Origin: Phycisphaerales bacterium
GTDB taxonomy: Bacteria; Planctomycetota; Phycisphaerae; Phycisphaerales; SM1A02
Reading direction: 5' to 3'
Length of the DNA: 64,000 bases
NCBI GenBank assembly: GCA_009691725.1
Contig: SIAP01000002.1
Span: forward strand, 62,001 to 126,000
This document shows positions 1 to 64,000 of the stretch, piece after piece. Below the pieces are notes generated by a model. It did no database searches and was not told where the DNA came from. It saw only the letters and a program-made list of their open reading frames with translations. Both the position numbers and the translations under genes were made by a program. Numbering within the stretch: the first letter of the stretch is position 1; the number at the start of each line of letters is the position of its first letter.

Positions 1-2
1 TT

Positions 3-1019
3 CACGGACTCACCACGGGTGCGCTGGCGATGAACGGGTGTGAGAGCTTTCGAGAGGGCTTCGGACCCTTCCCGACAGACTTTCGCGCGGTGCAATTCAA
101 TGACCTGGCGTCACTTGAGAAGGAACTCAGTCGGGGAGATGTTGCGGCGTTTGTTGTCGAACCAATTCAAGGCAAGGGAGTCCGCATTCACAGCGAAGGT
201 TTTCTGGCACAGGCGTCACAGCTCTGCCATCAACATGGTGCGCTCTTCGTGGTGGACGAGATTCAAACGGGTGTCGGGCGAACGGGATCCTTCCTTGCCA
301 TCGATCAGGAGGGATCTGTCGACGCTGACATGGTGGTCATGAGCAAGGCGCTCTCTGGTGGCTATGTGCCGGTGGGCGCGGTGTTGCTGCGAACCGCACT
401 CTGGGAGCGAGTGTTCTCCAGACTTGATCGCTCCATCGTCCACTCATCAACCTTTCACATGGGTGGGCTCGCGATGGTTGCAGGACTCGCAGTGCTGAGC
501 GTCTACGACGACGAGCGCCTGGGAGAAATCGCGTGCGAGCGTGGGAGTCAACTCAAGCGCGGGTTGGAGACCATGCGGAGTCGATTTGAATTCATGGGCG
601 AAATTCGACAGCGCGGATTGATGGTCGGCATCGAGTTTCGCATGCCGCAGAATCTCGCCCTTGGGTTGGCGTGGCGCGCTGTCCATGCGCTGGATGAAAA
701 CCTGTTCACGCAGGCGGTCACCATTCCTCTGATGGAGGATCACCACATTCTTTCGCAAGTCGCTGGCCATGGGCTGCCGGTCCTGAAGTTGACTCCCCCA
801 CTCAACATCAGCGCGGTTGACATCGACGGTTTCTTGAGAGCGTTCGAGACCACGATGGTTGGGCTGCACCGTTTCCCTGGTCCGACGTGGGATGTGCTTC
901 GCCGCATTGCGTCCAACGCCCTGCTGGGTGCGCAGCCAACGGAATTGTGCAGTGAAACGCGGGCGGAAGCGGATGGGGTCGCGATCCGCGGTCACTCCGT
1001 CCCTCGCGATGCGATCTGA
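3..1019 (+). CDS. Class III PLP aminotransferase, C-terminal part (HpnO-like)
   Basis: The reading frame is open from the left edge (HGLTTGALAMNG) through the ATG at 30 to TGA at 1017-1019, so the 5' end lies outside the window. Fold-type I class III aminotransferase motifs are visible: VVEPIQGKGV, then VVDEIQTGVGRTG with the PLP-contacting Asp, then SKALSGG with the Schiff-base Lys (codon 345-347), and a GIEF segment near the C-terminus. These enzymes move an amino group between an amino donor and a carbonyl compound. The C-terminal motif SQVAGHGLPVLKLTPPL and the RND transporter 5 nt downstream resemble the hopanoid aminotransferase HpnO and its HpnN neighbour, an inference from remembered family features. 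It could instead be another ornithine/acetylornithine-type transaminase. Cytoplasmic. Confidence 0.85.
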   Translation, partial: HGLTTGALAMNGCESFREGFGPFPTDFRAVQFNDLASLEKELSRGDVAAFVVEPIQGKGVRIHSEGFLAQASQLCHQHGALFVVDEIQTGVGRTGSFLAIDQEGSVDADMVVMSKALSGGYVPVGAVLLRTALWERVFSRLDRSIVHSSTFHMGGLAMVAGLAVLSVYDDERLGEIACERGSQLKRGLETMRSRFEFMGEIRQRGLMVGIEFRMPQNLALGLAWRAVHALDENLFTQAVTIPLMEDHHILSQVAGHGLPVLKLTPPLNISAVDIDGFLRAFETTMVGLHRFPGPTWDVLRRIASNALLGAQPTELCSETRAEADGVAIRGHSVPRDAI

Positions 1020-1024
1020 CTGCG

Positions 1025-3793
1025 ATGGAACAGCACCCTGATGAGGAGCAGACCGTGCGTCGCCCGTGGCGGGTGAGCATCATCTCGCATATTGCCAATC
1101 TCATCACTCGCGCCCCAAAGCGAGTCGTGTCTGTGGCAATTCTGTTTTCTGCATTGAGCGGCTGGTACGGAGCAACTCATCTCACGCTCGATGCGAACAC
1201 CGATTCGCTCATCAGTCCAGATCGAGCGTTCATGCAGACATACCGAAGTTTCATGCGCGAGTTTGGAGATCTTGAGTATCTCTATATCGCCGTCGACGCA
1301 CGAGGCAATCCATCCGCCGCACGGGATGCGGTCGATGCACTCTGCGCAGACCTGCGGGGCGTCGAGCACCTCGCGGGGGTCTATTGTCGTATCGATCACG
1401 ATGAGCAGTTGCGTCTCGCGCCGCGTGCAATGTCCACCGACGAATTGAAGACCTTCCTGCAAGCGTCCGACGGATTCGAGTCACTGCTTGTCCCCAACCC
1501 TGCTGATCTGAATTCTGTGACCCTGCTCGCCAGTGTCCATGAAAGACTTGGTCGGCTCCAAAGTGGCGGGATGCTGATGACGCCGCAGGAGCGCGAACGA
1601 ATCGGCGCGGGAAGTGCTTTTCTCTTGCGAGCAATCACAGCGCAACCTGGAGATGGGTTCGCACTCGCGCAGGAGGGATCGAGCGAATACCTCATTTCGT
1701 CCAGCGGAAAGATGTATTTCGTTGCCATCCTTCCAACGAAGGATTTCGGCTCGCTCGCCACAATCGAACCCATCCTGAAGGACATCCGCCGCGTGATCAG
1801 TGATGTTCAACGACGCTGCCCGAGCGTCGACATCGGACTGACGGGAAAGCCCGTGCTGCAAGCGGACGAACTTCGCACCACCAATGACGACATGACACGC
1901 GGCACTGTTGTCGCGGGCGTGCTCGTTGCGATCATGACGATGTGGACGATGGGAAGCATCGTGCGACCACTCTGTGCATCAATCATGCTGCTGCTGGCCT
2001 TCGCGTGCACCTATGGCGCGGCAGCGCTGTTCGTGGGGAGGCTCAATCTGCTCAGTCTGGTTTTCATGCTGGTTCTCGTCAGTGCGGGCGTCGATTACGG
2101 GATCCACATGATCGCTCGGTACACCGAGTTTCGACAGCGGCTCACCACCATTCCCGCAATGCGAGCCGCGGTGATGGTGAACACGATTCCAACATGGGTT
2201 GGCGCACTCACCAGTGCGGCGGTCTTCTTCCTCGCACTGGGCACTGAGTTCGGTGGATTGCAGGAACTTGGAATCATTGCGGGCTGTGGACTCATTGCGT
2301 GCGCGCTGATTCTGACGATCGCGCTTCCTGCGCTCATCGTTACCGTGGATCGATGGCGCGATCATCGCTCCACTCATCGCGGGGTCACTGCCTCGCACGT
2401 CGCTGGAGCCATCCACGGCGGGCGCTTTTCCCAGGCATTTCCAGGCGGAGTGCGTGCCACTCCCTTCGGCTCGACATCGCCACGCAATGACCGACGAGTC
2501 TTGCTTGGAAGCGTGTGCGTCACCTTGGGGCTTGCAGCTGCGACACCATTCTTGACAATCGAAACCAACTTACTACGACTCCAAGCGGATGGGTTGGACT
2601 CGATCGCGTGGGAGCACCGCATCCTCGAAGATTCGGTGAGTGCATCGTGGTTCGGAGCGGTGATCTGTCGAAGTGAAGCAGAGGTCATGTCCATCACCAA
2701 CCGTGCCAAGGCAGATCCACTGGTCGCTCAGGTGCAGAGTGTGCTCGACATCGTCAAGCCGGACACAGACGAACGCACATCCCTTCGCCAACTCCTTGGC
2801 GTGACCTGTGAATTGCGAGCGGAGCCCGCGGGACCGGCGGTCGGAACAACGAGTCCACGACCGATGGTGGAACATGTCGCGGAGGTTGGTGACCGACTAG
2901 GTCAACTGATTGAACTTGCCTCACTCACGGAATCCAAAGAGTCACTGCACGAATTGCGCAGCATTGCACTGGCACTCTCTGCGCTGCAGAGTCGATTGCG
3001 AGATCCGGAACAGATGAACGCTGCGCAGCTCCAGTGCGACAAGATGCTGTTGCGGACTCGAGAGTCGCTCATTCAGATGGGGCAGGGTGCACGGGCATCA
3101 CTTCGCGACAGCCTCCCTGCTGCCGTTCGAGCTCGGATGATTTCGCCCCAGGGAGGGATGCTGGTTTCGGTCTATCCACGGCACGATTTGTGGGAGTTTG
3201 AACCGCTGACTGCGTTTGTGCATGCGCTTTTGGCGATCGATCCCGATGCCACAGGCGTGCCAATCACTGTCTACGAATCTGTGGTCGACATGCGACGCGC
3301 ATTTGTCACGATGTCACTTTGGTCACTGGTCGTGATCGCGCTCCTTGTCCTTCTGGATCTTCGATCAGTGGTCGCCACAGGCGCATGTCTCCTCTGCCTT
3401 GTGATTGGACTCGGTTGGACATTCGGGCTGCTCGCACTCCTTGGAGTGTCATTGAATCTCGCCAACTTCTTCAGCGTCCCCATGTTGATTGGATTTGGAA
3501 TGGATAGTTCAGTGCATGTCATGCACCGCGCACGAGAGGGTTCTGGCGCGCGATACTTCGGATGGACAACACGAGCCGTGGTGCTGAGCGCGGGGACGAC
3601 TGGCGTCGGATTTGGAACGCTGCTCTTCGCATCACATCGAGGGCTGCAGAGTTTGGGATGGGTGATGCTGGTGGGAAGCATGGCCTCCCTCGTGACTTCG
3701 GTTGTGCTCTTGCCGGCAATGCTGCGGCACTTCCCACGGTTGCTCGGACTGACCGCGGAACGCGCTGCTTCTACCTCGGCGCAATCGGCGTGA
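1025..3793 (+). CDS. RND/MMPL-family exporter (HpnN-like), 922 aa
   Basis: Inner-membrane transporter of the RND superfamily, MMPL branch, probably moving a lipid-like substrate. It has an N-terminal membrane helix (about residues 25-47) and a periplasmic loop with the HpnN-like phrase DANTDSLISPD. A membrane cluster follows at about 287-438 with GVDYGIHMIARY, then a second periplasmic loop and a second cluster at about 759-912 with GFGMDSSVHVMHRA. This is the duplicated five-plus-one helix layout of the family, and the length fits HpnN proteins (roughly 850-900 aa). It starts 5 nt after the aminotransferase stop, so the two are likely co-transcribed. No squalene-hopene cyclase is visible, so the hopanoid role is inferred. 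Its 3' end overlaps the convergent HMA gene by 23 bp. Confidence 0.85.
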   Translation: MEQHPDEEQTVRRPWRVSIISHIANLITRAPKRVVSVAILFSALSGWYGATHLTLDANTDSLISPDRAFMQTYRSFMREFGDLEYLYIAVDARGNPSAARDAVDALCADLRGVEHLAGVYCRIDHDEQLRLAPRAMSTDELKTFLQASDGFESLLVPNPADLNSVTLLASVHERLGRLQSGGMLMTPQERERIGAGSAFLLRAITAQPGDGFALAQEGSSEYLISSSGKMYFVAILPTKDFGSLATIEPILKDIRRVISDVQRRCPSVDIGLTGKPVLQADELRTTNDDMTRGTVVAGVLVAIMTMWTMGSIVRPLCASIMLLLAFACTYGAAALFVGRLNLLSLVFMLVLVSAGVDYGIHMIARYTEFRQRLTTIPAMRAAVMVNTIPTWVGALTSAAVFFLALGTEFGGLQELGIIAGCGLIACALILTIALPALIVTVDRWRDHRSTHRGVTASHVAGAIHGGRFSQAFPGGVRATPFGSTSPRNDRRVLLGSVCVTLGLAAATPFLTIETNLLRLQADGLDSIAWEHRILEDSVSASWFGAVICRSEAEVMSITNRAKADPLVAQVQSVLDIVKPDTDERTSLRQLLGVTCELRAEPAGPAVGTTSPRPMVEHVAEVGDRLGQLIELASLTESKESLHELRSIALALSALQSRLRDPEQMNAAQLQCDKMLLRTRESLIQMGQGARASLRDSLPAAVRARMISPQGGMLVSVYPRHDLWEFEPLTAFVHALLAIDPDATGVPITVYESVVDMRRAFVTMSLWSLVVIALLVLLDLRSVVATGACLLCLVIGLGWTFGLLALLGVSLNLANFFSVPMLIGFGMDSSVHVMHRAREGSGARYFGWTTRAVVLSAGTTGVGFGTLLFASHRGLQSLGWVMLVGSMASLVTSVVLLPAMLRHFPRLLGLTAERAASTSAQSA

Positions 3794-4139
3794 CTGTATA
3801 GCCGAGCGCTCGAATGGCAGCTTCTGCCTTCGCGGTGGCATCGCTGTTGGCGACCGTGATGACTGCGGTGTGATCTTCGAGCGACACTGTCACAGCGGTG
3901 ACTCCGTCAATCGCCAACACATCTGCCTTGATCGCTTCGACGCACCCGTTGCAGTGCATTCCTTGAACCTCGAATGATGCGATCACCTTGGGTGGACTGG
4001 ATGCAACCCCTCCATCGTTGCCTGCGTCGCAGCCTGCGATGCAGCCCGCGAAGAACAGGGATTGCAAGGACACCATCACGGACGCAGTGATACTGAGCGC
4101 CGTGCGACCTCCAACGGTGGCGTGCGCTCCATGATTCAC
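3771..4139 (-). CDS. Lipoprotein with heavy-metal-associated (HMA) domain
   Basis: 122 residues: a hydrophobic leader, a lipobox IAGC with lipidation predicted at Cys37, and a single ferredoxin-like HMA domain. The metal-binding CxxC is at residues 63-66 (GMHCNGC), and the C-terminal IRALGYTV strand is typical of MerP/CopZ-like domains. It probably binds Cu(I), Hg(II) or a similar soft metal on the periplasmic face while anchored to a membrane. Lipid-anchored single HMA domains are less common than soluble chaperones. The start ATG shares a 4-nt ATGA overlap with the nrnA stop, so it is translationally coupled as the last gene of ribF-nrnA-HMA. There is no functional link to the other two genes that I can see. 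Confidence 0.8.
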   Translation of the reverse strand: MNHGAHATVGGRTALSITASVMVSLQSLFFAGCIAGCDAGNDGGVASSPPKVIASFEVQGMHCNGCVEAIKADVLAIDGVTAVTVSLEDHTAVITVANSDATAKAEAAIRALGYTVTPIAPR

Positions 4140-5188
4140 TCTCCGTTCCCCTGGAGCGTTGCGATCTCGCTCTCGACCAGCACTCGCGCGACCTGGAGTG
4201 GCATCTTCAGTTTGGCGCCAGCCGCAAGGACATGTCCACCGCCACCGAAGCGCGCTGCAAACGAGTTGACATCAACCTCCGCGACGCCGTTGGTGTTCTT
4301 GCTTCGAAAACTCGCCTTCGTGACACCGGGCTCTGATTCGGTGAGCACCACCGACAGCTTGATGTCGCCAATGGTGAGTGGAACATTCACAAGTCCCCCG
4401 ACATCGTCTGACTTCGCGCCTGTCGCGGTGAAGTCTGCACAGCTCACTGACATCATCGCCACCCGTCCACCCTTGTAGTACGAGAGCGAATTCAACGCTC
4501 TCGCCAGAACGGCGAGCCGAGAGGGGCGCCCGTTCTCCTCAAGCGATTGAAAGAGTGCGATCTTGTCGACGCCACAGTCCAGGAGTCGAGATGCGAGTGC
4601 GAAGACTCTGCTATCGGCGTTGGCATGGCGAAACCAACCCGTATCAGTTGCCACGCCGACGAAGATGGCTTCTGCAATTGAGAACTTCGCATCTGCTCCG
4701 GGTGCAACGAGCGGCACACCCATCACATCGATCAGTTGCACGATCAATTGCGTTGCCGATGCCATCGAAACATCAACCACTCGCTGATCTGCGATGTCAT
4801 CTCCACGAGCGTGATGATCCACACCAACCACGCGTCCCTTCATCGTCCGAAGAAATCCCTCGAGCGGCTCCACTTGACTCCACGCTCCAGTGTCAACCAC
4901 CACCACGAGGTCGCAACCCTCATTGGGCAAGGTTGTGGGAGCGTGTTGAATCTCTCCAACATTGGCGAGCCCTTGAATGTTGGGGTCGACCGTCCCAGAA
5001 AAGAACCCGTCGACGCGCTTTCCACACGCTCGCAGAGCGCGCGTGATCGCCAAGACGGATCCAGCCGCGTCGCCATCGGGTTTCGAGTGGCTCATCACCG
5101 TGATGTGCGATGCAGCGCGCAATCGCGCGGCGATTCCAACAAGGTCAGTATTCGATTCGTAGGGAGTCACGCCATCACCCGAGCACAA
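4136..5188 (-). CDS. nrnA: DHH/DHHA1 phosphoesterase, NrnA-like nanoRNase / pAp phosphatase
   Basis: 350 residues with the DHH-family metal motifs in order: SHSKPDGDAAGS (His34, Asp38, Asp40), VVDTG (Asp99) and DHH at 124-126. The C-terminal DHHA1 substrate-binding motif GGGGH is at about 315-319. Family members degrade 2-5 nt RNA fragments and dephosphorylate pAp, acting in the cytoplasm with Mn2+. The length is typical (310-350 aa). It overlaps the end of ribF by 22 bp and is followed by an ATGA overlap with the HMA lipoprotein gene. In many bacteria nrnA lies between rbfA and truB/ribF; here the ribF-nrnA pair has separated from rbfA, which is at 57713-58114. Confidence 0.9.
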   Translation of the reverse strand: MCSGDGVTPYESNTDLVGIAARLRAASHITVMSHSKPDGDAAGSVLAITRALRACGKRVDGFFSGTVDPNIQGLANVGEIQHAPTTLPNEGCDLVVVVDTGAWSQVEPLEGFLRTMKGRVVGVDHHARGDDIADQRVVDVSMASATQLIVQLIDVMGVPLVAPGADAKFSIAEAIFVGVATDTGWFRHANADSRVFALASRLLDCGVDKIALFQSLEENGRPSRLAVLARALNSLSYYKGGRVAMMSVSCADFTATGAKSDDVGGLVNVPLTIGDIKLSVVLTESEPGVTKASFRSKNTNGVAEVDVNSFAARFGGGGHVLAAGAKLKMPLQVARVLVESEIATLQGNGE

Positions 5189-6045
5189 TCGCGCCCGATC
5201 TGTTGGACCAGAACATCAATCGACTCAAATCGGATCATGTCGCGCAGCCATCCGTCGAATGCAACCGTGAGTGATTGTCCATAGAGGTCGGTCTGTGGGT
5301 CCATGTGCAGCATGTGGACTTCAAGCCTACGCGTATCACTGCCAAATGTTGGATTCGTCCCAAGGCTCGCCGCCCCCCGCCAACGCCGACTCTGTGCATC
5401 TTCAACATCGACTGCGTAGATGCCGTCCATCGGGAGCGCGACATCGACCGATCCAAGATTCGCTGTTGGAAAGCCAAGCTCCCGACCGCGACGCGCGCCA
5501 TGCGTCACGACACCAACCACTGCATGCGCCCTGCCCAAGATTCGCTTCGCATCCGCGACGCGACCATGCAGGAGGAGCCAGCGAACCATGGAACTCCGCG
5601 CCGAGACCAATTGTCCGTCATGCAGTGCAACATCAATGTCTGGTGCGACGATCGTCTGGAAGGACGCTCGCTCGCCGATGCGCCGCAGTGATTGCACATC
5701 TCCCATTCGATCACGCCCAAACCGAAAATCTGCACCCTCGACAACAGTTGAAAATGGAAGTTGCTCGCGCAGGAACTCGATGAATGCCTCGGGTTCGAGG
5801 TTGAGCAATGCAGCGGTGATTGGCAGGGACAGCACACGAGATACCCCATACGTCAGAAGCAATCGTGCCCGTTCGCTGTTCGTCGTCAGTCGGGCGGGCG
5901 CTTGAGAGCGCGTCAGAGTCGCGGGATGCGCATCGAATGTCACCGCCACCAGCTCGTCGGATGGCTCATTTTCGCGTGCCACACGAATGAGTGCCTGATG
6001 ACCGAGATGAACTCCGTCGAAGTTTCCGATAATGATCGTGGTCAT
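5167..6045 (-). CDS. ribF: Bifunctional riboflavin kinase / FAD synthetase
   Basis: 292 residues. The N-terminal FAD synthetase (nucleotidyltransferase) domain opens with GNFDGVHLGH at residues 7-16, the HxGH-type ATP-binding motif. An arginine-rich SxxSxxR-like segment lies near 148. The C-terminal riboflavin kinase domain contains GFPTANL (about 191-197) and the MDGIYAV strand. It phosphorylates riboflavin to FMN and adenylylates FMN to FAD in the cytoplasm. It is the first gene of a minus-strand operon with nrnA and the HMA gene; the 48-bp gap to the divergent glutamate dehydrogenase gene must hold both promoters. It works downstream of RibD (37849-39063), which makes a riboflavin precursor. 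Confidence 0.95.
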   Translation of the reverse strand: MTTIIIGNFDGVHLGHQALIRVARENEPSDELVAVTFDAHPATLTRSQAPARLTTNSERARLLLTYGVSRVLSLPITAALLNLEPEAFIEFLREQLPFSTVVEGADFRFGRDRMGDVQSLRRIGERASFQTIVAPDIDVALHDGQLVSARSSMVRWLLLHGRVADAKRILGRAHAVVGVVTHGARRGRELGFPTANLGSVDVALPMDGIYAVDVEDAQSRRWRGAASLGTNPTFGSDTRRLEVHMLHMDPQTDLYGQSLTVAFDGWLRDMIRFESIDVLVQQIGRDCARVMA

Positions 6046-6093
6046 GTTGGGATTGGCGCTCCTTGAAAGTAGGCGAACGGGTAGTTTTATGGG

Positions 6094-9048
6094 ATGACCA
6101 CACTGCGATCAACTGATCTTCGCGAGCCCACCCAATTGTCGGAGGGCCTCCTCGCGCAACTCACTGCCGAATTCCACGCAACGGCGTCCGAGGTCGTCCC
6201 ATGGTTCATCGAGAACATGCCAACGATGTACTTCCAAGACACCCCCGCCGAGGCGCAGCGGGTGCATCTGCGGTCAATTCTTGCTGCAAAGACTTCGGGG
6301 CGCCCACTCGATGTGATGTTGAAAGGTGCAGATGGTCACTCGATCACTGCGATTCGATCCGGCAATCGTGCGGGAGTCCTCGCGGACATCGTGCGCGACC
6401 TTCCGATGGATAGTTCATTGCGAGCGGCGAAGATCCACTCGTCCAAGGATGGCACGCTGGTGATCGACACCTTTGAGTTTGGGGATCAGGAGCCCTTCGA
6501 TCCAGCGAATGCACTTCAAGCGAAGGCCGCCCAAGCAACCATCGAGTACGCCAAGCGCGAGCATCCATCGATTCCAATTGATGGACTCCACAGATTCCTC
6601 CGCGGGGCGTCTGCGAGATATCTCTTGACGCTGACACCGCTGCGCATGTGCCGACACTTCGAACTCTTTCAGACGATTTCATCAACAGACAAACCCATCA
6701 TCTCACTCGAAGCAGAGTCCGATCCAACGACGAGCCGCATCACCATCGCTATCTCGAATGCCCGCACGCGCACCACGCTCGAACGTGCTGCGCGCATGCT
6801 GACCCGTCACGGAATCAATATCACGCGAGCGCACCTTGACATTGTCCAAGACGCGCCGCACGGATCTGTGACCATTGTGGGATTCATCGCGCAGTGGGCG
6901 AACCAGACGCGCATCGAGGCAACAGATCCCAGGTGGGCACCGGTCGAACTGGAGTTGCTGCGGATCAAATGGCTGGACTTTCGCGCGGTCGAGTTGCTCG
7001 GCCGTCGACCAGAATTCACACTCGTTGAGGCGGAACTCATCGGGTCGTTCGCCGACCTCATCCGGCACATGTTGGTTCCACAAGACCCCCTTGCATTCAC
7101 CCGCGATCGTGTGACGGCGAATCTGGAAGGGCGCGTCGCGATCACTCGCCCGATCCTCCAACTCTTCACCGCTCGTTTCAATCCCGTCCAACCACTGAGC
7201 GACTCTGAGTTCGATTTGCGCAGCGCACAACTCGAAAGTCAGATTGCAGCGATCACCGATTCCGATGATGCGACGGCGATCTTTGTGGCGTTCTTGCGGG
7301 CGGTGCGTGCCGTGCGCCGAACGAATTTCTATGTCCCTGGTCGGTTTTCCTTCGCAGTGCGTCTGGATCCGTCGTTGTTGGTGGGACCGACCCGTCCCGA
7401 AACCCCCTTTGGCGTTTTCTTTGTGAACGGTCGTGGATTTCACGGATTCCATGTGCGCTTCAAGGAGATCGCCCGCGGCGGGTTGCGTGTCGTCAAGCCT
7501 GCAAGCGCAGTCCTCTTCGAGCGCGAATCTGAACGACTCTTCGATGAGGTCTACGCGCTCGCCTTCGCGCAACAGTTGAAGAACAAGGATATTCCCGAAG
7601 GTGGTGCGAAGGCTGCGATTGTGCTCGAACCACCGGCGGAAACGAATCGCTGCGTGAAGGCTTTCGTCGATGGCATTCTCGATCTCATCACACCCGATGC
7701 TGCGACGCGTGCGTGCATCGTCGATCGACTCGGGCGCGACGAATTCATTTTCCTGGGACCCGACGAAAACATCACGCCGATGCATATCGAATGGATCGTC
7801 GCTCACGCGGCCGCACGCCACTATCCATTGGCGAATGCGTTCATGAGTTCAAAGCCCAACGGCGGCATCAATCACAAGGAGTATGGCGTCACCAGCGAAG
7901 GAGTCAATGTGTTCCTCCGCATCGCGCTCTTGTCGCAGGGGATCGACCCAACGAAGCAGAAGTTCACGGTCAAGATCACCGGTGGACCAGATGGCGATGT
8001 TGCTGGAAACATGATGCGCATCCTGCACCGCGACTATGGCTCAAACGCCTGCATCGTCGGTGTCGCAGATGGAAGCGGCGTCGGAGAGGATCCCAACGGG
8101 CTCAATCACGCAGAGTTGGAGCGCCTCTTTCTGGCTGGTCAGGCCATCTGTCATTTCAATCCGCTCTGTCTTTCAGCGCAAGGACGAGTGGTTGGGGCGG
8201 ACACCGCAGAGGGGATGCAACTTCGAAACACATTGCACAACAGACTCGCCGCCGACGCATTCATTCCCGGCGGAGGACGACCGGCCACCATCAATGATCG
8301 CAATTGGCGTGACTATCTGCTGCCCAACGGAAAGCCATCGAGTCCGCTCATCGTGGAAGGAGCGAATCTCTTTCTCACGCCAGATGCACGGGTGCAACTC
8401 GCCAAGGCAGGCACGCTCATCATCAAGGATTCCAGTGCCAACAAGTGCGGAGTGATGTGCTCCAGCTTTGAAATCGCCGAGAGCATGCTCTTGAACGAAG
8501 AACAGTTCCTGAAGATCAAACCGAAGTTTGTCGAACAAGTGTTGGAGAAACTGCGCGAAGCTGCCCGCAACGAAGCGGTCATCTTGCTTGGTGAGGGACG
8601 GCGTCATCCCACAATCCCACTTCCAGAACTCTCCACCCGACTCTCCCGCGCCATCAACGGCGCTGCGGATGCGATCAATCCTGCTGTCGCTGGTTGGGCA
8701 TCCGCGGATCGCGATCTCTTCAGAGAGGTGATCTTGAGTCACATGCCCCGCGAACTCACTGCGACGGTCGGTGAACGCATCTTTCGTGAGTTACCCGCGC
8801 CATATCTGGAGTGGGTCGTCGCAAAGGGGGTGGCGAGCAGGATCGTGTACCGCGAAGGAATCGATTTCTTTGCATCGATGGAATCGACCGCCGTGGCGGA
8901 GATTGCCTTAAGATACCTGCAGAAAGAGCGCGAAATGCGCGGGCTGATTCGTGAAGTCCACGATGGAAACCTGGCGCATGGTGCGCGAATCGCTTCGCTC
9001 TTGGAACGCGCTGGCACTCGAGCCGCGCTCTTGGAGATTGACCCATGA
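6094..9048 (+). CDS. NAD-specific glutamate dehydrogenase, large short-form type (984 aa)
   Basis: Catalyses reversible oxidative deamination of glutamate to 2-oxoglutarate and ammonium with NAD. An ACT-like regulatory region lies at about residues 205-265. The dehydrogenase core follows, with HVRFKEIARGGLRVV and KNKDIPEGGAKAAI (about 494-508), which holds the substrate and catalytic lysines. Next come FLGPDENITPMHIEWI and NGGINHKEYGVTSEG, then a Rossmann NAD domain. At about 110 kDa it resembles the 115-kDa class of large GDHs rather than the 180-kDa enzymes better known in bacteria. No Shine-Dalgarno precedes the ATG; a TAGTTT hexamer at 6082-6087 could be a weak leaderless -10. The stop overlaps the next gene by ATGA at 9045-9048. 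Confidence 0.9.
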   Translation: MTTLRSTDLREPTQLSEGLLAQLTAEFHATASEVVPWFIENMPTMYFQDTPAEAQRVHLRSILAAKTSGRPLDVMLKGADGHSITAIRSGNRAGVLADIVRDLPMDSSLRAAKIHSSKDGTLVIDTFEFGDQEPFDPANALQAKAAQATIEYAKREHPSIPIDGLHRFLRGASARYLLTLTPLRMCRHFELFQTISSTDKPIISLEAESDPTTSRITIAISNARTRTTLERAARMLTRHGINITRAHLDIVQDAPHGSVTIVGFIAQWANQTRIEATDPRWAPVELELLRIKWLDFRAVELLGRRPEFTLVEAELIGSFADLIRHMLVPQDPLAFTRDRVTANLEGRVAITRPILQLFTARFNPVQPLSDSEFDLRSAQLESQIAAITDSDDATAIFVAFLRAVRAVRRTNFYVPGRFSFAVRLDPSLLVGPTRPETPFGVFFVNGRGFHGFHVRFKEIARGGLRVVKPASAVLFERESERLFDEVYALAFAQQLKNKDIPEGGAKAAIVLEPPAETNRCVKAFVDGILDLITPDAATRACIVDRLGRDEFIFLGPDENITPMHIEWIVAHAAARHYPLANAFMSSKPNGGINHKEYGVTSEGVNVFLRIALLSQGIDPTKQKFTVKITGGPDGDVAGNMMRILHRDYGSNACIVGVADGSGVGEDPNGLNHAELERLFLAGQAICHFNPLCLSAQGRVVGADTAEGMQLRNTLHNRLAADAFIPGGGRPATINDRNWRDYLLPNGKPSSPLIVEGANLFLTPDARVQLAKAGTLIIKDSSANKCGVMCSSFEIAESMLLNEEQFLKIKPKFVEQVLEKLREAARNEAVILLGEGRRHPTIPLPELSTRLSRAINGAADAINPAVAGWASADRDLFREVILSHMPRELTATVGERIFRELPAPYLEWVVAKGVASRIVYREGIDFFASMESTAVAEIALRYLQKEREMRGLIREVHDGNLAHGARIASLLERAGTRAALLEIDP

Positions 9049-10844
9049 CGACCCATTCCATGAAAACCCATCTTGCATTCTGCTGCACAACTCTGTTGAT
9101 CGCGACGGCACCGAGTTGGAGCCAAGCTGGGGGCGCGGGTGCGGGTGCGGACGCGAACTCCGATCCAAACATTCCACAAGAGCGGCTGATGAATGCAAAG
9201 ATCGAATCGGTTCTGCTCTATCAGGGGCGCGCCGCCATCACTCGAACGGAAATTGTGCAACTGACTCCAGGAGTGTGGAAGCTGCGCTTTGACTCCCTTC
9301 CGCCCACCATCCAACCAGACACGCTCGAAGCGAAGAGCAGTGCCGGTCGCATCCTGTCTGTCGATTTCTCTTCTCGACCAGTGGTCAATGCCTCTGCGAC
9401 ACCCGAAGCGATCGCACTTGACGGCGAGATCCGCACTTGGAATCAGGCGATCGCATCCACCGCAGATCAACAGGCTGGCCTGCAGAGTGAACTCAGGGTT
9501 GTGGAATCGGTGGGTGTCCGTGCGAGCACCGATGCCACGAAAGATGGCGGCACGCCGAAGCTCGATCTGCCCGCACTCGATGCGCAATTGACCTGGATGG
9601 CTGCGCAGCGCACTCGCATTTCGGCGCAGCTTCGGACCGCGACAGAACGAGGGGACGCTCTTCGCAAGGAACTCGCAGCGACACAAGCACGGCGCGATGC
9701 GCTTGGGAACAATTCGAAGACGATCCAATCAGCGGAAGTCCTCCTCGCCATGACCACCGACGAGAGCGTCAACCTACGACTCTCGTACCTCGTCACCGAC
9801 GCGCGATGGGAGCCGGTCTATGCACTTCGCGCATCACCCGATCGAAAGACCGTTGGGATTGAGTTCGACGCACTCGTCATCCAGAGTTCTGGCGAGGATT
9901 GGCAAGGTGTCCGACTCTCGCTCTCCACCGCGAAGCCATCGCGCGCCGCAAATCCCTCGGCCGTTGCGCCGTGGTTTGTGCATGTCGTCGGTCCAACAGT
10001 GCGCACGAGAGAGGTCCCCGCTTCGTCGGACGCTCGCATCGCCTACTCCATCGCGGCAGCGCCCAGCGACGACAAGACGGGAGCACCGCCCGAGGAGAGC
10101 GATTCTCCAAGCGATGCAGGACTCATGGAGAAGCGCAAGTCGCTGGCCCAGTCATTGAGCGAAGATGCTGTCTTCGGTGGCACAGGTCCCAGCGTGACCT
10201 ACACCATCGCACTTCCCTTTGACGCTTCGAGCGACAGTCAAGTTCGCCGTCGCGCGCGCATTGCAGCCTTTGATGCTTCGGCGAAGTTCGTCTATCAGAT
10301 TCAGCCTGTGGCGAGCGATGGTGCGTTCCTTCGAGCGACGCTGCAGAACACCAGTCCCTTTCAACTCTTGCCAGGACGAGCATCGGTTTTTGTGAACTCG
10401 GACTATGTGGGCTCCGCGCCATTCCTTGGCGCCACTCCAAATGGCGAGTTCGAGGCATTCTTCGGAGCCGATCCTGCCATCACGGTCCGACGGGAGCGCG
10501 TCAAACAAGAGGATCGGCAATCCGGGCTCTTCGGTGGTGGACTCGACACATTCTCCGATTACCGAACGACGATCCTCAACGGCACTGGTCGTGCGATCGA
10601 CATCGAACTGCTTGACCGCAGACCCGTGAGCATGACCGACCAAGTCGAAGTCTCCGTGCCGACGATGAGTACGCCACTCTCGACAGATCCCCAGTTCGTC
10701 TCAACCAAACTCCCTCAGGGCATCTTGAGATGGGATCTCTCCCTCTCACCAACGCCGCCGGGGAGCGAAGGGTCGATCATTCGATGGACGGTTTTAGTGA
10801 GTCGCTCCAAGGACATCGAACTCTCGCCGCTTCCACGGGAATAA
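9045..10844 (+). CDS. MuiA-like secreted protein (DUF4140/DUF4139), 599 aa
   Basis: An N-terminal Sec signal peptide (about residues 6-28, cleaved near SWSQA) precedes a DUF4140-like beta domain (about 50-110, with VLLYQGRAAITRTE). A coiled-coil-prone stretch follows (about 125-235), then a long DUF4139 beta domain with LRLSYLVTDARWEPVYALRA. Proteins of this layout are called mucoidy inhibitor A or Ssp1/hypothetical; their biochemical function is not established. It is probably periplasmic or surface-associated. The ATG at 9045 overlaps the GDH stop (ATGA), but the in-frame ATG at 9060 gives a cleaner signal peptide. Coupling of this envelope protein to GDH is unexpected and may only reflect shared transcription. 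Confidence 0.8.
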   Translation: MTTHSMKTHLAFCCTTLLIATAPSWSQAGGAGAGADANSDPNIPQERLMNAKIESVLLYQGRAAITRTEIVQLTPGVWKLRFDSLPPTIQPDTLEAKSSAGRILSVDFSSRPVVNASATPEAIALDGEIRTWNQAIASTADQQAGLQSELRVVESVGVRASTDATKDGGTPKLDLPALDAQLTWMAAQRTRISAQLRTATERGDALRKELAATQARRDALGNNSKTIQSAEVLLAMTTDESVNLRLSYLVTDARWEPVYALRASPDRKTVGIEFDALVIQSSGEDWQGVRLSLSTAKPSRAANPSAVAPWFVHVVGPTVRTREVPASSDARIAYSIAAAPSDDKTGAPPEESDSPSDAGLMEKRKSLAQSLSEDAVFGGTGPSVTYTIALPFDASSDSQVRRRARIAAFDASAKFVYQIQPVASDGAFLRATLQNTSPFQLLPGRASVFVNSDYVGSAPFLGATPNGEFEAFFGADPAITVRRERVKQEDRQSGLFGGGLDTFSDYRTTILNGTGRAIDIELLDRRPVSMTDQVEVSVPTMSTPLSTDPQFVSTKLPQGILRWDLSLSPTPPGSEGSIIRWTVLVSRSKDIELSPLPRE

Positions 10845-10931
10845 CAGGGCTCGGGAGGAGGCAGGTCTTCATCGACGCGCGCGCATGTCATATGCGATGG
10901 CGCGACCACAGCGAGACGGGCGCTCGCGCGA

Positions 10932-11924
10932 TCAAGTCCACCACGGAGTCGCCGGCGGTTCTTCGATAATCGCTTCCTTGAGAAATCGAACGGCGCGACG
11001 GAACCCCTCGTCGACGCTTAACAGCGCGTCCTCATGCTCGATCGAGAGGACATGGTCGTACCCCTGTCGACGCAACATCGAAACAAATGGCTTCCAGAAT
11101 TCATGGCCATGACCATCACCACATGTTCTGAAATTCCATGAGCGCGAATTCAGCGCGCTATATGGCCGTGCATCGAGGTAGCCATTGCGCGGTCCCTCGC
11201 TGCGATCCAATTCTGTGTCCTTGGCGTGCACATAGAAAAGGAGTCCCGCTTCACCGAGCATTTTCGCCGCAAGAATTGGATCGATCCCCTGCCAGAAAAA
11301 GTGCGATGGGTCGAGGTTCGCTCCCAAGTTCGCCTTCCCCTTGATCCCCGAAGCAGCCATTGCTCGACGGGATAGTTCGATGAGTGTGATCGGGTTGTAC
11401 GCACAGAATCCCGGATGACCTTCCCACGCGGTTCGCACCCCGTGTGACTTGCAGAGTTTGGCCGCAGCGGCCCAGTAGGGCACCAACACGTCATCCCACT
11501 GATAACGGAGAGTCTCTGGAAAGTCGCTCGGCCACGGACAGGTCACCCAATTGGGAGTCTTGTCGCCCTTGGCGCCACCGGGGCAACCAGAAAAGGTGAT
11601 CACGATGTCTGTGCCCAACTTCGGTGCCAACTTCACTGCGGTGACATATGCATCGTGATGGACCCGCGCGAGCGCACGATCCGGATGCACCGCGTTGCCG
11701 TGCACCGCAAGTCCAGAAAGTTCCAACCCATGATCTTTCAGGAGCGACTTGATTCGATCCTGTTTCCGGGCATCAGAAAGCACGCGCGCCGGCTCAAAAA
11801 ATGGCTTCCCAGGGTATGCGCCAACGGGAAGTTCGATGGCGCCGAGTCCCTGCTCTGCACACACGCGTACCACTTCCTCGAGTGTCCGACCAGAGAAGAG
11901 CGCAGACATGATTCCAAGTTTCAT
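10932..11924 (-). CDS. Sugar phosphate isomerase/epimerase (AP-endonuclease-2-like TIM barrel)
   Basis: 330 residues from ATG at 11924 (MKLGIMSALF). An upstream open frame runs to 12149, but it lies under the divergent gene and reads tandem repeats, so it is not used. The xylose isomerase-like TIM barrel has a plausible metal-binding set: Glu168 (AWEGHPG), Asp205/His208 (NLDPSH), His233 (YVHAKD) and Glu296 (SIEHED). This is the pattern of myo-inositol/keto-sugar isomerases, epimerases and IolE/IolI/Hyi-type enzymes. The substrate cannot be told from sequence. It is cytoplasmic with no signal peptide, and monocistronic, convergent with the MuiA-like gene and divergent from the repeat-containing protein at 11961. 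Confidence 0.85.
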   Translation of the reverse strand: MKLGIMSALFSGRTLEEVVRVCAEQGLGAIELPVGAYPGKPFFEPARVLSDARKQDRIKSLLKDHGLELSGLAVHGNAVHPDRALARVHHDAYVTAVKLAPKLGTDIVITFSGCPGGAKGDKTPNWVTCPWPSDFPETLRYQWDDVLVPYWAAAAKLCKSHGVRTAWEGHPGFCAYNPITLIELSRRAMAASGIKGKANLGANLDPSHFFWQGIDPILAAKMLGEAGLLFYVHAKDTELDRSEGPRNGYLDARPYSALNSRSWNFRTCGDGHGHEFWKPFVSMLRRQGYDHVLSIEHEDALLSVDEGFRRAVRFLKEAIIEEPPATPWWT

Positions 11925-11944
11925 AGTGGAGTGAGCGTATCTCG

Positions 11945-11950
11945 TACACT
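11945..11950 (+). promoter_or_regulatory. Candidate -10 box (TACACT) for a leaderless transcript
   Basis: TACACT ends 10 nt before the ATG at 11961. The intervening bases contain no usable Shine-Dalgarno sequence, so transcription would begin at or very near the start codon. The same arrangement recurs at 26807, 44207 and 48883. No clear -35 hexamer is visible. Confidence 0.45.
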
Positions 11951-11960
11951 CGAAACGGAA

Positions 11961-13517
11961 ATGTTCAGATTGCAATTCCAAGTCAGCATGACGCTCCTCG
12001 CTGCCCTGATCTGCGGTGGGTTGGCTGCATCGAACCATGGAATCGCGGCCGATCCGCCAGCGCAGTCCCCGCCCGTTGAACCAGCGCCGACTCCGGAGCA
12101 AGCTCCAGCGCCGACTCCGGAGCAAGCTCCAGCGCCGACTCCGGAGCAAGCTCCAGCGCCGACTCCAGAACCGACATCCATCCAGGAGAGTGCGGCACCA
12201 ACCACAACCGCAGTTGCGAAGTCAAGGCGTGTCCATCTGATCGTCAACCAGAAACACGAGGCCGGTGGGACGGTTGTCTATGAAGACGAACAATCGATTT
12301 CGATCGAGCGCGATGGCAAGCGAACCGACTTCAAGAAGGACGCAGTCCTTGACATCATCGAACTGCTCGATGCGCCTCCGCAGACGCCGGTGGTCATTTT
12401 CTGTCGCGATGGACGCACCATGCGAGTCCAATTGCTCGCAGACGACTTTGATTCAGTGCGATACGCAACGGGACGCGCCGAACGATCCATTCCACGGTCC
12501 AACGTTTATCGAGTGGGCTTGGTGATCCCATTCGAGGAGCGGTACCGCGCACTCAAAGACTCGATCCATCCCGACGACTATGCCCGCCGCCTCGCCCTCT
12601 GTGATTGGCTGATGCAGGAGAGGAGATATCCCCAAGCGCATTCCGAACTCGTGGCGCTCGTGATGGAATCCAAGCTCCCAGAGGCCGTCGCGCTCCTCAA
12701 GCGAGTCGAAGCTCAACTCAAGTTGGTCGCTGCACGGAAGGCCCCCGTTGAGACCGGTGCTGGCGAGACCGTTCCGACTGGCGCAGATTCCATCACCACG
12801 CGCCCACTTCCCACACGGCTGCTCACGCTGGAAGAGGTCAATCTCATTCGTGTCTATGAAATCGATTTCGACAATCCACCGAGAGTCGTCATCGATCATG
12901 CGGATGCGCGAGCGCTCCTCGAAGAGTTCAGTGCGAATCCGCACGTGCCATCCGATGCCGCTCGTCGAAATGCGTTGGTCGATGGGGATCCGATGCTGAT
13001 GGTTCGTCTCGCATTCGGCCTCAAGGCGCGCGACTTTTATTCAAAGATTCAGGTGATCACAGAACCCGCCACGCTTGGTCAATTCCGAAAATCTGTTCAC
13101 GACGGGTGGCTGATCCCCAACTGCGCAACAAGTCGATGCCACGGAGGCGCCGATGCAGGCAAGTTCTTCCTCTTTGCGAGTGAACGCGGCTCTGAACGCG
13201 TCCGTTACACAAATCTCTTGAACATCCTGCTTGGAACATCCGCGGACCGCCCGCTTGTCAACTTCGCAGATGCCGCACAATCTGTGCTGGTGCAGTACGC
13301 GCTGCCGGTCGATGAAGCGCAACTGCCTCATCCAACTGTCGCGGGGTGGCGTCCAGTGCTTGGAAAGAAACTCAATCCAGAGCGGCTCCGTGAAACCCTC
13401 GCATGGATCAAGTCGATGTACCAACCGAGGCCGATCTACCCCATCGAGTACCAACCCCCTGATTTGCGCCCTCCAACACCCGGAAGTGATGCCGATCTGG
13501 ATGAGCCATCGCGCTAG
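11961..13517 (+). CDS. Secreted protein with PAPTPEQA repeats and possible CX4CH haem motif
   Basis: 518 residues. A signal peptide (about 1-30, ending near GIAA) is followed by a Pro/Ala-rich linker made of three exact eight-residue repeats (about 41-64) plus a partial copy. Next comes a beta domain of about 80 residues (VHLIVNQKHEAGGTVVYEDE), a helical middle and a C-terminal domain with PNCATSRCHGG. The C388-x4-C393-H394 spacing can bind c-type haem in some cytochromes, and short CxxxCH-like motifs are common in planctomycete secreted proteins, but haem binding here is an inference. The function is unknown. The start at 11961 is chosen because it begins the signal peptide and follows TACACT by 10 nt; a further in-frame ATG is at 11988. 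Confidence 0.75.
   Translation: MFRLQFQVSMTLLAALICGGLAASNHGIAADPPAQSPPVEPAPTPEQAPAPTPEQAPAPTPEQAPAPTPEPTSIQESAAPTTTAVAKSRRVHLIVNQKHEAGGTVVYEDEQSISIERDGKRTDFKKDAVLDIIELLDAPPQTPVVIFCRDGRTMRVQLLADDFDSVRYATGRAERSIPRSNVYRVGLVIPFEERYRALKDSIHPDDYARRLALCDWLMQERRYPQAHSELVALVMESKLPEAVALLKRVEAQLKLVAARKAPVETGAGETVPTGADSITTRPLPTRLLTLEEVNLIRVYEIDFDNPPRVVIDHADARALLEEFSANPHVPSDAARRNALVDGDPMLMVRLAFGLKARDFYSKIQVITEPATLGQFRKSVHDGWLIPNCATSRCHGGADAGKFFLFASERGSERVRYTNLLNILLGTSADRPLVNFADAAQSVLVQYALPVDEAQLPHPTVAGWRPVLGKKLNPERLRETLAWIKSMYQPRPIYPIEYQPPDLRPPTPGSDADLDEPSR
12081..12169 (+). repeat. 24-bp tandem repeat in coding sequence (3 exact copies plus partial)
   Basis: Three identical 24-bp units occupy 12081-12104, 12105-12128 and 12129-12152, and a 17-bp partial copy follows. 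Each unit adds eight residues (PAPTPEQA) to an extracytoplasmic linker. Identity at the DNA level suggests recent expansion by slippage or recombination. Confidence 0.95.
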
Positions 13518-13599
13518 TGCGCCGCTGCGACTCTTTGCGTATTCTTTGGAATCAATCATTCGGCTTCACTTCATTGACAGCACTCTTGACACACAGACC

Positions 13600-15570
13600 A
13601 TGACACGAAACACACTTTGCGCGCTCTCGTCGCTCTCTCTCCTGCTCACCCTCTGTGGTTGCGAGGATCCAAAGGTCGCACTCCGCGCTGCGGCAGAAGT
13701 TCAAATCAGAGAAGCGGGGATCGAGATCGCGCTCAACGCCAAGAACGCAAGCGTGGACCGAGTTGCTGCAGCGGAGTCTCTTCGCATGGCGGGCGCACGC
13801 TTGAGTGGACTGACTGGAGCGACGATGCCGCAGGAAGAAGCTGCAGCAAGCCTCGTCGCGACTGCCACGACGCAGGCAGCTGCGCTCGAGATCGGTCACG
13901 CGGACCAACTCGCGAGCGAGAATCATTCGGTCCGTTCGCTTGCGCATGCTCTCCTCCATGTCCTTGCAAACCTCGACGCATTCGCTGCGGCGCAGCGCAA
14001 TTCCGGGCTCGCCAAGGCGCAAGAGCAATTGACTCCACAGCTCGCCGACGCATCGAGTGAACAAGACGTTGTGAATGCTCGCCAAGTCGAATTCGCGAGC
14101 GCAGTTGCGGCGCTGCGGGCTGAACACCAACGAGCGCTTTCAGAAGCGCAACGACTTGCGGCAGAAGCCGAAGAGATTCGACTTCGAGGTGTCATTGCTC
14201 CGTGGAACGAAATCACGGTCATCGCCGTTGAGGCAGGGTCGAAACGCGACGAAGCGCGCGTGCACGAGACATTGTCTGCGCTCGCCGAATCTGCAGTCGC
14301 CCATGGCGAGTCTGTCCAGCGCGTGCAATCGAGCGAAGCGACTGGAGCATCGACTCGAGTGCAGGCAATTCAGTCGGCGATTGGCAGTCTCGATCGTCTC
14401 GTTGCGATTCATTCATCATCAGCGACTGATCTGGAGAGCCGCGCCGAGGCACTCCGTGCGTCGATCCGTGATCTCACCAAGAGAGCGGATCCACAAGAGA
14501 ACAAGGATCTCGTGGGTTGCTATGAACGTGCGTTGGGGGATCTCGACGCCGCCGACACAGCTGCGCGCCGAGCGGGTGAGAACACCGTGCAATTCACAGT
14601 CGCAGCCGCGCGCGCTCGAGCCCTGCTCTCACGGGGCGAGGGTGAATTCCAACAGGCACTGCTGCTGCACGCGCTGGCATCGGGTGGCTTGTTTGCTGGA
14701 TCGCAGAACGATGATTCGGCGAGTGCCGCAGCGTGGCTCAAACAAGCGCAAGCATCAACACAGTCTGCGATCGATGTCTACACGGAACTCGGTCAGGCAC
14801 TGTCGACGGGAATTGGCACCGGACGCGCCAGCAGCAACAACGCGCGCCAATCGTTCGCGCTCGCAGTTGAGCGTTCGCTCAAGTCCATCCGAATGCCCTC
14901 TTTCGATACCGCCGCCGCGCCCACTGAGATCGAACAGGACGCACAACCATCGCCTGCCGCGCCTGAAGATTCGCCTGCGGATGAAGTTGCTGAGACCCCC
15001 ACTGCCTCTGCTGGTCCCCCGTTCGACACAGTCGAAGAACTTGCTGCGTTTCTGACGGACTCTGGTCGCGATCCAGAACTGGGACTGCGGATGGACGAGA
15101 TCCTTGTCGCCGAGACTCCAGAGGGCGAATCACTGAAGTCGATGGCATTTGGTACCGCGCGAGCAATTGCGGCTCTGCAGATCGCCATGAAGGAGGAGTT
15201 TGGCAACTCGGATCTGGGTCCCATCTCGAGATTTGCAAGTGCCCAAGCGACTGCAACGGTCGAGGATGCGACCGACGACACTGCCACGATTTCGATCGGT
15301 GGTGCGACCGGTTCGATCTCGTTCGCTGCGATCCGCATCGATTCGCAGTGGAAACTGGACCTCGATCAGACATCCCAGAAGATGGCCCCACAAATGCGCG
15401 CCCAGATCGAGATGGCTGGTGCAATGCTCGTCGGACTCAGCGAGACGATTGTCCACGTGACCGAATCAATCGAGAGCGGAGAGATCAAGAGTGCGAAGGA
15501 AGTGCAAGCAACGCTGATGCAGGCACTTCAGAAGATGATGATGGGTGGCGGGATGCCTTCGCCCAACTAG
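13600..15570 (+). CDS. Large alanine-rich lipoprotein, 656 aa, function unknown
   Basis: Starts at ATG 13600 with a lipoprotein signal: a hydrophobic stretch ending LCGC with Cys21 as the predicted lipidation site. An open frame continues upstream into the previous gene but is not supported. The mature part is strongly alpha-helical and Ala/Glu/Arg-rich with many heptad-like stretches (about residues 40-400), suggesting coiled coils. An acidic Pro/Ala-rich linker (about 435-475) then precedes a small C-terminal domain (about 480-650) with alternating beta strands. I do not recognise a named family. It may be an envelope structural or scaffold protein. The gene is separate from its upstream neighbour by 82 bp and its stop shares CTAG with the convergent queG gene. 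Confidence 0.75.
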   Translation: MTRNTLCALSSLSLLLTLCGCEDPKVALRAAAEVQIREAGIEIALNAKNASVDRVAAAESLRMAGARLSGLTGATMPQEEAAASLVATATTQAAALEIGHADQLASENHSVRSLAHALLHVLANLDAFAAAQRNSGLAKAQEQLTPQLADASSEQDVVNARQVEFASAVAALRAEHQRALSEAQRLAAEAEEIRLRGVIAPWNEITVIAVEAGSKRDEARVHETLSALAESAVAHGESVQRVQSSEATGASTRVQAIQSAIGSLDRLVAIHSSSATDLESRAEALRASIRDLTKRADPQENKDLVGCYERALGDLDAADTAARRAGENTVQFTVAAARARALLSRGEGEFQQALLLHALASGGLFAGSQNDDSASAAAWLKQAQASTQSAIDVYTELGQALSTGIGTGRASSNNARQSFALAVERSLKSIRMPSFDTAAAPTEIEQDAQPSPAAPEDSPADEVAETPTASAGPPFDTVEELAAFLTDSGRDPELGLRMDEILVAETPEGESLKSMAFGTARAIAALQIAMKEEFGNSDLGPISRFASAQATATVEDATDDTATISIGGATGSISFAAIRIDSQWKLDLDQTSQKMAPQMRAQIEMAGAMLVGLSETIVHVTESIESGEIKSAKEVQATLMQALQKMMMGGGMPSPN

Positions 15571-16706
15571 CCTTCGAGCCTCGCAACAACCGTCTGCGCC
15601 GCATGACGAACGACGGGTGATTCATCGACGTCAGCTGCGATCGCGCGAATCATCTGTTCCAGAGTGGGATCATCAGTTCGTTCAAGCACTTCGAGTGCGC
15701 ACCAGACGGCATTGCGCCTCGCGTGCGCAGCCTGCACTCGGTTTAGCGCACTTGGACCAAACGCAGCTCGCCGTTTCAGTTCGTCCCATCCCAGCACGTC
15801 GACAAGTGAAAATGACCCATTGCGACCGTCGTACTCATGATGAAATCCAATTCGACGGGAGACTCGCGTCGGCTGATTGTGGGGACAGACTTCCTGACAG
15901 ATATCGCAGCCAAAGATCCAGTCGCCCGCCTTTGACGCAATCGCCGGGTCGACCCACTCCCGATTCTCGATCGTGACTGCGCTGATGCACTTCGAGCCAT
16001 CCACGGACCACGGGGTGATCGCCTGTGTGGGACAGGCATCGATGCAGCGCGTGCAGGATCCGCAGGGGTCTTCTGCAAGCCCTGCAATGGGATCTGTTGC
16101 GCGCAACCGCACAGTCGTGACGTAACACGCCAGCAGGACCCACGAACCAAGCCGCGGAAGAATGAGCAGCGTGTGCTTGCCGCATCGACCAAGACCAGCG
16201 CGCTCGGCCATCTCGCGCTCCATCAATGGCTCGATGTCACAACACACCTTTCCACGACACTCAACCAGTACCGATTCCATCTCGCGTTGCATGCGTCGAA
16301 GTCGTTTCTTGATGCGTCGGTGATAATCGCGTCCCCGCGCATAGCGCGCAGTTCGCCCTGCCGCTGACACGGCACCAGTTGACTCGTCGGTGATCACTGC
16401 AGGTCGACGATCTGGTTGACCATCGTGATATCGATCCGCAACCACCACAATGCTTTGCGCGCCTGCGACGAGTTTCGTCGGATCGAGCCGCACCTCGATG
16501 TTGCTGCTCATCCACTCCATCGCACCATGCTTGTGACCTTGGAGCCATGCGTGCAACGCCGCTCCTCGGCTACTCGGCGAGGCATCGCAGATACCAACCG
16601 CGGCAAATCCGAGCGAACGACCACGCTGCATCACCCACGCCGAAAGTCCCTCTGAATCCCGTGGATTCCGCGGGCAGTTGTTGTCAGGCGCCTGATGGGG
16701 TTCCAT
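15567..16706 (-). CDS. queG: Epoxyqueuosine reductase QueG
   Basis: 379 residues from ATG at 16706, which begins one base after the hpnE stop; the longer upstream frame runs inside hpnE. QueG reduces epoxyqueuosine to queuosine in tRNA anticodons using cobalamin and two [4Fe-4S] clusters. The two ferredoxin-like cysteine sets are clear: DPCGSCTRCIDACP near residue 215 and FGCDICQEVCPHN near 264-276. The N-terminal domain has GFAAVGICDA and a DYH-type RYARGRDYHRRIKKRL segment. A short HEAT-like helical tail ends the protein, and the length matches the family (350-390 aa). It is the fourth gene of hpnC-hpnD-hpnE-queG, with no biochemical link to squalene that I know of. The stop shares CTAG with the convergent lipoprotein gene. 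Confidence 0.92.
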   Translation of the reverse strand: MEPHQAPDNNCPRNPRDSEGLSAWVMQRGRSLGFAAVGICDASPSSRGAALHAWLQGHKHGAMEWMSSNIEVRLDPTKLVAGAQSIVVVADRYHDGQPDRRPAVITDESTGAVSAAGRTARYARGRDYHRRIKKRLRRMQREMESVLVECRGKVCCDIEPLMEREMAERAGLGRCGKHTLLILPRLGSWVLLACYVTTVRLRATDPIAGLAEDPCGSCTRCIDACPTQAITPWSVDGSKCISAVTIENREWVDPAIASKAGDWIFGCDICQEVCPHNQPTRVSRRIGFHHEYDGRNGSFSLVDVLGWDELKRRAAFGPSALNRVQAAHARRNAVWCALEVLERTDDPTLEQMIRAIAADVDESPVVRHAAQTVVARLEG

Positions 16707-16707
16707 T

Positions 16708-18111
16708 TCAGAGCCCAAGCAGCCGCGACAGCCACGCAGCTGGAACATCGCGCACGATTCCAGCACTCCGTTGTCCAGTCCTCCCCTGCACTCCCTGCGC
16801 TGCGAGATAGCCACTTCGAACAGCCCCTTCCATCGTGGCTGGCCATCCCGTGTCGCACCAGTCTCCACAGAGAAAGAGATTGTCGATTCCGCCACGCAGA
16901 CCATCGGGTGTCGCAGAGGGACGGATCGCGTCAATGCCTGGAGTACACGCAAAGGTCGCACGCTTTTCCTTGACGGATCGCACCGCGATCGGTTCGAGTC
17001 CACGCGACGGGGGAATTGCCCAATTGATATCTGCCATCACCCGCCGCTGAATCTCGCGCTCATCCAATTCCATCCACGTGTCCGCACCGCTGATCACTGC
17101 GTGCAGATGCGTTCGCCCTTGAGAATCCGTTCCCTTATTGAAAATCCACTGCGTGTCCCGACCTGGAAGAACGAGGTGATCAAGGGTCATGATGGGATGC
17201 GAGAAGAAGAGATGCACTCCGACGATCGGGCTGAAACGAAACTCGTCCAGTCGCGCAAGGCGGCCATCCGCAGCCTTCATGGTGGCTGAACAGACTTTGG
17301 AGAGTCGATCGGGAGGTATCGCAGCAATCACCGCCGACCCCTCAACCATGCCCTCATCTGTGACAACTCCCACGACACGTTGTCCGTCGTACGAAAATGC
17401 CAGTGCGCTCACACCGGTGCGCACCACTCCTCCAGATCCTTCAAGAATGGCGGCCGCAGGGTCGTAGAGGGACGCGAGCGGCACCGTCGCAAGACCCATC
17501 ACGGGACTCCATCGATCCTGCAAGAACCCCTGTTGAAAAACGAGCATGGCGTGGAACGCATCGCAGTGCTGCGACCCAATGTTGCACGCACTGATGATGA
17601 TGGGTTCCCAGAACAACCGACGTGCGTCTGCCGTCTGCTGCGTCTCATGCAGAAAGGCTTCAAATGCACGGCCTCTCCACCGTGCACGCCCGTCCTGCCC
17701 AAGACGAATGAGTCGCCACATGGCGCGGGCGATTCCGCGCTTGTCAGCTATCGAGAGCAGTTTCATCCGAATGAACCCGCCGGTGAAATGCGCTGGCGCC
17801 GGAAACAACCCAGGGGACATCGCATCGGGATCGTGTGGTGGATTCGCCCACCAGATCGTTGGATGCCATCGAATGCAACCCAGGACGCCCAGCCGGTCGT
17901 AGAGGTCCAACAGATTTGTGCAACTTCCCATCACGACATGCTGACAGTTGTCCAGGACCTCTCCGCTGCGCGGATCAGTAAAACTCGTCGCGCGTCCGCC
18001 GAGTTTCTTGCGCGACTCGAGCAATGTCACGGGGATTCCCGCATCCGCAAGACGCAGCGCCGCAGCGATGCCAGCGAGACCGCCTCCCACCACGATCACG
18101 GGGGAAGTCAC
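16708..18111 (-). CDS. hpnE: Squalene-associated FAD-dependent desaturase HpnE
   Basis: 467 residues. The start is taken as GTG at 18111 because it shares a GTGA overlap with the hpnD stop and leads straight into the dinucleotide-binding motif VIVVGGGLAGIAAALRL (residues 5-21). The longer frame to 18267 reads inside hpnD. This is an amine-oxidase/phytoene-desaturase fold flavoprotein: FAD-binding beta-alpha-beta, then KLGGRATSF, and a C-terminal DNLFLCGDWCDTGWPATMEGA, the second FAD-contact motif. In the three-enzyme route HpnE reduces hydroxysqualene, made by HpnC, to squalene. It is cytoplasmic or membrane-associated. Coupling to hpnD upstream and to queG downstream (one-base gap) indicates a single transcript. 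Confidence 0.92.
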   Translation of the reverse strand: MTSPVIVVGGGLAGIAAALRLADAGIPVTLLESRKKLGGRATSFTDPRSGEVLDNCQHVVMGSCTNLLDLYDRLGVLGCIRWHPTIWWANPPHDPDAMSPGLFPAPAHFTGGFIRMKLLSIADKRGIARAMWRLIRLGQDGRARWRGRAFEAFLHETQQTADARRLFWEPIIISACNIGSQHCDAFHAMLVFQQGFLQDRWSPVMGLATVPLASLYDPAAAILEGSGGVVRTGVSALAFSYDGQRVVGVVTDEGMVEGSAVIAAIPPDRLSKVCSATMKAADGRLARLDEFRFSPIVGVHLFFSHPIMTLDHLVLPGRDTQWIFNKGTDSQGRTHLHAVISGADTWMELDEREIQRRVMADINWAIPPSRGLEPIAVRSVKEKRATFACTPGIDAIRPSATPDGLRGGIDNLFLCGDWCDTGWPATMEGAVRSGYLAAQGVQGRTGQRSAGIVRDVPAAWLSRLLGL

Positions 18112-19004
18112 GAAGTCCCACCGAGCGTGCGCGCACGCAGGGCGATCCACAGTTTCCTCGGCGTTGACAACGAGACGCGTCCTCTGACGACTTGTGACGG
18201 ATCTCGCGCAATGGACTCGAGCAACTGCCGATAGACCTCTGTCATCGCCCACAGTGTTGGCCTGCACGAACTGGTGATCATCTGGTCCAACGGCGCGCTC
18301 ACGTCGAAGTGTTCGCGCGCCCGTGAGATCGTCCCCTGCAAAAGCGATGCGCAGGCGTCTGGGTTCGACCAGCGCACAAGATCCTGCGCTGAGATTCCGG
18401 CCCGCTCAAAGTCCTCTGCCGGAATGTAGACACGACCCCGTTCGATGTCTTCGACGACATCCCGAAGAATGTTGGTCAGTTGAAAGGCGATTCCGCGATC
18501 GACTGCGAGCCGGAGCGACCGAGGATCGCGCTGCCCCCACACGGCAACACACACGCTGCCCACGGTTCCAGCAACTTGGCAGCAGTACGTGCGCAGATCC
18601 TGCCATGTCCCCAACTGACGCGGGTGGACATCGGCGATCTGACCATCGAGCATGCCATGAAAGTCACTCGCATCAAGCGGATAGTCGCGTGCCACGGCAG
18701 ACAAGGCGACCCACAGCGGTGCTGCAGAGCATCGTTCGCCCGCGAGTGCTCTGCAGGTCTGGTCTCGAAACGCATCAACGCGGGCGGCGCGGGATGTTTG
18801 ATCGGCGGTGGGATCATCCACAATGTCATCCGCCTCACGCATCCACGCATAAATCGCGTACATCGCCGATCGCTTTGGCTCTGGGGTCAATCTGAGTCCC
18901 CAGTAAAAGTTGCCCGCTCGAGTGCGCGTGATCTCGCGGCAGACAGCAACCGCAGCACGCTCTTGCGAATCGAGTGCAGGCGTGGTCTCAGTCAACACAC
19001 TCAT
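18108..19004 (-). CDS. hpnD: Presqualene diphosphate synthase HpnD
   Basis: 298 residues from ATG at 19004, which overlaps the hpnC stop as ATGA; the open frame further upstream lies inside hpnC. A member of the squalene/phytoene synthase family with both aspartate-rich Mg-diphosphate motifs, READDIVDD (about 57-64) and NILRDVVED (about 178-186), plus RGRVYIP. It condenses two farnesyl diphosphates to presqualene diphosphate, which HpnC and HpnE turn into squalene. Assignment to HpnD rather than a plain phytoene synthase rests mainly on the neighbouring hpnC and hpnE. Its last four bases are the GTGA overlap with hpnE. Confidence 0.92.
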   Translation of the reverse strand: MSVLTETTPALDSQERAAVAVCREITRTRAGNFYWGLRLTPEPKRSAMYAIYAWMREADDIVDDPTADQTSRAARVDAFRDQTCRALAGERCSAAPLWVALSAVARDYPLDASDFHGMLDGQIADVHPRQLGTWQDLRTYCCQVAGTVGSVCVAVWGQRDPRSLRLAVDRGIAFQLTNILRDVVEDIERGRVYIPAEDFERAGISAQDLVRWSNPDACASLLQGTISRAREHFDVSAPLDQMITSSCRPTLWAMTEVYRQLLESIARDPSQVVRGRVSLSTPRKLWIALRARTLGGTS

Positions 19005-19984
19005 GGCGAACTCGGTGATGCCGGCAGCGATCCCGCGCGGAGCTTTCGCAGATTCCAACGGGCACGCCCCACAAGCATCAACTTCGCCAATCGAGAAAGT
19101 CGGGGACGAACGAGGCAGGTCTCGAAGTTCCATGTCTCAACGAGTCGAAGCGTGCCGGTCCCACCCGCCAGAAAGAGCCAGATCAATGGACGGTGTGCCG
19201 GTTGAAGCAGAGGCAGTAATTTTTCGCCGGACTCAAAGAGCGCCCATGTGCGCACCGTCTGCAGCCGCAGCACTTCGCGCCATTGCGCCATGAATTGCTG
19301 ATCGGGTGCGAACCCTTGCTTGCAGGTGGCTGCGAGTCGTTCCTCGAATCGTTCGTGTGGCCATGCGTCCATCGGGATGTAGATCCGATTGCGTTCCATC
19401 AAATCGCGGCGCGCATCTTGCCAATGATTCGTCAATTGGAGGGCCGTGCAGATGGAATCGCTCGCGGCAAGCGCCTCTGGGTTGGATCCCTCTCCCAGCA
19501 CCATCAAGATGAGGCGTCCAACAGGATTCGCGCTCAAACGGCAATATTCCAACAACTCCTCCCAAGTGGCGTACCGGATCTTGGTCTGATCGCTCTCGAA
19601 CGCAGAGATGAGATCGTGAAAGAGTTGCGCTGGAAGTTGGTGACGGGCAATGGTTGATCGAAGCGCAACAAACACGGGATGGCTCGCCTCACCGCGATAG
19701 CAACGCGCAAGTTCGCTGCGCCACCATGCGAGCAATTCCGTTGCGCGCTCGACGCACTCCATTTCGTCCCCAAGGTCGTCAGAGACCCTGCAAAATGCAT
19801 AGACCGCAGTGAAGTCATCCACCAGGTGGGGCGGAACGAATCTGCTGAGAACCGAGAAGTTTTCGCCGTTGGCAGCCGTCAACCGAGCGCACCACGCACG
19901 CGCTTCGGCATCGGACGCAATGCGCCCGCTCGTCGGGCCGAATGACGCCAAATCAACCGTTCGTTCGCCTCGAATCACGCTCAT
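19001..19984 (-). CDS. hpnC: Hydroxysqualene synthase HpnC
   Basis: 327 residues, second squalene/phytoene synthase-family protein in the operon. It has VSDDLGDE (Asp69-Asp73) and HWQDARRDLMERNRIYIP (Asp190, Asp194), the two Mg-binding clusters. In the HpnCDE route it converts presqualene diphosphate to hydroxysqualene. It is the promoter-proximal gene, divergent from ispH across 57 bp. On its strand TGTAAT (20001-19996) ends 11 nt before the ATG at 19984 and no Shine-Dalgarno is present, in line with a leaderless transcript. Its stop overlaps the hpnD start by four bases. Confidence 0.9.
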   Translation of the reverse strand: MSVIRGERTVDLASFGPTSGRIASDAEARAWCARLTAANGENFSVLSRFVPPHLVDDFTAVYAFCRVSDDLGDEMECVERATELLAWWRSELARCYRGEASHPVFVALRSTIARHQLPAQLFHDLISAFESDQTKIRYATWEELLEYCRLSANPVGRLILMVLGEGSNPEALAASDSICTALQLTNHWQDARRDLMERNRIYIPMDAWPHERFEERLAATCKQGFAPDQQFMAQWREVLRLQTVRTWALFESGEKLLPLLQPAHRPLIWLFLAGGTGTLRLVETWNFETCLVRPRLSRLAKLMLVGRARWNLRKLRAGSLPASPSSP

Positions 19985-19995
19985 GGTCGGACGAG

Positions 19996-20001
19996 ATTAC
20001 A
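19996..20001 (-). promoter_or_regulatory. Candidate -10 box (TGTAAT) for hpnC operon
   Basis: On the minus strand TGTAAT matches five of six consensus -10 bases and ends 11 nt upstream of the hpnC ATG. There is no recognisable -35 element and no ribosome-binding site, so the message would be nearly leaderless. It lies back-to-back with the ispH candidate at 20025-20030. Confidence 0.35.
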
Positions 20002-20024
20002 CCGACGAATCACCTGTGCACGGG

Positions 20025-20030
20025 TATGAT
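20025..20030 (+). promoter_or_regulatory. Candidate -10 box (TATGAT) for ispH
   Basis: TATGAT matches five of six -10 consensus bases and ends 11 nt before the ispH ATG at 20042. A poor -35-like CCGACG lies at 20002-20007 with 17-bp spacing. The predicted transcript would have almost no leader. Confidence 0.35.
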
Positions 20031-20041
20031 CGCTTGGCTCA

Positions 20042-21127
20042 ATGAAGATCTTGCTCGCCAATCCTCGCGGCTTCTGCGCCGGCGTCTACATGGCGATCGA
20101 TGTCGTGGACCAACTGCTTGAAATCTGCCCCAACGAGACGATCTTTGTCTTCCACGAAATCGTTCATAATCGCCATGTCGTGGAGCGTTTTCAGCACCGC
20201 GGGGTCATCTTCGTGGAGTCGATCGCAGCAATTCCAGATGGAGCAATCGTGGTCTTCAGTGCGCACGGCGTCAGCCCCGAGATCCGTTTGGAAGCGAAGA
20301 GCAAACGGCTGGCGACCATCGATGCGACCTGCCCTCTCGTGACGAAAGTGCATGCCGAGGCCATCCGATACGCCCGCAAGGGATTTCAGATCCTGCTCGT
20401 CGGGCATCGGCACCATCAGGAAGTCGTCGGAACGCTTGGCGAAGCGCCCGATTCGATGCAAGTGGTGGAATGCCCGGCCGACATTGCTTCGCTCGTGATT
20501 CACGACCCGCAGAAACTGGTCTACCTCACGCAAACCACACTTTCGCTTGACGATGCGACCGTGATCATCGACGCGCTCAAGCGGGCGTTCCCAGAGATCA
20601 AGGAGCCACCCGTCAGCGACATCTGCTACGCCACAACCAATCGACAACTCGCCGTGCGAGCCATCGCGCCACAGTGCGACCTGGTGCTGGTGGTCGGGAG
20701 CGCAAATTCATCCAATTCAGTTCGCCTGACTGAGATTTCGATGAACTGCGGAACGCCCGCACGACTCATTGACGATCGCAGCGAGATAGAGCCCAGTTGG
20801 TTCGTTGGAGTCAACACGCTGCTGGTCACAGCTGGTGCGAGTGCCCCTGAAGATCTCGTCCACGACCTGATCGAGGATCTTGTGCATCGGTACGGCGCCG
20901 TCGTCGAGCAACATGATGTCTGCCATGAGGAGGTTGAGTTCGGATTGCCCGGGACGCTCAAGTCCATGATGCGTGAACGCGGCATCGATCCCGCCGGACG
21001 GCGAATCGTTCGAGGTGACGATGGCGCACGACTTCGCGATTGGTTCGCAGATCACAAGATTCCATTCCGCACAGTCGATTTGACCGTCAAGGGATCATCG
21101 CCCGCAGAGAGCGCCGCTCGTGATTGA
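20042..21127 (+). CDS. ispH: 4-hydroxy-3-methylbut-2-enyl diphosphate reductase IspH
   Basis: 361 residues. It makes isopentenyl and dimethylallyl diphosphate in the last step of the MEP pathway, using an oxygen-sensitive FeS cluster. The three conserved cluster cysteines are present: Cys12 (PRGFCAG), Cys97 (ATCPLVTK) and Cys195 (ICYATTNRQ). The active-site ANSSNSVRL and SAPE-like motifs also occur. It is somewhat longer than the usual 310-320 aa because of a C-terminal tail. The gene is divergent from hpnC, so C5 precursor supply and squalene synthesis share one 57-bp intergenic region and could be co-regulated. It is cytoplasmic. Confidence 0.96.
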   Translation: MKILLANPRGFCAGVYMAIDVVDQLLEICPNETIFVFHEIVHNRHVVERFQHRGVIFVESIAAIPDGAIVVFSAHGVSPEIRLEAKSKRLATIDATCPLVTKVHAEAIRYARKGFQILLVGHRHHQEVVGTLGEAPDSMQVVECPADIASLVIHDPQKLVYLTQTTLSLDDATVIIDALKRAFPEIKEPPVSDICYATTNRQLAVRAIAPQCDLVLVVGSANSSNSVRLTEISMNCGTPARLIDDRSEIEPSWFVGVNTLLVTAGASAPEDLVHDLIEDLVHRYGAVVEQHDVCHEEVEFGLPGTLKSMMRERGIDPAGRRIVRGDDGARLRDWFADHKIPFRTVDLTVKGSSPAESAARD

Positions 21128-21175
21128 ATCCGACGCAATGGGATCCTCGACATCCCGCACTGCACGATCGCACCC

Positions 21176-22426
21176 ATGACTCCTTTCTTTTCACTCACCA
21201 AGGATGGGCTTTCAGCGTGGGTCGACGCACACAACATGCCTCGGCACACGACGGATCAGGTGTTGGACTGGGTCTATCGCAAGTCCGTCGCAGATCCAAT
21301 GGAGATGAGCAATCTCTCAAAGGGAGTCCGCGCACAACTTGCGCAGGAGATGTCGTTTATTCAAGGCAGAACGATCGCACACCAATCCGCCAGTGACGGC
21401 ACGCAGAAGTTGTTGTTGTCGTGGAAGACTCCGTCGGAGGGCGCTCTCTCTGCGAGTGAAACTGTGGCGAACCCTGCGGTTGGGTCACCCCTTCCCATCA
21501 TTCAACACGCGGCCATCGCGCGCGGCGCAGAGACGGAATGCGTGCTGATCCCGACTGACGATCGCAAGACTGCATGCATCTCGAGCCAGTTGGGATGCCC
21601 AGTGGGATGCCGCTTTTGCGCTTCTGGAATCGGAGGTCTCGAGGGAAACCTGACTGCTGCGCAGATCATCGAGCAAGTGTTTCACATCACGAGGCTTCAG
21701 GGCGTTCAGCGCGTGTCGCACATCGTGTTCATGGGAATGGGAGAACCGCTCGCAAATTATGGTGCGGTCACGGATGCCATTCGGACGCTCAATGCCCCGT
21801 GGGGATTTGGAGTGAGCGCTCGGCGTATCACGGTCTCGACGGTTGGGTTACCAGCGGCGATTCTCAAGTTCTGTGACTTCGAAGTTCCAGTGACTCTTGC
21901 ATTGAGTTTGCATGCACCCAATGATGCGCTGCGCCGCGAGATCATCCCGTGGGCAGAATTCAGCACCATCGACGCATTGCTCGACGCGTGTGATGTGTGG
22001 TTTCGAAAGACGGGACGCGAGATCACACTCGAATACATCCTGCTTGGCGGAGTCAACGACCGACCAGAGCACGCAGAAGAACTCGCGTTCCACGCGCAAC
22101 GCATTCACGCAAACGTCAACCTGATTCGGTACAACGAGGTGAAGGGACTCCCCTTCAACCGTCCGTCGTCGGAAGATGTCCTTCGCTTTCAGAACATCCT
22201 GCGAATGCGCGAGGTGAATGTCCACATTCGGGCGAGTCGCGGACGCGATATCGCTGCTGCGTGCGGTCAACTCCGCCATGAGCATGTGACGCAGGTTGCA
22301 CAGGTCCCTGATCAACCCACTGCCCGAGTCGCAAGTTCCGCGACAAGTTCCGCGACAGGTTCCGCTACAGGTTCCGCTACAGGTTTCGCGACAGGTTTCG
22401 CTACAGGTTCCGCTGGGGGGGCGTAG
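21176..22426 (+). CDS. rlmN: Dual-specificity RNA methyltransferase RlmN with repeat-encoded tail
   Basis: Radical-SAM enzyme that methylates C2 of adenosine 2503 in 23S rRNA and A37 in some tRNAs. The radical-SAM cluster motif CPVGCRFC has cysteines 141, 145 and 148, followed by the GMGEP motif and, near the C-terminus, RGRDIAAACGQL with the second catalytic cysteine. The core ends around residue 378. An extra tail of about 38 residues, mostly Ser/Ala/Thr/Gly, is encoded by seven 12-bp repeats. The tail is not part of the known catalytic fold, and the last 26 bp overlap the convergent gene. It begins 48 bp after ispH on the same strand and may be cotranscribed. Confidence 0.94.
   Translation: MTPFFSLTKDGLSAWVDAHNMPRHTTDQVLDWVYRKSVADPMEMSNLSKGVRAQLAQEMSFIQGRTIAHQSASDGTQKLLLSWKTPSEGALSASETVANPAVGSPLPIIQHAAIARGAETECVLIPTDDRKTACISSQLGCPVGCRFCASGIGGLEGNLTAAQIIEQVFHITRLQGVQRVSHIVFMGMGEPLANYGAVTDAIRTLNAPWGFGVSARRITVSTVGLPAAILKFCDFEVPVTLALSLHAPNDALRREIIPWAEFSTIDALLDACDVWFRKTGREITLEYILLGGVNDRPEHAEELAFHAQRIHANVNLIRYNEVKGLPFNRPSSEDVLRFQNILRMREVNVHIRASRGRDIAAACGQLRHEHVTQVAQVPDQPTARVASSATSSATGSATGSATGFATGFATGSAGGA
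22331..22414 (+). repeat. 12-bp tandem repeat (7 copies) at the end of rlmN
   Basis: Seven units related to ACAGGTTCCGCT run without interruption, encoding Ser/Thr-Gly-Ser/Phe-Ala repeats of the RlmN tail. On the other strand the same array contains the stop codon of the convergent gene (22401-22403). Variation between units (CT or CG, TCC or TTC) alters where a minus-strand stop appears. Confidence 0.95.
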
Positions 22427-25400
22427 TCGTTGCCACTTCGACAATCCCACACTCCGATGCGCATCGCTCAACCGCACCCGCAGTGAGGGCGCGAATGCTG
22501 CCATCAACCGCGGCGTCGTGCATCCGCCGTGCGAATTCTCGCCACGCATCAGGTTGGACACGATCGTTCGCAGCGCGCTCGAAGTGCGATCGCATGGACT
22601 CGCGCAATCCTCGTGTTTGGAGATTCCCGCGAAGTCCCGTTGGCACAAAAGGCAGCGTGGCTCGAAGCATTCGATCTGGCCAATCGCTCGACCGAAACTC
22701 GACAACCCATCGATGCGATGCCACGCGAATCTCCAATCGATGGAGGTAACGACGACGAATCTCGTCTCCCCGCGCGAGACGCACGCCGAGCGTCTCGCGA
22801 ATTCGATGGTTCTGGTCCAAACTTGTGGTGAGTGCTCCGACATACCACAGGTCGCGGATCAGGAAGCACTCTGCCAGCGGCAGAACCGCCAGACGTGCGA
22901 GTTCTCCAGATGGGTCGCTCCCATCACTCCGGCGAAGGTCGGTAATGCACCGCGCATACTCAGTCGCGTAGGCAAATCCTCCCCACATTTCGCAGCGACG
23001 CATCGCAGTTGCGAAGTCGCGCATTGCCTCGCGTCCATGAACAGTGGCACCAAGTGATGAGACATTCGCGAGCGCAGTTGCCACTGCCTTGCGCAATCTT
23101 TGCCCTCGAATGCGGTCGCGCCGTCCGCCAAGTTGACGATCGGCGCTGACCATCCGCGCCAACCGAGTCGACTCGTCGCTGGTCCGTCCCGTGGACTCCA
23201 CGGCAACTGGTGGTTCAAGTGCCTCACCATCCCGTCCTGCGAGAATCCGTCCCAACTGAATCGCCTCGAAACTTCTGGCATAGCCTTTGGTTTCCATTCG
23301 CCGCGCCGCATCCTCGAGAGCTGCGATCGATACGGGAATGAAGCCGCGTTGAAAGGCGATGCCGACAGCGACGAGATCGCTTTGACGATCCGTGAGGAAT
23401 GTTGCGCGGGCTTCGGAGACAATGTCGATGAGCACTCGCTGATTGGGATTCGTGGTCACTTCCGCAACCGACGCAAGACGCAGCGCAGCCTGTCGTACAT
23501 CATCACTGATCTGATCCTCCAACGGAGCCAGATTGGCGACGATGGCGGTGCGCTGGGGATCACAGACGCGCAATTGTGCGTCCGTTGCAATCGCTCGGAT
23601 CGTCTCGACGGGGTCGATGCCGATGACCAGGTCCGCCTCACCATAGGGGATTTGCACTGTAAAACGAGTCGATTCTGCTCTTAGCGGTATGACTGGATCG
23701 CCCGCGCTGACAGTCGCCTCTTCGTCCATCCGCGTAAAGACCAATTGCGTCCACGCTCGGCGCCCCGGTCCGATGGGCGTTCCTAGATGCGTCCACTCGA
23801 CTCGATATCCCATTGCGCGCCCCGCATCGGCGATCAACTGACCTGCAACTCCGGGCGCATCGCCACGGAACCCCGCAAGATGAACGCGCCACATGCCTTG
23901 GTCGGCGTGCACTGGACGCGCTGGGGTCAACCGCACCGAGGAACGCAAGGCATCGATCGCCGCAGGCGGTCGAGTGCGAATGATCTCGACCTGCTCAAGG
24001 AGCGACTCCAATCGAAAGAACAGACCCCGAGCACCAGGCACGGTTGATCGCTCGACGAGCGGTTCAGCTCGCAGCGGATCGGACCCACGCAAGAGTCCAC
24101 GAGCCACTTGCGTCGCGAGTCCCGGATCACGAAGTTCGCAGGCATTGTCCGCAGGGAGCACGAACCGCTGGAGCCGCAGAAATCCATCGCGGTCGACTTC
24201 GCTTGAAGCGCGTTCAAGTGCCGCGACATCGAAGCGTGGCGGCGGACCATCTTCCGCGATGATCAGTGTGAAGGATGTGCCCTCGGCCGCTTGAACAAGC
24301 CCATCGCGAAGTGCTTCTCGATCATTGAGGTCGACTCGAATGATGGAGAGTCGCGACTCTCCTTCAGCGCCGGAGGCAGCACGAGCAACGCGCGCAACAT
24401 CGACCTCTGCCTCGAATCCAATGTCGCACACCACGAGGATGCGAGCGGTGGTTTCGCGAGCTGCTTGGCGAACAGCGCCCATTCCCTCATGCGCAAATCT
24501 GTGCCCATTCCACACTTCAACCGTGCACACCAGATCCGCCTGCGGGAGCGCGTGACGATCGCTCACCAGTGCCCGCCGCAACTGATCGGGATACTGACGA
24601 TCTTGGACGACTGCAGATGCATCTGCGATTGCGCCGCGCACCGCATCGAAGGCAGCGGTGATGCCAATTCCAGCGCTTCGCCTCGGGAGGTCAATGGTTG
24701 CCACCCACGCTGGCACGCGGGCGAGTCGCTGCGACAACTGCAACCCGGGACGAATCTCGTGCAACAACCGAACGACTCGCCGCGTCAACAAACTTGTTCG
24801 GAGTCCATCATTGATCCCAAGTGGCTCAACATCTCCAGCAGTCGGCGGCAGCGAGTCCCACCAAATTTGCGCTGGCATGATCTCGGCGAGTCGCATCGCC
24901 TCTGCAACGGCAACGATGCGCGGCGCCACCGATCCTGGTCGGGCTTCGACGACGATGACATGATGACAGCGCTCAAGCAGTCGCGTGATCACCGCTGTGT
25001 CGAGTGGCTCCGTGACCGCCACGCGCAACACTGGCACGCGACCGGTCATCCCAAGTTCATCGAGCATGTGCACGACTGCCACCGCACTCGCGCCAATTGC
25101 GAGAAATCCATACTGTTCGCGCTCGCCCGGGCTGGGCAAGTGGTCGAGTCGATTCAATTCGAGCCGTCGAACGATGTTCAATGGATCGCCCGAGTCACCC
25201 GCGCGCGAAGCATGGCGACGACGCAACCACGCGTCGTGATCCACCCGAGCAACTTGCCGATTGGGCGCCATCGAGAGCGTCGCCCCTGATCGCAAGAGCG
25301 AGACATGCACGATCATCGCCGCAGGACGACGTGTCGCCCGCGACAGACGCAATGCGGCATCACAACCATCCCGCACCGCCGCAAGATCGGCTGGTTCAAC

Positions 25401-25874
25401 CGCACTAAAACCAGCTCTTTGACAGACGCACCGCGGGCATGTGGTGGGTGTCGCGAATGGGTTGTCCTCCATCACCACACAGATCCCTGCTGTTTCGCCA
25501 AGGGGAATCTCGCAGAGCCTCGCCAGCGCGACCACCACTTCATCCAGCTCGGCGTTTGGGATGAGCAGTCCGACTCGTCGTCCCCGAGCGGCCTCTTGCG
25601 CAGCCAGTTCGACCGCTCTGGCAGAGTCGTGGACGGCGACCACGCTCACCCCATTTCGCTCCAAGACCAACTTGTTTGATTCCAACTCGGCGACTCTGAA
25701 GAGTGCGTCAAATGGCGATCGGCGCACGCCGAACAACACGCTCACATCCAGTTCCGTTTCAAGGAATCCCTTGAGGAGCGCCTCCGCAGCAGTGCACAGC
25801 GCGCTTCCGTCGACCCGCGCAAGCGGCGCCGTCCATGTGATCGGTTGGGAGCCATGCGCTGCAACGCTCATCAA
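22401..25874 (-). CDS. Indolepyruvate:ferredoxin oxidoreductase-like fusion, cofactor motifs lost (1157 aa)
   Basis: The layout matches fused indolepyruvate oxidoreductases. An IorA-like pyrimidine-binding domain (about 20-190, ending VVMEDNPFATPTTCPR where active enzymes have DDPGMHSSQNEQ) is followed by a transketolase-C-like domain (about 255-350), then a thiamine-diphosphate domain (about 390-560). A gamma/IorB-like domain (about 660-880, LAGFRGDAPGVAGQL) and a C-terminal helical DUF6537-like domain complete it. However, the GDG-type ThDP motif is replaced by VVCDIGFE, the CPGC cysteines are absent, and there is no ferredoxin [4Fe-4S] domain. Catalysis as an oxidoreductase is therefore doubtful. 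A regulatory or scaffold role, or a new reaction, is possible. Domain matches are from memory of the families. The start is ATG at 25874 or the next Met. Confidence 0.65.
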   Translation of the reverse strand: MMSVAAHGSQPITWTAPLARVDGSALCTAAEALLKGFLETELDVSVLFGVRRSPFDALFRVAELESNKLVLERNGVSVVAVHDSARAVELAAQEAARGRRVGLLIPNAELDEVVVALARLCEIPLGETAGICVVMEDNPFATPTTCPRCVCQRAGFSAVEPADLAAVRDGCDAALRLSRATRRPAAMIVHVSLLRSGATLSMAPNRQVARVDHDAWLRRRHASRAGDSGDPLNIVRRLELNRLDHLPSPGEREQYGFLAIGASAVAVVHMLDELGMTGRVPVLRVAVTEPLDTAVITRLLERCHHVIVVEARPGSVAPRIVAVAEAMRLAEIMPAQIWWDSLPPTAGDVEPLGINDGLRTSLLTRRVVRLLHEIRPGLQLSQRLARVPAWVATIDLPRRSAGIGITAAFDAVRGAIADASAVVQDRQYPDQLRRALVSDRHALPQADLVCTVEVWNGHRFAHEGMGAVRQAARETTARILVVCDIGFEAEVDVARVARAASGAEGESRLSIIRVDLNDREALRDGLVQAAEGTSFTLIIAEDGPPPRFDVAALERASSEVDRDGFLRLQRFVLPADNACELRDPGLATQVARGLLRGSDPLRAEPLVERSTVPGARGLFFRLESLLEQVEIIRTRPPAAIDALRSSVRLTPARPVHADQGMWRVHLAGFRGDAPGVAGQLIADAGRAMGYRVEWTHLGTPIGPGRRAWTQLVFTRMDEEATVSAGDPVIPLRAESTRFTVQIPYGEADLVIGIDPVETIRAIATDAQLRVCDPQRTAIVANLAPLEDQISDDVRQAALRLASVAEVTTNPNQRVLIDIVSEARATFLTDRQSDLVAVGIAFQRGFIPVSIAALEDAARRMETKGYARSFEAIQLGRILAGRDGEALEPPVAVESTGRTSDESTRLARMVSADRQLGGRRDRIRGQRLRKAVATALANVSSLGATVHGREAMRDFATAMRRCEMWGGFAYATEYARCITDLRRSDGSDPSGELARLAVLPLAECFLIRDLWYVGALTTSLDQNHRIRETLGVRLARGDEIRRRYLHRLEIRVASHRWVVEFRSSDWPDRMLRATLPFVPTGLRGNLQTRGLRESMRSHFERAANDRVQPDAWREFARRMHDAAVDGSIRALTAGAVERCASECGIVEVATTTPPQRNL

Positions 25875-25911
25875 GTCATCCTAGTGAATGCAGCAGTCCG
25901 TGGCCGCGCGC

Positions 25912-26787
25912 TCATTGATCGCGAAGGACCGCATCGACGACGAAGGCGAGCGCGTCGGCATCATTGGTCGGCGCACTGTGCTTCGCGCACGACGCGACCG
26001 TGGGTTCGGCATTCGCGACCGCAAACGAGTTGCGTGCGCCAGCGAGCATCCCGATGTCATTCAATCCATCTCCCACTGTCACGACCTGCTCCTCGCCGAC
26101 GCCGCGCGACGCACACAGCCGCTGGATCATCATCCACTTGTCGACGTTGGCGTCAAAGATTTCCAGCAGATGAGTATCAATGCCTGCGGTTCCGAGCGCC
26201 ACCAGCGCCGGCCAATGCTTGATTGTCAATCGCTCTGGAACCTCATCACGAATCACCTGTGCAATCACCGCCAACTCCGTCGCAGCGGCAACCGTTCCCA
26301 CGCGCAGCACATGCTCCAACTGCTCTGCGCGATGGGCTGGAACTGCGGAAATCCCAGAGGTGGATCTGGTGATCAGAGGATGAACCTCGAACCACCACTT
26401 GCTCGCGGCGTCCAGGTCTGCATCCCCGACAAGGAGATAGTCGTACCCCGCTTGGGTCGAATCCTTCAGCAGGTGCGCAAGATGTCCATGCCCGACCAAA
26501 CTCTCCGTGCAGTGCGCGACAAGATCCTCGGCGATCACAATTCGGTCGGTGCATCGGCCGTTTGCGATGTCATGGAGCGCTGCACCTCCAGCGGTGATCA
26601 CCGATCCTGTGCCAAGGATCTCCCGCGAGACACTCCGGCATTCAACGAACGAGCGACCAGTCGCGAACACCACCTCGATCCCCGCATCGCGGGCCCGAGC
26701 AATTGCATCACGGTTCTTTTGAGAGACCGCGCCGGTGCGATCAAGCAGAGTGCCATCGAGGTCCGTGACAAGAATTCTGCAGCGCAT
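25912..26787 (-). CDS. Cof-type HAD-superfamily phosphatase
   Basis: 291 residues. Motif I is DLDGTLLD with nucleophile Asp9 and Asp11, motif II the ATGRS region near residue 42, and motif IV GDGLNDIGML near the C-terminus. The large C2B cap typical of Cof/YbiV/sucrose-phosphatase-like HADs lies between them. These proteins dephosphorylate sugar phosphates, pyridoxal phosphate or FMN; the substrate here cannot be assigned. Cytoplasmic. It lies 37 bp upstream of the oxidoreductase-like fusion gene on the same strand, so the two may form an operon. Confidence 0.9.
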   Translation of the reverse strand: MRCRILVTDLDGTLLDRTGAVSQKNRDAIARARDAGIEVVFATGRSFVECRSVSREILGTGSVITAGGAALHDIANGRCTDRIVIAEDLVAHCTESLVGHGHLAHLLKDSTQAGYDYLLVGDADLDAASKWWFEVHPLITRSTSGISAVPAHRAEQLEHVLRVGTVAAATELAVIAQVIRDEVPERLTIKHWPALVALGTAGIDTHLLEIFDANVDKWMMIQRLCASRGVGEEQVVTVGDGLNDIGMLAGARNSFAVANAEPTVASCAKHSAPTNDADALAFVVDAVLRDQ

Positions 26788-26806
26788 GGAGATGACATCG
26801 GGATGC

Positions 26807-26812
26807 TACACT
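26807..26812 (+). promoter_or_regulatory. Candidate extended -10 box (TGcTACACT), leaderless
   Basis: TACACT is preceded by TG one base upstream, giving an extended -10. It ends 10 nt before the ATG at 26823 and there is no Shine-Dalgarno sequence. This is the same spacing as at 11945 and 44207. Confidence 0.5.
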
Positions 26813-26822
26813 TCCGCCCCTT

Positions 26823-27713
26823 ATGGACCGAAAACGACTTGGCAGTATGCAGCAGGCCGACCTCACCGAAGGTCGACTCAACGACGATTTTCTCTTCTGG
26901 CTCAAGACAAGTGGTCCCAATTGGCTTCTTGCGGTGCTGGTCGTTGCCTGTCTCGTGATGGGTTGGAACTGGTGGAATCAACGCTCGTCACAGGCACGCG
27001 ATCTTGCGTGGAGCGAATTGAATTCCGCCGACATCCCATCGTCTCTGAAGGACGTTGCGGCGAAACATCCCGATGTTGACTCCATTGCGACCTACGCGCT
27101 GCTGAATGCGGGTGATCGATACCTCCAGAGCGTCGTGATTGGAAAACGGTTCGACCGCGAAGCGACCGCTCCAGATGCGCAACTCACACCGGAGTTGAAG
27201 GCGGAGTGGCTCAACGAAGCGGACACGCTGTACTCGGATGTCATCAAGGCATCGCAAGCAGACAGCACCGGAGGACGACGCGGCTTCGAAGTCAGCGCAC
27301 TCTTTGGGCGTGCTGCCGTGGCTGAAACACGTGGCGATGTGGCTGCAGCAAAGACAAGCCTCGAATCAGCACAGGCGCTCGCCGCATCGCATTATCCGTG
27401 GCTTGCGGGGAGCGCAAAGGCGCGCATCGGGTCGCTCTCTGTGATTTCGACCCCCTTTCCAATTCCACCTGCACCTGTTGCACTGACTCCAAGCGGGGAG
27501 ACCACCGGCGTGCCTGTCCTTGGTGCAACTCCGCCGACGACGCTGCCGATCACGGACACCGACGCGATGCGAACGCTGCTTGGCGATCTTTCCAAACCGC
27601 CAGCGCCAGCACCTGAGCCAGCGCCAGCACCTGCGCCAGCGCCAGCACCTGCGCCAGCGCCAGCACCTGCGCCAGCGCCAGCACCTGCGCCAGCGCCAGC
27701 ACCTGCGCCATAA
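26823..27713 (+). CDS. Single-pass membrane protein with TPR-like domain and Pro-Ala tail
   Basis: 296 residues. One transmembrane helix at about 32-50 follows a short cytoplasmic N-terminus, then an extracytoplasmic helical region (about 55-200) with YALLNAGDRYL and AETRGDVAAAKTSLESAQAL. The architecture resembles YfgM-like ancillary translocon or cell-division proteins with a TPR_21-type domain, an inference from topology and helical pattern. The C-terminal quarter is low complexity, ending in PAPAP repeats coded by 18-bp units. It is followed 15 bp later by rluD, so the two are probably one transcript. Confidence 0.7.
   Translation: MDRKRLGSMQQADLTEGRLNDDFLFWLKTSGPNWLLAVLVVACLVMGWNWWNQRSSQARDLAWSELNSADIPSSLKDVAAKHPDVDSIATYALLNAGDRYLQSVVIGKRFDREATAPDAQLTPELKAEWLNEADTLYSDVIKASQADSTGGRRGFEVSALFGRAAVAETRGDVAAAKTSLESAQALAASHYPWLAGSAKARIGSLSVISTPFPIPPAPVALTPSGETTGVPVLGATPPTTLPITDTDAMRTLLGDLSKPPAPAPEPAPAPAPAPAPAPAPAPAPAPAPAPAPAPAP
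27600..27707 (+). repeat. 18-bp tandem repeat (6 copies) encoding Pro-Ala tail
   Basis: Six 18-bp units (one variant, five identical) end three bases before the TAA stop of the preceding membrane-protein gene. They add a PAPAPA tail. This is the third coding repeat in the window with a unit divisible by three. Confidence 0.95.
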
Positions 27714-27728
27714 ACGCTCGGCACGAAG

Positions 27729-28907
27729 ATGCCCGCCGAACAACCCAACGACGAAACCAGCGACGCTGCATCGTCCGCCGATGGCGAACAACACCTCGGT
27801 CTCGTGACCAGCGCAGGCACGGTGGATCGCGACGCACTCTTCGCTTTGTACGAGTCATCCGCCGCAGTCGACGACGACCAGTCCGTCACTGTGACATTCA
27901 AATTGAATCACGATCTCAACAAGCGACTTGACCGCTATCTCGTGGATCGAGTTCCGTTCCTCAGTCGCACAGCACTTCAGCGACTGATTGACGAAGATGC
28001 CGTGCGTGTCAACGGGCGGGTCGCGAAGGCCAGCACGAAACTCCGCAAGGGTGATGTCGTCATCGCAACTCTTCCGCCACCGCCAAGCAGCGAGATTCCT
28101 GCAGAAGAGATGCCTCTCGACATCCTCTTTGAAGATGGCGAAGTCATTGTGATCAACAAGGCGCCGGGGCTCATCGTGCACCCCGCGCGCAGTCACAAGT
28201 CCGGAACGCTCATCAATGGTTTGGCGTGGCACTTTCAGCATCGCACGAGTGGCCAACTCTCCACTGTAGGAAAGGAGTTCGCTCGACCTGGGGTGGTGCA
28301 CCGCCTCGACAAGCACACCAGTGGGGTGATGATCGCAGCAAAAACAGATACTGCGCACTGGCGACTTGGGAAGCAGTTTGAATTGCGCCAGACCCAGAAG
28401 CGGTACCTCGCGCTCGTCCACGGACATCCCGAACCGCACGCCGACGTGATCGACCTTCCGATGGGAAAGCATCCAACGATCAAGGAACGATACGCAGTTC
28501 GGCATGACGACACCGGGAAGCCGTCGCAGACCGTCTATCGCGTGCTGGAGGAATACGCCGGATACGCACTTGTGGAACTTGAACTTCGCACTGGACGAAC
28601 CCATCAGATTCGCGTGCACATGTCGCACATTGGATATCCACTCGTCGGCGACGACATGTACGGCGGCACGCATGTCACGATGCGCGATTTCGGCGGCGAC
28701 AGCGATGAGCCGCTGCTCACACGGCAAGCGTTGCATGCCGCGCTCTTGGGAGTCCGACATCCGATCTCGAATGAGCCGATGACATTTCTCGCGCCACTGT
28801 GGAGTGATCTTCGCACTGCAGTGGATCTGCTTCGAAAGCATCGCTTCGATCGCTCTCTCAGTGTCGGTGGCACGCTCGTCGGCGTCCCGCCCTCTCCATC
28901 TGCGTGA
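27729..28907 (+). CDS. rluD: RluA/RluD-family 23S rRNA pseudouridine synthase
   Basis: 392 residues. An N-terminal S4 RNA-binding domain (about 60-125, KRLDRYLVDRVPFLSRTALQRLI) is joined to a pseudouridine synthase domain with the catalytic HRLDKHTSG motif (Asp194). Downstream are the KRYLALVHG and HQIRVHMSHIGYPLVGD motifs of the family. It isomerises uridine to pseudouridine in ribosomal RNA. The layout fits RluD, but RluC or a combined-specificity RluA-type enzyme cannot be excluded. The first 55 residues are an acidic, poorly conserved extension. It is co-oriented with and 15 bp from the upstream membrane-protein gene. Confidence 0.9.
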   Translation: MPAEQPNDETSDAASSADGEQHLGLVTSAGTVDRDALFALYESSAAVDDDQSVTVTFKLNHDLNKRLDRYLVDRVPFLSRTALQRLIDEDAVRVNGRVAKASTKLRKGDVVIATLPPPPSSEIPAEEMPLDILFEDGEVIVINKAPGLIVHPARSHKSGTLINGLAWHFQHRTSGQLSTVGKEFARPGVVHRLDKHTSGVMIAAKTDTAHWRLGKQFELRQTQKRYLALVHGHPEPHADVIDLPMGKHPTIKERYAVRHDDTGKPSQTVYRVLEEYAGYALVELELRTGRTHQIRVHMSHIGYPLVGDDMYGGTHVTMRDFGGDSDEPLLTRQALHAALLGVRHPISNEPMTFLAPLWSDLRTAVDLLRKHRFDRSLSVGGTLVGVPPSPSA

Positions 28908-29006
28908 TCTCGCCCGACCGCGTGACGGACTGAGAGTTCTCACATCTTGGAATCGTGAGTCCGCACCAAGGGGGTGATCGCACACGATCCCGAGCAGGCG
29001 AAGGAT

Positions 29007-30011
29007 CTAGATGCGTTCTTCCGCTGTGGTGCGTTGCATCAACTCCTGGAGTGCTTCCCGAGGAGTTCGTCCTGCGAAGAGAACCCCATGAACCGCCCGC
29101 GTGATTGGCATATCAACATGGTGCCGATCGGCGAGTTGCACCACAGCAGTACAAGTATCAACCCCTTCCACCACAGACGCCATGGACCGCAGCGCATCAG
29201 CGCAAGACTGACCACGACCGATGCGCTCGCCGAGCGTGCGATTGCGCCCATCACTGCTGAAACAGGTTGTGGCAAGATCGCCGATTCCAGCAGTCCCAAA
29301 GAATGACTCACGGCGACCGCCGAGTGCGATGCCGAGCCTTGCCATTTCAGCGAGTCCCCGGGCGAGCAGCGTGGCCTTTGCATTCATCCCGAGTTCCATT
29401 CCATCGACCATTCCTGCGGCGAGTGCGATCACATTCTTGATTGCCCCAGCTGCTTCCACACCGATCTGATCTGCGGAGCAATAGATCCGCCAACCCTCGC
29501 GACCGAGCGCGCTCTGCACACGCTGGGTCGCTCGCTCTTCACCAGCGGCAACGAGCGCCGTGGGGAGTCCCAGCGCAACTTCTGTCGCAATCGTCGGACC
29601 AGAAAGTGTGATCACCTCCGGCCCCGTCCCCGTGCCAATATGCAGATCCTTCAAGACTTCACTCGGTCGCATGAGCGAATGCATCTCAAACCCTTTCGCG
29701 ACACTCACGATGATCGTCTCGCTGGGGCAATCTCTGCCAAGAACCTCCCAAACACTCCGTGCGTATTGGGATGGAATGGCCGAGAGAATCAGATCAGCTC
29801 CATCCATCGCGTCGCGACCGTTCGCCGTGATCGCAATCGAAGGGGGAATGGACAAACCAGGCAGCCGAGAACTCTCTCGATTGGCGACGAGTGGTCCCAC
29901 CTCTTCGGCGTTTCGACCCCACAACGAGACACGATGTCCCGCACGCTGCGCATGGCACGCCAAGACGACACCGAACTGTCCGCAGCCGATCACGGCAATC
30001 CGTTCTGCCAT
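29007..30011 (-). CDS. gpsA: NAD(P)-dependent glycerol-3-phosphate dehydrogenase
   Basis: 334 residues. The N-terminal Rossmann motif is VIGCGQFGVVLACHA (GxGxxG) at about 7-21. KGFE, SGPTIATEVA, the catalytic-lysine segment AIKNVIALAAGMVDGM and the GIGDLATTCFS motif all occur in order. It reduces dihydroxyacetone phosphate to glycerol-3-phosphate, the backbone for phospholipids, in the cytoplasm. The length is standard. It is monocistronic and divergent from the P-type ATPase gene across 82 bp. The 99-bp gap to rluD downstream holds only a weak CTCAC/GTGAG inverted repeat without a T-tract. Confidence 0.95.
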   Translation of the reverse strand: MAERIAVIGCGQFGVVLACHAQRAGHRVSLWGRNAEEVGPLVANRESSRLPGLSIPPSIAITANGRDAMDGADLILSAIPSQYARSVWEVLGRDCPSETIIVSVAKGFEMHSLMRPSEVLKDLHIGTGTGPEVITLSGPTIATEVALGLPTALVAAGEERATQRVQSALGREGWRIYCSADQIGVEAAGAIKNVIALAAGMVDGMELGMNAKATLLARGLAEMARLGIALGGRRESFFGTAGIGDLATTCFSSDGRNRTLGERIGRGQSCADALRSMASVVEGVDTCTAVVQLADRHHVDMPITRAVHGVLFAGRTPREALQELMQRTTAEERI

Positions 30012-30093
30012 CCACGCAACCTACCACGGTTGCGATCGCTCGGCGCCCTCTTGCCCTCTGTTCCATTAGGATGCACATTGGAGACTTACGAAC

Positions 30094-32133
30094 ATGACCA
30101 GCATGGATAGCAAGACTGCACCTCTTCCGATCGACAAGGATGCCGACTCTGCGCTTGATGGCGCACGGCTCGAGCGGCGATTGTTCATCGCACTCTGCGG
30201 TGGAATGTTGCTGCTCGTCGCTTGGTTGGGTGAAGCGCTGCTCAATGTGGAGTCTTCTGTGGCCCAAATCCCCGCGGTGATCGGAGCGATCATCCTGACG
30301 GTTCCGATGGCGATGGGCGCGATCAAAGAATTGCGATTGGGTCGACCATCGAGTGATTCCCTCGCAACGCTTGCCGTCCTGGCAGCGATGGCGAACCACC
30401 TCTATTTAGCCGCTGGTTTTCTCGCATTTTTTCTGTGGCTCTCGGAACTCATTCTCTCGCGCACTGCGTGGGGTGCGCAGCGTGCCATCCGAGAACTGCT
30501 CGAACTCACTCCCGATATGGCGCGCATCGTCGATGCCGACGGATCTGAGCGAGAGGTCAGCCGGACAGTGGTCCGCGTCGGCGACATCGTCCGTGTTCGC
30601 CCCGGTGAGAACCTTCCAGCAGATGGTCGAATCATTCGTGGAATGACCAACATCAATCAGGCTTCGCTGACTGGTGAAGCCGTCCCGGTGGAAGCACAAC
30701 CCGGGTTGGACGTGTATGCAGGCACCACCAATCTGACCGGTCAGATCGACATCGAAGTCAGGGCGGTGGCGGGCGAGACGACCATCGGCAAGGTCGAATT
30801 GCTCATCCGTGAAGCAGAGAATTCTCGCAGCGACCGACAAGAACTCATCGAACGGTTGGCGTCGTACTACGTTCCCGTTGTGCTGATGGTGGCTGGTCTC
30901 GTCTGGTTCTTCACGAGCAAGAGTGCGATCCCCACGGTGCGCGCTGACGCCGCCGTTCGTGCCATCACGGTGCTCGTGGTGACTTGCCCTGGTGCGCTCC
31001 TCATCGCCTACCCAACTGCGATGGTTGCTGCATTTGCGGCGGCCGCGCGCTTGGGAATCATGATCAAGCAGACTCGAACGCTCGAAGCCGCTGGTCGCAT
31101 TGATACGGTGGTGCTCGACAAGACCGGCACACTCACCACTGGAAAGTTCAGCGTGAGCCGACTCGCTCCGGCAGAGGGATGCGATGGCGCGGCGCTGCTG
31201 CAAGCGGCCGCCGATTGCGAACAGTCGTCGAACCATCCGCTTGCTCGAAGCATTCTCGACACCGCGACGCGGGCGCGCATCGTGCCGGTCAGTCTCTCGT
31301 CGTACGAGGAAATGCATGGGCGCGGAGTCTGCGCAAAGACAACTGTTGGATCGACGATTCACGCTGGGCGATCCCAGTGGCTGCGCGAGTTGAACCCCTC
31401 GCTCGCAGAGGCGATCTCGAAGGTCGAAGAACGAATTGAGGGAATGTCAAGCGTGCATGTCATGCGCGATGGCATGTACCTCGGTGCCGTTGGGCTCGAG
31501 GACAAGTTGCGGCAAAACGCTGCGGAATCTGTGGCGCGATTGCGACAACTTGGAGTCCGACGGGTGTGCATCTTTACTGGAGACCGACTCGCCGTGGCGC
31601 GTCAAGTGGGCGAGGCGGTCGGCGTCGACACGATTGAGGCCGAATGCCTGCCTGAAGAAAAGCACGAGGAATTGAAGTATCTCCTCCAGCGCGGCCACAA
31701 GGTTCTCGTCGTCGGCGATGGCATCAATGACGGACCAATCCTCGCCAGCGCCGATGTGGGTGTTGCGATGGGACTCTCGGGATCCGACATCGCCACCAAC
31801 AGTGCTGGCGTTGCGCTCATGAATGAAGACCTTCGGCACATTCCATTTCTGTTGGAACTTGCGAGCAAGGCCCGAGGCGTCATCGCAGTCAACATCGCCA
31901 TCAGCTTGCTCCTTGCCACGATCGGTTTGGCATTGGCCGCGACGGGGCAGATTGATATCTGGGTGACTCCCTTCTACCAAGCAGCTGCGTATGTCTTCGT
32001 CATCGCCAACAGTTTGCGACTCGTTCGATTCGGCGAAGAACACGCGGATTCCGAGGAGATTCGCCGGATGATGGAGTCCAATCGCGCTCAGAAACCCATT
32101 CGTGCAGCGCAGCGCCTTGCCTCTCAGGCGTAA
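30094..32133 (+). CDS. P1B-type (heavy-metal) ATPase with CPG in place of CPC
   Basis: 679 residues. The cytoplasmic N-terminus has only about 30 residues and no HMA domain. P-type ATPase signatures are intact: SLTGEAVP (actuator), DKTGTLT with phosphorylated Asp342, the P1B histidine-proline pair SSNHPLARSI, and GDGINDGPIL. The membrane metal-site motif in helix 6 reads TCPGALLIAYPTA (Cys298-Pro299-Gly300), so the second cysteine usual in Cu/Zn/Cd pumps is a glycine. The transported ion is therefore uncertain. A plausible promoter is TAGGAT at 30067-30072 and the ATG is preceded by GGAG at 30080-30083, a standard Shine-Dalgarno. The 3' end overlaps the cytochrome-domain gene by 32 bp. Confidence 0.9.
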   Translation: MTSMDSKTAPLPIDKDADSALDGARLERRLFIALCGGMLLLVAWLGEALLNVESSVAQIPAVIGAIILTVPMAMGAIKELRLGRPSSDSLATLAVLAAMANHLYLAAGFLAFFLWLSELILSRTAWGAQRAIRELLELTPDMARIVDADGSEREVSRTVVRVGDIVRVRPGENLPADGRIIRGMTNINQASLTGEAVPVEAQPGLDVYAGTTNLTGQIDIEVRAVAGETTIGKVELLIREAENSRSDRQELIERLASYYVPVVLMVAGLVWFFTSKSAIPTVRADAAVRAITVLVVTCPGALLIAYPTAMVAAFAAAARLGIMIKQTRTLEAAGRIDTVVLDKTGTLTTGKFSVSRLAPAEGCDGAALLQAAADCEQSSNHPLARSILDTATRARIVPVSLSSYEEMHGRGVCAKTTVGSTIHAGRSQWLRELNPSLAEAISKVEERIEGMSSVHVMRDGMYLGAVGLEDKLRQNAAESVARLRQLGVRRVCIFTGDRLAVARQVGEAVGVDTIEAECLPEEKHEELKYLLQRGHKVLVVGDGINDGPILASADVGVAMGLSGSDIATNSAGVALMNEDLRHIPFLLELASKARGVIAVNIAISLLLATIGLALAATGQIDIWVTPFYQAAAYVFVIANSLRLVRFGEEHADSEEIRRMMESNRAQKPIRAAQRLASQA

Positions 32134-33373
32134 GAACACTGCGGGGATCACCGCAGTTCGCTCCGCGCGCTGGGCATCTCGTGCGATTGGCATTTCGATC
32201 TCGCTCGCGTCGGGCCCCTCACCGATCTCGCACGCGTGCAGTGAAGAAGAAGTCGGCGCTCGAATCTTCGCGCAATCCTGTCTGCCCTGCCATCGATCCA
32301 ACGGGAGTGCTGGACTGGACCTGAGCGAGTCACGCGCCCTGCGTCGCCGCGCTCCAACCGCGATCTCCCTCATTCAGGATGGACTCATGCCGCCGTGGTT
32401 GCCATCCTCCTCGGGAGCACCGCTGCGTCACGCTCGCACGCTGGATTCGCGGGATCGCCAGTCGCTCGTTGATTGGCTCGCGCGCGGTGCGCTCAGCGCG
32501 CCTTCGTCCAGCGCCCCTGCGCTCAGCGCCAGTGCGCTGTCCGTCCAGATGCCCCCGGCGGAAGAGCCTCACCCAATGTCCATGACCATCGCGGACGAGT
32601 GGTCGGTCAATGCAGATCCTGGGATGATCCTGCGATCCTTCGCAGTGGCGCAACCTGAAACGCCACCGCTTCTCGTGAGCGCAATCGAAATGGCAGCTGA
32701 AGTTCCAGGAGTGGTGCACCAAGTGTCGCTCCTCTGGGACACACACGGCTATGGCGTTCGACTCGATCGCGGAGATCCTGCGCCGGGATACGACGCGGTC
32801 GGTGACATCGGGTTCAGCGCGTCCGGCGTCGCAGGATCCATCTCTCGGCTGATGCCCCGATTCGAGCTGCCTGCGGGCTATGCGCTGCGAATTCCAGATT
32901 GCGCAACGCTCATCGCAGAGGTGCATGCGGAGGGGCGTGGCAAGGTGGAGTCGCCCACGGTGACGCTAAAGTTTTTCCCGCCAGCATCGCCCGTGCGAGT
33001 GCTCTCGGCAATTTCATTCAGCGGCGTTCGCGGCGCAGTCGTCACCGCCGACTGCAGCGCAATCGCGATCTCGATTCGCGCTGGCTCGCGCGTGCAATCA
33101 CTGCAAGCGGTGTCAGTCGATCACACTGGCATCGAGCGAATTCTCCTAGACATTCCAAAGTGGAATGAGCGCTTTGTGGAAATGTGGATCTTCGACTCAA
33201 AGCAGAGACTCGCAGCGGGATCGAACCTGGTTGTGCGGTCGACCATCAACGCCGATGCCGCACAGATCCCTCTCGATGATCACGCCGCTGCGATGAGCAT
33301 TCCAACAGTCGTGGTGCTTGTCGCAGAGGATGCGACACCCTTGGAATCAGCTTGTGAGCCATCGCGTGAGTGA
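32102..33373 (+). CDS. Secreted cytochrome c-domain protein with degenerate monooxygenase-like region
   Basis: 423 residues with a twin-arginine-free signal peptide (about 9-46). A small cytochrome c-like domain follows with SCLPCHRSNGSAGL (Cys60, Cys63, His64), then GLMPPWLP and DRQSLVDWLARGA, typical of planctomycete cytochrome domains. The rest resembles copper type II ascorbate-dependent monooxygenase proteins, but the HYHPTG-type copper ligand reads VHAEGRGK and the second copper motif is not seen. It probably lost catalysis or is only a fold relative. It sits in the periplasm and overlaps the ATPase stop by 32 bp, suggesting co-expression. The start at 32102 is the only plausible in-frame ATG near the overlap. 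Confidence 0.7.
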   Translation: MQRSALPLRRKNTAGITAVRSARWASRAIGISISLASGPSPISHACSEEEVGARIFAQSCLPCHRSNGSAGLDLSESRALRRRAPTAISLIQDGLMPPWLPSSSGAPLRHARTLDSRDRQSLVDWLARGALSAPSSSAPALSASALSVQMPPAEEPHPMSMTIADEWSVNADPGMILRSFAVAQPETPPLLVSAIEMAAEVPGVVHQVSLLWDTHGYGVRLDRGDPAPGYDAVGDIGFSASGVAGSISRLMPRFELPAGYALRIPDCATLIAEVHAEGRGKVESPTVTLKFFPPASPVRVLSAISFSGVRGAVVTADCSAIAISIRAGSRVQSLQAVSVDHTGIERILLDIPKWNERFVEMWIFDSKQRLAAGSNLVVRSTINADAAQIPLDDHAAAMSIPTVVVLVAEDATPLESACEPSRE

Positions 33374-33427
33374 CTCGCGTGAGTGATCGCGCTGGACGAC
33401 CACATTGGGAGCGACCATCCCCCTCAC

Positions 33428-34528
33428 TCAGGCAATCGTGACCTTTGCGTCAAGATAGACATCCTGAATCGCGTTGAGCAACTTGACGCCCTCGGCCATC
33501 GGTCGCTGGAAGCACTTTCGCCCTGAAATGAGCCCAGTTCCGCCTGCGCGCTTGTTGATGACTGCAGTGCGGACGGCATCTGCAAAGTCATTTGCCCCAC
33601 TCGCGCCGCCCGAATTGATCAGCCCGGATCGCCCTGCGAAACAATTGAGCACTTGATATCGCGTCAAGTCAATCGGATGATCCGTGCAGAGTTCCGTGTA
33701 GATCCGAGAGTCGAACTTGCCATAGCTCGACCCACCCATGTTGAGCGCCTGATATCCACCATTGCGATCAGCCTGCTTCTGCTTGATGATGTCCGCTTGA
33801 ATAGTGACCCCCAAATGATTCGCCTGACCGGTCAGGTCGGCACTCGTGTGATAATCCTTGCCATCTTTGACAAACGCACTGTTGCGCAAGTAACACCACA
33901 AGACGGTCACCATGCCAAGTTCATGCGCATGTTGAAATGCATCGGCAATCTCGACGATCTGTCGATCCGAGTCGTCCGAACCGAAGTAAATCGTTGCGCC
34001 CACTGCGGCGGCTCCAAGGTTCCACGCCTCTTCGACTGACCCAAACAGAATCTGCTTGTGTTGATTTGGAAAAGTCAGCAGCTCGTTGTGGTTCAACTTC
34101 ACAAGGAATGGAATCTTGTGCGAATACTTTCGAGCCACCGAGCCAAACACCCCAAAGGTGGTCGCAACCGCATTGCACCCGCCCTCAATCGCCAACTTGA
34201 TGATGTTCTCGCCATCGAAATAGATCGGATTCTTTGCGAAACTCGCTCCTGCGGAGTGTTCGATCCCCTGATCGACGGGAAGGATGCTGCAATAGCCAGT
34301 TCCAGCGAGCCGCCCAGTGTTGAAAAGCGCCTGCATGTTGCGCAAGACCTGCGGATGACGGTCACTTTGGATCCAAATGCGGTCGACAAAGTCAGGACCG
34401 GGAAGGTGAATCAAATCCTTGCTCACTTTGGCTCGGTAGTCCAGCAATGCGTGGGCGTCTGCGCCGAGCAACTCCTCCATCGATGGGGTTGCGCTCGTCG
34501 TTGCGGGTCTCGTGGCAGTGCTCGACAT
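33428..34528 (-). CDS. fbaB: Class I fructose-bisphosphate aldolase (FbaB/DhnA-type)
   Basis: 366 residues of the archaeal-type class I aldolase family, a lysine Schiff-base enzyme unrelated in sequence to the animal one. Recognisable stretches are [44 protein letters not shown] and a C-terminal [17 protein letters not shown] with the phosphate-binding glycine loop. It cleaves fructose-1,6-bisphosphate to two trioses in glycolysis or the reverse in gluconeogenesis. The leader has an AAGGAG Shine-Dalgarno 8 nt before ATG and a TATCCT -10-like hexamer near 34550-34555 (minus strand), as expected for a highly expressed gene. It is divergent from the RNase HII-like gene. Confidence 0.92.
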
Positions 34529-34609
34529 CGGGTTCGCTCCTTGGAGTTGGTGAAAAATTCAGGATACCACGCTCGCACGCGCGCGACGCAACGGTCACAA
34601 TGCCTGCAC

Positions 34610-35590
34610 ATGCTCGTCTACGCAGGAATTGATGAAGCAGGCTACGGACCCTTGCTTGGACCACTCTGCGTCGCCTGCTCGACATGGACCATCGAAGACA
34701 GTTGCGATCCACGCGAACCACCAAATCTGTGGAAATCGCTCGCGCGCGCAGTGTGTCGCAGCACCAAGGACAAGCGCGGGAGAATCGCCATCAACGACAG
34801 CAAGAAGTTGAAGGGAACAGGAACCAATGGCGCCCATCCGATGCGCGCGCTCGAACGGGGCGTCCTCGCCGCACTCAGTCTTCCCATCGGAATGCCTCTG
34901 CTCACCACGGATCTGGCTCTCTTCGATCGTGTGGAGTGCATCGACCCCGCTGCGAGTGCCCCGTGGTACGAAGGATCAACCGCACTTCCGTGGGCGTGTG
35001 AGAGCGCGCAAATTCAGATCGCGTGTGCGATGCTTCGACGTGCGGCAATGGACGCGGGAGTCACTGGACATGGCGTCATCTGCAAAGCCGTCGACGCCGA
35101 TGCGATCAACGACGCCGCCGAGCGCGGCATGATCAAGACGAGCGTCCCATGGTCGCTCTTAGTCGATCACCTCACGCGACTCCGCGAGCGTTGGCCGACA
35201 ACTCCGCTGCGCGTTGCTGCAGATCGACAGAGCGGGCGCATGCGATATGTCGATGACCTCCTCCGTGCATTTCCCAACGATCGGCTGACCATCATTCGTG
35301 AGGACCTTCGGGACAGCGTCTACCACCTCGATCGTGCGAATGCGCCGATGGTCATCTCATTCACTGTCGAGGGCGAGAACGATCACTTTCCAATCGCGTT
35401 GGCCTCGATGACTGCCAAGTATGTTCGAGAACTCTGGATGGCGCGCCTGAACCGATGGTTTGCAGCGCGCGTCGCCGATCTTGTTCCGACTGCTGGGTAT
35501 GTGCAAGATGGCAGACGTTTCGTCGGATTGGTGCGTGGGGCACTCGCCACCACCGGACTGCACGAACGACGGTTGATTCGCTCCGTCTAG
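34610..35590 (+). CDS. RNase HII-like protein with DEAGYGP motif
   Basis: 326 residues, longer than bacterial RNase HII (about 200-260). The opening YAGIDEAGYGPLLGPLCVA is a clear variant of the RNase HII GIDEAGRGPLAGP motif with the first Asp and Glu. NDSKKLKG, VAADRQSGRM (candidate third Asp) and MTAKYVRELWMARL (candidate fourth acidic residue) follow in order, so the DEDD site could be complete. The middle contains extra residues. The enzyme would nick RNA-DNA hybrids, possibly with altered specificity. It is the only such protein in the window. I take ATG at 34610, which precedes the conserved strand; an earlier open frame runs under fbaB. Confidence 0.75.
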   Translation: MLVYAGIDEAGYGPLLGPLCVACSTWTIEDSCDPREPPNLWKSLARAVCRSTKDKRGRIAINDSKKLKGTGTNGAHPMRALERGVLAALSLPIGMPLLTTDLALFDRVECIDPAASAPWYEGSTALPWACESAQIQIACAMLRRAAMDAGVTGHGVICKAVDADAINDAAERGMIKTSVPWSLLVDHLTRLRERWPTTPLRVAADRQSGRMRYVDDLLRAFPNDRLTIIREDLRDSVYHLDRANAPMVISFTVEGENDHFPIALASMTAKYVRELWMARLNRWFAARVADLVPTAGYVQDGRRFVGLVRGALATTGLHERRLIRSV

Positions 35591-35650
35591 GTTCAGCTCC
35601 ATCCCCTCATTCTGTCGCTTTTCGTGGTGGGGAGTCGGATGCGCGGCGTA

Positions 35651-35678
35651 TTGACCAATGCCCCCCCTTTGCTAGACT
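35651..35678 (+). promoter_or_regulatory. Candidate sigma70-type promoter for fusA
   Basis: TTGACC (35651-35656) and TAGACT (35673-35678) are separated by 16 bp. The predicted start leaves a leader of about 25 nt before the fusA ATG at 35712. A Shine-Dalgarno-like TGGAG lies at 35696-35700. Five of six -35 and four of six -10 bases match consensus. Confidence 0.5.
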
Positions 35679-35711
35679 TCGGGACTCTTTACTACTGGAG
35701 CATTCGACACC

Positions 35712-37826
35712 ATGGCCATCAATCTCAATCATGTTCGCAACATCGGAATCTGTGCCCACATTGACGCTGGAAAGACCACCGTCACCGAGCGCATTCTCTT
35801 TTACACCGGGAAGATCCATCGCATGGGTGAAGTGCATGAAGGCACCGCCACCATGGACTCCCTCGTCGAAGAACAAGAGCGCGGCATCACGATTCAATCC
35901 GCCGCGACGACCTGCCCATGGGATCACTTAGGAGTCGAGTACAAGATCAACCTCATCGACACCCCGGGCCATGTGGACTTCACCATCGAAGTCGAGCGAT
36001 CACTGCGCGTGCTCGACGGCGCAGTCGCTGTCTTTGACGGCAAGGAAGGCGTCGAAGCACAGAGCGAAACAGTGTGGCGACAGGCCGATCGATATGGCGT
36101 CCCCCGCTTGTGCCTCATCAACAAGATGGACAAGCTCGGCGCAGACTTTGATTACTCCTACAGTTCCATCTTGACTCGCCTGGGGGCCAACGGTATTCCG
36201 ATTCAATTCCCGCTTGGCTGGGGCAATGAGTTCAAAGGCATCGTCGACTTGATGACCATGCGCGCGCTCTTCTGGTCTCAAGAAGATGACGGTCAAGAGA
36301 TCAAGGAAACTGACATTCCAGCGGAGTGGGCTGAAAAGGCGCTCGAGTGGCGACACAAGATGGTCGAGAAGATTGCCGATCTCGACGATGCGCTGACTGA
36401 AAAGTACCTCACCGATCCCAACTCGCTCACAGTCCCAGAGATGAAGGCTGCGCTTCGGCAAGGGGTGATCGATTTGCGCGCATTTCCAGTGCTGTGTGGT
36501 TCTGCGCTGAAGTATGTCGGGGTTCAGACGGTGCTCGGTGCGGTCATCGACTATCTGCCCTGCCCCACTGAACGACCCAATGTTGAAGGGGTTGAACCAC
36601 GCGATCCTTCGGTCAAGTTGTCCCGTCCTCACACCGAGGATGCGCCCTTCTCTGCGTTGGTCTTCAAAGTCGTCGCCGATGTCGCTGGAACACTCACCTA
36701 TCTGCGCGTGTACTCGGGCAAGTTGACCAAGGGTTCTCGCGTCCTCAATCCCGGCAACGATCGCAAGGAGAATGTGTCTCGACTCTACGAGATGCATTCA
36801 CAGCATCGCAATGCGCTGGACGAGACTGGCGCAGGACAAATCGTGGCGGTCGTCGGGCTCAAGGATTCATTCACAGGCGACACACTGTGCGATCCAGACC
36901 ATCCAATCGTGCTTGAGCGCATGACATTCCCAGAACCTGTCATCTCGATGTCGATCGAGCCAGACACTGCCGACGACAAGAAGAAACTCGGAGAAGCGCT
37001 CACCACAATTCGACGCGAGGATCCCTCCTTCCGTTCCAATTACAACGAAGAAACGGGCGAGACGATCATCTCGGGGATGGGTGAGTTGCATCTGGAGATC
37101 ATCAAGAACAAGCTCGTGCGCGACATGAAAATCGGCGTCAGCGTCGGCAAGCCACGGGTTGCCTACCGCGAGACGATCACTGGTGCGGCCGAGCGCGTGC
37201 GTGGTCTCTTCAAGAAGCAGTCTGGTGGACGCGGTCAGTACGGAGACGCCGTCGTCAATGTCCGTCCGATGACCAAGGAAGAAGCCATTGCCGAAGAACT
37301 TGTGATGAAGAACGGCGTGGTCTTCGAAGACAAAGTCTCTGGAGGTGTCATCCCACGCGAATTCATCCCGAGCATTGAGTACGGGGTGCGACAGGCCGCC
37401 GCAAGCGGCATCTTGGGCGGATTCCCAGTCATCAATGTCAAGGTGGAACTTGTGTACGGTTCCTACCACGATGTCGATTCGAGTCAGATCGCCTTCGAAC
37501 AAGCGGGCGCGCTCGCCTTCCGAGAAGCATGCACCGAGGCCGGATTGGCACTTCTTGAGCCAATCATGAAGCTCGTGGTGACAACGCCAGACGAATTCTT
37601 CGGGAGCGTTTCGGGAGACATCGCCAGTCGCCGTGGACAGATCACGGACAGCGAAGTTCGAGGCGTGGTTCGTCTGGTCACTGCAGAAGTTCCACTCTCG
37701 GAACTCTTCGGTTACACGACGAGCCTGCGATCGATGAGCCAAGGTCGCGCATCGAGTTCGATGGAACCGCTGACCTACCGAATCATGCCAGAACGGTTGA
37801 AGGACGAAGTTCTCGCCAAGCAGTGA
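35712..37826 (+). CDS. fusA: Elongation factor G
   Basis: 704 residues, the translational GTPase that drives ribosomal translocation. The G1 motif AHIDAGKTT is at 15-23, then switch [13 protein letters not shown]3 DTPGHVDF and G4 NKMDK. The downstream EF-G domains contain [30 protein letters not shown] and a C-terminal [13 protein letters not shown]. The length and domain order are those of a full bacterial EF-G, not RF3 or TetM. It has a good promoter and Shine-Dalgarno, which sets it apart from the apparently leaderless genes nearby. ribD starts 22 bp after its stop and may be read from the same message. Confidence 0.97.
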
Positions 37827-37848
37827 GTGCGACAATCCACGAGTCGCC

Positions 37849-39063
37849 GTGAACGCATCAGCCGATGAACATTGGCTGAGTGTTGCGGCGAGACTCGCCG
37901 TTCGTGGGCACGGCGGCGCAGAGCCAAACCCGATGGTGGGGTGCGTCATCATTGGCAACGAAGGTGCGGTGGTCGGATGGGGATACCACGCGCGATGCGG
38001 ATTCGACCACGCCGAAGCTGCAGCATTGACCAAGGCGGGAGCATCTGCGCGGGGAGCAACTGCGTTTGTCACACTCGAGCCATGCGCACATCACGGAAGA
38101 ACACCACCCTGTTGCGATGCGCTGATCGCCAGTGGTGTGAAGCGCGTGGTCTACGCCGTTTCGGATCCACATTCAGCGGCGGCGGGTGGTGCCGCGCGAA
38201 TGCGGACTGCGGGAATCGACGTGCAACGCATCAGCCATGCGGGCTGCGAGCGTGTGTCCGCTCCATTTGCTTGTCGCATGCGATCACATCGTCCATGGGT
38301 GATCGCGAAGTGGGCGCAAACACTCGATGGCAGAACGGCCACTCGCTCTGGCGATAGCCGATGGATCAGCGGCGCAGCAAGCCGCGCGATGGTGCACAGA
38401 GAACGGGGTCGTGTCGACGCAGTCATGGTCGGCATTGGGACCGTGCTCGCAGACAATCCAAACTTGCTGCCTCGTATCAGTTTCCCACGACGGATCCCCC
38501 GCCGCGTCATCATTGATCCGGGACTCGTGATCCCGCTCGACGCGCAGGTGATCCGCACTGCCAATGCTGGACTGGTGTGCATCGCAGCCCATGCCGCCGC
38601 GATTCATGGGTTGAGCGATGAACGCCGCCACACGCTCACTCAAGCGGGGGTTCGCCTGCGACCGCTCTCGACGGCGCCGACTCACAACCCGCATCGATCC
38701 TTTCGAGGACTGCGTGATGGGTCGATGGCGGAACTCTTGCGCGATCTGTACTCGGATGGGGTCTCGACGCTGCTCGTGGAGGGCGGCGCTGGGCTCCTTG
38801 GGGCGCTCTTTGACGAAGACCTCGTGGATGACGCATGGTGCTTCACTGCACCGCTGGCGATCGGCGATGGGTCGGGTGTCCCAATCGCCACTGGATGCGG
38901 GCGTCCGCTGATGATCGACGCAGTGCGCTACGAACTCATCGACATTCGACGCCGAGGGAGCGATGCGATGCTCCTGTGGCGGCGCAAGACTCACTGCGGC
39001 GGAGTGGGCGATGGCGCTGATGGGCGAACCTTCGCTTCATCCGATTCATCGGCCGCTCGGTAG
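37849..39063 (+). CDS. ribD: Bifunctional riboflavin biosynthesis protein RibD
   Basis: 404 residues from GTG at 37849. The N-terminal deaminase domain has EPNPMVGCVI, the zinc motif HAEA (His54, Glu56) and LEPCAHHGRTPPC (Cys79, Cys88). The C-terminal reductase domain has KWAQTLDGRTATRSGDSRWI and the LLVEGGAGLLGALF motif. It deaminates and reduces the pyrimidine intermediate of riboflavin synthesis. A GACAAT hexamer ends 12 nt before the GTG and may be a weak internal promoter; no FMN riboswitch fits in the 22-bp gap after fusA. The 3' end overlaps the convergent DUF4340 gene by 73 bp. Confidence 0.95.
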   Translation: MNASADEHWLSVAARLAVRGHGGAEPNPMVGCVIIGNEGAVVGWGYHARCGFDHAEAAALTKAGASARGATAFVTLEPCAHHGRTPPCCDALIASGVKRVVYAVSDPHSAAAGGAARMRTAGIDVQRISHAGCERVSAPFACRMRSHRPWVIAKWAQTLDGRTATRSGDSRWISGAASRAMVHRERGRVDAVMVGIGTVLADNPNLLPRISFPRRIPRRVIIDPGLVIPLDAQVIRTANAGLVCIAAHAAAIHGLSDERRHTLTQAGVRLRPLSTAPTHNPHRSFRGLRDGSMAELLRDLYSDGVSTLLVEGGAGLLGALFDEDLVDDAWCFTAPLAIGDGSGVPIATGCGRPLMIDAVRYELIDIRRRGSDAMLLWRRKTHCGGVGDGADGRTFASSDSSAAR

Positions 39064-40451
39064 GTGCGAGCATCGAGACCGATCGCAAGGCTCGCTGGAA
39101 AAATCCGAAGCACGCTCGACCCGCCGACAGAGCCATCACCCATTCCGACCCGCCCTCCATCCCGTTCACGCGAGAGCGTGACAGTGGCAATCTCTCGGTC
39201 GTCGAAGGACTCCAGAACGATGGTGCCGACCACGAGTTCAATAGGGGCGGATGTGAGCATGATGTCAGTGGCACGCGCAGTGCAAAGTGTCGCAAGGACT
39301 CCCTCCACGCGCTTCGTGCTCGCATCACTCGTTCCCTCGGCATCGATCACCTTCCACACATCTGCGATGCGTTGAAGACGAAACGCGCTTCCATGCAGAG
39401 GTTCCACTCGAATTGAACGAACATCCTGGGGACGAACACCAGTCGCTGTTGGATCCACCATCAGAAGTGACTGAGGAACCGCCGCAGCGACTGCTGTGCC
39501 ATCCAGTTCCATGATCGCTTGGGGAGCGTTCGAGAGTCGCGCAAATCGCTCCGCAGCCTGCGGTCGAATGGGCGCGCCAATCTCGAGGCGTTCGATCAGT
39601 GGCAACACGGTGACTCGCCCATCCATCGTGGTGCTCCGCATGGTGGCATGAATTTCGACGAATGCGCTTGGTTCGTGCAAGCCGAAGGGCAAGAGTTCCT
39701 TGGGGTCGTCAACGACAAAGCCGGTCGCTTGCGCTCGAGCAAGAGCGTCCAACCATCGCTCGACCGCTGCCGAATCCGCCCGTGTTGAAAAGGGCGAGAT
39801 GACCTTCCATGATGCGCCTGTGCGAGCCACCTCAAGGCGTTGCGTCTTTCCATCGCGACCAGTGCTCTGGCAAACGATGCGGTCACAGTCGACATCCGCC
39901 CGCGAAAAGAGCAGCGTGCGACGCCACTGCCGCAGATCTGACAGGAGCGCTGTGTCGTGGAGCGTCGAACGGGCGATGCGCGGCGGTCCGTCCTCTGCCT
40001 GGATCCATGCGAATCCTGCAGGCAATCGATTTCCAAGTCGAATCGAGATTGCGTGATCCTTCAAATCGAATCGAATCGAAGGCGCGCCGGAAGAGAGCCC
40101 GATCTCTTTGGTCGATGGCATCGATGCGTGTGGATCACTCGCCTGCGCTCTCAACGCACTCGCGCATTCGATGAGTTGATTGATCCCCGCCGATTCGACT
40201 GGGAACTCGAAGGGTCGAACCTGAAACCACTGACCATCGCGCTTTCTGAAGGCGCACTGAGAGTCGCCACCTCGGGTGATTTCGATCTCCTGGAGCAGTT
40301 CCCAGTCGACCGAACGCGGCTGGATCACCAACTCGAAATCGCGACCAGCCGCGACACCTCTTTGATCGAGCGAATTCGACCATGCTCCCAAACTCGCGAG
40401 TGCGACGATGACGACCAATGACCAGAGCCACAACAGCGTGAGCCATCTCAT
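38991..40451 (-). CDS. DUF4340-domain membrane-anchored protein
   Basis: 486 residues from ATG at 40451, which forms an ATGA overlap with the upstream permease gene; the longer frame to 40727 is inside that gene. A single N-terminal membrane helix (about residues 2-22) is followed by repeated beta-rich DUF4340 segments, with FELVIQPRSVDWELLQEIEITRGG and DGKTQRLEVARTGASWKVISPFSTRADSAAVERWLDALARAQA. DUF4340 proteins commonly accompany Gld-type ABC systems; their biochemical role is unknown. As third gene after the ATPase and permease, it is probably a periplasmic partner of that transporter. Confidence 0.8.
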   Translation of the reverse strand: MRWLTLLWLWSLVVIVALASLGAWSNSLDQRGVAAGRDFELVIQPRSVDWELLQEIEITRGGDSQCAFRKRDGQWFQVRPFEFPVESAGINQLIECASALRAQASDPHASMPSTKEIGLSSGAPSIRFDLKDHAISIRLGNRLPAGFAWIQAEDGPPRIARSTLHDTALLSDLRQWRRTLLFSRADVDCDRIVCQSTGRDGKTQRLEVARTGASWKVISPFSTRADSAAVERWLDALARAQATGFVVDDPKELLPFGLHEPSAFVEIHATMRSTTMDGRVTVLPLIERLEIGAPIRPQAAERFARLSNAPQAIMELDGTAVAAAVPQSLLMVDPTATGVRPQDVRSIRVEPLHGSAFRLQRIADVWKVIDAEGTSDASTKRVEGVLATLCTARATDIMLTSAPIELVVGTIVLESFDDREIATVTLSRERDGGRVGMGDGSVGGSSVLRIFPASLAIGLDARTYRAADESDEAKVRPSAPSPTPPQ

Positions 40452-43210
40452 GACCGCGACCTCCACAGGGTGATCGCTGCCCCGACTGCCAGTGCCGCGA
40501 TGGGCACTCCCAACGCCAATCCCGCCGTGTATTGAAGTCGTTCTCGCGTCGACAGCGCGCCGATCCTCGGTGCCTCTCGCCCGCTCCCTCCATTGCCCAG
40601 TCGCGCATCGAGTCCCGCAATCCAGAGTGCGCCATTGACCGCGAACTCGCGATTCCCCGGGTTGAGAAGCGCATCCCGTCCTGCGCCGAGTGAACGCGCA
40701 GCGTCGACAACAGAACTCGCCATCCACGAGGGAGAGCCAACCACAATTGAACGAATTGCATTCGCACCGGGCGCATTGCGAGTCGTCGCGACTGCGACCG
40801 ACACTGGCTCAACAAGCGCATGTGTCGAGCGAGGATCTGGTGTGCGACGCCGCCAGTCGCGCTCGATGGAGCGACTCGATGCAATGTCCGCGGCGAGAAT
40901 CGCAAACGAATCAGGGGATGTTGATGCACCGTCGAGAAGCGTGACAGGAACCGCGACCGAAACCCCCAATCGCTGCTGTGCGAGCGCGATCGCCAGAGGT
41001 TCACGCGACGGGATCGCTTCCACCGTGATCTGCGTCCGTCTGTCCGTCCGTCCCTCTGCAACTGGAATGTCGTCGACGATCACCGCATCGGTCGACGCAC
41101 GAGCACCGAGCAGAGCGGCAAGATCACTCCACGGATCCGGTCGACCTGCGAGTGGCCGAAGACTCGGACCGACCGAGAGCATGATTCCAGCGCCATCGGT
41201 CACCAGCCCATGCGCCGCTTCGAGGAGCGCGCGCTCGGTTGGTGTGCGATCCAATGAGACCGTGCGTGGTGGAATGATGAGCCATGCACAGCGCTCGCCG
41301 ACAATCGGCCGCGGAGTTTCGGTGACGTGCCACTCCCGCACCGAGATGCGAGCTGCCCGCGCAGCATCGGCGATTGCACAGCCATCGAATCCATCACTCG
41401 ATGGCGTCAGCATCGATTTCTCGTCTGCGTGCACAATGATGAGCTCCGGTCGTTCATCATCGAGGATGCTCCGAATGGCGCCGTCGATCAACTGCTCGAT
41501 GCGGAATCGTCGGTCGAACCGCACCGTTGCACCACGATCGGAGTCATTGACTGCAAGAGCATCGTCAGTCACGAATGCGATCCCGCTGGGCGACTCGATG
41601 ACGATTCCACCGCCGCGCGCGAGACCGATGGAGACTTCGACGAGTGGATCCTGGGGCAGCGCGTCGAGCGCGTCCACACTCCGAAGCAAACCGCGTGCGT
41701 GCAACTCGACAGCCGGGCGCGTGCGCTGCGCGAGGCGTCGCAGCACCTCTGGCGCATGCTCGTCCAACTCGCGACTCGCAAGCCAGCTGGCGAATCGCCC
41801 CAATTGGCGCGCCCAATCACGGTTGTTCTGCGCCAGCACTTCCGCACTCTCCGAGTAATCCGGCAGAGCGCGATCAGGTCGGTGCGACTGCATTGTTTCG
41901 ATGGTCTGTGTGAAGACCGGCGATCCACTGGCAACTGCCGCGAGTGCGCCCGCCATCTGATCCAGCTGCGTTCGATCTGCACTGTCGGAGGCAAGCTGAT
42001 CGACCACTCCACGCAGGCGCTGTGATTCCTCCCCGCAGTACGAGGCGAGAGACGCGAGCGCACCTGTCCCCTGCGCAACGGCAGCACGCATCTCATCTGT
42101 CGAGCCTCGACGACGTTCGATGAGATCACGCAACCATCGCTCGTACTCGACTGCGCCTGACGGAGTGGATGGATCCACCCGCTCCTGGGTGAACTGCCCG
42201 GCCGGTGATCCATCATCGAACGCGCCGAGCACTTCACTCACCTGATCGGAAACTGCTCGATCGATACCCCCCGTCGGAGCGATCCATGTCATGCGCCAGG
42301 ATGCAGGGAGTGATTCGACGAGGTGCGCGGTCTGCCCGTTGAGCACCCATCCGCGGCTCTTCGTGGCGTCGATGGAGAATCGCATCATCGGCGAGTGACC
42401 GAGCGATGCAATCGCGACCGCCAACGCGAATGCGCCGACGATCGAGAGGATCACTCGACATCTCGTTCCGATCGCAGCTCGGTGCACGCCGCGTTCCGCT
42501 TCAGTGGACTGCACTGCAGCTGCTGCGACCAAGAACGCGCCGGTCGCGCAAGCGAAATACAGGATGTTCGAGGAATCACATTCGCCATCGATGAATCCTT
42601 CGAGTCTCCGCACGGGGTCCGCTGCGTAGAGCAGATCCGCCTGCGCAATCGGCAGCACAGGAGCGACCGATCGGATCGCAATCAGCAACAGGAGCCACGA
42701 GAAAAAGGTCGTCAGGTATGCGACAGCAGCACTCGTGGTCATCGATCCAAAGAAGAGTCCACTCGCCAGATACATCGAACCTGCGAGGAGCACGCCCATT
42801 GCCGCACAACACGATTCAGCAAGATCTGGTCGTGCGAGCGACTCCAACACCGCCAACGGTCCGCCGAGACCGACAACACAGAGCAGAACAAGTGCGACCA
42901 TCCCTGCGAGGTATCGACCACCCACAATCGACGCGACTCCCGCTGGACTCGTCGCGAGCACTTCCCAGAATCCGCTCCGCCGCTCTTCGGTGGTGGGACG
43001 AAGCGACAGCGCAGGCGCGGTGAGGAGCATCGCCCAACCCGCAGCCGCGGCGACATTGCGCAATTCTGCGGGAGCGCCGGGCACAAGCACGGCAATCCCT
43101 GTAATCACTCCAGTTGCAAATGCAAAGATCGCCACTGCTCCCCACACCGTCGGCGTGAAGAAGAGCGCTGCACACTCACGTCGCGTCATGGTCAGGAGAT
43201 TGTCAATCAC
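40448..43210 (-). CDS. ABC-2 permease fused to GldG-like auxiliary domain, 920 aa
   Basis: The N-terminal 240 residues are an ABC-2 permease with about six membrane helices, beginning TRRECAALFFTPTVWGAVAIF. A large soluble ABC_transp_aux/GldG-like region (about 260-880) with WVLNGQTAHLVESL, QFTQERVDPSTP and many beta-alpha units comes next, then a last membrane helix (LALGVPIAALAVGAAITLW). This is the GldF-GldG fusion layout. In Bacteroidota GldAFG supports gliding, but in Planctomycetota the cargo of such transporters is unknown. The start overlaps the ATPase stop (ATGA) and the end overlaps the DUF4340 start. Confidence 0.8.
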   Translation of the reverse strand: MIDNLLTMTRRECAALFFTPTVWGAVAIFAFATGVITGIAVLVPGAPAELRNVAAAAGWAMLLTAPALSLRPTTEERRSGFWEVLATSPAGVASIVGGRYLAGMVALVLLCVVGLGGPLAVLESLARPDLAESCCAAMGVLLAGSMYLASGLFFGSMTTSAAVAYLTTFFSWLLLLIAIRSVAPVLPIAQADLLYAADPVRRLEGFIDGECDSSNILYFACATGAFLVAAAAVQSTEAERGVHRAAIGTRCRVILSIVGAFALAVAIASLGHSPMMRFSIDATKSRGWVLNGQTAHLVESLPASWRMTWIAPTGGIDRAVSDQVSEVLGAFDDGSPAGQFTQERVDPSTPSGAVEYERWLRDLIERRRGSTDEMRAAVAQGTGALASLASYCGEESQRLRGVVDQLASDSADRTQLDQMAGALAAVASGSPVFTQTIETMQSHRPDRALPDYSESAEVLAQNNRDWARQLGRFASWLASRELDEHAPEVLRRLAQRTRPAVELHARGLLRSVDALDALPQDPLVEVSIGLARGGGIVIESPSGIAFVTDDALAVNDSDRGATVRFDRRFRIEQLIDGAIRSILDDERPELIIVHADEKSMLTPSSDGFDGCAIADAARAARISVREWHVTETPRPIVGERCAWLIIPPRTVSLDRTPTERALLEAAHGLVTDGAGIMLSVGPSLRPLAGRPDPWSDLAALLGARASTDAVIVDDIPVAEGRTDRRTQITVEAIPSREPLAIALAQQRLGVSVAVPVTLLDGASTSPDSFAILAADIASSRSIERDWRRRTPDPRSTHALVEPVSVAVATTRNAPGANAIRSIVVGSPSWMASSVVDAARSLGAGRDALLNPGNREFAVNGALWIAGLDARLGNGGSGREAPRIGALSTRERLQYTAGLALGVPIAALAVGAAITLWRSRS

Positions 43211-44178
43211 TGCGACACTCCTGCGCCGCGCGTTCGCAGAAGCCGCTGAAAGACCTCTTCGAGCGATGGATTCACCCGTTCAAATCTGCGAATCACCGCG
43301 CCAGAGCGACTGAGCGACTCGGCGATCGCTGTCGAGAGTGCGCTGACCGCTGCGCCACGAGCGGACTGCGCTGATGATCCATCAATCTCGACGGAGACTT
43401 CAATCCAGCCATCGGCGAGTGACCGCGTCGCAACGCCCAGAACTCCCTCAATCGACTGAAGGATGCGTGGATCGCAACGTGTGGACTCAATCTCAATGCG
43501 CACAGCGACGGCGCCGAGTTGGCGCAGGTCGTTGGTGCTTCCATCGGCAACGAGTCGCCCCTGTGCAATCAAGATCAAGTGATCGCAGGTCGCCTCGACT
43601 TCCGCAAGATTGTGGCTTGAAAACAAGAGCGTGTGCTCACCACGCAACGAACGGACGAGGTCCCGAAACGCCAGCGCCGTCGAGGGATCCAACCCACTCC
43701 CAGGCTCATCAAGAATGAGCACCGCCGGAGCAGCGACGAGAGCCGCAGCGAGTCCAGCGCGTTGCCGAAATCCACGACTCAGCGCACTCAAGAGTTTGTT
43801 TCGCACTTCCCGCAGGCCGCACCGGTCGATCACTCCATCGATGGCTGCGCGACGACTTGATCGCGGAACTCCCCACAATTCGGATCGAAACTTCAGGTAC
43901 TCGCGGACGGTCAACTCACCCGGCAGCGGGTTTGACTCTGCCAGATACCCCAGTTGCCTTCGAGACATCATCCCCTCGCCACACACATCGCGTCCGGCAA
44001 GCGTGAGACGACCAGAACTCGGCAGAATTGCGCCAGCCAGCATGCGAATCGTCGTTGTCTTCCCGGCTCCGTTTGGTCCGAGGAATCCACAGATCGATCC
44101 CTGTGGAACAGAAAACGAAAGGTCGGTGACCGCCTGAAACGTACCGAATGACTTGTGGACACGGTCAACGGTGATCAT
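43207..44178 (-). CDS. ABC transporter ATP-binding protein (GldA-like)
   Basis: 323 residues from ATG at 44178 (MITVDRVHKSFG); an 11-codon extension to 44211 is possible but would run across the TACACT candidate promoter. Walker A GPNGAGKTT is at about 34-42, the signature is LSRGFRQRAG (the usual LSGGxRQR has Arg for the second Gly), and Walker B is VLILDEPGSGLD. The C-terminal 90 residues form a beta domain typical of GldA/NatA-type ATPases. It powers the fused permease encoded immediately downstream with an ATGA overlap. The gene is divergent from the GAF-receiver gene. Confidence 0.9.
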   Translation of the reverse strand: MITVDRVHKSFGTFQAVTDLSFSVPQGSICGFLGPNGAGKTTTIRMLAGAILPSSGRLTLAGRDVCGEGMMSRRQLGYLAESNPLPGELTVREYLKFRSELWGVPRSSRRAAIDGVIDRCGLREVRNKLLSALSRGFRQRAGLAAALVAAPAVLILDEPGSGLDPSTALAFRDLVRSLRGEHTLLFSSHNLAEVEATCDHLILIAQGRLVADGSTNDLRQLGAVAVRIEIESTRCDPRILQSIEGVLGVATRSLADGWIEVSVEIDGSSAQSARGAAVSALSTAIAESLSRSGAVIRRFERVNPSLEEVFQRLLRTRGAGVSQ

Positions 44179-44191
44179 GGGCAGATTGGCG

Positions 44192-44197
44192 AGTGTA
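44192..44197 (-). promoter_or_regulatory. Candidate -10 box (TACACT) for the ABC operon
   Basis: On the minus strand TACACT ends 13 nt before the ABC ATPase ATG at 44178. A second TACACT on the plus strand at 44207-44212 faces the other way, so the two -10 boxes are only 9 bp apart. This supports the 44178 start. Confidence 0.4.
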
Positions 44198-44206
44198 ATC
44201 GAACCG

Positions 44207-44212
44207 TACACT
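44207..44212 (+). promoter_or_regulatory. Candidate -10 box (TACACT) for the GAF-receiver gene
   Basis: TACACT ends 10 nt before ATG 44223. There is no Shine-Dalgarno. TTGGCG at 44186-44191 could act as a poor -35 with 15-bp spacing. Confidence 0.45.
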
Positions 44213-44222
44213 CACTCGACTG

Positions 44223-45686
44223 ATGGCTGACCCCGCTCCCACACGACCCCGCCATGAATTCAGCGAGTTCTTCGACAATGTTGGAGTCGGAGTGGGCGTG
44301 GTCGATGCCGCTGGAGAAGTTCTCTGGATGAGTTCTCGGCTTGCTGCGCACACTCCTGAAACGCTGCGACTTTTCACCGAGTTGTGCGCAGAAGCAATCA
44401 AGCAATTCTCGACGAGCCCAACCTTGCATATCCGCAAGCGATTCGCATCAGGGACGCGATTCTTTGAATTGATGATCTCCCCAACTGTGGACCATCGCGC
44501 CACTGGGATACTCCTCGATGTCACGATCCCTACACGCATGAGCGATCGATTGGAGGCGGTGGATTTGGCGGGCGCGGACCTGCTGGATTTGGATGCGCAC
44601 ATCGTCAATCCGCTCAATGTGGCGGAGCGACTCGCACTCCTCGAAGGCAAGATCGCCTCCACGATGCGGATCCTCTTTCACGATCAGCCCTTTGAAGTCC
44701 GGCTGAGGAATCGAAGAACAGAACAGTTGGAGTTGGTCATCGGACACGGGATAGACCCGCTGCGAATCGGCGAGTCCATCTTCGCCAAGAGCACCGGCAA
44801 TGGAATCTCTGGTTGGGTGGCATCGACTGGCGAGAGTTACATCTGCCGAAACCTCGACACCGATCCGCTGGCCGTGCCGGGTCTCGCAGGCGCACGGTCC
44901 AGTCTGACAGTTCCGCTCCTCCTTTGCGATCGTGTCATCGGCGTCGTGAATGTGGAGTCACTGCAGGCAGATGCCTTCTCGGATGAAGATCGACTCGCGC
45001 TGGAAACCTATGGTCGGTATCAAGCGATGGCACTCAACATTCTGGACATGCTCATCGTCGAGAGGTCATCCACGAGCGAGCGCGTGTCGGCAATTCTCCG
45101 GGAGGAAGTCACGCTTCCACAACAGCGACTGCGTGACGCAACACGCGATCTCGCTGCGGGTCGGCTCGGTGCGTACGAACAATTGGAGAGCGCACTCGAA
45201 ACGCTTGATGCGCGCATCAAAGGCGCCACCTCGGGACCGAGGTCGGTGCTGGGGATTGATCGACTCCCCCGCGATCGAAGTCGCGACCCATACATCACTG
45301 GCAAACGCATCCTGGTGGCTGATGATGACACCGTTGTTCGCGAGACCATTCAAGGCCTGCTCCAAGAGGCTGGAGGCATCGTGGAGAATCGTCCTGATGG
45401 CAGTGCCGCACTCGAACTGCTTCGCCGAGCTGCAGACGAGGGGCGCCCATTCGACTTGGTGATCTCGGATGTTCGGATGCCAGATCGCAATGGATATGAA
45501 GTCTTTCGCGGCACGCGCGAGTGTTCCCCCAAGTGCGCTTTTCTGATGATGACTGGGTTTGGCTACGACCCAAATCACTCCATCGTCAGATCGACACAAG
45601 ATGGGCTGAGTCATTTCCTCTTCAAGCCATTCCAAGCGTCGGTGCTGCTTGAAGAAGTTCGCAAAGCGCTCGGCGCTGCGGACTAG
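44223..45686 (+). CDS. PAS-like/GAF/receiver (REC) signalling protein without output domain
   Basis: 487 residues. A PAS-like N-terminus (about 12-110, FFDNVGVGVGVVDAAGEVLWMS) leads to a GAF domain (about 145-285, GNGISGWVASTGESY and SLTVPLLLCDRVIGVVNVES). A helical linker (about 285-350) then joins a C-terminal receiver domain (about 362-485) with ILVADDDTVVRE and phospho-acceptor Asp416 (LVISDVRMPDRNG); KPF carries the conserved lysine. No histidine kinase, DNA-binding or cyclase domain follows, so it probably works by protein-protein contact. No cognate kinase is visible in the window. It is likely leaderless, and its TAG stop shares CTAG with prmC. Confidence 0.85.
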   Translation: MADPAPTRPRHEFSEFFDNVGVGVGVVDAAGEVLWMSSRLAAHTPETLRLFTELCAEAIKQFSTSPTLHIRKRFASGTRFFELMISPTVDHRATGILLDVTIPTRMSDRLEAVDLAGADLLDLDAHIVNPLNVAERLALLEGKIASTMRILFHDQPFEVRLRNRRTEQLELVIGHGIDPLRIGESIFAKSTGNGISGWVASTGESYICRNLDTDPLAVPGLAGARSSLTVPLLLCDRVIGVVNVESLQADAFSDEDRLALETYGRYQAMALNILDMLIVERSSTSERVSAILREEVTLPQQRLRDATRDLAAGRLGAYEQLESALETLDARIKGATSGPRSVLGIDRLPRDRSRDPYITGKRILVADDDTVVRETIQGLLQEAGGIVENRPDGSAALELLRRAADEGRPFDLVISDVRMPDRNGYEVFRGTRECSPKCAFLMMTGFGYDPNHSIVRSTQDGLSHFLFKPFQASVLLEEVRKALGAAD

Positions 45687-46708
45687 CGACCCACCTTCGA
45701 CGCGGATCTGCACGCGAGCACTCGCGGATGCCCTTCGAGATCAGGGAGGACATGGACATCGATGAGCCCATGTGCAGTCGCGATGTCCGCCGCGGCGAGT
45801 CCTTGCGTCGAACTGATTTCAACGAGCAGGGTTCCTCCCGGACGGAGCCACTTCGGCGCAGCTGCAATGACTCGGCGCACGACGGAAAGCCCGTCGTGAC
45901 CACCACGCAGAGCGGTTGCAGGTTCGTAGTCGCGCACATTCGGTGGCACGGCTTTCCACTCCTCATCGCTGACATAAGGCGGATTTGAAAGGATCAGATC
46001 GAATGTCCCCTCGAGCGACCGACCCATCAGCGGCGAATCGAGGTCGCCTTCACGCACTTCAATGATGTCACTGAGCCCATTCGATTGCACGTTTCGACGG
46101 GCAAGCTCGGCCGCTGCAGGAATGAGTTCGCTCGCGAAGCATGCGATTGCACGTGTGGGCTGCACGGCCGAGTCGATCGCAGCATCGTCGCCGGCGATCT
46201 CCGTGTTCGCATCCTTCCACGCCAATTGACGAGGCGCCTTTCGTGCTGCGACGAGCGATCGCATCACTGCGATGGCGATGCAACCAGATCCAGTGCACCA
46301 ATCAGCGATTCTCGGTTCTCTCCGCTCCGACGACCCAGTTCCAGCACTGGTCTCAGCCCCACTCGATCGCAGTCGGTCGAGCGCTGCGGTCACCAACGCC
46401 TCGGTGGATGGCCGGGGAATCAGCGTGGACGGTCCAACCTCAAGGTCACATCCGTAAAAACTCCAACGACCAACAAGGTATTGCACCGGCTCATGTCGCC
46501 CCGCACGCTGGACGAGCGCGCGCAGTTCAGCGAGTTCTTCGGAAGAGGCTGGACGATCTGCGTCCATGTAGAGGCGCATGCGATCACAGCGAAGCACGTG
46601 CGCAACCAACAAGTCACCGCAGACCGCTGGCGAATCGATCTTGCGCTCAACCAAGTAAGTGTGAATCCACGCGCGAAGGCGACGAACCGTCCATGTTTCC
46701 GCCATCAT
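45683..46708 (-). CDS. prmC: Release factor glutamine methyltransferase PrmC
   Basis: 341 residues. It methylates the glutamine of the GGQ motif in release factors RF1/RF2, using SAM. The N-terminal helical domain ends in EPVQYLVGRWSFYG, then a class I methyltransferase fold with DWCTGSGCIAIAV for SAM binding and the catalytic LILSNPPYVS. The family ends normally. An ATG-ATG pair at 46708 and 46705 (preceded by TTG at 46711) leaves the exact start open; a TAGGAT hexamer lies just upstream at 46712-46717. The gene is on its own, divergent from the small unknown gene at 46758. Confidence 0.93.
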   Translation of the reverse strand: MMAETWTVRRLRAWIHTYLVERKIDSPAVCGDLLVAHVLRCDRMRLYMDADRPASSEELAELRALVQRAGRHEPVQYLVGRWSFYGCDLEVGPSTLIPRPSTEALVTAALDRLRSSGAETSAGTGSSERREPRIADWCTGSGCIAIAVMRSLVAARKAPRQLAWKDANTEIAGDDAAIDSAVQPTRAIACFASELIPAAAELARRNVQSNGLSDIIEVREGDLDSPLMGRSLEGTFDLILSNPPYVSDEEWKAVPPNVRDYEPATALRGGHDGLSVVRRVIAAAPKWLRPGGTLLVEISSTQGLAAADIATAHGLIDVHVLPDLEGHPRVLACRSASKVGR

Positions 46709-46757
46709 CAAATCCTAACGGTTTCCTCGTTATGATCGCACTCCCCCCGATTCACCG

Positions 46758-47219
46758 ATGACCGCACACGATCCCACATCCACGCTCACAGCGCTCGCGC
46801 AGCATGCTCGAGAGTCGTCGTGCTTTGCTGGAGTGCGGCAGGAGGGCGGGCGACTTGAGTGCGATGCCAAGGGAGCGTCGGCTCCGGCGCAGTACCGAGT
46901 TGAAGTCGCCAGCGATGGTTGGAGAGTTTCACTCGGCACGCTGGACCGATGGCTCAGCGAATCGATCGAATCTCAACTGGTCGAAGGACGCGAATCCATC
47001 GAGGATCTGTTGCAAGAGGAACTCACCGATCTGGAATGGATGACTCCTGCGCCCACAGTGAAGCACTTTCGAGATGAGTCCAAACGGTATGTCTTTGAGT
47101 GCACTGTGTCCCTCGGGAAAGACACCACGACCGACGTGCACTGTGCCCGCACATTCTTGTTTGCCTTTGAATCGATGTTTCGACAGCTCGGTGATATGTC
47201 GGAGTCGGGGGCGCATTGA
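46758..47219 (+). CDS. Small conserved-looking protein of unknown function, 153 aa
   Basis: Soluble, acidic protein without signal peptide or membrane segment and without a motif I recognise. It has an N-terminal helix, a strand-rich middle (QYRVEVASDGWRVSLGTLDR), an acidic helix (LLQEELTDLEW) and a beta hairpin containing KRYVFECTVSLG, ending in a helix. The size and pattern resemble small YbjN/TIR-chaperone-like proteins, but I cannot assign a family. Its TGA stop overlaps a TTG start of the GT4 glycosyltransferase, so the two are translationally coupled. A TATGAT hexamer at 46731-46736 may be its -10 box. Confidence 0.7.
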   Translation: MTAHDPTSTLTALAQHARESSCFAGVRQEGGRLECDAKGASAPAQYRVEVASDGWRVSLGTLDRWLSESIESQLVEGRESIEDLLQEELTDLEWMTPAPTVKHFRDESKRYVFECTVSLGKDTTTDVHCARTFLFAFESMFRQLGDMSESGAH

Positions 47220-48772
47220 TCACTGCTCCACGCGTCCTCATGCTCGGCTGGGAGTTTCCTCCATTCATCACTGGTGGACTTGGCACGGCCTGCCATGGGC
47301 TCACACGCGGGCTGACGAACGCAGGATGCGACATCACGTTTGCTCTGCCGCGATCGATTGATCCATCGCACTCCTCTCATGTTCGATTGCTCTCACCGAC
47401 GAGCGAGATTGTTGACAGCAGCACGTGGGTTTCCCCTCCCGAAGGAACGATTACCGAGTCCACGATTGCGACGGGCGAGAGCGAAGTGACCGAAGTGATC
47501 GAGCGGGCGCGGTTGCGTACTGAATTGTTGCAACGAGGGACTCCGGAGCGCATCAAGATCCTGGACCTTCCATCATTGATGCAGAGCGCGTACGCGTCGG
47601 GTGGTGTGCGCAGTCGAGTCATCGGGTACGCACGAACTGTGTTGGAGTCAATCGATCCAACGACCGCATCCTTGGACGACCAACAGTTCGAGGACTACAT
47701 CGAGCGTTACACACGAACCGTCGAGTCAACAATGTTCCCGGACGCTATCGCAGTCCATCGCGCGTTGCCTGAAGCCGGGGTCCCTTCGTCATCGAACAAT
47801 CATTCCCAGCAGGTCATCGGCGGATACGACGGCGATCTCATCCTCGCGTCTGAGCGGTATGCGCACTTCTGTGTCCGTGCTGCGAAACACTTGGATTTCG
47901 ATGTGATCCATGCGCATGACTGGCTGACCTATCCCGCAGGCATCGCGTTGGCGAGATTGACTGGTCGCCCACTCGTCGTCCATGTTCATGCGACCGAGTT
48001 TGATCGCTCTGGCGATCATGTCAATCAACCCGTGTACAACATCGAACGGCGCGGAATGCATGCTGCGGTGCGTGTGCTGGCGGTGAGCATGCTGACACGC
48101 AATCTGCTCGTCAACCGATATGGCGTCCCGGCAGACAAGATCGATGTGGTCTACAACGGGGTTGACCTCGAACCCTCTGCGTATGGGATCAAACGCATCG
48201 AGCGCTCGGAGCGCATCGTGTTGTACTTCGGTCGAATCACCATGCAGAAGGGCCCCGAGTATTTCGTTCGCGCTGCGAAACGTGTGCTCGAGGTTGAGAA
48301 GAATGTGCGATTCGTGGTTGCGGGATCTGGTGATCAAGCCGCCACGATGATCGAGATGGCTGCTGCGATGGGGATCGGCGGCCGGATGACTTTCACCGGC
48401 TTCCTGCGCGGAAAGGACATCCAGCGCGTCTTTGCATTGGCTGATCTCTATGTGATGCCGAGCGTGTCAGAGCCCTTTGGGATCGCCCCGCTCGAAGCGA
48501 TGGGGCATCGCGTGCCAGTCATCATCAGCAGAAACTCTGGCGTGTCGGAGGTGCTGACCCATGCGCTCAAGGTGAATTTCTGGGATGTCGATGAGATCGC
48601 CAACAAGATTGTTGCGGTCCTGCGTCATCCGCCACTCCGCGCAGAGTTACGCGACCGCGGACTCTTCGAGGTGCGCGGCATCACCTGGGACGGCGCCGCG
48701 ACGCGCTGCTTGGAGAGTTATCGCAAGGCGATTGCAGTGGTTGGGAAGACCTCGGGTCGCACCAGATATTAA
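47216..48772 (+). CDS. GT4-type glycosyltransferase (glycogen-synthase-like), 518 aa
   Basis: GT-B fold enzyme. The N-terminal domain starts with VLMLGWEFPPFITGGLGTA, as in glycogen/trehalose-type synthases, and has FDVIHAHDWLTYPAG. The C-terminal domain begins DVVYNGVD and ends with EPFGIAPLEAMGHRVPV, the E-x7-E nucleotide-sugar motif. It has an insert of about 130 residues between the first two conserved regions. It probably uses ADP- or UDP-glucose to extend an alpha-glucan, but sugar donor and acceptor are not known. Start is TTG at 47216 (TTGA overlap with the upstream gene); ATG at 47237-47239 is an alternative. Cytoplasmic. Confidence 0.85.
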   Translation: MITAPRVLMLGWEFPPFITGGLGTACHGLTRGLTNAGCDITFALPRSIDPSHSSHVRLLSPTSEIVDSSTWVSPPEGTITESTIATGESEVTEVIERARLRTELLQRGTPERIKILDLPSLMQSAYASGGVRSRVIGYARTVLESIDPTTASLDDQQFEDYIERYTRTVESTMFPDAIAVHRALPEAGVPSSSNNHSQQVIGGYDGDLILASERYAHFCVRAAKHLDFDVIHAHDWLTYPAGIALARLTGRPLVVHVHATEFDRSGDHVNQPVYNIERRGMHAAVRVLAVSMLTRNLLVNRYGVPADKIDVVYNGVDLEPSAYGIKRIERSERIVLYFGRITMQKGPEYFVRAAKRVLEVEKNVRFVVAGSGDQAATMIEMAAAMGIGGRMTFTGFLRGKDIQRVFALADLYVMPSVSEPFGIAPLEAMGHRVPVIISRNSGVSEVLTHALKVNFWDVDEIANKIVAVLRHPPLRAELRDRGLFEVRGITWDGAATRCLESYRKAIAVVGKTSGRTRY

Positions 48773-48789
48773 GTTCGCGCGTGGCCCGC

Positions 48790-48837
48790 GGTGGCGCACG
48801 GTGGCGCACGGTGGCGCACGTGGCGCACGCGGCGCAC
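48790..48837 (+). repeat. Intergenic 9-10-bp GC-rich tandem repeat
   Basis: Three GGTGGCGCAC units (48790-48819) and two degenerate ones (GTGGCGCAC, GCGGCGCAC) sit between the GT4 stop and the putA promoter. The unit length is not a multiple of three. The array would read through into putA if the upstream transcript continued. Confidence 0.85.
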
Positions 48838-48882
48838 GTGACAGTTGATTCTCCGCCTCGAACCGCACAGCACCTGCGTTCC

Positions 48883-48888
48883 TATACT
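48883..48888 (+). promoter_or_regulatory. Candidate -10 box (TATACT) for putA, leaderless
   Basis: TATACT matches five of six -10 bases and ends 10 nt before ATG 48899. No Shine-Dalgarno precedes the start. This also supports 48899 rather than 48845 as the start of putA. Confidence 0.5.
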
Positions 48889-48898
48889 CGCCGATTCA

Positions 48899-51800
48899 AT
48901 GGGACTCTTTACTCGATCCAAATCGGCGGCGAAATCGACCGCTCGAACGCAGGCAGCTCCCCTTCCCTCCACGCTCACGCGGGATGATGGGCCACCGACT
49001 CCCCTCTGCGGCGATCCCTCGTTGGAGTCTGCCGCACAATCCGCAGCGCGTGCAATCCTGGATGCCGCGCGCAGTGATCGCACGGGTTTCATGAGTGCTG
49101 CATTCTGGTCGGACAAGTTGATGGCGTGGTCAATGAAGGACCCGGAATTCAAGGTTCAACTCTTTCATTTCGTCGATTGCTTCCCCGCGCTGAAATCATC
49201 CGATGCGATCTACGAACATCTCGTCGACTTCATGTCCAAGCCAGGACTCAAAGTCCCCCCAGGACTCGACATTGGACTCCGCGCGGGCGGGCTCGCCAAG
49301 GGACTCGTCGCCAAGACCATGGCAAGTCAGATTGAGTCGATGGCGAGCAAATTCATCGCAGGAACAGATGCGCAGAGCGCGCTTCCAACACTGCAGAAAC
49401 TCTGGACCAACGGGATGGCATTCAGTGTCGACTTGCTTGGCGAGGCGTGCTTGAGCGATGAAGAGGCGCACATGTACCGAGGCAAGTACCTCAATCTCAT
49501 CGCACAGCTTCCAGGCGCGGTTGCGCTGTGGACTCCAAACCCGACGCTTGAAAGCAATCACCTTGGTGCAATTCCACGCACCAATGTCTCCATCAAGATT
49601 TCATCTCTGTTCGCACGAACCGACCCGATTGATTTTTCTGGATCGCTCGCCGAGCTCATCGACGCACTCACCCCAATCCTGCAGAGCGCACACGCCCATG
49701 GTGTCTTCGTCAACTTTGACATGGAGCATCACGCCTTCAAGGACCTCACGCTTGAACTCTTCATGCAGTGTTGCGAGCGTGTTCCCTTCCACGCTGGTCT
49801 GGCAATGCAGGCGTACTTGCGATCCGGCGAGGCAGATGCGCAGCGCATCATCGAATGGACCAAGCGCACGGGACGTGTCGTCACAGTCCGACTCGTCAAG
49901 GGTGCATACTGGGACTCTGAAACGATTCATGCGGAGCAATGTGGCTGGCCCGTCCCCGTCTGGGGAAGCAAGCGCGACACCGATGCATGCTTCGAGCGGA
50001 TGGCGCAGCGGTTCATCGCGTCGACTCCCCATCGCGTTGGCATTGGCGGAGTCACACTCGCACTGGGATCACACAACGCACGATCGATCGGCGCAGCGCT
50101 CGCCATGAACCAACGCGCCGGACTTCCTCCGGCTGCACTCGAGCTGCAGATGCTGCACGGCATGGGCGACGCGTTGAAAACTGCTGCAATTGCACAGGGA
50201 CTGCGGGTGCGCGAGTACCTGCCCGTCGGCGAGATGATCCCCGGAATGGCGTATCTCGTGCGGCGACTCTTGGAAAACACGAGCAACGAGAGTTGGCTGC
50301 GCAGTGGATTCTCCCAGGGAGTGGACTCTTCAGTGCTTGTTGCGAGCCCGCACCGAGCAACTGGCGCAGGCTCATGCAGCGACGACGGGCTCACGCGCCT
50401 CACGCAGGGACCACAACGCCATGCGCTCAGCCGCACGCATCCAGAGATTGCAGATGGCAGTCCTTTTTTTACGGAGTCGCTGAGGGATTTCTCGAATCGT
50501 GGAGAGCGCGATGCCTTTGCGGCCGCAGTCACGCACGCTCGGGTGCCGCCCGTTGCCAACGACACCACAGTCGACGAAGCGTTGCGCATGGTCGATCGTC
50601 TGCACCGAGCATTCCCCGCATGGCGCGATCGATCCGTGACTGACCGTGCGAGTGTGCTCGTACGGGCGGCCAGTGCGATGCGCACTCGACGAGATGAACT
50701 CTGCGGCATCATCATTCGCGAGGCAGGCAAGACATGGCGCGAAGCAGACGGAGATGTGTGCGAAGCGATTGACTTCTGCGAGTATTACGCGCGTGAGAGT
50801 GCTCACCTCTTTGACCCCAAGCGACTCGGTGCATTCACGGGCGAACTCAACGAGGAATGGTTTCAGCCGCGCGGAGTCGCTGTCGTCATCAGTCCATGGA
50901 ATTTTCCACTGGCGATTTGCTGCGGGATGACCGTTGCGGCACTGGTCACTGGAAACACAGTCATCGTCAAGCCTGCAGAGCAAACGCCTGGCATCGCCAA
51001 GGTGCTGTGTGAGATCCTGTGGAGCGCCGGCGCTCCGCAGGACGCGCTCGCATTCTGCCCGGGCATCGGCGAGACCGTTGGCGCTGCACTCGTGCGCCAC
51101 CCACATGTCGCGCTCATTGCATTCACAGGATCGAAGGGTGTCGGACTCGACATCCTTGAAGCATCGGGTCGCACGCCGTCGAATCAGGAATTCGTCAAGA
51201 AAGTGGTCTGCGAAATGGGTGGCAAGAATGCGATCATCGTCGACGAAAGCGCTGATCTCGACGAAGCGGTTCTTGCAGTGCGGCAGTCCGCATTCGGATT
51301 CGCAGGGCAAAAGTGCTCTGCGTGCAGTCGTGTGATCGTTGTCGGCAGTGCACATGATGGATTCCTCCACCGTCTCATCGAAGCCACGCGCACGCTGACG
51401 GTGGGCGACCCGCTCCTGCCGTCAACGGACATTGGTCCAGTCATCGATCGCGACGCCGCCGAGAAAATCCGCCATTATGTCGCCGTCGGTGCAGGGGAAG
51501 GAAAACTCGAAATCACTCTCCCGATCCCTGATGGTCTCGAGGATCGCGTGGGGAAACCATTCGTCGGACCCACGATCATCTCGGGAATTCGTCCAGACCA
51601 TCGCCTCGCCAATGAAGAGATCTTTGGACCGGTTCTTGCTGTGATTCACGTGCCCACGTTCGACGAGGCGCTGCGCGTCGCCAATGCGACGCACTACAAG
51701 TTGACAGGCGGTCTCTTCACACGTCGACCCTCTCATTTGGCACGGGCGCGCCGCGAGTATCGCGTCGGAAATCTCTATCTCAATCGCGCCATCACGGGTG

Positions 51801-51949
51801 CGCTTGTGGGACGCCAACCATTCGGCGGATTTGGCATGAGCGGTGTTGGCAGCAAAGCGGGCGGAGCTCACTACCTCTTGCAATTCGTCGAACCCCGAAC
51901 GGTCTGCGAAAACACCATGCGCCGCGGCTTTGCGCCTGGTCTTGAGTGA
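48899..51949 (+). CDS. putA: Bifunctional proline dehydrogenase / P5C dehydrogenase PutA
   Basis: 1016 residues from ATG at 48899, giving a start that follows TATACT by 10 nt; the 18-codon extension upstream is not conserved-looking. The proline dehydrogenase barrel (about 50-480) has NVSIKISSLFA, VRLVKGAYWD and REYLPVGEMIPGMAYLVRRLLEN. The aldehyde dehydrogenase half (about 560-1000) has SPWNFPLAI, FTGSKGVGL, CEMGGKN and the nucleophile Cys806 in AGQKCSACSR. Proline is oxidised to glutamate with FAD and NAD. It lacks the N-terminal DNA-binding domain of enterobacterial PutA, so it is an enzyme only. It is cytoplasmic and probably membrane-associated. Two intergenic repeat arrays follow its stop. 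Confidence 0.95.
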   Translation: MGLFTRSKSAAKSTARTQAAPLPSTLTRDDGPPTPLCGDPSLESAAQSAARAILDAARSDRTGFMSAAFWSDKLMAWSMKDPEFKVQLFHFVDCFPALKSSDAIYEHLVDFMSKPGLKVPPGLDIGLRAGGLAKGLVAKTMASQIESMASKFIAGTDAQSALPTLQKLWTNGMAFSVDLLGEACLSDEEAHMYRGKYLNLIAQLPGAVALWTPNPTLESNHLGAIPRTNVSIKISSLFARTDPIDFSGSLAELIDALTPILQSAHAHGVFVNFDMEHHAFKDLTLELFMQCCERVPFHAGLAMQAYLRSGEADAQRIIEWTKRTGRVVTVRLVKGAYWDSETIHAEQCGWPVPVWGSKRDTDACFERMAQRFIASTPHRVGIGGVTLALGSHNARSIGAALAMNQRAGLPPAALELQMLHGMGDALKTAAIAQGLRVREYLPVGEMIPGMAYLVRRLLENTSNESWLRSGFSQGVDSSVLVASPHRATGAGSCSDDGLTRLTQGPQRHALSRTHPEIADGSPFFTESLRDFSNRGERDAFAAAVTHARVPPVANDTTVDEALRMVDRLHRAFPAWRDRSVTDRASVLVRAASAMRTRRDELCGIIIREAGKTWREADGDVCEAIDFCEYYARESAHLFDPKRLGAFTGELNEEWFQPRGVAVVISPWNFPLAICCGMTVAALVTGNTVIVKPAEQTPGIAKVLCEILWSAGAPQDALAFCPGIGETVGAALVRHPHVALIAFTGSKGVGLDILEASGRTPSNQEFVKKVVCEMGGKNAIIVDESADLDEAVLAVRQSAFGFAGQKCSACSRVIVVGSAHDGFLHRLIEATRTLTVGDPLLPSTDIGPVIDRDAAEKIRHYVAVGAGEGKLEITLPIPDGLEDRVGKPFVGPTIISGIRPDHRLANEEIFGPVLAVIHVPTFDEALRVANATHYKLTGGLFTRRPSHLARARREYRVGNLYLNRAITGALVGRQPFGGFGMSGVGSKAGGAHYLLQFVEPRTVCENTMRRGFAPGLE

Positions 51950-51978
51950 CCATCGCCCCTGCCCCGATCGCGTGCCCC

Positions 51979-52034
51979 GCCTCGCCCGTGCCGCCTCGCC
52001 CGTGCCGCCTCGCCCGTGCCGCCTCGCCCGTGCC
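51979..52034 (+). repeat. 14-bp intergenic tandem repeat (4 copies)
   Basis: Four exact GCCTCGCCCGTGCC units and a partial fifth lie between putA and comM. The unit is not a multiple of three. Confidence 0.95.
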
Positions 52035-52091
52035 GCCTCGCGTGCGCTGGAGAACTGTGCCTCGAAGGCGGCGGCCGCTTCCCAAATGAAT

Positions 52092-52146
52092 CCCCGCTTG
52101 AACCCCGCTTGAACCCCGCTTGAACCCCGCTTGAACCCCGCTTGAA
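52092..52146 (+). repeat. 11-bp intergenic tandem repeat (5 copies)
   Basis: Five exact CCCCGCTTGAA units end two bases before the comM stop codon (52149-52151 on the other strand). The 199-bp gap between putA and comM therefore holds two unrelated arrays and nothing else I can recognise. Confidence 0.95.
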
Positions 52147-52148
52147 CC

Positions 52149-53759
52149 CTATCGCGATCCCAGCGTGCGATACTGGATCGCCTCGGCGACACACGCTCCG
52201 CTGACATCGCGGTCTCCCGCAAGATCGGCAATCGTGCGCGCAACTCTGCGAATCTTGTCGTACGCGCGCGCGCTCAATCCCAGCGCATCAAGCCCATCGG
52301 TCAGCAAGTCTGCTCCGGCTCCGTCGAGAGTGCAATGGCGATCCAGAACTTCCACGGCGAGCCTCGCATTGGGGGTACTGCCTTGACGCAATCTCGACCG
52401 CTCCCGAGCGAGCAGCACTTGTTCGGCCATCGAAGCGCTTTCGCCACTGGGCTTGAGCCGTGCGAGGTCACGCGCACTGACGCGACGAACTTCAACATGC
52501 AGATCGATTCGATCGAGAATCGGACCCGACACACGCCCGAGGTACTCCGACATCGCCCGCGCACCGCGTGGGCCCGCGCCGCGATCACCCTTTGATGTTG
52601 GATTCATCGCCGCCACGAGCATCGCCATCGCCGGCCATCGCACTGACCCACTTGCACGCGCAATGGAGACTTCTCCTCCCTCGAGCGGTTCACGCAAAGC
52701 CTCAAGCACATCCCGCCGAAACTCGGGGAGTTCATCCAGGAAGAGCACCCCATGATGGGCAAGCGTGACTTCGCCCGGTCGACCATGTGGACCGCCTCCG
52801 ACGATTGCCGTCGCACTCGCTCCATGGTGTGGAGCGCGAATCGGTCTGGCAATGTTCAATCGACCAGGCACAGAGCGACTGCTCACCTGCCGCCCATCTC
52901 GTGCGCCTGCGAGTCCAGCACCTGCGAGTCCAGCGCGAGCGAGTTCCACTCCAGCGCATGAACTGATGCGCATGACTTCGAGCGCCTCTTCGGCTTCCAG
53001 TGGCGGCAAGATCCCTGCAAGCGCGCGCACCAACATCGTCTTGCCGCACCCAGCTGGTCCAAGAAGCAATGCGTTGTGACCGCCAGCAGCTGCGATCAAC
53101 ATCGCCCGTTTGGCGACAGTCTGTCCCTTGATATCTCGAAAGTCCACGATGGTCAGCCCCAGTCGTGAGTGTTCCCCTGCATCTGGTTGGTGCTCACTGG
53201 GAGTTTCCATTTGCTCGTCCTCACTCGGTGTCCACTCGCCTCGGAAGTACTCGACGACCTCGGTCAGCGTGCGTGCGCCCACCGCGTGAACCCCTGGAAC
53301 CATCGCCGCTTCGAGAGCATTTTCGATTGGAACGATGATCCCCCTCCCTTGCGAGCGGGCCAAGAGCGCGGCACTCACCGCTCCACGAATGGGTCGAAGT
53401 CGACCGTCGAGCGCAAGTTCTCCTGCAATGAGCCAACCATCGGAGGCACGTGCCTCGGCGCGCTTCGGTTCCGCCGTGCCAGCGGCGAAGAGCAAACCCA
53501 TCGCGATTGGCAGGTCGTAGACCGCGCCTTCCTTGCGCGTTCCTGCTGGCGCGAGATTGACGACCACGTGGTGCCTGGGAACTTCGAAACCAGACGCCTC
53601 AATCGCGCGACGCACTCGCTCGACCGACTCGCGAATTGCCGCGTCCGGCAACCCCACCACGCAAATCTGCGGCAATCCATGCTCGGATAGATGAACCTCC
53701 ACTTCGCACGAGAGAGCGTCAATGCCACGAAGCATGAATGCGTGAACCAATGCGTGCAC
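52149..53759 (-). CDS. comM: ComM/YifB-family Mg-chelatase-like AAA ATPase
   Basis: 536 residues. The N-terminal Lon-protease-like S5 domain 2 fold (about 1-170) has GLPDAAIRESVERVR and APAGTRKEGAVYDLPIA. The AAA core has Walker A LLLGPAGCGKT (about 232-242) and Walker B LFLDELPEF, followed by the sensor segment SVRWPAMAMLVAAMNP. The C-terminal domain has the YDKIRRVARTIADL motif. ComM helicases assist branch migration in natural transformation, and YifB proteins are widespread without known role. An Ala/Gly repeat (AGLAGAGLAGA) near 52911-52940 is inserted in the ATPase region. The gene is divergent from the TauE/SafE gene. Confidence 0.92.
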   Translation of the reverse strand: MHALVHAFMLRGIDALSCEVEVHLSEHGLPQICVVGLPDAAIRESVERVRRAIEASGFEVPRHHVVVNLAPAGTRKEGAVYDLPIAMGLLFAAGTAEPKRAEARASDGWLIAGELALDGRLRPIRGAVSAALLARSQGRGIIVPIENALEAAMVPGVHAVGARTLTEVVEYFRGEWTPSEDEQMETPSEHQPDAGEHSRLGLTIVDFRDIKGQTVAKRAMLIAAAGGHNALLLGPAGCGKTMLVRALAGILPPLEAEEALEVMRISSCAGVELARAGLAGAGLAGARDGRQVSSRSVPGRLNIARPIRAPHHGASATAIVGGGPHGRPGEVTLAHHGVLFLDELPEFRRDVLEALREPLEGGEVSIARASGSVRWPAMAMLVAAMNPTSKGDRGAGPRGARAMSEYLGRVSGPILDRIDLHVEVRRVSARDLARLKPSGESASMAEQVLLARERSRLRQGSTPNARLAVEVLDRHCTLDGAGADLLTDGLDALGLSARAYDKIRRVARTIADLAGDRDVSGACVAEAIQYRTLGSR

Positions 53760-53836
53760 GCCGCAAACCTACTCCGCCGCGCACCTGCTTCGCCAAACGC
53801 TCCCATTTTTCTCTATCGTTGTTCGAGAACTTCTCT

Positions 53837-54649
53837 ATGGACTCCTCCACGCTATTCATTTCGATCGTCATTGGCTCCGTTGGAGGTCTCTTCGGCGGAC
53901 TCTTTGGAATCGGTGGAGGCATCATCATCATTCCTCTCCTGACGATGGCGCAGGGCAGTAACCCGCATCTGTATCAGGCGGCGAGTCTGGTCGCAGCACT
54001 CGGAGTCAGCCTCGGCAGTATCCCTCGACACATCCGCGCCAAGGCCATCCGATGGACATTCGCCTGGCGGACGATTCCATTGTCCATCGTCGCAGTTGGC
54101 ATTGGCGTGTGGATTTCGAACAGCCTGCACGATCCGCTCTGGCTCGAACGACTCTTCGCACTCTTCTTGATGTACGTGGCAGTGGCGGAGTTGATTCGTC
54201 GCTTCGGCGCGCACCCGGAACACGACGGCGGACTCGAGAAACCAGAGCGAACCGGATGGGGCATCGCAGGAATCGTCGGAACAATGATGGGGTTGCTTGC
54301 AGGATTGCTCGGCATCGGCGGTGGCGTGATCGCAGTGCCACTCATGCGGGTTGTGAATCGGTTTCCGCTGCGCGTGACGATTGCCACGAGCGCATTCATG
54401 ATTCTGCCCACGGTCATTGCCGGAGTCGTCCTCAAATACTCCACACTCGCCTCGGTGCGCACACCCGCTGGCGATCTGATTTCGCTGACGGAGGCGTTGT
54501 GGCTCGCAGGCGCGCTCGCTCCGGGCGCAGTCGTGGGGGCGATGATCGGCGCCGCGCTTGTGCACAAACTTCCGCAGCGACAACTTGCGATTGCGTTCGC
54601 GCTGCTTTGTGCGTTCCTCTCCATTCGCATGATTGGTATCGGCGGATAG
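53837..54649 (+). CDS. TauE/SafE-family sulfite/anion permease
   Basis: 270 residues from ATG at 53837 (MDSSTLFISIVIGS), the start that begins the first helix; a longer frame runs back into comM. About eight membrane helices in two halves show internal duplication: FGGLFGIGGGIIIIPLL near the N-terminus and AGLLGIGGGVIAVPLM near residue 160 are the family's paired signature. Such proteins export sulfite, taurine-derived or similar organic anions across the inner membrane; the substrate here is unknown. A TATCGT hexamer (53814-53819) may be its -10 box. The VTT gene begins 47 bp after its stop. Confidence 0.9.
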   Translation: MDSSTLFISIVIGSVGGLFGGLFGIGGGIIIIPLLTMAQGSNPHLYQAASLVAALGVSLGSIPRHIRAKAIRWTFAWRTIPLSIVAVGIGVWISNSLHDPLWLERLFALFLMYVAVAELIRRFGAHPEHDGGLEKPERTGWGIAGIVGTMMGLLAGLLGIGGGVIAVPLMRVVNRFPLRVTIATSAFMILPTVIAGVVLKYSTLASVRTPAGDLISLTEALWLAGALAPGAVVGAMIGAALVHKLPQRQLAIAFALLCAFLSIRMIGIGG

Positions 54650-54696
54650 AGTTGCTCATGCCACACACCGAATTGATTCACGCTTGAGACTCACCC

Positions 54697-55455
54697 ATGA
54701 ATCCACAGACACCTGACATCGTGGATCCATTTCCCCACCGAGCGCGCTGGCGAAGGAAGGCTGTGTTCATCCTCGGCGCGCTGTGGATCACTATCCCGCC
54801 GCTGATGGGATTCTGGTTGATCGCAAGACTCGGTGTGGTTGGAGAGTGGTTGCGCGCACGACCCGACGAGGGATTCTTTGTGTTCATCGCCGTGTTTGCC
54901 TGCACTTCGGGCGTCGGACTGCTTCCCACTTACGCGCAAGCGATCCTTGGCGGGTGGGTCTTTGGCGTGGCGATGGGTTCGACTGGTGCGATGTTCGGAT
55001 TGATGGGTGGTGCGGTCATTGGCTTCACCATCGCGAAGTTGCTCAGCGGTCATGCAATCATCGCACTCGTTGATCGCAATGCGCGTGGCGCAGTGATTCG
55101 CAAAGCACTCGTCGAGTCAAGTCAGTGGCGGACGTTTCTGCTGATTCTGCTCTTGCGCCTTCCACCAAACTCGCCATTCGCCATTGCAAATCTCGCGATG
55201 GGTGCGGCAGGCGTGCGGGCACTCCCGTTGCTTGCTGGGACTGCGATCGGCATGCTTCCGCGCACGATTGTCACATGTGCTGCGGCAGCAACGGCGGCCT
55301 CGACAGGCGCGAAGGACATTCAGCAACTCGTCGATGAGAAGGGTTGGATCGGAGTTGGGATCGGTTTCGCCATCCTCCTCGTCGTGATGATCATCATCTC
55401 TGCCGTCGCACGAAAAGCCCTCCGTCATGCGGGGTTGCTCGATGCGACGAAGTGA
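54697..55455 (+). CDS. TVP38/TMEM64-type membrane protein (VTT domain)
   Basis: 252 residues with about five membrane helices. The VTT/DedA-like core has GLLPTYAQAILGGWVFG and LLLRLPPNSPFAIANLAMGA, the re-entrant-loop motif of the superfamily, and ends in a last helix before KALRHAGLL. Family members are lipid scramblase-like or phospholipid flippase-related, though the bacterial function is not settled. It is likely to be co-transcribed with the TauE/SafE gene 47 bp upstream. The 115-bp region after its stop contains short CAGCATT/GCCAGC repeats and no identifiable gene. Confidence 0.85.
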   Translation: MNPQTPDIVDPFPHRARWRRKAVFILGALWITIPPLMGFWLIARLGVVGEWLRARPDEGFFVFIAVFACTSGVGLLPTYAQAILGGWVFGVAMGSTGAMFGLMGGAVIGFTIAKLLSGHAIIALVDRNARGAVIRKALVESSQWRTFLLILLLRLPPNSPFAIANLAMGAAGVRALPLLAGTAIGMLPRTIVTCAAAATAASTGAKDIQQLVDEKGWIGVGIGFAILLVVMIIISAVARKALRHAGLLDATK

Positions 55456-55570
55456 TGTGGGGGCGCGCCGGGAACCGTCACAGCTTTTCGACGAGCATTC
55501 GCCCAGCATTCAGCCAGCATTACCGCCAGCCAGGACAATGCGACTGCGATGACCCGAGCACGAGTCGCGC

Positions 55571-56203
55571 CTACGGCGATTGCAGTTTCGAAGGCACTGA
55601 TGCTGGCGACTTCACAGATGATCCGCCAACCGACCCACCAACCGACCCACCAGCCGACGGCCTTTGGCGTGAGGTCCGTGGGCCAGACTCTGTCGCGCTG
55701 GGCGATTCGAGTCCGTTTGAGTTCGCGTCTGCCGGAGGTAGCAGTGCCGTCGGCGCTGTCCCCGCACCATCACCGCCAGCATCACCCCGCGCACGCTGCG
55801 CGAGTCGCGCATCAATCTCACCAAAGAAGTGATCGCACTGCGACCAGAAGTTGGGACTGACGAGACCGCTGCGTGCGTGCATCGACACTTTTGGAACTCG
55901 ATCATCGCTTTCAATGCGTACCGAAAATGTCCAGTTTTCGTGCTGTCGTTCAAGCGCAGCACCCGGCGGCGCGTGGTCGCGTTTCAATTCACGATAGATC
56001 TCAATCCTGCCCTGAGATTCATCGACGAAGACGCCATTCTCACAGACGAACCAATCGTTGTATTGAGGATGCCGTGCAGCATCGAGCGTCGCCTGCCAGA
56101 GTGCATCGTGCGAGACACCGGGGTAATCGCGCGAAGTCGTGGAGCATCCAGTTGTCACCATCGCACAGATGAGTGCGACAATGACCCCACACGTGCGTTC
56201 CAT
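55571..56203 (-). CDS. Lipoprotein with Gly/Ser-rich tail, function unknown
   Basis: 210 residues from ATG at 56203 (MERTCGVIVALICAMVTTGC), eight bases after the yebC stop. The signal ends in TTGC, a poor lipobox with Cys20 as lipidation candidate. A mixed alpha/beta domain of about 110 residues follows (ALWQATLDAARHPQYNDWFVCENG, ENWTFSVRIESDDRVPKVSM), then a disordered tail with repeated GGSVGGSV coded by two and a half 12-bp units (55626-55658). It is the last gene of the nusA-infB-rbfA-yebC operon. I do not recognise the family, and a link to translation is not apparent. Confidence 0.7.
   Translation of the reverse strand: MERTCGVIVALICAMVTTGCSTTSRDYPGVSHDALWQATLDAARHPQYNDWFVCENGVFVDESQGRIEIYRELKRDHAPPGAALERQHENWTFSVRIESDDRVPKVSMHARSGLVSPNFWSQCDHFFGEIDARLAQRARGDAGGDGAGTAPTALLPPADANSNGLESPSATESGPRTSRQRPSAGGSVGGSVGGSSVKSPASVPSKLQSP
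55626..55658 (+). repeat. 12-bp tandem repeat (2.5 copies) in a lipoprotein gene
   Basis: Two exact CCAACCGACCCA units and a partial third encode GGSV repeats in the minus-strand lipoprotein. The unit is a multiple of three, as in the other coding repeats. Confidence 0.85.
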
Positions 56204-56210
56204 CACTGCG

Positions 56211-56936
56211 CTAGTCAAGAAACACCGCATTTGCATAGACCTTCTGGACATCGTCGTTCTCCTCCAAAGCTTCGATCAATCGTGTGACCTGTACGCCGCG
56301 CTCTGGGCTCACCTCCACTGTTGTGGACGGTACCCACATCACCTGAGTCTCCGATGGCGCTGCCTTCAATAACTCGAGTGCCTCGTTCACGGCAGCAATG
56401 TTTCCCGGAATACACGTGACATGCCACGCCCCGTCATCGTTGGTGACATCATCGGCGCCTGCACTCAGTACGGCGTCCATCAGGCGCTCCTCTTCGATGA
56501 GAGTTGCATCCACCGTGAGCACTCCCAGCAACTGGAATCCAAAGGCAACCGAACCTGGAACTCCAAGATTCCCGCCATTCTTGTCAAAGATCACGCGAAT
56601 GTCACCGGCGGTGCGATTGAGATTGGAAGTCAGGCACTCCACGATCACCGCGACGCCTCCAGCTCCATATCCCTCGTATCGAATCGTGTGAAACGTCTCT
56701 CCGTCGAGACCGCCTGCACCCTTCTTGACCGCCTTCTCGATCGTGTCGCGTGGCATGTTCGCCGCCTTCGCTTCCTCGATGGCCAATCGCAGTGTGGAGT
56801 TGAATCGAACGTCACCACCACCAGCACGCGCTGCAACACTGATGGCCCGCCCAACCTTTGACCAGACCTTGCCACGCTTGGCATCCACCACGGCCTTGCG
56901 GCGCTTGATGTTCTTCCATGCACTATGTCCAGCCAT
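56211..56936 (-). CDS. yebC: YebC/PmpR (TACO1) family protein
   Basis: 241 residues. The opening MAGHSAWKNIKRRKAVVDAKRGKVWSK is the signature YebC start; it continues with AIEEAKAANMPRDTIEKAVKKGAG and a YEGYGAGGVAVIVE loop. Members were annotated as transcriptional regulators and are now implicated in resolving ribosome stalling at proline-rich stretches. This fits its operon with nusA, infB and rbfA. The many Pro-rich coded repeats in this window could be targets. Start at 56936; upstream gap to the endonuclease III-like gene is 39 bp. Confidence 0.95.
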   Translation of the reverse strand: MAGHSAWKNIKRRKAVVDAKRGKVWSKVGRAISVAARAGGGDVRFNSTLRLAIEEAKAANMPRDTIEKAVKKGAGGLDGETFHTIRYEGYGAGGVAVIVECLTSNLNRTAGDIRVIFDKNGGNLGVPGSVAFGFQLLGVLTVDATLIEEERLMDAVLSAGADDVTNDDGAWHVTCIPGNIAAVNEALELLKAAPSETQVMWVPSTTVEVSPERGVQVTRLIEALEENDDVQKVYANAVFLD

Positions 56937-56975
56937 GGGATGCTCAGGAGAACAACGAGTGGGTCAACGAGTGGC

Positions 56976-57716
56976 TCAATGTCCGCGCGCGGCGGTCTTG
57001 GCTTTTGGTTTCGCCTTCGCTGCCGAAGCGGCAGATGCAGCTGCAGCACCGCGTGGCAACTTGATTGCCTCACGAGTTTTTCGCGCAACGTCTGCCTTGC
57101 CTGACTTATGGAAGGCGTCAACTGCAGCGGAGAGGGCAAAGTGCATCTCGCGCGATCGATCGCTCTTGAACTTCTTCGCGAAGATTTCGGTCAGCGCACT
57201 CGGCTTGATCGGCTCCGTGAGGACTTCATAGTGCGTCAACAGGTCAATCGTTGCCCAATCGATTGGCACGAGCGCAACCTCAAATCCCAGCAGCATGCAG
57301 CGCGAGACGACAAAAGTCGGCATTCCCTCGAGATTCTCCAGATAGGTGCGCACATCGCGCTTCGGCTTGCCAACAAGTTGCTCGAGTCCCACTCTGTGAT
57401 GTCGTCGAAAGAGATCAAAGAGCGTCATCCGTAATCTTCGCATCCGTTCAAATCCGTCTGGATACTTCGTGCCAATCGTCTCGACCATTTCCTCGACGAG
57501 GTTCACTCGGAACTCGTTGAAGTCAACATTGCGAGTACGAATCCGTTGCAACGCAGTATCTGCCATGTCGGTCGTTGCGTCGTAAAGCAGCGACGAATGC
57601 AGCATCAGTGCAAGCAGATCCGACGAATTCGGTTCCTCGGTACGCGCCCGAGCACTATATTTTTTCACCAGCGAATTCAAACGGTTGATATTGAATGCAG
57701 GCTTCTTTTCAGTCAC
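56976..57716 (-). CDS. Endonuclease III-fold (HhH-GPD-like) protein lacking catalytic Lys and FeS cysteines
   Basis: 246 residues. Compared from memory with endonuclease III, DLLALMLHSSLLYDATTDMA, the ETIGTKYPDGFERMRRLRMTL stretch (about 75-95) and LENLEGMPTFVVSRCMLLGF follow the Nth pattern of helix, TIG and helix-hairpin-helix. The Lys of LPGVGRKTA is replaced (GMPTFVV), the catalytic Asp is kept (PIDWAT) and the C-terminal four-cysteine cluster is absent. It may bind nucleic acid without glycosylase activity. A C-terminal Ala/Lys-rich tail follows. The ATG shares an ATGA overlap with rbfA, placing it in a translation operon, at the site where nrnA often lies. The function is unknown. Confidence 0.6.
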   Translation of the reverse strand: MTEKKPAFNINRLNSLVKKYSARARTEEPNSSDLLALMLHSSLLYDATTDMADTALQRIRTRNVDFNEFRVNLVEEMVETIGTKYPDGFERMRRLRMTLFDLFRRHHRVGLEQLVGKPKRDVRTYLENLEGMPTFVVSRCMLLGFEVALVPIDWATIDLLTHYEVLTEPIKPSALTEIFAKKFKSDRSREMHFALSAAVDAFHKSGKADVARKTREAIKLPRGAAAASAASAAKAKPKAKTAARGH

Positions 57717-58114
57717 GGGGATACCTCTTCGATGGGTGCTATGAGTTCAAAGGTGAGTTGCGGCACACGTCGCAGACTCGTTGTTTCGCGAAGCGACGAA
57801 CGGAAAAATCCAACCGCACTCTTGAGCGCAGCGAGTGAGAGCGGCCCTCGATCTGCGGGCAGCACTGACACCTTCGCCGTTGCATGGAGCAGGTCTGGAC
57901 TCATCCGCACTTCGATGACAGAGACCATGCCCTGGAGACGGGGATCTGAAAGACCTCGGACGATGCGATCTTGCAATGCGCGTTGCAGCACGCTGGCGAC
58001 TTGCGCAGGTCTGGAACTTGGAATCGCACCCCGGACACTGCCATCCGCAGCAAAGGATGTTCCCTGTGCCAGCCCAGCGGGAAGTCGTGGTCCTTTGGAG
58101 CGTCGCTCACGCAT
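57713..58114 (-). CDS. rbfA: Ribosome-binding factor A
   Basis: 133 residues. A KH-type domain (about 35-120) with QVASVLQRALQDRIVRGLSDPRLQGMVSVIEVRMSPDLLHA has the characteristic RbfA helix-strand pattern and the LxRVPQLTFEL strand near the end. It helps mature the 5' end of 16S rRNA in the small subunit. The start overlaps the infB stop by 8 bp and the stop overlaps the endonuclease III-like gene by four, so it is translationally coupled on both sides. An Arg/Gly/Ala-rich 30-residue N-terminal extension is unusual. Confidence 0.9.
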   Translation of the reverse strand: MRERRSKGPRLPAGLAQGTSFAADGSVRGAIPSSRPAQVASVLQRALQDRIVRGLSDPRLQGMVSVIEVRMSPDLLHATAKVSVLPADRGPLSLAALKSAVGFFRSSLRETTSLRRVPQLTFELIAPIEEVSP

Positions 58115-60908
58115 TGCCGCCCCCGAGCGGTCGAATTGTGACGGTGCGATAACACTCGATCACATCGCCTTCGCGAATATCGTCGTAGCCGTTGATCTTC
58201 ATGCCGCACTCATTGCCTGCGCGCACTTCCTTGGCATCATCCTTGAATCGCTTGAGTTGTTCGAGGCGACGATCTTTCTCCACCACGATTCCATCACGCG
58301 TCACGCGGATCTGCGCATTTCGTTCGACCACGCCATCGGTGACATAGCAGCCCGCAATCGCGCCGACCTTGGTGATCTTGAAGACCGCACGAACATCGGC
58401 ATGCCCAAGCACTTGGAGACGGACCTCTGGTTCGAGGAGGCCGCGGACTGCCTTTTCCATGTCATCGGTGAGTTGATAGATGACGTCATACATGCGGAGG
58501 TCAATCTTGCGAACCTCTGCGAGTTGTCGTGACTTGGCACTGCTAGTGACATTGAAACCAACGATGACTGCGCCAGTCGTCGCCGCCAATTCAACATCGC
58601 TCTCGTTGATTCCGCCGACTGCAGCATGCTTGATGGAAATGCTGACATCTTCCGCTTTGATTCGACCGAGGACGACCTTGAGAGTTTCGACAGATCCTTG
58701 CACATCGCCCTTGACAATCAGTGGCAGTTCCTTCTTCTTGGACTGTGCCATGGTTTCAAAAATGTTGTCGAGCGTGACCTTCGGCGCGGACAATTCACGA
58801 TTGCGTTCAAACGCGCGTCGTTCAATGGCAGCAAGTTCTGCGGCCGCAAGACTGTCGACCACATAAAACTTGTCGCCCGCGTCGGGAAGCATGTCGATGC
58901 CAGAAACGGCCACCGGGAAGGTGGGATCTGCACTGTTGATTCGCGCGTTGGAACCATTCACGATGTCGCGCACCCTGCCAAACGCCCGACCAACCACCAC
59001 AAAGTCGCCGCGCTTCAAGACCCCCTCTTGCACCAGCAGTTGCGCGACAGAACCACGACCCTCTTCCATGCGTGCTTCGAGGACGGTGCCCTGCGCATTT
59101 CCCCCCCAGTCCGCCTTCAACTCCAAGACATCCGCCTGCAACGCGATGAGTTCGAGCAACTCTGGAACTCCGGTGCCTTTCAGTCCACTCACCAATGCGA
59201 TTTCAACATCGCCTCCCCACGGAACGGGATTCAATTCTTGCCCGGCGAGTTCTCCATAGATTCGCTGCAAGTTCTTCTCGTCGAACTCGGGTCGATCGAT
59301 CTTGTTGAGCGCCACAATCACCTTCACCTTGGCAGCCTTGATGTGGTTGATGCTCTCGATGGTTTGGGGCATGACGCCATCGACTGCATCGATCACCAAC
59401 ACGACGATGTCTGTGACCTTCGCGCCACGGGATCGCATGGCTGTGAAGGCCTCATGACCCGGTGTATCGATAAAGGTGATCGTCCTCGTGTGATCGCCGA
59501 TCTCGACCGCCACCTGGAACGCGCGAGTGGACTGAGTGATGCCACCCGCTTCGCCTGCTGCAATCCTTGTGCTTCGGATTCGATCGAGCAGTGTTGTCTT
59601 GCCGTGATCGACATGTCCCAAGATCGTCACCACAGGGGGGCGCGCGCGCTCATCTGATCGAGTACGACTCGCGGCTCGTTCTTCGATCTCATCCGAGGCG
59701 GTCTTCGCGGCCTTGATCTCCACTTCAAGGTTGAATTCCATCATCAACTCGGCGGCTTGTTCACCATTGAGCGCCGTGTTGATCGTGATTGGATTGCCGG
59801 AGAGGAGTGACTTCTTCATCAATTCAGAAACCTTGACTCCAGTGAGCGCTGACAGTTCCTTGACCGAGACCGGGTCTGGAACTTGCACGGGACCTTGCGG
59901 CTTGGCGACAACTGTGCGCGCGTGCGAAGCATGCGAACGAGCATTCGTGACCGATCGGTGCTTTTTGAAGAACCCCGTCGCGCCTTCGATGCGACTTGCC
60001 CGATCAGCGAGATCTTTCGATCGGAATCCATCGGGTCCAGTCTGTCCAGCACGACCCGTTCGACCCGAATCTGTCGGCCGACGATTTGCTGCGCCAGAAC
60101 CGCCCCGAGTGCTGCCGCCCGCAGGTCGAGGAAACTGGCGCGGACCACTTGGGGGGCGAGGAGCTGGCACGTTGTCTGCGGCATCCACTCGGATCACCTT
60201 CGGTCCCGCGAGGGGGGTCTTTCCGGGCTGTTGGAGCAACTCCGCCGTGGGACGCGCACGAACCGGACGCGTCGGCACATTCATCGGCGCTGGAATAATC
60301 GGTGCGGGAGGCTTCACAGGCGCGACTGGTTTCACAGGCGCGACCGGTTTCTGCGAAGCAGTTGGCGCAGCTGGCGCACTTGGCGCCGCCGCTTCCTTTC
60401 CGGGAGCGAACGCAGTCGGCGATTTCGTGGGCGCGACGAAAGGTGCGACAAAAGGTTCGACAGTTCGAATCCGCGTTGCTCCAGGCGATGCCGCAGTTGC
60501 GGGCTTCGGGGAAATGTTGGCGGATGTTGAAGTCGCAGGCGATGGCGTCGCAATCGGTTCAGTTGGAATCGGCGCCGAGATCGTGACCGAGCGAGTGATG
60601 GCGTCCTTCGCGGGTTCAGTGACGAGATCGGGTTTTGCCGTCTTCTTCTTGGGAGTTGCGGCCTGTCCGCGTTTCTTTGCTGCGGAAATGTCGACGCTCT
60701 GTGCTGTTTCAGTTGCGGTTGATGGACCGACGGCTCCGCCGAACCATTCCTTGATCGTCTCCGCCAATCCAGCTCCGATGGTTCCTTGTGGCGTGGTCAC
60801 ACCTTCGACACCTTCGAGGAGGCACTTCTCGATGATGTCCTTCGCGGTCACTCCGAGTTCTTTCGCGACCTGAGTGATGCGAATTTTCTTTACTGTGCTG
60901 GTCGCCAC
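58107..60908 (-). CDS. infB: Translation initiation factor IF-2
   Basis: 933 residues from GTG at 60908, preceded by GGAG six bases upstream; the open frame up to 61190 has no IF-2 similarity. An IF2_N domain (about 3-50, [20 protein letters not shown]) leads to a Pro/Ala/Lys-rich linker of about 280 residues with VKPVAP repeats. A second IF2_N-like domain ([21 protein letters not shown]) is followed by the GTPase core: GHVDHGKTT near residue 430, DTPGHEAF near 483 and NKID near 535. The C1/C2 domains then bind initiator tRNA. It delivers fMet-tRNA to the ribosome. A 106-bp gap separates it from nusA without obvious signals except the Shine-Dalgarno. Confidence 0.97.
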
Positions 60909-61014
60909 GAGTTGCTCCGATAGAAGGGTTGGGATGAGGAATGATTCATTAGAGAAGACGCTCGTATCAGCGAGAAGATGCCCACGCCAACAGTCACTTG
61001 CACGGATGCGGGCA

Positions 61015-62343
61015 TCATGAGTTGGTGGGTCCCAATCCAAGAATGTTGTCCGCCGCCGACTCGCTCTGTTGATCCGTTGCCGCCGCTGGAATTGCTGGAC
61101 CGCCACCGAGAAGTGCGTCCACGACCGCACCCTCTTGTGCCTGCAGCAGTTCGGCGGCGGTGCGATCGCGCTGCATTTCCTCTGCCACAATTTTCGCGCG
61201 GTCAGAACATGCGTCCACCACCTGCGTCGCCAGCTCGTCGGTCATGCCGCACTCGGCAACCAAACTGGCTTCACCGATCTCCTCAACATCAAAGACGCTA
61301 ATCATGCCGAGCGCACCCATGCGATCGAGCATCTCATCTGTTGCGCCCTCCACGGATTTCACAGCAGCCTGCAGCGTCTGCAAACCCTTCTCAAATTCGG
61401 GTGGTGTGAGGATGTCGACATCCCATCCAGTCAAGCGGGCTGCGAGGCGAACATTCTGCCCGCGACGACCGATGGCAAGCGAAAGTTGATCTTCGCGAAC
61501 AATGATGGTCGCACGGCCGAGTTCGAAACACAGACTGACTTCTTCGACTTCGGCGGGCTTGAGCGCATTCGAGATGAGCACCTGGCTGGACTCGTTCCAT
61601 CGCACGATGTCAATCTTTTCGCCACCGAGTTCATCAACGATGTTGCGAATTCGCGAACCACGAACTCCCACGCAAGCGCCGACCGCGTCGACCTTGGAAT
61701 CGACCGACGACACAGCGAGTTTGGTCCGAAACCCAGGCTCGCGCGACATCGCCTTGATCTCAATCGTCCGTTCTGCAACCTCTGGCACTTCAGACTCGAA
61801 CAGTCGGCGAATGAAATCGGGGTGAGCGCGGCTCATGACGATCTTGACTTGGCTTCCAGCGTCCCGCACATCCAACAGGATGCATCGGACGCGGTCCCCT
61901 GCCTGAAACTGCTCGCCCGGAATCTGCTCGCTTTTTGGCATGAAACCCTCGGCGCGTTCAAGTTGGACGATGAGCGCATTGCCTTCGTACCGTTGGGCGA
62001 CTCCGGTGACAAGCTCTCCTTGTCGCTTTGAAAACTCCTCGAGCAATGACACGCGTTCATTTTCGCGGAAGCGTTGAATCATGACCTGCTTCGCAGTTTG
62101 GGCTGGAATGCGACCGAGTTTCTCGAGTGGGATGACTTCGCGGGTTCCCTCGTCGGTATTGCGCCAGAGTGAAATCGAGCCACCCAATCGGTCGATTTCG
62201 CAGCCGAATTCATCGTCCAACTCGGAGTTGAAGTGCTTGCGGGCAGCGCTCACCATCGCGAGTTCGAGATCCTGAACGAGCAGTTCACGGTCGATGTTTC
62301 GATCGCGGGCCACTGAGTCAAGGAGACGGATAATTTCATTCAT
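61015..62343 (-). CDS. nusA: Transcription elongation/termination factor NusA
   Basis: 442 residues. The N-terminal RNA-polymerase-binding domain (about 1-120) precedes an S1 domain (about 125-190, LVTGVAQRYEGNALIV). KH1 and KH2 domains follow (about 210-330, VGVRGSRIRNIVDELGGEKIDIV and AIGRRGQNVRLAARLTGWDV). A helix-hairpin-helix-like acidic region (about 360-400) and a short Ala/Gly tail complete it. It modulates pausing, termination and antitermination. The ATG at 62343 has AAAGGA 8 nt upstream. It is the first gene of the operon and lies downstream of a long structured leader with a terminator (62376-62412), so NusA may regulate its own synthesis. Confidence 0.97.
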   Translation of the reverse strand: MNEIIRLLDSVARDRNIDRELLVQDLELAMVSAARKHFNSELDDEFGCEIDRLGGSISLWRNTDEGTREVIPLEKLGRIPAQTAKQVMIQRFRENERVSLLEEFSKRQGELVTGVAQRYEGNALIVQLERAEGFMPKSEQIPGEQFQAGDRVRCILLDVRDAGSQVKIVMSRAHPDFIRRLFESEVPEVAERTIEIKAMSREPGFRTKLAVSSVDSKVDAVGACVGVRGSRIRNIVDELGGEKIDIVRWNESSQVLISNALKPAEVEEVSLCFELGRATIIVREDQLSLAIGRRGQNVRLAARLTGWDVDILTPPEFEKGLQTLQAAVKSVEGATDEMLDRMGALGMISVFDVEEIGEASLVAECGMTDELATQVVDACSDRAKIVAEEMQRDRTAAELLQAQEGAVVDALLGGGPAIPAAATDQQSESAADNILGLGPTNS

Positions 62344-62375
62344 GGGATCAGTCCTTTCAAATTGTCACCGCGAAT

Positions 62376-62412
62376 AAAAAAGGTCATGAGCGCCGCGGTA
62401 GCGATCATGACC
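62376..62412 (-). terminator. Intrinsic terminator in the nusA leader (attenuator)
   Basis: On the minus strand GGTCATGA (62412-62405) and TCATGACC (62389-62382) form a perfect 8-bp stem, lengthened by an inner CGC/GCG. Six Us follow (62381-62376). Because it is between the promoter and the nusA ATG, and no minus-strand gene lies upstream, it can only act on the nusA message. No other gene end in the window shows a comparable terminator. Confidence 0.75.
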
Positions 62413-62415
62413 CGT

Positions 62416-62458
62416 CCGACTGCGCTCGCAGAATCGGTCAACCCATATGGGTCTCCGA
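62416..62458 (-). promoter_or_regulatory. Two mutually exclusive hairpins upstream of the nusA attenuator
   Basis: On the minus strand one hairpin is TCGG-(AG)-ACCC-ATAT-GGGT-(TGA)-CCGA (62458-62434). The next is CCGA-(TT)-CTGC-GAGC-GCAG-TCGG (62437-62416). Both need the same CCGA at 62437-62434, so only one can form. The second ends three bases before the terminator stem. Confidence 0.6.
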
Positions 62459-62483
62459 CGATGCGATCGCCCTTGCCGATACC

Positions 62484-62520
62484 ACCTGCGAATGGACGCA
62501 ACAGCGCGTCATACGCAGGT
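62484..62520 (-). promoter_or_regulatory. Nested stem-loop in the nusA leader
   Basis: ACCTGCG (62520-62514 on the minus strand) pairs with CGCAGGT (62490-62484). An inner five-base stem GACGC/GCGTC (62510-62506 with 62499-62495) closes a six-base loop. All pairs are perfect, so this is a strong structural element. Confidence 0.65.
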
Positions 62521-62633
62521 ACGAGAAGCCGAATTGACACGAGCCAAGAAAATCATCTGCATGGTCGCTCTCAAGAGTGCGGCGGACAAGGGACGGACGG
62601 GTTCCTGCGGAGTTCATCCCCACAGGAGGAACC

Positions 62634-62662
62634 ATTGTAGTGCAAGAACCCCCATTTTTCAA
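62634..62662 (-). promoter_or_regulatory. sigma70-type promoter for the nusA operon
   Basis: TTGAAA (62662-62657) and TACAAT (62639-62634) on the minus strand are separated by exactly 17 bp, and each matches five of six consensus bases. The predicted start is near 62627. A 7-bp inverted repeat GGTTCCT/AGGAACC (62633-62627 with 62606-62600) begins at the start of the transcript. Confidence 0.65.
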
Positions 62663-62693
62663 GCCTTCCCCTCGATGACCTGCGAGTCGCTCG

Positions 62694-62699
62694 TACGAT
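62694..62699 (+). promoter_or_regulatory. Candidate -10 box (TACGAT) for the dsbD-type gene
   Basis: TACGAT ends 7 nt before ATG 62707, close enough for a leaderless transcript. There is no Shine-Dalgarno and no clear -35. Confidence 0.35.
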
Positions 62700-62706
62700 G
62701 GGTCAA

Positions 62707-64000
62707 ATGGCGAGTCGAGTGTGGATCCTGCTGTGGATGATTTTCGGATGGACTTCGACGACGCACGCCCACGGTGCGATCCCCAACTCGATCCCCAACT
62801 CGATTCAAGATTCGATGCAAGACTCCGCGTCCGTGGTTCAGGTGCAGGTGATCGCACCGCAGGAATCCTTCGCCCCGGGTGCCGAACTCCCCATCGCCAT
62901 TGTGCTCAATATCAAGGCGGGCTGGCACATCTGGACGAATGACCGAGAACGCCCAGACGACATTGCGCTCTTCGACGGAGCAGTGTTGACTTCGGTCAGC
63001 ATGAGGGGTGGAGGCGGGGTTGTCAGACCGGCGCGCGCGGATGGTTCGGGGTGGATGACAGATGACCGAGACGATTCATTCGCCCCCATCTTGGCACAGT
63101 GGCCGCCGTTTCACGCGGTCAGCGCAGATGTGGGAGAGGGCGCACAGAAATACGCTGTATTCGATGGACAATCGGTGGTATTCGTCCCGCTCTCGATCGC
63201 GCGGGACGCACCAACCGGATCCAGAACCATCTCGTTTCGACTCGAATTGCAGGCCTGCACTGCAACGACCTGCGTTGCGCCGGCGATGATCGATGTCACG
63301 ATTCCCATCAACATCGCCGTGGGAGGCGTCGACGGACCTCCAAATCCGCTCTTCAATTCGTTCGATTCGACGATTCTTGCCGAGATTCACGGCGGCGAAC
63401 CGCTGCCGACCACGATTGCATTTGACTTCTTCGACTTTCACTTTTCCATCGACCCGCAGGGAAGCGGGTTTCTTGTACTCCTTGTCATCTCCGCACTCGG
63501 TGGCTTGCTGCTCAATTTCACACCGTGCGTGTTGCCGGTCATCCCACTGAAGATCATGGGACTCGCGAGGTCCGCAGGGAATCGACGCCGCTGCGTTGTG
63601 CTCGGCATCGCGCTCTCGTGTGGCGTGGTGGCCTTTTGGATCGCACTTGGAATTGCAGTGGCACTCGTCGCTGGCTTCACCAGTTCGAGCCAGCTCTTTC
63701 AGTACCCGCTCTTCACCATCGGTGTCGGCGCGATCATCGCAATCATGGCTGTTGGAATGTGCGGGTTCTTTTCTATCCCGCTCCCGCAGTCGATTGCGGG
63801 AATCGATTTCCGCCATGACACCATCGCAGGATCCACCGGATTTGGAGTCATGACCGCAGTGCTTTCGACTCCCTGCACTGCACCACTCATGGGCGCGGCT
63901 GCTGCATGGGCCGCAACGCAGTCGCCATGGATCGTGCTGGTCGTCTTCGGCACGATCGGTTTCGGAATGGCGCTCCCCTACTTGTTTCTAAGCGCATTCC
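62707..64000 (+). CDS. dsbD: DsbD/ScsB-type thiol:disulfide interchange protein, N-terminal part
   Basis: Open from ATG at 62707 to the right edge, 431 codons without a stop, so the gene is incomplete. It has a signal peptide (about 1-23) and a periplasmic DsbD-alpha-like domain with QACTATTCVAP (Cys184, Cys189). A linker and then the polytopic cytochrome-c-biogenesis/DsbD membrane domain follow, with the active cysteines Cys274 (NFTPCVLPVIPLK) and Cys390 (STPCTAPLMGAA). It passes electrons from cytoplasmic thioredoxin to periplasmic thiols. The C-terminal thioredoxin domain would lie beyond the window. It probably supports cytochrome c maturation, in line with the haem-motif proteins at 11961 and 32102. 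It is divergent from nusA. Confidence 0.9.
   Translation, partial: MASRVWILLWMIFGWTSTTHAHGAIPNSIPNSIQDSMQDSASVVQVQVIAPQESFAPGAELPIAIVLNIKAGWHIWTNDRERPDDIALFDGAVLTSVSMRGGGGVVRPARADGSGWMTDDRDDSFAPILAQWPPFHAVSADVGEGAQKYAVFDGQSVVFVPLSIARDAPTGSRTISFRLELQACTATTCVAPAMIDVTIPINIAVGGVDGPPNPLFNSFDSTILAEIHGGEPLPTTIAFDFFDFHFSIDPQGSGFLVLLVISALGGLLLNFTPCVLPVIPLKIMGLARSAGNRRRCVVLGIALSCGVVAFWIALGIAVALVAGFTSSSQLFQYPLFTIGVGAIIAIMAVGMCGFFSIPLPQSIAGIDFRHDTIAGSTGFGVMTAVLSTPCTAPLMGAAAAWAATQSPWIVLVVFGTIGFGMALPYLFLSAF

Follow-up and report, generated by a model that had tools for sequence, protein, structure and literature searches.

A promoter, a leader and an intrinsic terminator in front of the nusA-infB-rbfA operon were confirmed in the window, as we call the whole stretch of 64,000 nucleotides that was analysed. 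The best explanation of this arrangement, which we believe about as much as we doubt, is a cis-acting, translation-coupled transcription attenuator of the operon. The first-pass annotation had proposed an attenuator here, made up of a promoter and a terminator with NusA feedback. Attenuation stands as the best reading and the arrangement is conserved, but the leader holds more than was described: a folded domain, two overlapping short open reading frames (ORFs) and an element in which a single free codon stands between a start codon and a stop codon (start-X-stop). These features point to translation as an input.

Leader sets

Counts are given for 113 leaders of the order, namely 95 non-redundant leaders and 18 further ones, with 66 leaders from other classes for comparison. 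Named loci sharing the 150 nt upstream with an earlier leader were dropped, as were L102 (without upstream sequence) and L224 (without a NusA match), and L207, L233 and L234, which are from the same class, were left out of the other-class set. Single-linkage clustering (blastn) gave 33 clusters of uneven size, the two largest comprising 52 and 18 leaders. The leaders are related; the shuffle controls ignore this relatedness and the cluster counts correct for it only roughly. The order appears to be Phycisphaerales, 34 of the 80 named relatives being titled Phycisphaerales, Phycisphaerae or Phycisphaera (hand count), and the sequences of several named relatives are identical to same-genus leaders. 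The titles of L083, L084, L086, L087 and L135 (Singulisphaera sp. GP187) and of L124 (Chitinophaga pinensis) seem not to fit and are probably wrong, because the NusA sequences match that of the window at 75-93% and the leaders equal or resemble those of the Phycisphaerales set. A search of 61 genomes, 60 relatives besides the window's own, found PF08529 in 59.

Promoter, terminator and operon

The genes of the operon and the elements that frame the leader are the following.
62634..62662, minus strand: promoter, TTGAAA (62662..62657), 17-nt spacer and TACAAT (62639..62634), from consensus match and conservation
62382..62412, minus strand: terminator stem-loop with arms GGTCATGA (62412..62405) and TCATGACC (62389..62382), from scan, fold and covariation
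62376..62381, minus strand: U-tract of six U, from the sequence
62352..62357, minus strand: AAAGGA, likely ribosome binding site of nusA, from the sequence
61015..62343, minus strand: nusA (NusA_N, KH_5), from Pfam
58107..61190, minus strand: infB (IF-2), from Pfam; the mechanical ORF overlaps nusA
57713..58114, minus strand: rbfA, from Pfam

The Pfam identities agree with the nusA, infB and rbfA assignments made at first pass. The true start of infB probably lies further in than that of the mechanical ORF. Between rbfA and a YebC-like gene there is a 246-aa ORF (56976..57716, minus strand) without a Pfam match at 1e-5. The upstream neighbour, a DsbD-like gene (Pfam) on the plus strand from 62698, is divergent and the terminator is therefore not its own. 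Promoter, terminator and nusA follow one another in this order with no separate nusA promoter in between (promoters being judged by consensus only), and the gap of 32 nt between the U-tract and the start codon is too short to hold one; the last U (62376) lies 33 bases 5' of the nusA start at 62343. Transcription presumably begins at the 62662..62634 promoter and runs through nusA, infB and rbfA as one unit. Just upstream of the nusA start codon, CAACAACTCAA-like repeat runs are seen in L142, L143, L150, L151 and L160.

The match to the promoter consensus is by itself at chance level, with one found against 0.7 expected from shuffles of 3 kb. TTGAAAAA and the -10 element recur at equal spacing in 11 of the 16 same-genus leaders that have at least 400 nt of upstream sequence; the motif is missing in L036, L039, L041, L044 and L048, and L034 and L049, which are cut short, fall outside the 16. 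The minus-strand TTGAAA-N17-TACAAT promoter named at first pass is thus present at 62662..62634 and kept in most of the genus, and the leader measures about 284 nt where about 285 had been given.

The terminator stem consists of 8 + 4 pairs, includes one mismatch and carries a loop of 5 nt (-16.9 kcal/mol, z -4.1); this GC-containing stem directly abuts the U-tract, as in an intrinsic terminator. The earlier description of an 8-bp stem followed by six Us was right as to the terminator and the six U; the stem is longer and interrupted. A wider scan of the 64 kb, covering both strands, gave 33 candidates, among which this terminator scored highest (38.5, the runner-up reaching 32.6), in line with the earlier remark that the window holds no other convincing terminator. 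A simple scanner with a loop limit of 8 nt left it unlisted, we suppose because the mismatch makes the loop 15 nt long. The 319-nt stretch 62344-62662 folds better than 100 of 100 shuffles (z -3.0).

A lack of conservation of the stem and U-tract in relatives had been named as grounds for abandoning the attenuator. A hairpin with a U-rich tail was found in 35 of 41 nusA upstream regions; five shuffles gave 1-4 of 41, and elsewhere 53 of 804 stretches had one. The pattern of the hairpin arms (U-tract not required) precedes nusA in 91 of the 113 order leaders and in 23 of 33 clusters, against 1 of 66 other-class leaders. With another hairpin pattern and a longer stretch, the other families of the order gave 6 of 18 against 5 of 66 in other classes, and the hairpin is therefore mainly a feature of the family. 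The terminator regex failed in 17 of the 95 leaders, among which L131, L066 and L112 show a hairpin by eye.

Conservation and fold of the leader

A covariance search of nusA leaders in relatives, a check suggested at first pass, was made with a model of the leader core (161 positions, 18 sequences). The model matches 18 of 19 same-genus genomes (E <= 5e-29) with one strong match per genome, each directly upstream of nusA; the 19th genome, G003, has neither such a strong match nor a nusA match. Since the matches always adjoin nusA, the leader RNA is linked to this gene. Model R1 is confined to the genus: beyond it, a match at E up to 1 was seen in 10 of 42 genomes, and it adjoins nusA in G023, G033 and G035 only. 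Further weak R1 matches within the genus lie on the opposite strand of the same hairpin or on other contigs.

The fold comprises a hairpin at the 5' end (H1), a helix closing a domain (P1), two hairpins (P2 and P3) and the terminator.
62604..62626, minus strand: H1, 5' hairpin at the likely transcript start (CCTGTGGGG / CTCCGCAGG), several pairs changed on both sides
62594..62602, minus strand: P1 5' strand (ACCCGTCCG), from the fold
62492..62512, minus strand: P2 hairpin (ATGACGC / GCGTCCAT), holding the uORF2 start codon, from fold and covariation
62410..62418, minus strand: P1 3' strand (CGGACGGGT), from the fold; the last three bases of the strand (62412..62410) serve as the foot of the terminator stem as well

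Changes in the stems are compensated and the covariation supports this fold. On the 18-sequence alignment 93.8% of the cells are paired, against 85.1% in shuffles, and 74 cells are changed on both sides, against 23.7 in shuffles, a number that none of 500 shuffles reached. When the 21 nt of P2 are folded in isolation, the AUG lies outside the stem except for its G.

No Rfam family matched at gathering score in the window or in 13 relatives' loci; four sub-threshold matches lie far below their gathering scores. A phage collection gave no match at 1e-5. 6S RNA (RF00013) was considered as a candidate and dropped, there being no match on the leader in 61 genomes. Weak, sub-cut-off 6S matches were seen on other contigs in 5 of 19 genus genomes (G001:C13, G009:C104, G011:C4, G012:C214 and G016:C37) and possibly mark the true 6S gene.

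Overlapping short ORFs

Two short ORFs, uORF1 and uORF2, overlap within the leader.
62509..62562, minus strand: uORF1, ATG to TGA, 17 codons (MQMIFLARVNSASRTCV and stop), its TGA overlapping the uORF2 ATG (ATGA), from the reading frames
62438..62512, minus strand: uORF2, 24 codons (MTRCCVHSQVVSARAIASSETHMG and stop), from reading frames and pair statistics

As in leader-ORF attenuators, a short ORF is conserved in its layout. In leaders read by eye, P2 opens with an ATG whose frame meets a stop at the end of P3. An ATGA pair, defined as an ORF2 of 18-60 codons and an ORF1 of at least 8 codons from ATG or GTG, occurs in 64 of the 95 non-redundant leaders, against a mean of 6.55 (range 2-11) in 20 block shuffles. 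Of the 113 order leaders, 68 have the pair, and in 17 of 33 clusters most leaders do; the count among other-class leaders is 10 of 66. The other families of the order, with 3 of 18, are hardly above the other classes, for which 7 of 66 was counted in this comparison, and conservation of the overlap appears to be mainly at the family level. The uORF2 start is preceded by TGATG instead in L065, L108-L111 and L113 (by eye).

Selection on the uORF2 protein was not found within the genus (10 sequences), where single-nucleotide codon differences comprise 220 amino-acid-changing and 59 silent changes, with 212 and 67 expected. The changes are spread evenly over the codon positions (10/16/13), which suits leader ORFs and equally suits untranslated RNA. 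A conserved small protein was ruled out, since amino-acid constraint is missing; if the ORFs are translated, it would be the act of translating that matters and not the peptide. We also rejected a longer ORF from the ATG in H1, because its frame relative to uORF2 differs between leaders. In the reading favoured below, the leader ORFs would be translated. With the main ORF taken for each leader, the uORF2 stop lies between 19 and 70 nt away from P1, so that a ribosome there cannot block the terminator equally everywhere.

The start-X-stop element

uORF2 is terminated by an element in which GGAG is followed, after a few bases, by a start codon, a single free codon and a stop.
62438..62456, minus strand: start-X-stop element, GGAG (62456..62453) and ATG GGT TGA (62446..62438), within the P3 hairpin and in frame with the end of uORF2, from cross-leader counts

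Searched from -420 to -50 of nusA, the element was found in 74 of 113 order leaders and 22 of 33 clusters; the other-class leaders gave 3 of 66, and stretches of 370 nt from elsewhere gave 23 of 2116. Replacing its NTG by NTA, NTC or NTT reduced the count to 2, 9 and 5 of the 113 order leaders, and by NCG, NAG or NGG to 18, 3 and 6. At the level of sequence, these counts demonstrate that the element is specific for a start codon. Among 56 distinct elements the start codon is ATG in 42, GTG in 7, TTG in 5 and CTG in 2, and the stop is TGA in 45, TAA in 6 and TAG in 5; 18 different middle codons occur among 53 elements, and three elements have none. The order's 16S rRNA carries the anti-Shine-Dalgarno sequence CCTCC (L173 and L174, reverse strand).

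The element and the ATGA pair share their stop in 49 of the 53 leaders (of 95) that have both; L051, L058, L062 and L152 differ. In other families of the order the element is present in 10 of 18 leaders. In the same-class leaders L207, L233 and L234, two of which (L207 and L234) come from one genome, G109, the strict form is found in none of three and a broad form in all three; the broad form also occurs in 6 of 66 other-class leaders. Among the 113 order leaders, 39 lack the strict element and 28 the broad one. The frame of the element's stop is open upstream for a median of 75 codons, and for at least 25 codons in 73 of 74 leaders. The other two frames are also often open (at least 25 codons in 25 of 74 and 57 of 74), so that an open frame counts for little as evidence, and the start assigned to uORF2 is uncertain.

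Modelled competition at the terminator foot and a candidate pseudoknot

The switch calculations are thermodynamic models of isolated RNA. In 15 of the 17 same-genus leaders modelled, the GGG foot of the terminator pairs with a distant upstream strand with a probability of at least 0.97 as long as the 3' arm does not yet exist. The probability modelled for the outermost terminator pair of the complete leader is 0.01-0.95; with the P1 5' strand blocked it reaches at least 0.66 in 14 of 15 leaders. In L039 the outermost pair falls instead on blocking P1, and in L038 it is already at 0.95 and P1 is nearly without effect. P1 and the terminator have only about three pairs in common, and in the models P1 competes only for the terminator foot. 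Ribosome-sized masks over the start-X-stop element or the ATGA hardly changed the predicted terminator core (0.83-1.00, both free and masked), and such a mask was rejected as a switch of the core. The three bases that P1 shares with the terminator foot make a possible switch in these models.

The terminator loop is complementary to a strand just past the U-tract.
62394..62399, minus strand: terminator loop strand ACCGCG, complementary to 62372..62367, from covariation
62367..62372, minus strand: CGCGGT, partner of the terminator loop, followed by GACAAT (62366..62361), from covariation

The partner strand lies just before the GACA motif. The pairing is ACCGCG/CGCGGT in the window and most of the genus, GCCGCG/CGCGGC in L034, L036 and L041, GCCTCG/CGAGGC in L054, GCTGCG/CGCAGC in L063, GCCGC/GCGGC in L065, L108-L111 and L113, and GCCGT/ACGGC in L096, L100 and L101. 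For the test we took, from the 78 leaders with a regex terminator, the 61 that have GACA[AT] downstream; 33 of these have a complementary run of at least six bases, compared with 19.5% of pairs after swapping and 9.2% after shuffling. Runs are shorter in the remaining tested leaders, for L098 and L099 because a later GACA was picked by the script; L131 was judged by eye only. The covariation of the loop with the strand past the U-tract suggests a pseudoknot in some members of the family. Read-through RNA is the only RNA on which it could form, and its role there, at a guess, would be protection of the mRNA or tuning of nusA translation.

Alternative explanations

Plain NusA feedback would have NusA stimulate termination at the hairpin, an action also proposed for the rimP-leader of other bacteria, and the ORFs would be a by-product of a folded leader. 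For B. subtilis, termination stimulated by NusA in the nusA leader is reported (PMC12288461), the GGGc(...)gCCC motif of the rimP-leader (PMC2965389) is echoed by GGGYCAYG...CRTGRCC-like arms in many leaders here, and 24 of 113 order leaders and none of 66 others carry ACAACTNAAYA within the 110 nt that precede nusA. An exact longer pattern is, however, not confined to nusA (10 matches in 14 genomes against 8 read backwards, with 3 of the 10 before nusA by position), and neither the overlapped ORF pairs nor the start-codon-specific start-X-stop element is explained. We regard this account as unlikely, while giving it real weight. A ligand- or protein-sensing RNA of the riboswitch or ribosomal-protein leader type, with P1, P2 and P3 as the sensor and translation uninvolved, would suit the multi-branch domain that P1 closes beside the terminator and the covariation within it. 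It would need another cause for the conserved start codons, stops and overlaps and for the coincidence of P2 and P3 with an ORF start and an ORF end, and together with the result that 13 loci and the window are without an Rfam family at gathering score this makes it improbable.

The promoter and terminator do frame a compact folded RNA of about 250 nt, as they would in a free-standing gene for a small RNA or small protein whose terminator happens to precede nusA. We consider this quite improbable: there is one strong match per genome, adjoining nusA in 18 of 18 same-genus genomes with a match, only 32 nt separate the U-tract from the nusA start, the peptides are not conserved and no Rfam family matches. 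Slightly less room is left for short ORFs that act mainly against Rho or on nusA translation and not on the intrinsic terminator, the least probable of these accounts. The toiL upstream ORF does act through translation and Rho (PMC12121999), and the pseudoknot of the terminator loop would form only on read-through RNA, here close to the nusA start; against this, the terminator itself is conserved.

The ACAACTNAAYA motif, which we take to resemble the mycobacterial NusA binding site, has one further occurrence elsewhere in the 95-locus set; the window (62366..62344) has only GACAAT. A NusA-site-like element common to 16S leaders was sought and rejected, CAACTCAA, CTCAAYA and AACTCAA being absent from the 1500 nt before 16S in L171 and L172. 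The 16S leaders do hold the stretches CTCTTTGGCAAGTGAACAGTTG (L172) and TTCTTTGACAAGTGAACAGTTG (L171) upstream of 16S rRNA, which are boxA-like.

Relation to known systems

For PMC12288461, PMC6511841, PMC12121999 and PMC8092293, the comparison covers parts of each paper. NusA feedback on its own operon had been cited at first pass for E. coli only; B. subtilis is also reported to autoregulate by NusA-stimulated termination in the nusA leader (PMC12288461), so that an attenuator of the nusA operon is already known as a class. The two leaders are alike in having an intrinsic terminator in the 5' leader; coupled short ORFs and a start-X-stop element are not mentioned in the part of that paper covered, and an action of NusA would be presumed here.

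A short leader with a terminator has been described before rimP-nusA-infB in many bacteria, in which rimP is the first gene of the operon (PMC2965389). RimP_N was not found in any of 21 genomes searched (G000 and 20 relatives). The rimP-leader (Naville and Gautheret 2010) resembles the present one in the terminator before the operon, the G-rich 5' arm and the C-rich 3' arm (PMC2965389). Compared with its GGGc(...)gCCC motif, the 5' arm here is of the GGGYCAYG type and the 3' arm of the window ends in GACC. The authors report no larger conserved elements in its general form (PMC2965389), whereas the present leader has a folded domain that includes P1, as well as two ORFs and perhaps a pseudoknot. 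Neither 'Planctomycet' nor 'Rhodopirellula' appears in the main text of that paper (PMC2965389).

In E. coli, the terminators t1 and t2 lie upstream of rimP in rimP-nusA-infB, similarly placed to the one described here, with promoters and terminators around the tRNA gene metY (PMC6511841); by inspection, no tRNA gene was noticed in the present leader. In toiL-topAI (PMC12121999) and TnaC, as is proposed here, translation of upstream short ORFs controls expression; here, in contrast, the peptide is not conserved, the constant part is a start codon, a free codon and a stop, and the target is nusA-infB. The translation-aborting short ORF mgtQ also overlaps alternative stem-loops, but acts on mgtB translation and needs acidic residues (PMC8092293). 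In the open-licence literature searched, we found no description of overlapping ORFs, a start-X-stop element or a P1 overlap before nusA.

Proposed mechanism and significance

In the translation-coupled attenuator that we favour, RNA polymerase would start near 62627 and the leader would either end at the terminator (62376) or continue into nusA. A ribosome would translate uORF1 and re-initiate at the ATGA on uORF2, whose start codon lies in hairpin P2; uORF2 translation would end at the start-X-stop site, where direct initiation may occur too. Before the 3' arm of the terminator exists, the closing helix P1 would hold its 5' foot (GGG), and P1 would then compete with the lowest terminator pairs, those beside the U-tract. 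With plentiful initiation, ribosomes would stay in the leader, P1 would be disfavoured and the complete terminator would form. With scarce initiation, for example when there is little IF2, P1 would form and weaken the terminator foot, raising nusA-infB expression. NusA probably acts on the terminator too, as in B. subtilis. We infer this switch, its direction and its signal, including the sensing of initiation via IF2, from the features described above.

The leader probably adjusts the amount of the transcription and translation factors encoded in the operon and perhaps senses how well translation starts. The broader proposal, an order-wide initiation sensor in which a start-X-stop element ending a coupled leader ORF before a terminator sets the supply of IF2, NusA and RbfA, is put forward tentatively and we lean towards doubting it. 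To our knowledge, descriptions of how the nusA/IF2 operon is controlled come mainly from E. coli and B. subtilis. Both NusA and IF2 belong to the core factors, and their level should match growth. The leader is a candidate RNA family for the annotation of Planctomycetota. If the proposal is true, the start-X-stop element with its free middle codon would report initiation directly and independently of any peptide, and the shared operon would let the cell measure its initiation capacity and set its supply of IF2.
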